Made by a program: the position numbers and the translations under genes
Assembly: GCA_030531555.1 (NCBI GenBank)
Contig: JAUNNI010000028.1
Span: 1-34,179 of the forward strand
Source: Eubacteriales bacterium
GTDB taxonomy: Bacteria > Bacillota > Clostridia > Lachnospirales > Lachnospiraceae
Direction: 5' to 3'
Length of the DNA stretch: 34,179 nucleotides
Shown here: positions 1 to 34,179 of the stretch, in pieces
Position numbering within the stretch: position 1 is the first letter of the stretch
How the letters are laid out: the number at the start of each line of letters is the position of its first letter
Notes under the pieces: generated by a model
Database searches by the model: none
Told to the model about the DNA's origin: nothing
The model's input: only the letters and a program-made list of their open reading frames with translations

Positions 1-1
1 T

Positions 2-106
2 CAAAAGATCAATGATAATTATGAAAAGATGATATTGTCAATGGATGATGGAGCAATGAGCTATGAAGGAATAAAGCAGATAAATCTTATTGATTGGCTG
101 CTATAA
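2..106 (+). CDS. C-terminal fragment of a probable AAA ATPase (DUF4143-type)
   Basis: An open frame enters from the left edge and ends at a TAA after 34 codons. The visible tail contains DNYEKMILSMDD and GIKQINLIDWLL. This resembles the usual ending of the bacterial ATP-binding proteins that carry an N-terminal AAA domain and a C-terminal DUF4143 domain, where a 'NY.K..L.MD' stretch is followed by 'GI.Q.N..DWLL'. The P-loop and most of the protein lie outside the window, so the family call rests on this short tail only. The function of these ATPases is poorly known. No terminator is visible between this stop and the toxin-antitoxin promoter near 199. Confidence 0.5.
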   Translation, partial: QKINDNYEKMILSMDDGAMSYEGIKQINLIDWLL

Positions 107-198
107 TAAGTTTCCATGTAAATGATGTCGAGTTTGTCGAGTCGATGCGGAGGAACCCCTTGATTTTTCTCTTGTTTCTTAACCTTAAAAAGTGTTAC

Positions 199-227
199 TT
201 GATTTCATAACAAAATTTGTGTATAAT
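199..227 (+). promoter_or_regulatory. Sigma-A promoter of the first toxin-antitoxin pair
   Basis: TTGATT at 199-204 and a perfect TATAAT at 222-227 are separated by 17 bp. They lie 25 bp upstream of the antitoxin start and just ahead of an AAGGAGG ribosome site at 239-245. An AAAATT/AATTTT inverted repeat overlaps the -10 box and could be the antitoxin operator; that part is inference. Confidence 0.7.
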
Positions 228-252
228 TTTCCTATATTAAGGAGGTGTATTT

Positions 253-516
253 ATGCCAGTTATTAAATCAAGCGCTGAACTCAGAAATGATTATAATGGG
301 ATTTCTCAATTCTGTCATAACTATGCTGAGCCAGTTTTTATAACGAAAAATGGTAAAGGCGATCTTGCAGTCATGAGTATTGAGGCTTACGAACAGCTTA
401 CAGCTAGATGTGAACTTTACGATCTGCTTAAGGACGGTATGCAGGATGTTCGCGATGGTAACACCAGACCTCTTTCTGCAGCAATGTCTGATATTAGGAG
501 TCGTAGAAAACGATGA
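253..516 (+). CDS. Type II antitoxin, Phd/YefM family
   Basis: The 87-aa protein starts with MPVIKSSAELRNDY and carries EPVFITKNGKGDLAVMS at about residues 26-42, the hallmark of the Phd/YefM DNA-binding fold. Family members bind their own promoter with the N-terminal domain and neutralise the partner toxin with a flexible C-terminal tail. The tail here ends in a basic stretch (RSRRKR). The gene overlaps the toxin gene by 4 bp (ATGA), so translation is probably coupled. AAGGAGG sits 7 bp before the ATG. A second, clearly related antitoxin lies at 19811-20074 and shares the EP-FITKNG--DL-VMS core. Confidence 0.9.
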   Translation: MPVIKSSAELRNDYNGISQFCHNYAEPVFITKNGKGDLAVMSIEAYEQLTARCELYDLLKDGMQDVRDGNTRPLSAAMSDIRSRRKR

Positions 517-839
517 ATTATCAGTTGCATATCACCAAAACAGCAGAGCGTGATTTGGAAAATGCTGCTGATTATATCGAATTCACGTTGAAGAATCCAA
601 CTGCCGTAGATCATCTATTAGGTCTCGCTGAAGAGCAGTTTAATTCACTTGTATCGTTTTTTGGGGAGCATCCGGTAGTTGATGATCCAGTTCTTTCTGC
701 CTGGGGGATTCGGTTTGTGACCATCAACAATTATTTAGGTTTTTACACTGTTGTGGGTGACACGATTTATATTCTTCGTTTCCTATACGGAAAACGAGAT
801 TGGGTTTCTATCCTTAAGCAAGGCATAGATCTTCAGTAA
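513..839 (+). CDS. Type II toxin, RelE/ParE family
   Basis: The 108-aa protein opens with MNYQLHITKTAERDLENAADYI, the start typical of the RelE/ParE fold, and ends with IYILRFLYGKRDW, the last beta strand. Members of the superfamily either cleave mRNA on the ribosome (RelE) or inhibit gyrase (ParE); the sequence does not decide between them. The start codon overlaps the antitoxin stop in an ATGA, the standard arrangement of these operons. A strong hairpin follows the stop and closes the two-gene unit. The toxin at 20067-20369 belongs to the same superfamily but is clearly divergent. Confidence 0.87.
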   Translation: MNYQLHITKTAERDLENAADYIEFTLKNPTAVDHLLGLAEEQFNSLVSFFGEHPVVDDPVLSAWGIRFVTINNYLGFYTVVGDTIYILRFLYGKRDWVSILKQGIDLQ

Positions 840-875
840 TAATTATTATCGGAAATAAATATATATAAACACACA

Positions 876-912
876 ACCCCCTGACTCCTCTCGGAGCCAG
901 GGGGGTTTTCTT
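876..912 (+). terminator. Intrinsic terminator after the first toxin gene
   Basis: CCCCCTG at 877-883 pairs with CAGGGGG at 898-904, and CTCC pairs with GGAG around a TCTC loop. TTTTC follows. It lies between the toxin gene and the convergent superoxide reductase gene. The reverse strand has only a weak T tract, so it works best for the plus strand. Confidence 0.85.
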
Positions 913-950
913 ATCAGATGACATCATTGTGATTCATCAAAATTTTTTAA

Positions 951-1322
951 TTATTCTGCTTTCCATAAACCGTGAAGGTTGCAGTATGCGTAGATAGATA
1001 CGAGAGTATCATCTTCTGTAAGAAGGAAAGTAGCCTGTGGTTCTTCACCTGGTTTTAAGTATTTTCTCTGAACACCTTTTTCTGTTTCGATTTCAAGCCA
1101 TTCGATGTAATGAACTTCTTCCATAGGGTGTTTTAAGGTGCCAACTTTAACTGTGATTGCATTTTCATTGATGTCGAAAATAGGAACGTGTTTTTCAGAT
1201 GCTCCATCAGATGTACCAGGGATTAATTCGGTCATCTGTTCGCCACAGCAAGATACAGGCGCACCAGAATCGTTAATTTTTTCGATGATATTTCCGCAAT
1301 GTTTGCAAATATAGAATTTCAT
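951..1322 (-). CDS. dfx: Desulfoferrodoxin-type superoxide reductase
   Basis: This 123-aa protein reduces superoxide to hydrogen peroxide in the cytoplasm of anaerobes, using rubredoxin-like donors. The N-terminal desulforedoxin-like iron site has its four cysteines (C6, C9, C25, C26). The catalytic centre II has the full ligand set: H45 within the EKH motif, H65, H71, C114 and H117 (YAYCNLHGLW). All residues needed for activity are therefore present in the two-iron form. The ATG at 1322 is preferred because AAGGAG (complement of 1331-1336) lies 8 bp upstream; a GTG three codons earlier overlaps that ribosome site. It is downstream of the MATE gene on the same strand with a 121-bp gap, so part of its expression may come from readthrough. 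Confidence 0.95.
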   Translation of the reverse strand: MKFYICKHCGNIIEKINDSGAPVSCCGEQMTELIPGTSDGASEKHVPIFDINENAITVKVGTLKHPMEEVHYIEWLEIETEKGVQRKYLKPGEEPQATFLLTEDDTLVSIYAYCNLHGLWKAE

Positions 1323-1443
1323 GAAAATCACTCCTTTTCTTAAATAAATTATTGCTTACGTATATAATATACAGGAAAAAATGAGCACTTGTTAAGGCTA
1401 ATTGTTCAAATTGTCAGAATTTAACAAATGTTTCCACAGATGC

Positions 1444-2790
1444 TTACAAAGTTTTATAGAAATGATAGAAAGTCATGCCGCATACGATGGCGGATATGGC
1501 ATCGCTGACGGGTTCTGCGATGTAGATACCCATGACGGAGTGGGTGATGGCCGGAAGGATCAGTGCCAGTGGGACTAAGAGGATGACTTTACGGAAGAGG
1601 GCGAAGAAGAATGCTTTTTTCGCCTGGGATAAAGCCATGAAGGACTGTTGGCAGCCGGATTGGATACCGAAGATGGTCATACCCAGCAGAAAGACGCGGG
1701 ATGAGGTCTTGCAGATGGCAATCAGCTCAGGATCTGTGGTGAACAGACTAGCAATCTGGGCGGAGAAGACCATGGCCAAAAGGGATAGTGCCGCAGAGGT
1801 AACCAGGGTGATGCTGATTAGTCGGCGACAGGTGGCCTTCACTCGATCAATATTTTTGGCACCGTAATTGTAACTGATGATTGGCTGCACGCCCTGGGCG
1901 AAGCCCTGGATTGGCGTGAAGATGATCTGGACTACGCTTTGTAGGATGGTGATGGATCCCACATAGAGGTCATTTCCATAGAGAAGCATGCCGCGGTTGA
2001 ACACAACGGTGATTAAGCTCTCGGTAATCGACATAAAAAATGGTGAGATTCCCAGGGAGGAAATGCTTTTGATAATGGAAGGATCTGGTTTCATGTAAGC
2101 TAGTTTGATGCGAAGGCTGGCCTTTTTGGAAGTTAAGAAACGGAAGGTCCAGCATGCGCTCAGTGCCTGAGAGATGACCGTTGCGATGGCGCCGCCTCGA
2201 ATTCCCATATGGAATAGGAAGATAAAGATCGGATCGAGGATGATATTGGTAATGGCACCAATGAGAACGGAAATCATAGCGATTTTTGGTTGCCCTTGGG
2301 CGGAGATGTAGGTGTTTAGTCCCAGTGTCATTTCCACGAAAATAGTACCTAAAAGGTAGATGGAGAGGTACTGGTTAGCGTAAGGAAATGTGTTGTCACT
2401 GGCACCGAACAGGTATAAAAATGGTCGTTTGATGATGAAAAATGTGATCATCATCAGGGCAGCGAAGAAGATAAGCATGGTCAAACCATTTGCAAGGATC
2501 TTCTCTGCGCGTTCACGGTCGCCTTTTCCCAAGGAAATGGATGCCAGCGGGGCGCCTCCGGCGCCGACAAACTGGGCGAAGGCCGCAACCAGAGTGATGA
2601 TCGGGACGCAAAGACCGATTCCAGTTAGGGCATTGGCACCGCTTCCTGGAATGTGGCCGATGTACATACGATCGACGATATTATAGAGTAAATTTATAAG
2701 CTGGGCGATGAAGGTGGGGATTCCCATGGTCAGCATGAGTTTTCCCAGATCTTCAGTGGCCAGGCGGGTTTCTTTTTCGGTAGATGTCAT
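1444..2790 (-). CDS. MATE family multidrug/solute exporter
   Basis: The 448-aa protein is an integral membrane protein with about 12 hydrophobic segments and the internal two-fold repeat of MATE transporters. Visible signatures include the N-terminal 'GIPTFIAQLINLLYNIVDRMYIG' region at about residues 23-45 and the second-half counterpart with VVFNRG and GFAQGVQPIISYNYGA (about 300-315). MATE proteins export cationic drugs or metabolites in exchange for sodium ions or protons; the substrate cannot be told from sequence. The start has AAGGAG a few bases upstream. Its promoter overlaps that of the divergent dipeptidase gene. No clear terminator is seen before the superoxide reductase gene. Confidence 0.93.
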   Translation of the reverse strand: MTSTEKETRLATEDLGKLMLTMGIPTFIAQLINLLYNIVDRMYIGHIPGSGANALTGIGLCVPIITLVAAFAQFVGAGGAPLASISLGKGDRERAEKILANGLTMLIFFAALMMITFFIIKRPFLYLFGASDNTFPYANQYLSIYLLGTIFVEMTLGLNTYISAQGQPKIAMISVLIGAITNIILDPIFIFLFHMGIRGGAIATVISQALSACWTFRFLTSKKASLRIKLAYMKPDPSIIKSISSLGISPFFMSITESLITVVFNRGMLLYGNDLYVGSITILQSVVQIIFTPIQGFAQGVQPIISYNYGAKNIDRVKATCRRLISITLVTSAALSLLAMVFSAQIASLFTTDPELIAICKTSSRVFLLGMTIFGIQSGCQQSFMALSQAKKAFFFALFRKVILLVPLALILPAITHSVMGIYIAEPVSDAISAIVCGMTFYHFYKTL

Positions 2791-2820
2791 ATCTTTTCTC
2801 CTTCATTTGAAATCCTTTTC

Positions 2821-2849
2821 ATGATATAGTTTTCCCCTTTTTCTGTCAA
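2821..2849 (-). promoter_or_regulatory. Promoter of the MATE gene
   Basis: Read on the minus strand, TTGACA (complement of 2844-2849) and TATCAT (complement of 2821-2826) are separated by exactly 17 bp. They lie about 30 bp upstream of the MATE start. The -35 box lies 4 bp from the extended -10 of the divergent dipeptidase promoter, so the two promoters occupy the same stretch of DNA. Confidence 0.7.
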
Positions 2850-2853
2850 GAAG

Positions 2854-2862
2854 TGCTATAAT
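2854..2862 (+). promoter_or_regulatory. Extended -10 promoter of the dipeptidase gene
   Basis: TGC is followed by a perfect TATAAT at 2857-2862, which matches the TGnTATAAT extended -10 element. No good -35 box is found 17 bp upstream. Transcription from here would give a leader of about 110 bases that contains the hairpin at 2904-2959. Confidence 0.55.
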
Positions 2863-2903
2863 GATTGAATCATGATAGAGTTCAAATCAGTTGAGGATAA
2901 TTT

Positions 2904-2959
2904 GATACTAGGGCCAAAAGGTCATGCAGATTCGTTTGGCATCTTTTGACCTTAGTATC
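2904..2959 (+). repeat. Long imperfect hairpin in the dipeptidase leader
   Basis: The arm at 2904-2920 (GATACTAGGGCCAAAAG) pairs with 2943-2959 (CTTTTGACCTTAGTATC) with one mismatch and one G-U pair. The inner ATGC at 2924-2927 and GCAT at 2939-2942 extend the stem. It ends 9 bases before the ribosome site of the dipeptidase gene. No T tract follows, so it is not an ordinary terminator. A related element is at 14761-14807. Confidence 0.75.
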
Positions 2960-2980
2960 ATAGATAATAGGAGAAAAGAT

Positions 2981-4045
2981 ATGATACCAGTAATTGATAT
3001 GCATTGTGACACAATCAGCGAAATCCATAATACCCGCCTCTTGCAAGGGGAAGCGCAGCTGCGAGAAAATGAGTATTCCATCGACCTTCTTAAGATGAAG
3101 GAAGGGGGCTATTTGTGTCAGAATTTTGCTTTATTTACTTATTTAGGACCATGGCTTAACGATTTTTTTACGGATCTTTCCCGCATGGACGAGAAGGAGC
3201 AGACTCTTTTTAAGTTAATGCGAGAGAAATACCCAACTCCATTTGACTATGCCATGGCGCTTTCCGATACATTTGACAGGGAAATGGAGAAAAACCGCGA
3301 TATCATCCGCCTGGTTCTTACGGCCAAGGATATTCTTGAGAATCAGAAGAATGGATATCTTTCTGCCCTTAAGACCATCGAAGAGGGCGCTATTTATGGC
3401 GGTAGTGTGGATAATCTGAAGAAATTTTATGAAAAGGGTGCCCGTATGACCACTATCGTTTGGAATTACCCAAATGAACTTGGTTTTCCGAACCATATCG
3501 ACCGAAAGAGCGGAACCGCCTCGCCCGATACAGTGAACGGGCTGACGGCTACCGGAAAGGAGTTTGTAGAGATATGTTTCGATATGGGAATGATCGTAGA
3601 TCTCAGTCATCTCAATGATGCGGGGATTCACGATGTGTTTGCGCTCAGTGGAAAGAAGCACCCAATCGTTGCCAGTCATTCCAATGCTCGCGCCGTCACC
3701 GGTCATCCAAGAAACCTGACGGAAGAGATGCTTCGGTCTCTTGGAGACTGCGGCGGCGTGGCTGGGGTGAACTTCTGCGATGCCTTTATGAACGATCGCC
3801 ATGATAACCTTACAACCATAGATGATATGGTCAGACATATCAGACACATAGAGAACGTGGCCGGTATCGAGGCCGTTGGTCTGGGTTCTGACTTTGATGG
3901 AATTGGAAACGCCGTCGAATTTGGGAATTGCAGCAAAATCGGTCGATTGGCTGAGGCGCTGGAGAGGGCGGGATACTCCATTTCTGCCATCGAAAAGATT
4001 TTCTATAAAAATGTTTTGAGAGTGTATGGGGATATTCTCGGCTAA
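2981..4045 (+). CDS. Membrane dipeptidase family (peptidase M19) zinc dipeptidase
   Basis: The 354-aa protein has the metal-binding signature of renal dipeptidase-like M19 enzymes: H8 and D10 in DMHCDT, a glutamate near residue 135 in TIEEGA, H210 in DLSHLND and H233 in ASHSNARA. GSDFDGI near residue 304 is also conserved. Such enzymes hydrolyse dipeptides, including D-amino-acid-containing ones, with two zinc ions in an amidohydrolase barrel. There is no signal peptide, so it probably acts in the cytoplasm. The start at 2981 has AGGAG at 2969-2973; an upstream in-frame ATG at 2924 lies inside the leader hairpin and lacks a ribosome site. It is transcribed divergently from the MATE gene. Confidence 0.93.
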   Translation: MIPVIDMHCDTISEIHNTRLLQGEAQLRENEYSIDLLKMKEGGYLCQNFALFTYLGPWLNDFFTDLSRMDEKEQTLFKLMREKYPTPFDYAMALSDTFDREMEKNRDIIRLVLTAKDILENQKNGYLSALKTIEEGAIYGGSVDNLKKFYEKGARMTTIVWNYPNELGFPNHIDRKSGTASPDTVNGLTATGKEFVEICFDMGMIVDLSHLNDAGIHDVFALSGKKHPIVASHSNARAVTGHPRNLTEEMLRSLGDCGGVAGVNFCDAFMNDRHDNLTTIDDMVRHIRHIENVAGIEAVGLGSDFDGIGNAVEFGNCSKIGRLAEALERAGYSISAIEKIFYKNVLRVYGDILG

Positions 4046-4079
4046 TTTCCCTTCCGATCTCTAAGGTGTCTTTATCATA

Positions 4080-4092
4080 GCAAATGATTTGC
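4080..4092. promoter_or_regulatory. Perfect 13-bp palindrome upstream of the XRE regulator gene
   Basis: GCAAATGATTTGC is a perfect dyad (6-1-6) about 90 bp upstream of the regulator start. A position like this suits an operator, possibly for the regulator itself. No binding partner can be proved from sequence. Confidence 0.3.
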
Positions 4093-4179
4093 AAGATGAC
4101 AGTATCCCAAATATTACCAAAAAAAGGAAATAAAGCGCAATATTTTTCGCATTATCTTTGTATGAGGAGGTGATCTTCT

Positions 4180-4749
4180 ATGGAAATCGCGGAAGCTTTG
4201 AGACGATCTAGAAATGAAGCGGGAAAATCACAGGAATTTATGGCATTTGAGCTGGGTGTTTCCCGAAGAACCATTCAGCATTGGGAAAGTGGTGTCTCCG
4301 AACCGACCATCGGGATGGCCATGGACTGGTTTCGGTTGTTGGAGAAAAATCCTTTGCCTTTCCTTTTGCAACATGTTTTTCCGGACATGGATCGTATTTC
4401 CGGAAAAGATGATGACGAGAAATTGAAGAAAGTTTTGTTGGGATTGATTGCAGAACTGCCGCCGGAGGGTGTGCGTCAGCTACTGTACCTATTTTATGGG
4501 GATCATGGCAGCTCACCACGTGCCATCATGCAGATGGTGACGGCACATTTGCAAACACCGATGAAGGACCGTGTTACCCAAGCTCATATTATTGCCTTAA
4601 ATTATGAAATGGCCAAGCAAAAGGGAAGCATCGCCAGACCGGACCATATTCAGCCGGATTTGGAATTCTTAAAGGCGGCTATCGAGGCCGGAAAAGAAGC
4701 GACGGTTCGTGATGCATCGGAATACAGTATGCCGGGGAGAAAAACCTGA
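4180..4749 (+). CDS. XRE-family helix-turn-helix regulator
   Basis: The 189-aa protein has an N-terminal helix-turn-helix domain (about residues 1-55). It includes SQEFMAFELGVSRRTIQHWE, with the LGVS turn and the RTIQHWESG recognition helix of the XRE/Cro class. The C-terminal two thirds is mostly helical, has no recognisable ligand domain and probably serves for dimerisation or sensing. GAGGAGG lies just upstream of the ATG. The gene stands directly before three phased direct repeats and the secreted protease gene on the same strand. It may therefore control that gene, but this is an inference from position. No phage genes are nearby. Confidence 0.85.
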   Translation: MEIAEALRRSRNEAGKSQEFMAFELGVSRRTIQHWESGVSEPTIGMAMDWFRLLEKNPLPFLLQHVFPDMDRISGKDDDEKLKKVLLGLIAELPPEGVRQLLYLFYGDHGSSPRAIMQMVTAHLQTPMKDRVTQAHIIALNYEMAKQKGSIARPDHIQPDLEFLKAAIEAGKEATVRDASEYSMPGRKT

Positions 4750-4755
4750 TGCCAA

Positions 4756-4835
4756 GATGAATATGGTATAGGCATATCTGGTGTTGGGATGAATATAGTA
4801 TAGACATGCTTTATATGGAAATGCATATCGTATGC
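4756..4835 (+). repeat. Three direct repeats with exact 32-bp period upstream of the protease gene
   Basis: GATGAATATGGTATAGGCAT (4756-4775) recurs as GATGAATATAGTATAGACAT (4788-4807). A third, diverged copy has the core ATATCGTAT. The cores ATATnGTAT start at 4761, 4793 and 4825, giving a period of exactly 32 bp, about three helical turns. The third copy also forms a dyad, GCATA-TCG-TATGC. Placement between a DNA-binding protein gene and a secreted protease gene suggests operator sites. Confidence 0.7.
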
Positions 4836-4891
4836 TTGGGCAAATGATAAGAAGAAAATGAAATAGATGTAATTAGGAAAGGGGAAAAGGG

Positions 4892-7111
4892 ATGAGAAAG
4901 AGACAGCCAGAAATCCACGGGTGTCAAATAAGACGAATTATAGTACTTTTGTTGATTTGTATCATGGGATTTGTCATGGTTTTTCACACACCTGTCAAGG
5001 TTCAGGCGAAAAAAAGTAATGGCAATGGCTTGAATGCGGAAATTCAAAAAGAAACCAAGGAAATCGCGTCTTTTGTGAAAAAACATTGGAATCATCTTGA
5101 TAAAAAAGGCGGCGATCTGGCAAAATATGAGACTTGTCGAATCGTAGTAAAGAGTCAGAATCTACAGGATGATTTCGGGGCATCCGATTGCCTTCATGCC
5201 GAAGGGTATGGCGAATATATCTTGCAATACTCTTCCGCGAGAGAAACAAAAGTAGCTTATAAGAAATTGCGAAAAATATATAAAAAAGATTGCTATGTGG
5301 ATCAGATTTTGGACGCCAACGTCTTGATGGATCTTGGGGAAACTCAAGAAGATATCACACTTCAAGAGGATGCCATGACTCAAGCGGATATCACACTCCA
5401 AGAAGATGCCATGGCTCAAGATGGTATCGGGGTGGAAGAAGATATTACAGAAGCTCCGAGGCCTACTTCTTCCCAGATTACCTGGGGTTATGAAACCATG
5501 GGATTTGCCAATGTAGCGGCAGATTGGCAAGAGGATGAGAGTGCTACAGTGGCGATCATTGATACAGGATGCGATATGGGAAATTGGTACTTTGATGCCA
5601 GCAGATTCGATGCACGAAGTTTCGATTTTGTGGAAGAAGATTCCATTCCTCAAGATGAGAGTAGCAATGGTCATGGAACCCATGTGGCAGGAATCGTTTC
5701 CACTTGCACCCCAAAACAAGTGTCTTTGATGATATTACGTGTGTTTGATGCATCTGGTGGCAGTTCCGTCAGTTTAATTGATACAGCACTTCAATATGCC
5801 ATTAATAATCACGCCACTGTCATCAATATGAGTCTAGGTTATGAAAAAAGTACATTGGACGAAGAAGACGTGGATTTCTGGGATGAAGATATTGATCAGG
5901 CATATGCGGCCAATATCCCAGTATGTTGTGCTTCAGGAAATGGCGCCCGAAAAGGCAAAGGCGTAGCCTATTATTATCCGGCTTGTAGTGATAAAACCAT
6001 TTCCGTCGGATCCATCGACAGCGATCAAAACATTGCTGCAACCAGCAGTCAGGGTGAAGCCTTAGATTTTTCTGCTCCTGGTGTTGGTATTGTCAGTGCT
6101 TTAAAGGGTGGAACATGGGATGAAGAGGCAGGGACTTGGCAGACCAAAATAGACAGTGGAACCTCCATGGCTTGCCCACACGTTACATCAGCATTTGCTT
6201 ATTTGAAGAAAAATTACCCAAATGAAACCATTTCCCAGCTTTATGATAGAGCCAAAGCACTTTGTGTGGATTTGGGAGAAACTGGTCATGATGCCACTTT
6301 TGGCAATGGCTATATTCATTTTAACTGCACACATCAATACCAGATACAGGTAGTTGCCCCAACTCATACGACAGAAGGCTACACTTCTTACAGCTGTAGC
6401 TTATGTGGAAACAGTCGAATCAAATATGTTACACCGAAGACGGCTCATCATTTTATTGCTTACACCATTGATCCTATACAGAAGAATGGCGTTTGGCAGG
6501 ACGGTCTTCGTTATGAAGAGTGCGAAGAATGCCATGTAAGACGAAATGAAGAGGTGATACCGGCACCTGTGGATAATGTAATCAATGCAGCAAATGTTGT
6601 GAAAACATACTCCAAAGTTGTACAGGTATTTAACCTGAATGCGACATGCAGCGGCGGTGCTAAACTCACCTATCAATCAAACAACAGAAACATTGTAGTA
6701 AATAGTGCGGGGCAGGTTACCGTGAAAGCAAAATATATAGGGGAAGCGGTTATCACAATCATATCCTCAGCAACTGCAGAATATAAAGCTGCGATGAAAC
6801 AGGTTACTGTAACAGTGACGCCTAAGAAAACAACCGTTTCCAAGGTGACTTCACCAAAGAAAAGGACGATGAAAGTTACCTGGAAGAAGAATACCACAGC
6901 AAGTGGATATCAGGTGTATTGTTCTAAAACTAAAAAATTTACAAGCAATACAAAAGCATTGGCGTTAAAAGGCCAGAAAAAAGTTACTGTAAATATTACG
7001 AAGCTAAAGAGTAAGAAAAAATATTATGTAAAAATTCGAGCTTATAAAACAGTAAGTGGCAAAAAGATTTACGGTCCTTGGAGTGCAGTGAAAACTTGTA
7101 AGGTGAAATAG
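4892..7111 (+). CDS. Secreted subtilisin-like serine protease (S8) with C-terminal accessory domains
   Basis: The 739-aa protein begins with a basic N-terminus and a hydrophobic signal segment (about residues 14-35), followed by a probable propeptide. Residues about 154-177 contain two tandem 12-residue acidic repeats (DITLQEDAM-QA/D). The S8 catalytic domain follows with the full triad: D224 in AIIDTG, H261 in NGHGTHVAG and S425 in GTSMACPHV. After it comes a region with paired CxxC motifs (SCSLCG, CEECHV) that may bind zinc, a bacterial Ig-like segment, and a lysine-rich fibronectin-III-like domain at about 640-739. It is probably exported and processed to degrade extracellular proteins. 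There is no LPXTG anchor. AGGAAAGGGG precedes the ATG, and a strong bidirectional terminator follows the stop. Confidence 0.93.
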   Translation: MRKRQPEIHGCQIRRIIVLLLICIMGFVMVFHTPVKVQAKKSNGNGLNAEIQKETKEIASFVKKHWNHLDKKGGDLAKYETCRIVVKSQNLQDDFGASDCLHAEGYGEYILQYSSARETKVAYKKLRKIYKKDCYVDQILDANVLMDLGETQEDITLQEDAMTQADITLQEDAMAQDGIGVEEDITEAPRPTSSQITWGYETMGFANVAADWQEDESATVAIIDTGCDMGNWYFDASRFDARSFDFVEEDSIPQDESSNGHGTHVAGIVSTCTPKQVSLMILRVFDASGGSSVSLIDTALQYAINNHATVINMSLGYEKSTLDEEDVDFWDEDIDQAYAANIPVCCASGNGARKGKGVAYYYPACSDKTISVGSIDSDQNIAATSSQGEALDFSAPGVGIVSALKGGTWDEEAGTWQTKIDSGTSMACPHVTSAFAYLKKNYPNETISQLYDRAKALCVDLGETGHDATFGNGYIHFNCTHQYQIQVVAPTHTTEGYTSYSCSLCGNSRIKYVTPKTAHHFIAYTIDPIQKNGVWQDGLRYEECEECHVRRNEEVIPAPVDNVINAANVVKTYSKVVQVFNLNATCSGGAKLTYQSNNRNIVVNSAGQVTVKAKYIGEAVITIISSATAEYKAAMKQVTVTVTPKKTTVSKVTSPKKRTMKVTWKKNTTASGYQVYCSKTKKFTSNTKALALKGQKKVTVNITKLKSKKKYYVKIRAYKTVSGKKIYGPWSAVKTCKVK

Positions 7112-7151
7112 AAAAATGGAGACCATTGATTTTGATGGTCTCCATTTTTTT
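7112..7151. terminator. Bidirectional terminator between convergent protease and AAA genes
   Basis: The perfect stem at 7112-7126 and 7135-7149, with core ATGGAGACCAT/ATGGTCTCCAT, has an 8-base loop. A run of seven T follows on the plus strand and five T on the minus strand. It lies in the 50-bp gap between the two convergent genes and serves both. Confidence 0.93.
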
Positions 7152-7161
7152 CACTTCCCCT

Positions 7162-9345
7162 CTACTCCAGCACAAAATCTCCCAGTATCAACAGGGATAA
7201 ATCTGCTTCTGGCTCCGCCACTAAGCGGCGAGACTGATTTAAGATGGCCTCTTCCACTTTGTTGCGGACCAGTCGGCCATTTCCTGCGGTGTCTGGATTG
7301 GTAGCCTGCACTTTTGTGTAATAGGCTAATAATGCGGATTCTGCTTCAGAATCTAAAATATACCCCTTGGATTTTACGGTAATCTTAGTGATTTCGACCA
7401 GTTCTTCACCTGTGTAGTCTGGGAAGTCAATGATGTTCGGGAAGCGGCTTTTGAGGCCGGAGTTGGCTTCTAAGAATTCTTCCATTTCGTGGGAATATCC
7501 AGCGAGGATTACAATCAGGTTATCGCGGTTATCTTCGATTCCTTTTACCAGAGTGTCGATGGCCTCCATGCCGAAGGAGTCGTCTTTTCCTCGGTAGAGA
7601 GAGTAGGCTTCATCGATGAATAAGACACCACCAAGGGCACTTTTGATGACTTGATTTACCAATGGCGCGGTGTGTCCTACATAGCGACCAACCAGGTCGG
7701 CACGGGATACTTCCACCAGCTGTCCGCCGGTCAGTACGCCGATGGCCTTTAGGTAGCGGCTGACGATTCGGGCGATGGTGGTTTTACCGGTACCAGGATT
7801 TCCGGTGAAAATCATGTGTTTTGATACGTCGGAAGCCTTGAGACCAGCTTCCAAACGACGTTTTTGTGTATTGTAGTATTCTTCCAGAGAAAGAATGTAT
7901 TTTTTGATTTCGGAGAGTCCGACAATTTTGTCCAGCTCTTCTTTGACTTTTGCAACATCACCGGTATATGCTTCTGGCAAATGATTCATCAAATCAACTT
8001 TTTCTTCCCCAATCTGGGCAAGGATACGATTATCTTCTAGCAAAAGTTTTACGGTAATATCTTTAGCGTAGCTTCCCTCTAATTTGAGGGTTGCCAGACT
8101 TTTTAAAAGTTTCTCGAAGAAGGAGATCAGGCCCTGGGTTCCAGCATTTTTGCCAGTGGCGGCAACGGCAACATTGAACAAGGATTCTTCGTCACTTTCT
8201 AAAAGGAAGGAAAATTGCTTTTTGGATTTTTCTGCCAGTGCATCCCATTGCACTTTTGCAATCTTGCGGTAACTTTCTTCCTCTAGTTTTTCGCTGGTGC
8301 AGATGTCACCTAAGGCGTTAATCAGTGGTGCACCGAATACATTTGCCAGGCTGTCGACATTTTTGCTTCCAAGGAATGCCAGGTATTTGCCTTTTGCGGT
8401 AAATGTGCTGACGGTTTCTTTGGTAAATGCATTGTTTGCATTGATCAACTGCCCTTTTTGTAGTGTGTAGCGGTCCTGCAAATAGCATTCACCTTTTGTC
8501 ACCAGATCACTGATGTAGGTCAGGTAGGAAATGTGGCAATCTTCGTAGTTTTCAAAAACGATGATGCAAGCTTCCGACTGAAGAGCAGCGTAAAGGTCTT
8601 GCAGGAAGACATTATCCTTTCCAGCAGCATTGTGGCGGGAAAGATCCATAAAATATACCTGGTCGCTTTTTAAAATGTTGCGTTTTTTAAGCTCAACGGC
8701 AAGTTTGGTCAGGGCGTAATGTTTTCCGGTATCTTCCGGACCATTGATGTAGAAACAGTTTTTTGCGTGATTTTCCTTCTCTGGAAGGATAAAAGGACGT
8801 TTAAAAGCGATAACAAGTCTTTTGATAAAATTGGTCTGTCCGAAAACCTGCTCAGATACGGCATCTTCCAGACCAACAAATGCTTCCAGGTCCACTGGTA
8901 TTTCTGCTTCCACTGGAGCAGGAGATTCAATTCCAAAGTCTGCTTCCAGATGTTTGTTGAGATCTTCCAAATCTTTTGATACCGAGCTATAGATTTCTTC
9001 TGCTGTCTGTGCTTCTGCTGTATTACTGCTTTTTTTGCCATTTCCATAGAATTTTTCTGCTTCTTTATAAGCAGTGCTTTCTCGGATATCGGGGTTTTTC
9101 TTCATGTAGTCCATTGGGTCGATGCCACCAGAGGAGGCGTGCATGGAAGGGATGGAGTTTTCCCTGGAGGCATGCATAGAAGGTACAGGTTTGCGATCTG
9201 TGGATTTTCCGCTGCTTTCTTGCAGGATGTCCATAAAGTTTTTTCCAGTCTTTTTTGCTTTTTTGGCAGCCTTTTCGATTTCCTCCGCTGAGTAAGGAGA
9301 ACGTTTTTTGGCCAGATCGTCGATACGGTCAAATATATTGCTCAT
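7162..9345 (-). CDS. Two-module AAA+ ATPase, CbxX/SpoVK-like
   Basis: The 727-aa protein has a charged N-terminal region (about 1-170), a first AAA-like module and a canonical second one. The second has Walker A GNPGTGKTT near residue 515, Walker B GGVLFIDEAY near 570 and an arginine-rich sensor region, as in CbxX/CfqX, SpoVK and EccA-type ATPases. The first module has GPEDTGKHY, where histidine replaces the usual Ser/Thr, and IIVFENYED at the Walker B position. It is probably weakened or inactive. Such ATPases remodel proteins in the cytoplasm; the substrate is unknown. The ATG at 9345 is preferred because AAGGA lies 10 bp before it; an in-frame ATG at 9402 has no clear ribosome site. Confidence 0.85.
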   Translation of the reverse strand: MSNIFDRIDDLAKKRSPYSAEEIEKAAKKAKKTGKNFMDILQESSGKSTDRKPVPSMHASRENSIPSMHASSGGIDPMDYMKKNPDIRESTAYKEAEKFYGNGKKSSNTAEAQTAEEIYSSVSKDLEDLNKHLEADFGIESPAPVEAEIPVDLEAFVGLEDAVSEQVFGQTNFIKRLVIAFKRPFILPEKENHAKNCFYINGPEDTGKHYALTKLAVELKKRNILKSDQVYFMDLSRHNAAGKDNVFLQDLYAALQSEACIIVFENYEDCHISYLTYISDLVTKGECYLQDRYTLQKGQLINANNAFTKETVSTFTAKGKYLAFLGSKNVDSLANVFGAPLINALGDICTSEKLEEESYRKIAKVQWDALAEKSKKQFSFLLESDEESLFNVAVAATGKNAGTQGLISFFEKLLKSLATLKLEGSYAKDITVKLLLEDNRILAQIGEEKVDLMNHLPEAYTGDVAKVKEELDKIVGLSEIKKYILSLEEYYNTQKRRLEAGLKASDVSKHMIFTGNPGTGKTTIARIVSRYLKAIGVLTGGQLVEVSRADLVGRYVGHTAPLVNQVIKSALGGVLFIDEAYSLYRGKDDSFGMEAIDTLVKGIEDNRDNLIVILAGYSHEMEEFLEANSGLKSRFPNIIDFPDYTGEELVEITKITVKSKGYILDSEAESALLAYYTKVQATNPDTAGNGRLVRNKVEEAILNQSRRLVAEPEADLSLLILGDFVLE

Positions 9346-9466
9346 GATTCTTTCATCCTTTTCTATATGATCAATGAGTTTGTTCTTGTTTTCTGCTTTC
9401 ATTTTACCACAAGACGCTTTTCATTTTCTACTAAGGATGGAAATATGTGAGAGGAAAATATATTCA

Positions 9467-9495
9467 TTGGATTTTTATGAATTTTGGGATATAAT
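9467..9495 (+). promoter_or_regulatory. Promoter of the SH3-NlpC/P60 gene
   Basis: TTGGAT at 9467-9472 and a perfect TATAAT at 9490-9495 are 17 bp apart. They lie about 105 bp upstream of the chosen start at 9600. The leader also holds a small TCATTG/CAATGA hairpin just before the ribosome site. Confidence 0.6.
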
Positions 9496-9599
9496 TGAGA
9501 AATAAGATGGCTCACTATGGCGTGTGGGTTATCGTAGAAAATGAATCAAGAATTGACTGAAAATCATTGGATAATTCAATGAGTGAGGTATCATTTGTT

Positions 9600-10592
9600 A
9601 TGAAAAAATTAAGACAAGCGATGGTGATTTTTGCATTCCTTGTGATGATCACTTGGGTTAGACCTGTTTTTGCAGGGACCATGTATACAACAGACGCAGT
9701 TCGCATCCGTAAATCCCCTAGTACTTCTGCCACGATCGTGACAACTTTGGCAAGATATACTAAGGTAACCACTTCTGGCTCAGAGGGCGATTGGATTCGC
9801 GTTTCTTATGGTGGAGATAAGGGGTATATTTATGGCTCTTATCTGGTTTTCACCGAAAAGGATGCCAAGGCGGCTTATAAAAAAGCTCATAGTAAAACCA
9901 GCAAAAAGTCTACGAAGAAGTCTTCAAAAACGACTAGTAAAAAGAAAACGACCAAGAAGATTATTCGTAAAATCAATGCCACTGATGTGAATTTCCGTAA
10001 AAAGCCTAAAGGAACGGTAATTACAACTTTAAGAAAAAATCAGAAGGTTACTTTGCTTGCCATGAAGAATGGCTGGTCCAAGATTAAGCTGACTTCTGGA
10101 AAAGTAGGTTTTGTGGCATCGAAATATCTGAGTAAGAGGACGGAAGCTGACATCCGCCATGAGCAGATTGTGGCTTGGAAGAAAAAGGCAGTAAAATACT
10201 GCAAACGTCATCTTAATGACATCTATAGTCAGGAAAAACGTGATGAAAAAGGTTATTGTGATTGCTCCAGTCTCATGCGTGATGCTTTCCAGACTGTCAC
10301 AGGTCAGTACATCGGAGTCAACACGGACAGTCAGACCAATAAGATGAAAAAATACCTTTATAAATTGAAAAAGGGAATCAATTCCGCTCGATATGGAGAT
10401 ATTCTCTACCACCTTTCTGGTGAGAATGAAAATCATTGTGGTATCTATATCGGGGATGGTGCAGTCATCAACGCTTCCCAAACAAAAGGTCACGTTAAGG
10501 TATCTTATTTTGATTCGGATAGTACTTATTGGGAGTATGGTTGTCGCGCAGCGGCTTACTGCTATGATTTGAAGAAGTCAGAAGAACAATAG
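9600..10592 (+). CDS. Secreted cell-wall hydrolase: two SH3 domains and NlpC/P60 (C40) peptidase
   Basis: The 330-aa protein starts with a signal peptide (MKKLRQAMVIFAFLVMITW, cleavage near VFAG). A first SH3-type domain (about 27-85) has DAVRIRKSPS and GYIYGSYL. A Lys/Ser/Thr-rich linker and a second SH3 domain (about 120-180, NFRKKPKG and GFVASKYL) follow. The C-terminal NlpC/P60 domain has catalytic C222 in CDCSS and H279 in NHCGIYIGDG. C40 enzymes cut peptide cross-links of peptidoglycan outside the cell, and SH3 domains bind the wall. ATG 9600 follows GAGGT at a suitable distance; an upstream start at 9567 would put a polar stretch before the signal peptide. It is divergent from the AAA+ ATPase gene. 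Confidence 0.93.
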   Translation: MKKLRQAMVIFAFLVMITWVRPVFAGTMYTTDAVRIRKSPSTSATIVTTLARYTKVTTSGSEGDWIRVSYGGDKGYIYGSYLVFTEKDAKAAYKKAHSKTSKKSTKKSSKTTSKKKTTKKIIRKINATDVNFRKKPKGTVITTLRKNQKVTLLAMKNGWSKIKLTSGKVGFVASKYLSKRTEADIRHEQIVAWKKKAVKYCKRHLNDIYSQEKRDEKGYCDCSSLMRDAFQTVTGQYIGVNTDSQTNKMKKYLYKLKKGINSARYGDILYHLSGENENHCGIYIGDGAVINASQTKGHVKVSYFDSDSTYWEYGCRAAAYCYDLKKSEEQ

Positions 10593-10656
10593 TGTGAGAT
10601 AAAAGAGAAGGAAAAGCCCCAAATAGGGTAAAAGAATAGAAAAAAGAGGTAGAATA

Positions 10657-10989
10657 ATGAAGATTTATTATAAGAAAGAACAGTTTCCAGAAGTTGATAA
10701 ATATTGTCGTGTGAATCCAGGCTTTTGCCTGAACGAGCCAATCCAGTATATTCCGGGAGAGGATAATCTCGTAGTGGTTGAGCAGACTGCGGAAGATCAG
10801 GATGATTTCTCTTCATTTTATGAGGAAATGAACAAATTTATTGCTTATATCATTTCTGAGATTTATGATTCCGTCAGCCCAAACTATATAGCTCTTTTAG
10901 AGGAAATGGGCAATGAAGAGATTCCAAATTTACTTTTTATTCGCACCTTTAAAGTAGTTGGTGTGGATTGGGTGCAAAATGAAAGATAG
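10657..10989 (+). CDS. Hypothetical protein, 110 aa
   Basis: I do not recognise this protein. It is acidic and probably cytoplasmic, with no signal peptide or membrane segment. It has two cysteines early in the chain (CRVNPGFC, residues 17-24), a helix-rich middle (FYEEMNKFIAYIISEIYD) and a C-terminal beta-like stretch (LLFIRTFKVVGVDWV). AGAGGT lies 8 to 10 bp upstream of the ATG, and codon use matches the neighbours, so it is likely a real gene. It follows the wall hydrolase by 64 bp on the same strand with only a weak hairpin between, so the two may share a transcript. Confidence 0.7.
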   Translation: MKIYYKKEQFPEVDKYCRVNPGFCLNEPIQYIPGEDNLVVVEQTAEDQDDFSSFYEEMNKFIAYIISEIYDSVSPNYIALLEEMGNEEIPNLLFIRTFKVVGVDWVQNER

Positions 10990-11056
10990 AGTGCCATATT
11001 TTACACATATTGGAAAAATAGTTGCAGATATTTCCCAGTGATATTGAAAAAAACAG

Positions 11057-11065
11057 TGGTATAAT
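11057..11065 (+). promoter_or_regulatory. Extended -10 promoter of the flavodoxin-fold gene
   Basis: TGG is followed by a perfect TATAAT at 11060-11065, an extended -10 element, about 68 bp before the start at 11133. No good -35 box is present at the standard distance. Confidence 0.5.
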
Positions 11066-11132
11066 GATAGTTAGAGAATGTATTTTAGAGCCATTTTTAA
11101 GGCTCTTCGTTGAGACCAGAGGGGGAATAAAC

Positions 11133-11684
11133 ATGAGTAAGAAGATTTTAGTAATCACAGGTAGCCCAAGAGCAAAGGGTAATTCTAATACAATCGTTAG
11201 CGCATTTGCAGGTGGCGCAATCGCTGCAGGCAACGAAGTTGAGATTTTTGATGCAGCTTCCGCAAAGATGGACGGATGCCACGCAGATAGTAGCTGTGCA
11301 AAACGTGGATATTGTGGTCTGAAAGATGATGGCGCTCGCATGAGCGAATTAATGAGATGGGCAGATGTTGTTGTACTTGCATCTCCAGTATATTTCAAAG
11401 GATTCACAGCACAGATCAAGTTAGCTATTGATCATTTCTTCCAGTTTATTTTCCCAGCAGGAAAAGAACTCATGACTGTAAAGGAAATCGGCTTAATCGC
11501 TACAGCAAAATCCGAAGATCCAAGTATGTTTGACTGCATGCTCGGTGAATATGAATACATCCGTGCAGCACTTGGCCTTGAAAGCAAGTTCACATTATTA
11601 TGTGGTGGTCTTGCAGGTCCTGACGATGTGAAAGATCATGCAGAATACATCGCTGCAGCTGTAAAATACGGTATGGAAATCTAA
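11133..11684 (+). CDS. Flavodoxin-fold NAD(P)H-dependent oxidoreductase, FMN-binding
   Basis: The 183-aa protein opens with KKILVITGSPRAKGNSN, the FMN-phosphate-binding loop of the NADPH-dependent FMN reductase/iron-sulfur flavoprotein group. VVLASPVYFKGFTAQIKLAID (about 88-108) is the second flavin-contact region of this family. Between them is a cysteine-rich stretch (CHADSSCAKRGYC) like the iron-sulfur or substrate loop of these proteins, but with different spacing from the common CxxCxxC form, so cluster binding is uncertain. It probably carries out NAD(P)H-dependent reductions in the cytoplasm. The start at 11133 follows AGAGGGGG; the frame is open upstream but has no better start. A terminator follows. 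Confidence 0.88.
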   Translation: MSKKILVITGSPRAKGNSNTIVSAFAGGAIAAGNEVEIFDAASAKMDGCHADSSCAKRGYCGLKDDGARMSELMRWADVVVLASPVYFKGFTAQIKLAIDHFFQFIFPAGKELMTVKEIGLIATAKSEDPSMFDCMLGEYEYIRAALGLESKFTLLCGGLAGPDDVKDHAEYIAAAVKYGMEI

Positions 11685-11739
11685 TTTTTGTCGGATAATT
11701 ACAGATTATTGATAACAAATTTAACATAAGAATATTAGG

Positions 11740-11775
11740 AAAGCTATCGCAAGTATGCGGTAGCTTTTCTTTTTG
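11740..11775 (+). terminator. Intrinsic terminator after the flavodoxin-fold gene
   Basis: AAAGCTATCGC at 11740-11750 pairs with GCGGTAGCTTT at 11757-11767 with one G-U pair. A T-rich tract (TTCTTTTT) follows. Confidence 0.88.
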
Positions 11776-11869
11776 AGAATTGATTGAAAAGGTCTTTTTT
11801 ACGCTTTCTTTTTAAACGATATTTTCCCATAAAAACACCAATATTTGCTAAAAGTCAATCTGGGCTTGG

Positions 11870-11878
11870 TGCTATGAT
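11870..11878 (+). promoter_or_regulatory. Possible extended -10 promoter of the tautomerase gene
   Basis: TGC followed by TATGAT at 11873-11878 resembles an extended -10 element 43 bp before the start. There is no convincing -35 box. CACCAA and TTGGTG flank the region as a widely spaced inverted repeat. Confidence 0.35.
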
Positions 11879-11920
11879 ATATCCAACAAAATGTCGATTT
11901 TACTTGGAGGGGGAAATATT

Positions 11921-12298
11921 ATGCCACGTATGACAATTAAAACAAATGTATTTTTAAATAAAGAACGTAAATACCGTATGATGGTGGAACTGAAAGATGC
12001 CATCGAACTGATTCCAAATGAAAATGGTGACTGGCTGATGGCAGATTTCCAGGACGAAAGCTTCATGCTTTTCGGTGAAAATGCTTCTGCCCCATGTGCA
12101 TCTGTGGAGATTAACGTGTTGGATAAAGTTTATGATATGACAGAAGTTACGATTTTAGAGGATGTTCTTGCCAAAGTGACAGAGATTGTTGGTAAATATA
12201 CTGATGTGGAAGCAGGCCGTATTTTTGCTTATTATCGCAACAGTACCCTTTGGGCTGCCGCCGGGGAGAACATTGAAAGAGGATTGTTGAAATTATAG
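11921..12298 (+). CDS. MIF-like tautomerase superfamily protein
   Basis: The 125-aa protein begins MPRMTIKTNV, which matches the N-terminus of macrophage migration inhibitory factor-type tautomerases, where proline 1 is the catalytic base after removal of Met. FMLFGENASAPCASVEINVL at about residues 47-66 aligns with the LMAFGGSSEPCALCSLHSI region of MIF. GRIFAYYRNSTLWA aligns with the C-terminal strand. MIF homologues tautomerise phenylpyruvate-like enols in the cytoplasm or after release. The lysine that follows the first helix in MIF (Lys32) appears to be missing here (NENGDW), so activity may differ. TTGGAGGGGG lies 9 bp upstream of the start; the frame also opens at an upstream ATG that sits before this ribosome site. 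Confidence 0.72.
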   Translation: MPRMTIKTNVFLNKERKYRMMVELKDAIELIPNENGDWLMADFQDESFMLFGENASAPCASVEINVLDKVYDMTEVTILEDVLAKVTEIVGKYTDVEAGRIFAYYRNSTLWAAAGENIERGLLKL

Positions 12299-12321
12299 GG
12301 AAATATTTTATCTAGATTTCA

Positions 12322-12350
12322 TTGAGTATAATTATGTTTTCATATATAAT
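12322..12350 (+). promoter_or_regulatory. Promoter of the galactose-binding protein gene
   Basis: TTGAGT at 12322-12327 and a perfect TATAAT at 12345-12350 are 17 bp apart, 37 bp before the start codon. ATGGAGG forms the ribosome site. Confidence 0.7.
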
Positions 12351-12387
12351 AGGGGAGAACATTTTTATATGAAATGGAGGCTTTATA

Positions 12388-13452
12388 ATGAAAAAGAAAT
12401 TTCTTTCCATATTATTTGCAGTGGCAATGACTGCATCCATGCTTTCAGGCTGTGGCAATTCAAACACAACATCAAAGGTGGAAGCAACCACAGAGGCGCT
12501 TTCTCCAACTGCCAAAGCATTTGCTGGGAAAAAGGTTGGTGTATGCATCTATCAGTTTGATGACAATTTCATGACCTTATTCCGTACAGAATTAATGCAT
12601 TATCTGGTGGATGACATCGGTTTCCGTGAAGAAAATGTAATTATTGTGGATGGGGCCAATGACCAGAAGGTACAGATGAACCAGATTGAGAACTTTATCT
12701 TGGATGGTGTGGATGTTTTGATTGTGAATCCGGTGAATTCATCGGATGCTCCAGAAATCACAGATAAAGTCAATGCAGCGGGTATCCCACTGGTTTACAT
12801 CAACCGTGAACCTTCCAAAGCAGAGGAAGACCGCTGGGCAACCGATAATATGAAAGTAAGTTATGTAGGATGTGATGGACGTCAGTCCGGATCTCTTCAG
12901 GGTGAAATGATTGCGGATCTTGGTCTTGATGCCGTAGATTTTAACAAAAATGGCAAAGTGGACTATATCATGATTGAAGGCGATCCAGAGAATATCGATT
13001 CTAAAAACCGTACCCAGTATTCCATCAAAGCAATTGAAACTGCTGGTATCAAAGTGAATCAGCTTTATGATAAGGTTGGTAACTGGGATCAGGCAGAAGC
13101 TAAAACTCTCGTGGAAAAAGCTTTGAAAAAACATGGCAAAAACGTGGAAGTTGTTTTCTGTAACAATGACTCCATGGCGCTTGGTGCTTTGGAAGCCATC
13201 ACAGAGCAGAAACGTGTGGTTGGAGAAGACATTTTCTTAGTTGGCGTGGACGGACTCCCTGAAGCATTGCAGGGCGTTCTTGAAGGAACCATAACTGGAA
13301 CTGTGTTCAATGATCATATCACTCAGGCTCACACTGCAGCAGATGTGGCAGCGCAGTATCTTCAGGGTGCAGAGGTTGAGCGTTATATCGGCTGCGATTA
13401 CGTAAAAGTAACAAAAGAAAATGCACAATCTGTTTTAGATAGTGTTCAATAA
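12388..13452 (+). CDS. mglB: Galactose/glucose-binding lipoprotein of an ABC transporter (MglB type)
   Basis: The 354-aa protein has a lipoprotein signal peptide with the lipobox LSGC (C22), then a Thr/Ser-rich linker and a type I periplasmic-binding fold. It aligns well with E. coli MglB: a calcium-binding DFNKNGKVD loop near residue 184, CNNDSMALGALEAI, GVDGLPEALQGVLEG and GTVFNDH near the C-terminus. These proteins capture D-galactose or D-glucose on the outer face of the membrane for MglA/MglC, and in some bacteria for chemoreceptors. No transporter ATPase or permease gene is adjacent, so it must use partners elsewhere. It has its own promoter and terminator and stands before the mutarotase gene, which fits a galactose function. 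Confidence 0.93.
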   Translation: MKKKFLSILFAVAMTASMLSGCGNSNTTSKVEATTEALSPTAKAFAGKKVGVCIYQFDDNFMTLFRTELMHYLVDDIGFREENVIIVDGANDQKVQMNQIENFILDGVDVLIVNPVNSSDAPEITDKVNAAGIPLVYINREPSKAEEDRWATDNMKVSYVGCDGRQSGSLQGEMIADLGLDAVDFNKNGKVDYIMIEGDPENIDSKNRTQYSIKAIETAGIKVNQLYDKVGNWDQAEAKTLVEKALKKHGKNVEVVFCNNDSMALGALEAITEQKRVVGEDIFLVGVDGLPEALQGVLEGTITGTVFNDHITQAHTAADVAAQYLQGAEVERYIGCDYVKVTKENAQSVLDSVQ

Positions 13453-13459
13453 TGTTTTT

Positions 13460-13490
13460 AAGTCGGTCTTTGAAAAAGGCCGACTTTTTT
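13460..13490 (+). terminator. Intrinsic terminator after the galactose-binding protein gene
   Basis: AAGTCGGTCTT at 13460-13470 pairs with AAGGCCGACTT at 13476-13486 with one mismatch-type G-U pair. A run of T follows. Confidence 0.92.
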
Positions 13491-13601
13491 CGCTCATAAA
13501 ATAGAATTCCTCCATGCAAATAGGTGGCGGGCTTTTTCATCTTGTGGTAACATAGGAACAGAGTAAGCCATGAAGGCCATTTTGACGCTTTTTATGGGGA
13601 G

Positions 13602-13633
13602 GAATTAAGAACGTCTCTACGTTCTTGCAATTC
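13602..13633 (+). promoter_or_regulatory. Hairpin or operator upstream of galM
   Basis: AAGAACGT at 13607-13614 and ACGTTCTT at 13619-13626 are perfect inverted arms around CTCT. GAATT and AATTC extend the stem beyond a two-base bulge. There is no T tract after it. It could be an operator or a leader structure for galM, 50 to 80 bp upstream of its start. Confidence 0.45.
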
Positions 13634-13685
13634 GACGGAGTTATAACAGATTGAAATATATAGATATGAAGAGAGGACAAGCAAG

Positions 13686-14705
13686 ATGGTTTGTAAAGTA
13701 TTAGAAGAAAGAGCAAATGGCGTTTGCATGATGGAAATGGCAAATGATGATATCACCGTGATCGTATCCAACCTGGGATGCCATATAAATTCTATTTTTA
13801 CAAAAGATAGAAATGGCGAGATGGGTGATGTTCTCATTGGCTATGAGAATGTGGAAGATTGCCATAAGCCGGAAGACGGTTCTTGTATGGGTGCCGTTGT
13901 AGGACGTGTGGCCAATCGTATCGAACATGGTCGATTTACTTTAAATGGTGTGGAATACCAGCTTAACAACAATATTGGAACAAACCATTTGCATGGAGGA
14001 AATGTTGGATTTGACCGCAAGATTTTTGATTATAAATGGATTGACAATGGAATCCAGTTCCATTATTTTTCCCCAGATGGTGAGGAAAACTATCCTGGAA
14101 ACCTGGACCTTACGGTAACTTATGTGTTGGAAGGTCCGGCAATTCGTCTTATTTTTGAGGCAGTTACAGATAAAGATACCATTATCAATATCACAAATCA
14201 TGCTTACTTCAATCTGTCTGCAGGGCAGGAGAAGATTTACGATCACCTTCTTCGCATTGACGCAGACCAGTTCGCAATCATGAATGACGAAAGCATCGTA
14301 AAAGGAGAAATGGGTGACGTGGAAGGCACTCCATTTGATTTCAGAAGTCCAAAAGCCATCGGGCAAGACATCAATGCGGACCATGATCAGCTGAAAAAAG
14401 GTCATGGCTATGACCACGCCTTTATTTTAAGCAGTGATGAGGATCAGGTGGATCTCTACCATGAACCATCCGGCCGCGGTCTAATCATCAGTACAAGTAT
14501 GCCAACCCTTCAGGTTTACACCAGCAACTTCTTGGGTGGTGGCGTCAACGGAAAACATGGCGCTCCTTATGAAGATCGCGATGCAGTGGCATTGGAAACA
14601 CAGTATCTGCCAAACTCCATTAACGTGGAAGAAGAACCAAAAGTGATTCTTCGAAAAGGCGATACATTTAAAGAGACAACCGTATTCAAGTTCTATAGCA
14701 AATAG
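13686..14705 (+). CDS. galM: Aldose 1-epimerase (galactose mutarotase)
   Basis: The 339-aa protein interconverts alpha and beta anomers of galactose and glucose in the cytoplasm, the first step of the Leloir pathway. It has the family motifs NRIEHGRFTLNG, TNHLHGG near residue 100, ITNHAYFNL with catalytic acid H172, and LETQYLPNSIN with catalytic base E304. The length is standard. GAGAGGA precedes the start by a suitable distance. The gene follows the galactose-binding lipoprotein gene but is separated from it by a terminator and a 230-bp gap with a hairpin, so it is probably transcribed separately. The rest of the Leloir genes are not in the window. Confidence 0.95.
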   Translation: MVCKVLEERANGVCMMEMANDDITVIVSNLGCHINSIFTKDRNGEMGDVLIGYENVEDCHKPEDGSCMGAVVGRVANRIEHGRFTLNGVEYQLNNNIGTNHLHGGNVGFDRKIFDYKWIDNGIQFHYFSPDGEENYPGNLDLTVTYVLEGPAIRLIFEAVTDKDTIINITNHAYFNLSAGQEKIYDHLLRIDADQFAIMNDESIVKGEMGDVEGTPFDFRSPKAIGQDINADHDQLKKGHGYDHAFILSSDEDQVDLYHEPSGRGLIISTSMPTLQVYTSNFLGGGVNGKHGAPYEDRDAVALETQYLPNSINVEEEPKVILRKGDTFKETTVFKFYSK

Positions 14706-14725
14706 GACGAAATTTGATATATTTT

Positions 14726-14757
14726 GCAAAAGAATCTGCCAATGGCAGGTTTTTTGC
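14726..14757. terminator. Terminator after galM
   Basis: GCAAAAGAATCTGCC at 14726-14740 pairs with GGCAGGTTTTTTGC at 14744-14757 around a 3-base AAT loop, with small imperfections. The T run lies inside the 3' arm. Confidence 0.82.
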
Positions 14758-14760
14758 TTA

Positions 14761-14807
14761 GTATCATGATACCAAGGTCAAAAAGAATAAGACTTTTGGA
14801 TTATCAT
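14761..14807 (+). repeat. Intergenic palindrome and hairpin ahead of maf
   Basis: GTATCATGATAC at 14761-14772 is a perfect 12-bp palindrome. ATGATACCAAGG at 14766-14777 can pair with TTTTGG and TATCAT at 14794-14807 with a two-base bulge. The arm GATACCAAGGTCAAAA resembles the arm of the hairpin before the dipeptidase gene at 2904-2959. Both elements end close to the ribosome site of the next gene. Confidence 0.65.
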
Positions 14808-14830
14808 ATGATTTTGTGGAGGTATATAAA

Positions 14831-15400
14831 ATGCAGATTATTCTGGCTTCCGGATCCCCTCGGAGAAAGGAATTATTAGAGCAGGCAGGCTACATATTTA
14901 CTGTGGAAGTCAGTGACGCCGATGAAAATGTTGCAGCATGCAAGCCTGCGGATATGGTGGAGGAATTGTCCCTTCGCAAGGCAACAGCGGTGGCAAAATT
15001 ACACGGAGATGGCAAAGATTTCTGTCGCATCATCGGTTCGGATACCATCGTGGTAAAGGATGAGAAAGTTCTGGGAAAACCAGAGGATGAAGAAGATGCC
15101 AAACGAATGCTTCGTGAGCTTTCTGGCAGAGAGCATGAGGTTTACACTGGTGTGACGGTTCTTACTGTAGAAGCAGGAAAAGTGGTGAAAACTCAGCAGT
15201 TCCATGAATGCACCAAAGTGGTCATGCGAGAGATTTCGGAAGAAGAAATTGAGAAATACGTGGCAAGCGGCGAACCGATGGACAAAGCAGGAGCTTATGG
15301 AATCCAGGGAAGGGCAGGAATCTTTATCTCTGGAATCTATGGGGACTATTATAATGTGGTGGGATTACCGATTTGTCATTTAACCACGGTTCTTTCTTGA
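14831..15400 (+). CDS. maf: Maf family nucleotide pyrophosphatase
   Basis: The 189-aa protein carries the Maf signature LASGSPRRKELLEQAG at residues 5-20, SDTIV with D71, LGKPED and YGIQGRAG. Maf proteins hydrolyse non-canonical or methylated nucleoside triphosphates (dTTP, UTP and modified forms) and are linked to cell division arrest. The ATG at 14831 has GGAGG at 14818-14822; an upstream in-frame GTG overlaps that ribosome site and is rejected. It precedes the metal transporter operon by about 95 bp with no terminator between, so the two might be cotranscribed. Confidence 0.94.
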   Translation: MQIILASGSPRRKELLEQAGYIFTVEVSDADENVAACKPADMVEELSLRKATAVAKLHGDGKDFCRIIGSDTIVVKDEKVLGKPEDEEDAKRMLRELSGREHEVYTGVTVLTVEAGKVVKTQQFHECTKVVMREISEEEIEKYVASGEPMDKAGAYGIQGRAGIFISGIYGDYYNVVGLPICHLTTVLS

Positions 15401-15494
15401 TGGATGACTGAATTTGATATGATTCAGAAGAATCCATGAGGATATATTTTGATAAATATTCTTATGGAGGAAAAGTTGAAAATAGAGGTTGAAA

Positions 15495-16574
15495 ATGAAT
15501 CAAAATAGATACCAGAAAATATGCCAATTTGCAGTTTGGCTTTTGCTTATGGCTATAATCGTCAGTGGCTGTGGACAAAAGACCCAGAGTTTACGTGGCC
15601 AAAACGGTCAAAAGCAAGGTGATCAAGCGGGTGTAAGTTCAGAGGATTCCAATGAAAAGACCACTCTTCAAGTGGTTACCTCATTTTATCCTATGTATAT
15701 CATGGTATGGAATCTGGTGGATGGTGTAGAAGGAGTGGAATTATCCAATATGGCTAAGCCGTCCACAGGATGTCTTCATGATTATCAATTACGACCAAAA
15801 GATGTGGTTTGCCTTGACGGCGCGGATTTGTTCTTTATCAATGGCGCTGGCATGGAAAACTTTCTTGATGACATCTTAGAAGCCTATGATGATCTGAAGG
15901 TTTGCCAGGCGGTGGATGCCCTTGATGAAGAAGATTTTATTGTGGAATCTGAGGAGCATGAGCATGATCACGAGGATATGGATCACGAGGAATCAGGCCA
16001 TGATGCTCACGAGGATATGGATCACGAAGATGTAGACCATGATCACGACCATGGAGATCATAATCCTCACACCTGGTTGGATCCCGCCTTATACCGCAAA
16101 GAATTGGCCTATTTTAAAGACATTTTGCAGGAGACTGACCCGGCTCATGCCGAAGAATACCAGAAAAATTATCAGGAATATGATGCCAAAATTCAGGCTT
16201 TGCAGGAAGAATTTCATTGGCATGAAAGTGGAAAATCAGCTCTGATTCTTCATGAAAGCTTTCCATATCTGCTTAGAACCAGCGGAATTACCATTGCGGG
16301 AGCGGCGGAAGTGGAGAAGGACAGTGGATTTTCTGCCCACGAGATTGTGCATCTGGTGGAGGATGCCAGAGAGTGTGGCGCCCAGTACATTTTGTCGGAT
16401 TCCCAGTATTCCGGGCGCATCTCTGACCTATTGTCGGAAGAGACAGGGATGGAGGTCTGGAAATTGGATTCCTGCGTCAGTGGCGCATATGAAAAAGATG
16501 CTTATATAAAAAATATGAGAAGAAACTATCAAATTATGTCAGGAGGTGAAGCAGATGAAGATACGTCCAAATAA
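15495..16574 (+). CDS. znuA: Zinc/manganese ABC transporter binding lipoprotein (ZnuA/AdcA type)
   Basis: The 359-aa protein has a lipoprotein signal with lipobox VSGC (C26), then the cluster A-I metal-binding fold (TSFYPMYIM near residue 60). A His/Asp/Glu-rich loop at about residues 155-190 (repeated DHE, DHDH) is typical of zinc-specific members. It is followed by NPHTWLDPALY, with a metal-ligand histidine, and by LHESFPYLL, with another. It collects zinc outside the membrane and hands it to the permease. ATG 15495 follows AGAGG by 6 bp; an in-frame TTG two codons earlier abuts that site. The 3' end overlaps the ATPase gene by 20 bp. Confidence 0.93.
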   Translation: MNQNRYQKICQFAVWLLLMAIIVSGCGQKTQSLRGQNGQKQGDQAGVSSEDSNEKTTLQVVTSFYPMYIMVWNLVDGVEGVELSNMAKPSTGCLHDYQLRPKDVVCLDGADLFFINGAGMENFLDDILEAYDDLKVCQAVDALDEEDFIVESEEHEHDHEDMDHEESGHDAHEDMDHEDVDHDHDHGDHNPHTWLDPALYRKELAYFKDILQETDPAHAEEYQKNYQEYDAKIQALQEEFHWHESGKSALILHESFPYLLRTSGITIAGAAEVEKDSGFSAHEIVHLVEDARECGAQYILSDSQYSGRISDLLSEETGMEVWKLDSCVSGAYEKDAYIKNMRRNYQIMSGGEADEDTSK

Positions 16575-17427
16575 ATGTGGTAATCATTGTACCAGGGTCA
16601 ACCATGTCAATGTTACTTTGGAAGGAGACAGCATCTTAAAGGATGTGAATTTTAGTCTGCTTTGCGGAGAAATGATTACATTAATAGGAAAAAACGGTGC
16701 CGGAAAGTCCACTTTGGTTAAGGCTTTGCTTGGCGAAGTGCCTTATGAAGGGGAGATTCTTTTTGAGGATCGAAGAAATGGGCGAAGAGGCAATATGCGT
16801 ATCGGTTATGTTCCTCAGCAGCTGAGTTTCGATAAAAATACACCGACAACCGTGTATGATTTCTTTGCTTCCTGCATCAGCAAGGTGCCGGTTTGGCTTT
16901 GGAAGAAAAAATCGGTTTATGAAAAAATAAAAAAAGAGCTGGAACGTTTCCAGGCCCAGGATTTGATTGACAAACGTATGGGAGATCTTTCCGGTGGGGA
17001 ATTACAGAGAGTGCTTCTTTCTGTGGCAACCTGCCCAAAACCGAATCTTTTGATTTTGGATGAGCCGATTTCCGGAATTGACCGTGAGGGTACCATTTTG
17101 TTCTATGAGATCTTGGATCATTTGAAAAAAGAAGACGACCTTTCCATTCTTATGGTTAGTCATGATTTGGATTTTACTTATGAGTACTCGGATCGCGTCC
17201 TTTTAATCAACCAGACAGTTATCGAGGATGGTTCTCCACGAGAAGTTTATCAAAGTCCTGCTTTTGTGGAGTTTTTTGGTAAATTGCCATTTGTGGAAGA
17301 GAATTCCGGCGCAGAAGATTTATCAAAAATTGCAACCGAGAATCTGAAGAAAAACAATAAACATAAGAAGAATGTGACAGAAAAAGCAGCGCCTTATGAC
17401 GCTTCTTATAAGAAAGGAGGGCAATAA
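16555..17427 (+). CDS. znuC: Metal ABC transporter ATPase (ZnuC type)
   Basis: The 290-aa cytoplasmic subunit powers metal import. It has Walker A GKNGAGKST (45-53), YVPQQ, the signature LSGGELQRV starting at residue 145, Walker B LLILDEP with D169/E170, and the switch histidine H203 in MVSHDLDF. The C-terminal tail beyond residue 245 is long and lysine-rich with no known domain. AGGAGG precedes the ATG by 8 bp, inside the end of znuA, so translation is coupled. The permease gene begins one base after its stop. The metal is judged to be zinc mainly from the His-rich loop of ZnuA. Confidence 0.94.
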   Translation: MKIRPNKCGNHCTRVNHVNVTLEGDSILKDVNFSLLCGEMITLIGKNGAGKSTLVKALLGEVPYEGEILFEDRRNGRRGNMRIGYVPQQLSFDKNTPTTVYDFFASCISKVPVWLWKKKSVYEKIKKELERFQAQDLIDKRMGDLSGGELQRVLLSVATCPKPNLLILDEPISGIDREGTILFYEILDHLKKEDDLSILMVSHDLDFTYEYSDRVLLINQTVIEDGSPREVYQSPAFVEFFGKLPFVEENSGAEDLSKIATENLKKNNKHKKNVTEKAAPYDASYKKGGQ

Positions 17428-17428
17428 C

Positions 17429-18217
17429 ATGCAGATGTTTTCCTATCATTTTATGGTGCATGCCTTTATGGCCATCCTTTTGATTACCCCGCTGTTTGGC
17501 CTTTTGGGGACTATGATTGTTAACAACAAAATGGCCTTTTTCTCCGATGCGCTGGGACATTCCGCCATCACGGGAATTGCCCTTGGCGTTGTGTTGGGAA
17601 TCAGTAATACCATGGTGTCCATGGTGCTTTTTGGCATGATATTTGCTCTGCTATTAAACTGGATTAAATACCGTGGAAAAGCTGGCGCAGAGACGATCAT
17701 CAGCGTTTTTGCTTCCTGTGGACTGGCCCTTGGTCTGGCAGTTTTGTCCATGGGTGGAGATTTTGCCAAATATAATTCTCTTTTGATTGGAGATATTTTA
17801 AGTATCACCCATAAAGAAATCAATGGATTGGCGGTAGCTTTTGTGCTTACTTTGCTTTTTTGGATCTTCTGCTTTAATCCATTGCATTTCATCAGCATTA
17901 ATCCATCTTTGGCCAGCAGCAAAGGGATTCGAGTGAAGCTCTATGATAATATTTTTGTCATGCTTTTAGCGGTGATTGTCATGCTTTCCATCCGTTGGGT
18001 TGGACTTTTGATCATCAATGCCCTTCTGATTCTGCCGGCAGCGGCAGCCAGAAATGTGGCTCGAAACATGAGAAGTTATCACGCATTTTCCATTATCATT
18101 TCCGTATTTTGCGGCGTGTTGGGATTGATCATATCCTATTATACGGACATTGCCACCGGACCAATGATCGTTCTACTGGCATCCGGTATCTTTTTCCTGA
18201 CTCTTTTTAAAAGATAG
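17429..18217 (+). CDS. znuB: Metal ABC transporter permease (ZnuB type)
   Basis: The 262-aa integral membrane protein belongs to the ABC-3 permease family for zinc and manganese. It has the early motif GTMIVNNKMAFFSDALGHSA at about residues 27-46, which is typical of the family, and about seven to eight hydrophobic segments. The RWVGLLIINALLILPAAAAR stretch near residue 190 is also conserved. The ATG at 17429 follows GGAGG and lies one base after the znuC stop. It ends the three-gene unit; no convincing terminator is seen in the 149 bp before the next gene. Confidence 0.94.
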   Translation: MQMFSYHFMVHAFMAILLITPLFGLLGTMIVNNKMAFFSDALGHSAITGIALGVVLGISNTMVSMVLFGMIFALLLNWIKYRGKAGAETIISVFASCGLALGLAVLSMGGDFAKYNSLLIGDILSITHKEINGLAVAFVLTLLFWIFCFNPLHFISINPSLASSKGIRVKLYDNIFVMLLAVIVMLSIRWVGLLIINALLILPAAAARNVARNMRSYHAFSIIISVFCGVLGLIISYYTDIATGPMIVLLASGIFFLTLFKR

Positions 18218-18366
18218 AAGCAAATCGATTCTTTATAGAAAGACAGGAATGGAAAATGACGCATTGAAAGATGATGATAAAAATTGACTTTTGGTAAAGA
18301 ATGTATGAAAATAGAAATAACAATACATTTTCTAGGACATTTTATTAGAAAAGAAGGGGGAGAACC

Positions 18367-19632
18367 ATGAAGACAACAGCCATGAGAATCCACGGAGTGA
18401 GAGACCTCCGCGTAACAAGCTTCGAGCTTCCAGAGATTCAGGAAGATGAATTATTAGTAAAAGTAATGACAGACAGTTTATGTTTGTCCACATATAAGGT
18501 TGCCCAGAAAGGCTCCGCACACCCAAAATTGCCAGAGAATTTGGATCAGACTCCAATCGTGATGGGACATGAATTCTGTGGTGTTATTGAAAAAGTTGGG
18601 GAGAAATGGAAAGACCGTTTCAAAGCAGGCGATAAATTTGTAGCGCAGCCAAACTTAGGCAGAGCTGATACATTTTCTTTGGGATATTCCTTCCCATATG
18701 TTGGTGGAGATTCCACATACAGCATCATCATGAACGAAGCCATCGAGGCAGGCTGCGTTCTTCCATATAAGGGTGACAGCTTCTTTGAAGCAGCCATGGC
18801 AGAACCATTATCCTGTGTTCTTGCAGGGTTCAAAGCCAACTTCCATCTGAGAGACCGCAACGATTATGACCATACCATGGGAGTAAAGATCGGTGGAAAT
18901 ATGGCCATCATCGGTGGAACCGGCCCAATGGGTTCCATGGCCATCGACTACGCAATCCACGGAGAAAAGAAGCCAAAGCTTCTAGTGGTTGCCGGTAGAA
19001 CACAATCCAAGATTGACCGTTTAGCTTCCTTATATCCAGTGGAAGAAGCCAAAGAAAATGGCGTTGAACTGGTTTATGTTAACACATCCGATTATGATGA
19101 TTTCAGCGGCCCAATGCGTGAACTTACTGGTGGAAAAGGATTTGATGATGTTTTCGTTATGGTTGCCGATGAAAAAGTGGTAAATCAGAGCGAAAAAATC
19201 CTTGGCTGGGACGGTTGTCTTAACTTCTTCGCAGGTCCAATCGACAGCGGATTTACTGCAGCCATCAACTTCTACAACATTCACTATAAAGCAACTCATT
19301 ACGTTGGAACCAGTGGCTCCAACACACAGGATATGATTGATGCCGTAAAACTCATCGAAGAGAAAGTGGTAAATGTTGGAAAAGTAGCAACCCATATTCT
19401 TGGTCTTGATCACGTGCCAGAAACCATCCTTTCCCTTCCTTCCATCCCAGGTGGCAAGAAGATCTGCTACTCTCAGAAAGCATATCCATTATGTGCAGTG
19501 GAGGATATGATGAAGGATGACAGCACAGAATTCGCCAGAGGATTAAAAGAGATTCTTGAAAAGAGTAATGGAATCTGGAATGCAGAAGCAGAGAATTACT
19601 TCTTGGAGAAGGCTCCGGATATTGAAAAATAA
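18367..19632 (+). CDS. sorE: L-sorbose-1-phosphate reductase-like zinc dehydrogenase
   Basis: The 421-aa protein belongs to the zinc-dependent medium-chain dehydrogenase superfamily. Zinc ligands are C39 (DSLCLS), H68/E69 (GHEFCG) and the glutamate of MAEPLSCV. The NAD(P)-binding Rossmann motif IIGGTGPMGSMAIDYA lies in the middle. It resembles Klebsiella SorE over its whole length, including CLNFFAGPIDSGF, HYVGTSGSNTQDM and the C-terminal GGKK motif. SorE reduces L-sorbose 1-phosphate to glucitol 6-phosphate. No sorbose PTS or other sorbose gene is nearby, so the substrate could differ. GGGGGAG precedes the start. The gene follows the zinc transporter, and a terminator closes it. Confidence 0.85.
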   Translation: MKTTAMRIHGVRDLRVTSFELPEIQEDELLVKVMTDSLCLSTYKVAQKGSAHPKLPENLDQTPIVMGHEFCGVIEKVGEKWKDRFKAGDKFVAQPNLGRADTFSLGYSFPYVGGDSTYSIIMNEAIEAGCVLPYKGDSFFEAAMAEPLSCVLAGFKANFHLRDRNDYDHTMGVKIGGNMAIIGGTGPMGSMAIDYAIHGEKKPKLLVVAGRTQSKIDRLASLYPVEEAKENGVELVYVNTSDYDDFSGPMRELTGGKGFDDVFVMVADEKVVNQSEKILGWDGCLNFFAGPIDSGFTAAINFYNIHYKATHYVGTSGSNTQDMIDAVKLIEEKVVNVGKVATHILGLDHVPETILSLPSIPGGKKICYSQKAYPLCAVEDMMKDDSTEFARGLKEILEKSNGIWNAEAENYFLEKAPDIEK

Positions 19633-19659
19633 ATAAAATTAATATAACAATTTATTTCC

Positions 19660-19690
19660 AAAAAGTCGAATGTTAAAGTTCGGCTTTTTT
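19660..19690 (+). terminator. Intrinsic terminator after the sorE-like gene
   Basis: AAAAGTCGAA at 19661-19670 pairs with TTCGGCTTTT at 19679-19688 with one G-U pair, followed by more T. The stem encloses an 8-base loop. Confidence 0.88.
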
Positions 19691-19709
19691 GTTCAACCGG
19701 AAAGGTTCC

Positions 19710-19738
19710 TTGATTATTCAAAAGGTTTCATATATAAT
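19710..19738 (+). promoter_or_regulatory. Sigma-A promoter of the second toxin-antitoxin pair
   Basis: TTGATT at 19710-19715 and TATAAT at 19733-19738 are 17 bp apart. The hexamers and spacing are the same as those of the first toxin-antitoxin promoter at 199-227. The leader to the antitoxin start is about 65 bases. Confidence 0.72.
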
Positions 19739-19756
19739 AAATGTATCGTAATTAAG

Positions 19757-19788
19757 ACATAATAATAACATAATAATGATATATTATT
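19757..19788. promoter_or_regulatory. Candidate antitoxin operator with 11-bp direct repeats
   Basis: ACATAATAAT starts at 19757 and again at 19768, an 11-bp spacing close to one helical turn. The second copy runs into an AATAAT/ATTATT inverted repeat. It lies between the promoter and the antitoxin gene. The region is very AT-rich, so chance similarity is possible. Confidence 0.35.
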
Positions 19789-19810
19789 CTAAAAAGGATA
19801 GGTGAATGAA

Positions 19811-20074
19811 ATGCCAACAATTATACCAATTAGAGATTTGAGAAAAACAAGTGAGATATCCGAATTAGCACATAAGAAACAGGAACCTATTTTTATTACA
19901 AAAAATGGATATAGTGATCTTGTGGTAATGAGTGCAGAGTTATATGAACATTTTATGGAGATTCATAAGGTTGACCAATCTATCCATAATGCAGAACTGG
20001 AAGTCGAGGAGGGAGCAGAACCGATTTCTTTAAATACAGCGAAGGAGATATTAGACAAAAAGTATTATGGATAA
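19811..20074 (+). CDS. Type II antitoxin, Phd/YefM family (second pair)
   Basis: The 87-aa protein starts MPTIIPIRDLRKTSEISELA and has EPIFITKNGYSDLVVMS at about residues 24-40, the Phd/YefM core. The acidic C-terminal half is the likely toxin-binding tail. The ATG at 19811 is chosen because AGGTGA at 19800-19805 is a good ribosome site; an in-frame GTG three codons upstream overlaps it. The stop region overlaps the toxin start by 8 bp. It is the same length as the antitoxin at 253-516 and shares its central motif. Confidence 0.9.
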   Translation: MPTIIPIRDLRKTSEISELAHKKQEPIFITKNGYSDLVVMSAELYEHFMEIHKVDQSIHNAELEVEEGAEPISLNTAKEILDKKYYG

Positions 20075-20369
20075 ATATGAAGTAATGTTATATCCGAAAG
20101 CATTTCGTGATATTGATGATATTTATGCTTATATTGCACTTGAAAAATTGTCACCGGAAATTGCAAAAAGCCAGACAGATCGAATATGGAAAGCACTTAG
20201 ATCTTTGGAAATATTTCCGGAGTCTCATCAAGATAGACTGGTTGGGAGATATGCTGGAAAAGGCTATAAACAGCTAATCATCGACAATTATCTTGCTGTG
20301 TTTAAAATTGATGGGAATAATAAAAAAGTATATGTACTTACTGTTCAGTATCAAGGAAGAAATTTTTAA
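20067..20369 (+). CDS. Type II toxin, RelE/ParE family (second pair)
   Basis: The 100-aa protein begins MDKYEVMLYPKAFRDIDDIY and ends VYVLTVQYQGRNF. The middle has IWKALRSLEIFPESHQDR and YKQLIIDNYLAVFKI, all typical of the ParE/RelE fold. Whether it targets gyrase or mRNA is not decided by sequence. It overlaps its antitoxin gene by 8 bp, so translation is coupled. No separate terminator lies between it and the next promoter at 20385; the hairpin at 20434-20462 could end its transcript. Confidence 0.88.
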   Translation: MDKYEVMLYPKAFRDIDDIYAYIALEKLSPEIAKSQTDRIWKALRSLEIFPESHQDRLVGRYAGKGYKQLIIDNYLAVFKIDGNNKKVYVLTVQYQGRNF

Positions 20370-20384
20370 TAATCATAAGTCCTA

Positions 20385-20413
20385 TTGACAAAATACTTAA
20401 TATATTTTATAGT
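20385..20413 (+). promoter_or_regulatory. Strong sigma-A promoter of the trmB-lysA unit
   Basis: A perfect TTGACA at 20385-20390 and TATAGT at 20408-20413 are exactly 17 bp apart. The palindromic operator at 20411-20432 overlaps the -10 box and the expected transcription start. Confidence 0.8.
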
Positions 20414-20432
20414 GGTACTAAATCGTACCACT
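20411..20432. promoter_or_regulatory. Palindromic operator overlapping the promoter
   Basis: AGTGGTAC at 20411-20418 and GTACCACT at 20425-20432 are perfect 8-bp inverted arms around TAAATC. The site covers the end of the -10 box and the start point, where a bound repressor would block initiation. The TrmB-type regulator encoded downstream is the natural candidate; this is inference. Confidence 0.65.
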
Positions 20433-20433
20433 T

Positions 20434-20462
20434 AGGGTTTGATTCGTCAAACCCTTATTTTT
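20434..20462 (+). terminator. Leader terminator with UUCG loop before trmB
   Basis: AGGGTTTGA at 20434-20442 pairs perfectly with TCAAACCCT at 20447-20455 around a TTCG tetraloop, followed by TATTTTT. It sits between the promoter at 20385 and the trmB start at 20482. It could attenuate trmB-lysA transcription or end the toxin transcript that enters from upstream. Confidence 0.75.
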
Positions 20463-20481
20463 GGTATAGGGGAGGTATGTA

Positions 20482-21177
20482 ATGGAAGCAAAGATTATCG
20501 AGCTGCTGTTGCATTTTGGTCTCACCAGACAGGAAGCGAAGATTTATATCTTACTTTTAAGAGAAGGTCCTTTGTCGGGCTACGAAGCAGCCAAGCGAAC
20601 CGGAATTTCCAGATCTAACGCCTATGGTGCACTGGCGGCTCTTGTGGAGAAAGGTGCTGCTTACATCTTGGAGGAACAGGCGGTTCAGTATCAGGCGGTT
20701 TCCATTGAAGAATTCTGTGATAATAATCTTCATTTTCTCACAGAGGTTGCCAAGGAATTAAAAGCATCCATGCCGGCGCAGAAGAAGAGAAATGAGAATT
20801 ATGTGACCATCCGAGGGCAAAGAAATGTGGAGGATAAATGCCGAAACATGCTGCTTCAGGTGGAAAGCAGGGTGTATCTGTCGGTCACTTCAGAAATCCT
20901 TGACCGTTTTAAAAAGGAACTTAAAATATTGGTCGATGCCGGAAAGAAAGTTGTATTGATCACGAACACGACATATGATCTAGAAGGAGCGATTCTCTAT
21001 CAGACTCCACGAGAAGATACGCAGATTCGTCTCATTACAGATTCCAGATATGCCTTAACCGGCGAGATGTCAGATGAATGGCAGACGACCTGCCTGTATT
21101 CGGAGAATCCGAACCTGGTGAAATTATTAAAAGAAGCATTAACCAATGAGATTAAATTAATCTCTTTGGGCGAGTAG
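20482..21177 (+). CDS. TrmB-family transcriptional regulator
   Basis: The 231-aa protein has an N-terminal winged helix (about residues 5-70): LTRQEAKIYILLLREGPLSG, then AAKRTGISRSNAYGALAALV, as in TrmB/sugar-specific regulators. The C-terminal domain (about 95-225) resembles the phospholipase D-like effector half found in shorter TrmB proteins (VYLSVTSEILDRFKKEL, VVLITNT). These proteins sense a small molecule and act as repressors. GGGGAGG precedes the ATG. The gene shares a strand and probably a transcript with the diaminopimelate decarboxylase gene 118 bp downstream. A lysine-pathway ligand is therefore possible but unproved. The last codons (ISLGE and stop) are duplicated twice downstream. 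Confidence 0.88.
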   Translation: MEAKIIELLLHFGLTRQEAKIYILLLREGPLSGYEAAKRTGISRSNAYGALAALVEKGAAYILEEQAVQYQAVSIEEFCDNNLHFLTEVAKELKASMPAQKKRNENYVTIRGQRNVEDKCRNMLLQVESRVYLSVTSEILDRFKKELKILVDAGKKVVLITNTTYDLEGAILYQTPREDTQIRLITDSRYALTGEMSDEWQTTCLYSENPNLVKLLKEALTNEIKLISLGE

Positions 21178-21287
21178 GAAAAGAAAGATTCCCGATGAGA
21201 AGAAAGAATCTCTTTGGGCGAGTAGAAAAAGAAAGATCCCCAATGGGACCAACCAATCTCTTTGGGTGAATCGATTAGAAAGAAGGA
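21143..21287 (+). repeat. 48-bp tandem repeat covering the 3' end of trmB and the spacer
   Basis: The core AATCTCTTTGGG starts at 21159, 21207 and 21255, so the period is exactly 48 bp. Each unit also holds CCGATGAGA- or CCAATGGGA-like sequence before the core and GAAAGAT after it. The first copy encodes the last residues and stop of the TrmB protein; the other two lie between the stop and lysA. The third is diverged and runs into the purine-rich lysA ribosome site. Confidence 0.85.
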
Positions 21288-21295
21288 TATAGAGT

Positions 21296-22543
21296 ATGAA
21301 AACACCATTTGTTACAAAAGAACAGTTAGAAAGTATCGTAGAACAGTTCCCTACACCATTCCATTTATATGATGAAAAAGGAATCCGTGAAACAGCACGC
21401 AATCTTTACAAAGCATTTTCTTGGAACAAAGGGTTCAAAGAATATTTTGCAGTAAAAGCAACTCCAAACCCACAGATTCTTAAAATCTTAAAAGAAGAAG
21501 GCTGCGGAACAGACTGTTCTTCCCTCACAGAGCTTATGATGAGTGAACGTTGCGGTTTCAGTGGCGATGAGATCATGTTCTCCTCCAATGAAACACCAGC
21601 TTGTGAATTTGTAAAAGCAAGAGAAATCGGCGCAATCATCAACTTAGACGATATCACTCACATTGATTTCTTAAAAGAAACTTGTGGTATCCCAGAAAAA
21701 ATCAGCTGCCGTTTCAATCCAGGTGGATACTTCTCCCTTGGAACAGACATCATGGATCATCCAGGTGATGCCAAATACGGTATGACAAAAGCGCAGCTTT
21801 TTGAAGCATTCAAACGCTTAAAATCAGAAGGTGTAAAAGAATTCGGTATTCATTCCTTCTTAGCATCCAACACAGTGAGCAATGAATATTATCCAGCACT
21901 TGCTTCCATCCTCTTCAGCCTTGCAGTAGAATTGAAAGAAGCCCTTGATGTTCATATCACATTCATCAATCTTTCCGGTGGTATCGGTATCCCTTACACA
22001 CCAGACAAAGAGCCAAATGATATCTTTGTAATTGGAGAAGGCGTTCACAAAGCATATGATGAAATCTTAGTTCCAGCTGGCATGGGCGATGTAAAACTCT
22101 GTACAGAGCTTGGTCGTTATATGCTTGCTCCAAATGGACACCTTGTTGTAAAAGCAATCCACGAAAAACATACATACAAAGAATACATCGGTGTTGACGC
22201 TTGTGCCGTAAATCTCATGCGTCCAGCTATGTACGGTGCTTACCATCACATCACTGTAATGGGCAAAGAAAATGAACCATGCGACCATAAATACGATGTA
22301 GTAGGTTCTCTTTGTGAAAACAATGATAAATTCGCAGTAGATCGTATGCTTCCAAAAATTGACAAGGGTGATCTCCTCGTTATTCACGATGCAGGTGCAC
22401 ATGGATTTGCCATGGGTTATAACTACAATGGTAAATTAAAGAGTGCCGAAATCCTTCTTCAGGAAGATGGAACTCCACGTATGATTCGTCGTGCAGAAAC
22501 ACCAGAAGATTACTTTGCAACATTAGAAGGATTCTGGGAATAA
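21296..22543 (+). CDS. lysA: Diaminopimelate decarboxylase-type PLP enzyme
   Basis: The 415-aa enzyme belongs to the fold-type III PLP decarboxylases. It would convert meso-diaminopimelate to L-lysine, the last step of lysine synthesis. The PLP lysine is K54 in YFAVKATPN. The glycine-rich phosphate loop appears as INLSGGIGIPY, followed by ELGRYM. The second-subunit CENND motif begins at C340, and HDAGAHGFAMGYNYNG is conserved near the C-terminus. It diverges somewhat from model LysA proteins, so a related substrate (for example carboxynorspermidine) is a minor alternative. AGAAGGA precedes the start. It is followed by a strong terminator and probably forms a unit with the TrmB-type gene. Confidence 0.9.
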   Translation: MKTPFVTKEQLESIVEQFPTPFHLYDEKGIRETARNLYKAFSWNKGFKEYFAVKATPNPQILKILKEEGCGTDCSSLTELMMSERCGFSGDEIMFSSNETPACEFVKAREIGAIINLDDITHIDFLKETCGIPEKISCRFNPGGYFSLGTDIMDHPGDAKYGMTKAQLFEAFKRLKSEGVKEFGIHSFLASNTVSNEYYPALASILFSLAVELKEALDVHITFINLSGGIGIPYTPDKEPNDIFVIGEGVHKAYDEILVPAGMGDVKLCTELGRYMLAPNGHLVVKAIHEKHTYKEYIGVDACAVNLMRPAMYGAYHHITVMGKENEPCDHKYDVVGSLCENNDKFAVDRMLPKIDKGDLLVIHDAGAHGFAMGYNYNGKLKSAEILLQEDGTPRMIRRAETPEDYFATLEGFWE

Positions 22544-22587
22544 AAATTGAAAAAATATTAATTTTTTCGTACAAAAGTGTAATAGAT

Positions 22588-22632
22588 AAGCAGTTACTAG
22601 GTTATATATTAGTAACTGCTTTTTCTTTTTTT
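22588..22632 (+). terminator. Intrinsic terminator after lysA
   Basis: AAGCAGTTACTA at 22588-22599 pairs with TAGTAACTGCTT at 22610-22621. A long T-rich run (TTTTCTTTTTTT) follows. Confidence 0.92.
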
Positions 22633-22634
22633 GG

Positions 22635-22663
22635 TTGTAAGCGGTGTATATTTAATATAAAAT
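22635..22663 (+). promoter_or_regulatory. Promoter of the giant surface-protein gene
   Basis: TTGTAA at 22635-22640 and TAAAAT at 22658-22663 are 17 bp apart, about 68 bp before the start at 22731. It begins right after the lysA terminator. Confidence 0.5.
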
Positions 22664-22730
22664 TAAATTAGTATCTTATACTGTTTTGCCAAATAATGGG
22701 GAGAAACTAAAAAAATTAAGGAGGAAAAAC

Positions 22731-25700
22731 ATGAAAAAGCGACTACTAGCATGGTTGATGGTTGTCATCATGGGACTTGGTCAGGCGATTCCTGCCAATG
22801 TCTATGCACAGGAAGTTACTGCTCCGGCAGCAAGTGAGCAGTCGGTGTCAGCAGAGTCCGTGACGGAAGAGACCTCGGAAGAGAAAACCGAAGCAGTCTC
22901 TACAACAACCGAGTCAACCAAGGAAGATGTGACAGAAGAATCCAAGAAGGAAGAAACTGTCACAGAGAAAACCGAATCGAAAGATACGGAAAAGAAAGAA
23001 GTAGCACCTTCTGAAACTGAGAAAGAGGAAGAAGTCACAGAAGAGGCTACGATAAGTAACAAAGAAACAGAGCAGACAGAGAAAGAAGATGCCTCAAAAG
23101 GAATTTCCACTTTGTCAGAAAGTGAATATGTCATCACATTGAACTCTCCTCAGATGATTCAGGCGGATGGGAGTATGTATTATTTCCGGTTTGTAGCGCC
23201 AGAAGCTGGTAAGTATACTTTCTATTATACGAGTGGAAAATTTAATTACGGCTATATTAGTATAATAGATATTGATACTGGGGAGTATATTCCTTCTGAA
23301 ACAGATTCTTCTTGGCCTAGCTCTGCTACAGTTAATTTAACTGATCAACAACAGGTTCGAATTGAAGGTTATGTATATAGCGAGGCCAGTGCGTTAACAT
23401 ACATGAACGTTAGAAAATACGATAAAGACGATCATGTAATCACAGTAGAAGATATCCAACTTCCAGATAATGTGGAAATCGGGCAAACATTTGATGTTCG
23501 CGTAAAATTTAATTCTACAGATATTTCAAAATTTTACATTTCTAGCTGGGATGGATTAAGATTTTATTGGCCAAGCGAAGCCAATCCAACTCCAGAAGAA
23601 GATGGATATTATACATTACATAATGTTTCTGTTGGAAATTCAGGAACAGCTTCGTCAGTATCTGTGGATATTTATCACAATTATGGTTATGAATATTCTG
23701 ACACAAAGGTTGTATCACTTACGGCAGGTAGTCTTCAGTCTAGATTAGATGCTCTTTCTGCCGATGGAGGTGGCGTGCTGGAATTTACAGAACAGTTGAG
23801 TATTGATGAAGCAGTGGTGATTCCAGAGAATGTAACCCTTCTTTTGAATTTTGATGGCGATAACTATTTTAATAATTCATTGGAGGTTCTTGGTAGGTTA
23901 AAGTCAAGGGGACCTCTTCATATTGAATCAAATTGGTCCATTGGAAGCAGCGGAAATGTATTTGTGGTACAAGGATTAGTCTTAAATCCGAATTTATATT
24001 CAAATTGGGGCTTATCTGAACTAAATGCTAAGAACGGTGAACAAATCAAAATCAGAGGTGCTTATGGGGCATATTGTTGTATTGGTGATGATTACTATCA
24101 GTACCGTAATGGTGAATGGAGAACGCCAACAGATTCACTATTTGATTATAATGTAAAGATTTCAGCCCTTAAGCCAGATGAAATCACTGAGATTACAAGC
24201 AACAGTTATCAATCAGATTTTAGTACAGGTGATTTCTATAACAGATCCCAGTGGTTAAAATTTACGGCACCAAGTGATGGGGCTATTGACCTTCGATTTG
24301 GAAATATAATTAATAATGGGGAAAAATCGATCAAAATATACAATTCTAATTCCGAAGATATTAGTTGGGGTTGGTGGAATGAAAATAACTATATACATAT
24401 ATCAGATAGGGCATTGGAAGCAGGCGAAACCTACTATATTCAAGCATCTTTTAGAAGCAGTGATGCTTTAACGGCAGAAGATGTCAATCTTACTGGAGAT
24501 TTTTCTTTTGAATTTAAAGAAGTGGGTATTACCGCAGCGAAACTTAGAGATGCACTTGATTTTGAAAATGCTACTTATAGTCTTGTAGATTCAGAATATG
24601 GAAATGGCAAAGAATGCCAAATTATTGTACCAATCAAAGAAGACGGCAGAGATCTGTTCAGTGGAATCAGATACGGAACTTTAGTGTATGATGGCTACTA
24701 CATGAATATGGATTACAATGAAAGTGGTATGTTGGATTCTTTAGTATTCAGGAGCGCTTACTCTGGTATTGCATTTGAAGAAGGTCTGGCAAATGCTATA
24801 TTATCTAATCCAAATATGAGTTTGTATGGTGATGAGCATTCATACTATATTTCTTCCGCTCAAGAAAGCTGGTTTATAGATGATCTTTTTAATGTATATC
24901 GAACTGATTTTGGCAAGATTTCTCAGATTACATTCCCTCTTCAATATATGGAGTCAATCGAACTTAGTCTGGAGGGAATGGAAGCATTATCAAACCAGAA
25001 ACAAGTATATTCTTTCACTGCCATTGAAGATGGAACCTATACATTCTACGTAACAGATGGTCAAGGAGATGTTTATTTCGGCAAATCTTCTGTGGAAGGA
25101 TTATCTACATATATAGATAGCAACGGGGCATATTCCACTGAGATGGAAGAGGGACAGACCATCTATGTGGTCGCACAGTGTTGGGAAGAAGGATTCATAG
25201 GAGTCACTGCCGATACGGGAGAAGTGAAACTTTCTAATATTCAGCTGGAAGGCAGCACTGTCATTGCAGAACAAGGACCAAAAGGTACTTTATATTTTGA
25301 TAAAGACATTCGCAGAGCTGAGATTACTTGGATTGAAGAAGGAAGTGATAATAGAATTATCCAGATTAACGAGGAAGAGAATGGTCATGCCTCTTCAACG
25401 ATAAATCTTAAGAGTGTTTTTGTTGATGAGTATTGGAACCCTGTCACTTTCACAAGTGATAATAATTATCATATTGAAAAAATCAAAGTTAGAAATGCTT
25501 ATGGAATGGAATATGTACTTGACGAGAACAGCATGGATAACTATTCCATTTTACGTGGTGCAACCATTCATACAATAAGTTTACAAGATTATATCGAACA
25601 TGATACCAATAATACCTTTACTTTTGAGAATCTATCTATTTCAGGAGATTTTACAATACCTGCCGGTAAGACAGTAATTGTAACAAATGAATTAACAGTA

Positions 25701-28700
25701 CGTGGTGCAAACCTTACTGTAAATGGTATTTTGAATGCTTTAGAAATGAAGCTATATGATGAGTCAAATATTCTCCTTGGAAATGATGGAGAAATCAAGG
25801 TGGAAAGATTGGGTATTAACAATTGTTCTACTTATCAGAATATGTTGCAATGCATTAAAGGAACCAATCGAGAAAATGAGGCTTATGTTTCCATTGATGA
25901 TATTTGCTTATATATGGTTTATTATTGGACAGGATCCAAATGGCATTCTACTGAGGAAGGCATGCCAGATCTTTCTGAAATGATTGTATTGAATCAAGAC
26001 AATAATTATACATGGGAGGGTGATGGAGAAATATGGTTCCTTGTAAATGTAGCAGAGAGTGGCAATTACAAGGCTATTACCGACTCAAATCAAGATTTTC
26101 TAGCATATATTGTTAACGAAAATGATCCGGATAATTCTATGGAAGAATTAGGCTTTGGTGATGAATTCTTCTTAGTTGCTGGGGAACAGATTGTTCTTAG
26201 AGAATCGGATAACTGGTTGGGTATCAACTCAATTCGACTTGTTAAGAACAATAACAGGCAAGATCCGAATACTTTATTCAGTGGATTGGATATTTCAAAT
26301 GCGAAATTATCCTCGGATATTGATAATACTCGAGGAGTGATTACACAGTCCATTGAAATTCCTGTAGAAGAAGGAAGTATTATTGAGGAATATTATTCAA
26401 ACCATAAGAGAAAAGATTACGATGAAGAAGATTATTTATCTTATTATACAGAACAATCCTTTGGTGAATATAATTATGAGTTTACATTGGAATATGATGA
26501 TTCTAAACATGCTCTTGTAGGCAAAAGAGTCTTTTCATTGTATGTTGAAGAAGCTACTAATGTGGAATATATCCCAGATCTTTTGGTTCTGAATATCAAT
26601 GGCAATCGTTATGTTTTAAAATTCAAAGAGAGAGAAAATACCTCTCACAGTTCATCCATAGCAGGAACAGCATATTATACAAATGGATCAAATCTGCAAT
26701 TCATTCTTAAGAAACAGGGAGCGAAAGAGATTCATTTTGATGAAAAGGTTGCAGCTCCAAACGATAGTAGTGAAATGACATATTATACTTTCACACCACA
26801 GGAAGATGCAAGATATGCAGTGGATGCAGTAGCATTGCCTGATAGTGAAGATACTGATATAGACTATTCATTTTATAAAAAATATTATAACGATGAGTTT
26901 GGCGAGTGGGATTTTGATTATGTAGGCAACGAAGTGATGGAAGCTGGACAGAAATATTATCTGCAGATTTCTTCATTCGGTATGGATACTTTTAAAATTG
27001 TCAAAAATGAAACAGAAATATCTAATGTTCGTTTAGCAAATGTCAAACTGATTGGAAATTATGTAACTGGCGAAATCCATGCGGATGTAACTGGTGGAAA
27101 AGTACAACTCAAGGATGTAAGAAGATCTATTAAATATGGTGACGATTATGAAGATGACTGGTTTGAAGGAGAAGGATCATGGGCTCAAGTTGAAGAAAAA
27201 GAAGAAGGAGTTTGGACATTCTTTGCGAACCTTCATACAGACAAAACCCAAATATTAAAATATGCAATCTTTGCTGATCAATATAATACTTGGTATACAA
27301 TTGAAATAGAGAATCCACAGAAATTTGAGAATGTTGGTACTTTCCAAGAGGCATTGAATGAAGCAGAAACTGGTACAATCCTTCGCATAAATTATTTATA
27401 CGTAGATGAAGATGACCTGACGATTCCGAAAGGTATTACAGTTAAGGCGGGTTATGTTCGAGTTGGAAATAGTTATGAAGATGGATCATTAAGTAATAAT
27501 ACTTTAACGGTAAATGGAACTTTAGATGCATATGAACTTAATGTAGAAGGCGGATTCCTTGTAAATAATGGCGATGTTACTGTGGACAATTTCTATTGTT
27601 ATGAAACATTGACAGGTATCGTAAAAGTCAGAAAATTTGCTCTTGTTGGATTCCATCTTATAAATGATCCATGGCAGGAACAGATCATTGGTGCATCTAC
27701 AGAACCAGGTTCTGCGACTTGTGTACAGGTTTTAGATCAAATAGAAGAAGGAATAGCAGGAGAAGCTCATTTCATCTGGAACGGTTCTTCCTGGATTCCA
27801 GAAGAGGAATATGATCCAGAAAATCCTACTGGAAAAGAACCAACAGAAGTACCATATCGACTTGTTGTGGAAGATAAGATCTACGATGGTACAAATACAG
27901 CAAATGTCACAGTAGAAATTACTGATAACGATGTAAAAGACGCTATGGAAGCTGATGGTGTGAGCATTGAAGCTACCAATGGAAGATTTAGTCAGTCAGA
28001 CGTTGGAAACAACCTGGTGGTTGATGCTGACGTTACATTAATTGACGCAAATCCAAAACATTATGTTTTAGCAAGTGCTCCAGTTGAAGTAGGTAAAGCA
28101 AGCATTAAGGCAGCCAAAGTCCCTTATACTTTAACAGCAACGAACAAAGTTTACGATGGAACAAGCAATGCAGATGTAACAGCAAGTATTACCGATGATG
28201 ATGTGAAAGCATTGATGAATGCAGATCAGGTTAGCATCAAGGTAAGCAATGCCGCATTCGCACAGGCAGATGTGGGGACTGATATTGCGGCTGCCGCAAA
28301 TGTCACATTAACAGGCGACAAAGCAGGTAACTATGAATTAGTAGCTCCAAGTACAAATCCTACCGCAGATATCACTGCAGTGAAAGTTGCATATACTTTA
28401 GCTGCAGACGATAAAGTTTATAATGGTAGTACAGATGCAAATGTAACAGCCAATATTACAGATCCATCTATGAAAGCAATGCTCGAAGCAGATGGTGTAA
28501 GTATCAAAGTGAATAATGCAACATTCGCACAGGCAGCCGTAGGCAGAGAAATTGAAGTAAGTGCAGATATTACATTATCAGGGAACAAAGCAGACAACTA
28601 TAAATTAGTAAATCCAAGCGTAAATGCTACCGCAGACATCACAGCAGCAAAAGTAGCATATACTTTAGCAGCAGCAGACAAAGTTTACGATGGCACAAAT

Positions 28701-29309
28701 GACGCAAAAGTAACAGCAAGTATTAGCGATGATGATGTGAAAGCATTGATGAATGCGGATCAGGTAAGCATCAAAGTAAGCAATGCAGCATTTGCACAGG
28801 CTGATGTTGGCAGCGGAATTGCAGTGACAGCAGTTGTGGCACTGACAGGTGACAAAGTTGACAATTATGAATTATTAGCACTAAGTACAGAACTTACTGC
28901 AAATATCATAGCAGCAGATATGGCTGATGATGTTGCAATTAAGGCAGAAAGTGGCTTGGAAGGCAAATCCTACAGTGTGACAGTTGAAAAACTTCCAGAA
29001 GGCGCGAAAATCACATACGCCACAGCCGAAGGTGAAGACTATGTGCCAGAAGCTCCAAGTTTCACAGAAGTAGGAGAACACAAGGTATTCTACAAAGTTA
29101 CAAAAGCAAATTATAAAGAGGTTACAGGAAGCGTAACGGTTGTAATTACTAAGAAACCGATTATTGAATGTACTTTAACGGCAGACAATAAAGTATATGA
29201 TGGAACAACAGATGCAAATGTAAATGTGAGCGTGAATGATCCTTCTGTAAAAGCAGCTATGGAAGCCGATGGCGTAAGCATTGAAGTAAGTAACGCGAAG
29301 TTTGCATAG
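22731..29309 (+). CDS. Giant secreted surface protein, N-terminal part ending at an in-frame amber codon
   Basis: This 2,192-aa product starts with a signal peptide (KRLLAWLMVVIMGLGQAIPA, cleavage near VYAQE) and a Thr/Glu/Ser-rich acidic linker to about residue 125. Next come several beta-sandwich units that look like pre-peptidase-type domains: YYFRFVAPEAGKYTFYY, WLKFTAPSDGAIDLRF, VYSFTAIEDGTYTFYV and YYTFTPQEDARYAV. Long unassigned beta-rich stretches lie between them. Five YDG-type modules (KVYDGT) follow from about nt 27846, with a KLPEGAKITY-type module after the fourth. The frame stops at TAG 29307-29309 inside the fifth module, where other copies have a glutamine codon. The start at 22731 has AAGGAGG just upstream. 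No enzyme motif or LPXTG anchor is seen; an adhesive or structural surface role is inferred. Confidence 0.88.
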   Translation: MKKRLLAWLMVVIMGLGQAIPANVYAQEVTAPAASEQSVSAESVTEETSEEKTEAVSTTTESTKEDVTEESKKEETVTEKTESKDTEKKEVAPSETEKEEEVTEEATISNKETEQTEKEDASKGISTLSESEYVITLNSPQMIQADGSMYYFRFVAPEAGKYTFYYTSGKFNYGYISIIDIDTGEYIPSETDSSWPSSATVNLTDQQQVRIEGYVYSEASALTYMNVRKYDKDDHVITVEDIQLPDNVEIGQTFDVRVKFNSTDISKFYISSWDGLRFYWPSEANPTPEEDGYYTLHNVSVGNSGTASSVSVDIYHNYGYEYSDTKVVSLTAGSLQSRLDALSADGGGVLEFTEQLSIDEAVVIPENVTLLLNFDGDNYFNNSLEVLGRLKSRGPLHIESNWSIGSSGNVFVVQGLVLNPNLYSNWGLSELNAKNGEQIKIRGAYGAYCCIGDDYYQYRNGEWRTPTDSLFDYNVKISALKPDEITEITSNSYQSDFSTGDFYNRSQWLKFTAPSDGAIDLRFGNIINNGEKSIKIYNSNSEDISWGWWNENNYIHISDRALEAGETYYIQASFRSSDALTAEDVNLTGDFSFEFKEVGITAAKLRDALDFENATYSLVDSEYGNGKECQIIVPIKEDGRDLFSGIRYGTLVYDGYYMNMDYNESGMLDSLVFRSAYSGIAFEEGLANAILSNPNMSLYGDEHSYYISSAQESWFIDDLFNVYRTDFGKISQITFPLQYMESIELSLEGMEALSNQKQVYSFTAIEDGTYTFYVTDGQGDVYFGKSSVEGLSTYIDSNGAYSTEMEEGQTIYVVAQCWEEGFIGVTADTGEVKLSNIQLEGSTVIAEQGPKGTLYFDKDIRRAEITWIEEGSDNRIIQINEEENGHASSTINLKSVFVDEYWNPVTFTSDNNYHIEKIKVRNAYGMEYVLDENSMDNYSILRGATIHTISLQDYIEHDTNNTFTFENLSISGDFTIPAGKTVIVTNELTVRGANLTVNGILNALEMKLYDESNILLGNDGEIKVERLGINNCSTYQNMLQCIKGTNRENEAYVSIDDICLYMVYYWTGSKWHSTEEGMPDLSEMIVLNQDNNYTWEGDGEIWFLVNVAESGNYKAITDSNQDFLAYIVNENDPDNSMEELGFGDEFFLVAGEQIVLRESDNWLGINSIRLVKNNNRQDPNTLFSGLDISNAKLSSDIDNTRGVITQSIEIPVEEGSIIEEYYSNHKRKDYDEEDYLSYYTEQSFGEYNYEFTLEYDDSKHALVGKRVFSLYVEEATNVEYIPDLLVLNINGNRYVLKFKERENTSHSSSIAGTAYYTNGSNLQFILKKQGAKEIHFDEKVAAPNDSSEMTYYTFTPQEDARYAVDAVALPDSEDTDIDYSFYKKYYNDEFGEWDFDYVGNEVMEAGQKYYLQISSFGMDTFKIVKNETEISNVRLANVKLIGNYVTGEIHADVTGGKVQLKDVRRSIKYGDDYEDDWFEGEGSWAQVEEKEEGVWTFFANLHTDKTQILKYAIFADQYNTWYTIEIENPQKFENVGTFQEALNEAETGTILRINYLYVDEDDLTIPKGITVKAGYVRVGNSYEDGSLSNNTLTVNGTLDAYELNVEGGFLVNNGDVTVDNFYCYETLTGIVKVRKFALVGFHLINDPWQEQIIGASTEPGSATCVQVLDQIEEGIAGEAHFIWNGSSWIPEEEYDPENPTGKEPTEVPYRLVVEDKIYDGTNTANVTVEITDNDVKDAMEADGVSIEATNGRFSQSDVGNNLVVDADVTLIDANPKHYVLASAPVEVGKASIKAAKVPYTLTATNKVYDGTSNADVTASITDDDVKALMNADQVSIKVSNAAFAQADVGTDIAAAANVTLTGDKAGNYELVAPSTNPTADITAVKVAYTLAADDKVYNGSTDANVTANITDPSMKAMLEADGVSIKVNNATFAQAAVGREIEVSADITLSGNKADNYKLVNPSVNATADITAAKVAYTLAAADKVYDGTNDAKVTASISDDDVKALMNADQVSIKVSNAAFAQADVGSGIAVTAVVALTGDKVDNYELLALSTELTANIIAADMADDVAIKAESGLEGKSYSVTVEKLPEGAKITYATAEGEDYVPEAPSFTEVGEHKVFYKVTKANYKEVTGSVTVVITKKPIIECTLTADNKVYDGTTDANVNVSVNDPSVKAAMEADGVSIEVSNAKFA

Positions 29310-32300
29310 GCCGATGCAGGCAATCGAATTGCAGTAACAGCAGATGTGACATTGACGGGCGATAAAGCAGGCGATTATGTGTTGGTTGCACCAATGGAAA
29401 ATCTTACTGCCAACATTACACCAGCAAAAGCAGCGTATCGTTTCATAATTGCTGATAAAGTATATGATGGCACTAACAATGCAAAAGCAGCAGCAACTAT
29501 CACAGAGGAATCCATGAAAGCAGCCATGGAAGCCGATGGAGTTAGCGTTGTTGTAAAAAATGCAACATTTGCCCAGACAGCAGTTGGAACAGGAATTGAA
29601 GTGAATGCAGATGTAGCATTAGAAGGCACAAAAGCAGGTAACTATCAGTTAGTGGCACCAAGTGAAAAACTTACAGCTAATATTTTAGCAGCCCAAGTAG
29701 CATATACTTTAGAGGCAGATGATAAAGTATATAATGGCCAGACTGACGCAAGTGTAAAAGCAACGATCACAAATGCTGACAGAAAAGCTCTGATGGAAAC
29801 CGATGGCGTAAGTCTTGTAGTAAGCAATGCGAAATTTGCCCAGGCAGAAGTAGGCAATGATATTGCCATCACATTTGATGTGAAATTAGCTGGTGAAAAA
29901 GCAAGCAATTATGAATTAGTAAATCTTGCTACTGCACCAACAGCGAACATCACTCCAGCGGATATGTCCGCAGAAGTTCAGGTTGAAGGAACAAGTGGGG
30001 AAGAAGGACATTCTTACACAGTAAATGTTGTAAAACTTCCAGAAGGGGCCAAAATCACATATAGTACATCAGAAGATGGCAATTATGTAGAAAATGCTCC
30101 AAGTTATTCCACAAAAGGAAGCTATACCGTTTATTACAAAGTTACAAAAGCAAACTTCAAAGACGTTACAGGAAGCGTTGATATCTTTGTAACAGAAAAA
30201 GCTCCAGTTAAGGTTCCATATACTTTAATTGCTGCAAATAAAGTTTATGATGGAACAACCGATGCAGATGTAACGGTAAATATTACAGATCTTGATGTGA
30301 AAACAGCCTTGGCAGCTGATGGCGTAAGCATTGAAGTAAGTGATGCAGCATTTGCACAGGCCGATGTCGGCAACGATATCACAGTTAGCGCAAATGTAAA
30401 ATTAGTTGGTGATAAAGCAACAGCATATGCTTTAGTTGCTCCAGCTACTGCTATCAAAGCCAATATTACTCCAGCAGACATGTCAGCAGAAGTTAAAGTC
30501 GAGGGAGTAAATGGAGAAGAAGGCAAAAACAATACAGTAAATATAGTAAAACTTCCACAGGGTGCAAGTATTAGTTATCGTACATCCGAAGATGATGATT
30601 ATGTAACAACAGCACCAAAATTCACAGTTTCTGGAAAATATACAGTTTACTACAAGGTAACGAAGCCAAATTATAAGGACGTTACAGGAAGTGTAGAAAT
30701 CCTTGTTAAGAAAGCAATTACTATTACGGTAAGCAGCAAGATTTCCCTTCTCATTGATGAAAGTAAATCTCTGGGTGCAATTGCAACAGATGATTTGGCA
30801 ATTACTTATCATTCTTCCGATGAAAATGTGGTAACTGTTGACAATACCGGTAAGCTCACACCAGTAGCCAAAGGAAATGCAAGTATCACATTAAGCATTG
30901 AAGAAAATGATAGTCATTACGCAGTAGAAAAGACTGTAGAAGTTACTGTTGAAAAACGAATCTCCAATATCCGTTGTTCTGCAAAAGTATGGAATGTTGG
31001 TTTTGATGTAGATGGTGATGACAATACTCTGGCAATTGCAGGAAGCGTAACTTCTTCCGTTGCCGGCAAGATCCATTACGAAAGCGGCAGTCCTGAGATT
31101 GCAAGCATCGATGAAAATGGTGTGATCACAGGTCTTGCAGAAGGCACAAGTATCATTTCCATTTACCGTGAAGAAACCGATGTTTATGAGAAGTCCAATG
31201 TAATCGCAGTTCCAGTGAAAGTAAATGCGCCACAGGCAGAATACAATGGAAAGAAATACATCAGTGTTTCCTCCGCTCTTTCCAAGGTAACTGGTGATAC
31301 AGGAACGATTACTTTATTAAAAGACACCACTCCAACAGAAATTCTTCATCTTCCATCCGATACTGCATTGATTCCAGCAGGTAAGACCATTACTCTTAAT
31401 CTGGCAGGATTTGCATATAACGGAAGATTAAAAGTAGAAGGAAAACTGATTCTTCGAGATGAGCCAGTGAAACTTTCCAGAATGCTTCTCTCTATCATGA
31501 CACTTTCTGACTCCGATTCAACGGGTGCCTTCGTACTTGCCGGTGGAAGTATTGTCATCGAAGAAAGCGCATCTCCTGAAGAGGTGACAATCATTGGTGC
31601 TGTTGCCAAAGTGGAAGATACCGTGGAAGAAAGCGTTTCTTACTATTCTGATATCATGGAAGCAATCGAAGAAGCCAATGATAAGGTGGAAACAAGTGAA
31701 AGTGAGGCTGTTGAAGTAACAGTAACCCTTACAGATGCGGCAACTTTATCTTCCAGAAATGAAGAAGCAACCGTTGAATTAAAAGAAAATGTTACATTGA
31801 ACTTAGCAGGTAATACCTTAAGTTCAGATGGAAGTACCACATTAACTGGCGAAGGAAATATCGAATCCAAGAACGACAAGGGAGAAGATATTACAGCTCA
31901 GATTAGTGAAACACTCCTCGGAGACGAAAGTGGCAATATTACTCTTGCAGAAAAAGTAGAAAAAGTTCAGATTCCAACTTATGAAATCACCGCAGAAGAC
32001 CATATCTATGATGGACAGATGCCTGACATTAAGATTAATAAGATGGAAGGACAGAATTATGATGGATATGTGGCAGAAGTACTTACTGCTGATACAGAAG
32101 TATCTGCAGGAACTCATACATATTATGTAGGAATCTACAAAGTAAATGGCACAGAAAAGACTCTCGTTCAGAAACAGTCCATTGATGTGACGATCCTTCC
32201 TAGAACCATTTCCTATGAATTATCTGCTAAGGATAAGGATTATGATGGAAATAGGGATGCAAGCATTACACTGACAATTCTTGATGATGAAGATCCTGGT

Positions 32301-33540
32301 CTTAAGACACTCTTAGAAAATGAGGGTATTGATCTTGTAATAACAGATAAGTACTTTAGAACATCTGATCCTGGAACAAACAAAGTAGTAACCTGCCTTG
32401 TTAGTCTCACAGGAGAAGGAATCGAAAACTACAAGTTAGATTGTAAGACCAAAGCACTTACTGCAACCATCAATGCTCCTGAAGGTGATCCAGAACCACC
32501 GGAAGAAGTTACACCAACAGAGATTACTTACACCTTAACCGCGGCAAACAAAGTTTACGATGGGACAAATACTGCAAATGTAACAGCAGATATCACAGAT
32601 ATTGTTGTGAAAAATGCAATGGAGGCCGATGGCGTTAGCATCCAGGTAAGCAATGCAAAATTTGCGCAGACAGAAGTTGGAACAGATATCGCTGTTACAG
32701 CAGATGTAAAATTAACTGGTGAAAAAGCTGCAAGTTACAGATTAGTAGGTTCAACTACAGGTCTCAAAGCAGATATCACTCCTGCAAATATGGTAGCAAG
32801 TGATATTCAGGTAGAAGGAACCAGCGGCGTAGAAGGCCAGCCTTACACAGTAAAAGTTGTAAAACTTCCAGAAGGTGCGAAAATCACTTACAGCACAAGC
32901 CAGACAGGAACTTATGTAGAAACTGCCCCAAGTTACTCCACACCAGGAACTTACAAGGTATACTACAAAGTAAGTAAAGCAAACTATCAGGATGTGACAG
33001 GCAGTGTTGATATCGTAGTAACAGAAAAAGCAGTTGTAGATGTAGCATATACATTAACAGCAGCCAATAAAGTTTACGATGGCACAAGCAATGCAAATGT
33101 AATCGCAAATATTACGGATTCTACTGTAAAAACAGCCATGGAAGCAGATGGAGTAAGCATTAATGTAAGCAATGCAAGATTTGCGCAGACAGAAGTTGGA
33201 ACAGATATCGCTGTTACAGCAGATGTAACATTAACTGGTGAAAAAGCTGCAAGTTACAGATTAGTAGGTTCAACTACAGGTCTCAAAGCAGATATCACTC
33301 CTGCAAATATGGTAGCAAGTGATATTCAGGTAGAAGGAACCAGCGGCGTAGAAGGCCAGCCTTACACAGTAAAAGTTGTAAAACTTCCAGAAGGTGCGAA
33401 AATCACTTACAGCACAAGCCAGACAGGAACTTATGTAGAAACTGCCCCAAGTTACTCCACACCAGGAACTTACAAGGTATACTACAAAGTAAGTAAAGCA
33501 AATTACAATGATGTAACTGGTAATGTAACGATTACAGTGA
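27846..33540 (+). repeat. Array of 11 YDG-type protein modules
   Basis: Eleven modules of about 85-90 residues follow the pattern YTL-A-(N/D)KVYDGT--A-VTA-I-D, then VSI-VSNA-FAQ--VG, then V-LTG-KA--Y-LV. Four lie wholly before the TAG, the fifth contains it, and three follow directly. A region at about 30715-32205 interrupts the array before a diverged ninth copy (DKDYDGNRD) and two near-identical final ones. Modules 4, 7, 8, 10 and 11 are each followed by a second module type (KLPEGAKITYST, APSYST, YYKVSKANY). Confidence 0.9.
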
Positions 33541-34082
33541 CCAAGAGACCTCCTGTTCTTGTAAATAGCGTTGCAATTCAGAGCACATTATCCAACAAGA
33601 TTGCAGCTGGTAAGAAAGTGACATTAAAAGCCAGTGTATTACCAGTTAATGCAGATAATAAGAATATTGTATGGACAAGCTCCAACAAGAGTGTTGCAAC
33701 AGTAAGTGCAAGTGGCGTTGTTACCATGAACAAGAAATCTGGTGGTAAGAGTGTTGTAATCACAGCAAGCGCAGTAGATGGAAGTGGTAAGAAAGCATCT
33801 TACAAGATCACTTCTATGAAGGGTATTGTGAAGAAGATTACAATTACAGGTGCAAAACCAGTAGTAGCAGGCAAGAGTATTAAACTTAAAGCTAATATTA
33901 CTGCAAGCAAAGGCGCCAACAAGAAGGTTCGTTGGACAAGCAACAACACAGCATACGCAAAAGTAAGTGCAAGCGGTAAAGTTACAACCATGAAGACAGC
34001 TAAAGGAAAGACTGTGAAGATTACAGTCATGGCTTTGGATGGAAGTGGTAAGAAGAAGACCGTAAGCATTAAAATCAAATAA
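29310..34082 (+). pseudogene. C-terminal part of the giant surface protein, cut off by the amber codon
   Basis: The frame continues after the TAG for 1,590 codons without another stop, in phase with the upstream part. It completes the fifth YDG module and holds six more, four KLPEGAKITY/YYKVSKANY-type modules, a central beta-rich region with bacterial Ig-like segments, and two C-terminal Big_2-like domains (IVWTSSNKSVATVSASG and VRWTSNNTAYAKVSASG). The latter are frequent at the ends of clostridial secreted proteins. There is no ribosome site or convincing start after the TAG; the first GTG at 29346 lies in the middle of a module. Independent translation is therefore unlikely, and the part is made only by readthrough, or if the TAG is an error or a recent mutation. 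The final stop is TAA at 34080. Confidence 0.85.
32661..33502 (+). repeat. Near-identical 323-bp direct repeat with 519-bp offset
   Basis: Bases 32661-32983 recur at 33180-33502 with a single difference seen (A at 32710, C at 33229). The offset of 519 bp equals 173 codons, one YDG module plus its companion. The nucleotide identity, including third codon positions, points to a recent duplication or gene conversion. The other modules differ widely at the DNA level. Confidence 0.88.
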
Positions 34083-34179
34083 TCGTTCGATTTCATAATT
34101 GGTAAATTGGCGAAAATAAAAAAATGGGGTTGTCGCAATAAAGCGGCTTTCGAATGTCCCTGAAAATCGCTAAAACTGA
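34083..34179. other. Right-hand edge without recognisable gene
   Basis: The last 97 bases after the giant gene hold no open frame of note. No clear hairpin with a T run is seen, so the terminator of the giant gene is either weak or outside the window. Confidence 0.5.

Follow-up and report, generated by a model that had tools for sequence, protein, structure and literature searches.

The window, a contig of 34,179 nucleotides (C154) from a 3.12-Mb draft genome of 165 contigs (completeness 95.68%, contamination 2.14%) that looks like one of a Lachnospiraceae-type Firmicute, carries on its forward strand a gene for a giant repeat protein that is interrupted by a single amber codon. The sequence at 29301-29315 reads TTT GCA TAG GCC GAT, with the TAG in frame at 29307-29309. 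Between a TAA at 22653 and the end of the window this frame contains only three stops: the TAG at 29307, a TAA at 34080 and a TGA at 34161. There are 2,192 codons from the ATG at 22731 to the TAG, and a further 1,590 codons from the TAG to the TAA at 34080, across which neither a second stop nor a frameshift occurs. The codon score is 440 over 2,217 codons for the 5' part and 586 over 1,590 codons for the 3' part, and is thus higher per codon beyond the TAG; a coding-like open frame of this length is not due to chance. The first-pass annotation had described a lone in-frame amber codon, 1,590 open codons behind it in an undecayed frame, and a truncated product of 2,192 amino acids. All of this holds, the last as a predicted size counted from the ATG at 22731.

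The 5' part of the gene (22731-29309, forward strand) encodes a signal-peptide-like N-terminus, a long unique region, four intact YDG modules and half of a fifth. The assignment of the N-terminus as a signal peptide was made by eye. The 3' part (29310-34082, forward strand) encodes the remainder of the fifth module, six more YDG modules, a unique middle region, the Big_2 Ig-like domains (PF02368) that Pfam locates in the C-terminal part of the protein, and a basic tail. In the whole genome there are 11 matches to YDG (PF18657), all within the giant gene and all above the curated cut-off of 25 bits (29-50.7 bits). One of them runs directly across the TAG, at 29151-29387, and with 48.2 bits it is the second best of the 11. 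Two papers on the 'YDG domain' appear to apply the term to a different domain.

All eleven modules carry the motif in which the stop lies. Nine of the ten non-amber modules read F-(A/S)-Q, with an identical Gln codon in all nine, and the tenth has FRT in its place, which bears out the conserved glutamine position proposed in the first-pass annotation. When eight of the ten intact modules are aligned, 26 columns are invariant, and this glutamine is one of them. The amber module (29154-29420, forward strand) is one of nine equal-length copies of 267 nt, and it also deviates at a nearby Val that is identical in its eight equal-length sisters. At 38 well-agreed columns of these nine modules it shows six departures, the stop included, and its sisters show 0-8; the departures fall inside the sister range, and the amber module therefore does not look decayed. 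The 3,782 codons of the gene allow 161 transition-type nonsense changes, and the largest single class among them, with 59, affects the Gln codon that is used most. Only 5.6% of the 161 belong to the nine intact F-x-Q sites, and the landing of the stop on the conserved Gln is an unremarkable coincidence.

One interrupted gene and its relatives

We surveyed frames in 20 stretches of the genome (398,394 bases) together with the window, giving 432,573 of 3,123,414 bases, by a procedure that is blind to frameshifted genes and to breaks with a short second piece. This gave 28 pairs in which a coding-like frame continues after a stop. In 25 of them an ATG lies within 14 codons past the stop and the two sides look like ordinary neighbouring genes; for two of these pairs the families were checked, and the two sides belong to different families. 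The remaining three are the giant gene, a frame on L093, and L083 + 2062, whose coding score is weak and whose start, at codon +2, is not an ATG.

For the giant gene, a separate second gene beginning 3' of the TAG is extremely improbable. Candidate starts do exist, with an in-frame GTG at 29346, a first ATG at codon +29 (29394), and at codon +69 the first ATG with a ribosome-binding-like site, a four-base match. However, no such site precedes any start within 59 codons 3' of the TAG, although this is weak evidence alone, because 10 of the 25 ordinary neighbour genes also lack one. A product starting 3' of the TAG also shows no signal peptide by eye, and the stop sits within a single YDG domain. 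Furthermore, another species of the genus (G005) carries an unbroken relative of 2,844 aa (L072:5372-13906, minus strand) as a single chain, and its alignment covers residues 123-1698 in the 5' part (25%) and residues 458-1009 in the 3' part (34%). The domain that spans the stop and this unbroken relative together show that both parts belong to one chain, and hence to one gene.

The relative in G005 has no stop, but it also has no YDG array; it matches YDG once, weakly and below the cut-off, and otherwise only Big_2 in Pfam, and it does not reveal the residue at the amber site in its own lineage. YDG matches over the cut-off occur in 1 of 24 genus genomes, the source genome. When 60 relatives were searched with the N-terminal 1,656 aa, matches came from G005 (residues 131-1392) and G003 (residues 5-127 only), and a long match to this region was found among the 24 genus genomes only in the source genome and G005. 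Ten of 396 other family genomes gave matches, each inside residues 1-179, when two first-look candidates were scored per genome. For the middle region (30681-32336), 16 of the 24 genus genomes gave a match, the source genome included, and besides the source genome only G005 matched it over most of its length. A match in G294 with two TAG codons inside was rejected: it is a low-complexity acidic stretch in which the alignment overruns the TAG end of a short gene, and for this reason it has no bearing on the amber codon of the giant gene.

More distant searches gave little. Protein searches of genome contigs returned no same-species locus; what matched were remote loci of YDG type, 30 of which have 27-41% identity in their best segment. 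Likewise, plasmid records held no match to the giant gene, and an exact 33-mer search of viral contigs gave zero matches. Neither part matched an NCBIfam model at E 0.01. A profile of the module found no credible relative among solved structures, with five sequences at E up to 1, the best of which (E 0.0025) is a designed helical protein in which no individual stretch passes. The protein resembles YDG-repeat proteins (PF18657) with Big_2 domains (PF02368) in its eleven YDG matches over the cut-off and its C-terminal Big_2 domains, but differs from them in that the gene is split by a stop, YDG over the cut-off occurs in a single genome of the 24 of the genus, and NCBIfam gives no match.

Proposed decoding and switching of the amber codon

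There is no sign that TAG is special in this genome. RF1 is present, with a match of 539 bits, above its cut-off. TAG terminates 8 of 20 window genes picked by hand, and in the 432,573-base sample it ends 72 of 328 coding-like frames, the amber codon of the giant gene being counted among the 72. A TAG-reassigned code is recognised by the loss of RF1 and by TAG falling out of use as a terminator; here RF1 was found and TAG terminates genes. None of the 24 genus genomes has a PylS match over the cut-off of 178 bits. Weak matches of at most 29.3 bits in 23 of the 24 are presumably other class II synthetases, and the same search of control genomes gave matches in 13 of 14, with one over the cut-off. 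No CUA anticodon was seen among the 20 tRNAs that ARAGORN found in the source genome (an incomplete set without tRNA-Gln, from 150 of 168 first-look candidates scored), or among 65 tRNAs of the single-contig congener G004 (150 of 198 candidates scored). RNA folding after and around the stop is no better than in shuffled sequences (z +0.41 and +0.46), and thus the stimulating structure that follows the stop in programmed readthrough was not seen here. Toleration of the stop by suppression or special decoding accordingly found no backing among these results, although readthrough at a low level may occur.

Decoding of UAG at a useful rate, perhaps as Gln through a near-cognate tRNA or a phage suppressor, would yield some full-length protein beside much of the short form. 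The undecayed 3' frame is consistent with this, and a single stop in a gene of 3.8 kilocodons, inside a high-scoring module, would fit tolerance too; the incomplete tRNA set, with no tRNA-Gln among the 20 found, also leaves room for it. According to PMC11126739, tyrosine, glutamine and lysine are inserted by misreading of TAG in E. coli reporters, each about as often as the others, and a heading in that paper gives high G and low T downstream as favouring readthrough. The 30 nt 3' of the stop in the giant gene hold 8 G and 5 T, which can be set beside this reporter context as a point in favour. Against readthrough stand the presence of RF1, the ordinary use of TAG as a stop, the lack of a CUA anticodon in all 20 own tRNAs found and in all 65 of the congener, the lack of a stable RNA structure, and the missing stop in the sole relative that aligns to both parts. 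We therefore regard functional readthrough as improbable. Our literature searches on amber readthrough and bypass, YDG, stops in gut adhesins and phage suppressors, which were not exhaustive, did not return a paper naming the giant gene.

The other broken frame that stood out in the survey is instructive in this respect. An SH3_3 protein (L093:6184-7170, minus strand) is split by an in-frame TAA, and both pieces match SH3_3, at 27.4 bits (cut-off 27) and 46.8 bits. Like the giant protein, it starts with a signal peptide as read by eye. Among the secreted-looking proteins of this genome, interruption by an in-frame stop is therefore not a matter of TAG alone, and the TAA break shows no TAG preference that readthrough might lead one to expect; it favours ordinary nonsense mutation or draft errors and disfavours amber decoding.

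The first-pass annotation had further proposed that intact copies of the same sequence nearby could, through gene conversion, turn the stop on and off. The intact copies exist at the level of the protein motif, but not at that of DNA: in a comparison of the nine equal-length modules of the eleven, the amber module is only 61-68% identical to the other eight over 267 nt. Local pieces reach 67-73% identity with other modules, and one 41-bp piece reaches 88%. Intragenic recombination is evident elsewhere in the gene. Two 519-nt units at 32514 and 33033 (32514-33551, forward strand), distant from the TAG, have exact blocks of 273 bp (at 32711 and 33230) and 50 bp in common between diverged flanks, and look recently homogenised, as judged from the sequence. 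Around the stop, by comparison, the best match to an intact copy within 27601-34080 comprises 6 bp before and 9 bp after it, and the longest exact match of the amber module (29172-29420) in the same interval is 24 bp; no donor was found there that is identical to the switching site over a long tract. Recombination, which has minimal tract lengths, should be rare over tracts this short. Because the module shares at most 6 + 9 bp with an intact copy, a conversion switch at the amber codon is unlikely, and a phase switch in which intact modules toggle the stop is one of the readings to which we give the least weight.

Probable origin of the stop and its possible consequences

The most likely account is that the observation is correct and its explanation ordinary: nothing that we found indicates special decoding or an on-off switch. 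Very probably the TAG is either a real truncating nonsense allele or an error in the assembly consensus, with no special mechanism in either case. This agrees with the first two of the explanations offered in the first-pass annotation, a recent change or a sequencing error, which together are the best reading.

Within this joint reading, we think it probable that the TAG is present in the living cell and that the gene carries a recent truncating nonsense allele. The lack of a second stop in 1,590 codons limits neutral divergence since the stop to about 1.7% per site at most, and the bound becomes 0.5% per site if indels are assumed to occur at one tenth the rate of substitutions. Module pairs on both sides of the stop have dN below dS (dN 0.11-0.44; dS 0.44 and up, with one pair saturated), and the 519-bp pair has dN 0.08 and dS 0.33; most of this history of dN below dS between modules must predate the stop.

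The other part of the joint reading, in which the TAG is a sequencing or metagenome-consensus error and the gene is unbroken in the cell, is possible, though unlikely. The assembly is a draft of 165 contigs with 2.14% contamination, an unbroken relative exists in G005, and the sample of 432,573 bases contains a second one-stop break with a different stop codon, all of which would fit an error. On the other hand, the 328 coding-like frames yielded just two conspicuous breaks of this type, in a count that does not extend to frameshifts, so that the assembly is not riddled with such errors, and there is no long exact DNA around the site that could collapse in assembly.

In-frame amber codons in genes for surface structures have a precedent. 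In the CS3 pilus genes of E. coli, the subject of work by Jalajakumari and colleagues in 1989, amber bypass reportedly regulates pilus production, as its title has it. The giant gene is alike in having an in-frame amber codon in a gene of this kind, but differs in that neither a suppressor nor a conserved stop was found. The giant gene also resembles the stop-interrupted open reading frames that the criteria in PMC1914089 class as pseudogenes or sequencing errors: the stop is seen in one species only, and no relative was found that stops at the same place. It differs from that class by its very long undamaged downstream frame, which implies that the event is young or an error.

If the base is real, the giant gene, which encodes a secreted-looking YDG/Ig-like repeat protein, would have acquired a premature amber codon recently, and RF1 would terminate translation at TAG 29307. 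The cell would then make and export an acidic form of 2,192 aa that stops short of the final six YDG modules, the middle region and the basic Big_2 tail. The net charge is +31 over the C-terminal 170 residues encoded by the full frame and -13 over the 170 residues that directly precede the TAG. The relative in G005 ends at +40 and a domain-matching chain of the source genome on C53 at +30; another large C106 chain, which has no known relationship to the giant protein, is at +30. A domain-matching chain on the minus strand of C106 has an acidic end (-37), which counts against a role for the tail. From these charge counts we infer that basic ends bind the anionic wall; the tail may help to retain the protein there, and without it the protein would be shed or only weakly held.

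A related possibility is that most of the product is the soluble 2,192-aa form and a small fraction, decoded with Gln at the TAG, retains the basic Big_2 tail and remains attached to the wall. We consider such a leak highly improbable; were it true, one gene would give a giant adhesin-like protein in two forms, one shed and the other bound. For draft genomes, the locus is a caution: one stop within a long repeat gene is enough to make a single protein appear as two. If the stop proved to be fixed across strains with the 3' part kept, this would be a rare natural case of one gene providing a shed and a wall-bound form.

Codon choice and repeat units in the giant gene

Counting of glutamine codons in the giant repeat-protein gene (window 22731-34079) gave a CAG:CAA ratio of 34:27 in the part 5' of the in-frame TAG, compared with 25:1 in the part 3' of it, and codon choice is thus unlike between the two parts. 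Within the gene, two 519-bp units (32514-33551, plus strand) have in common a 273-bp exact block that sits amid diverged flanks; we read these units as the product of recent gene conversion or else of partial duplication. Upstream of the giant gene lies a gene for a ParE-type toxin domain protein (20067-20369; PF05016 match).

A second interrupted gene

Another secreted-looking protein of the same genome is interrupted. This SH3_3-domain gene (L093, G000:C7:1-20000; 6184-7170, minus strand) is divided by a single in-frame TAA into pieces of 244 and 84 codons, with SH3_3 matches in both pieces, flanking the stop. A ribosome-binding-like site is absent at both of the first two ATGs 3' of the TAA.

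Charge of the C-terminal ends

Charge counts showed that the final 170 aa are strongly basic, with a net charge of +30 to +40, in four large chains of the genus: the giant protein (window 33570-34079, plus strand), its relative in another species, G005 (L072 5375-5884, minus strand), and two large chains of the genome that carries the giant gene (L135 9186-9695 and L136 4519-5028). A fifth large chain, on the minus strand of L136, has an acidic end (net -37). The basic ends are perhaps a wall-binding tail.
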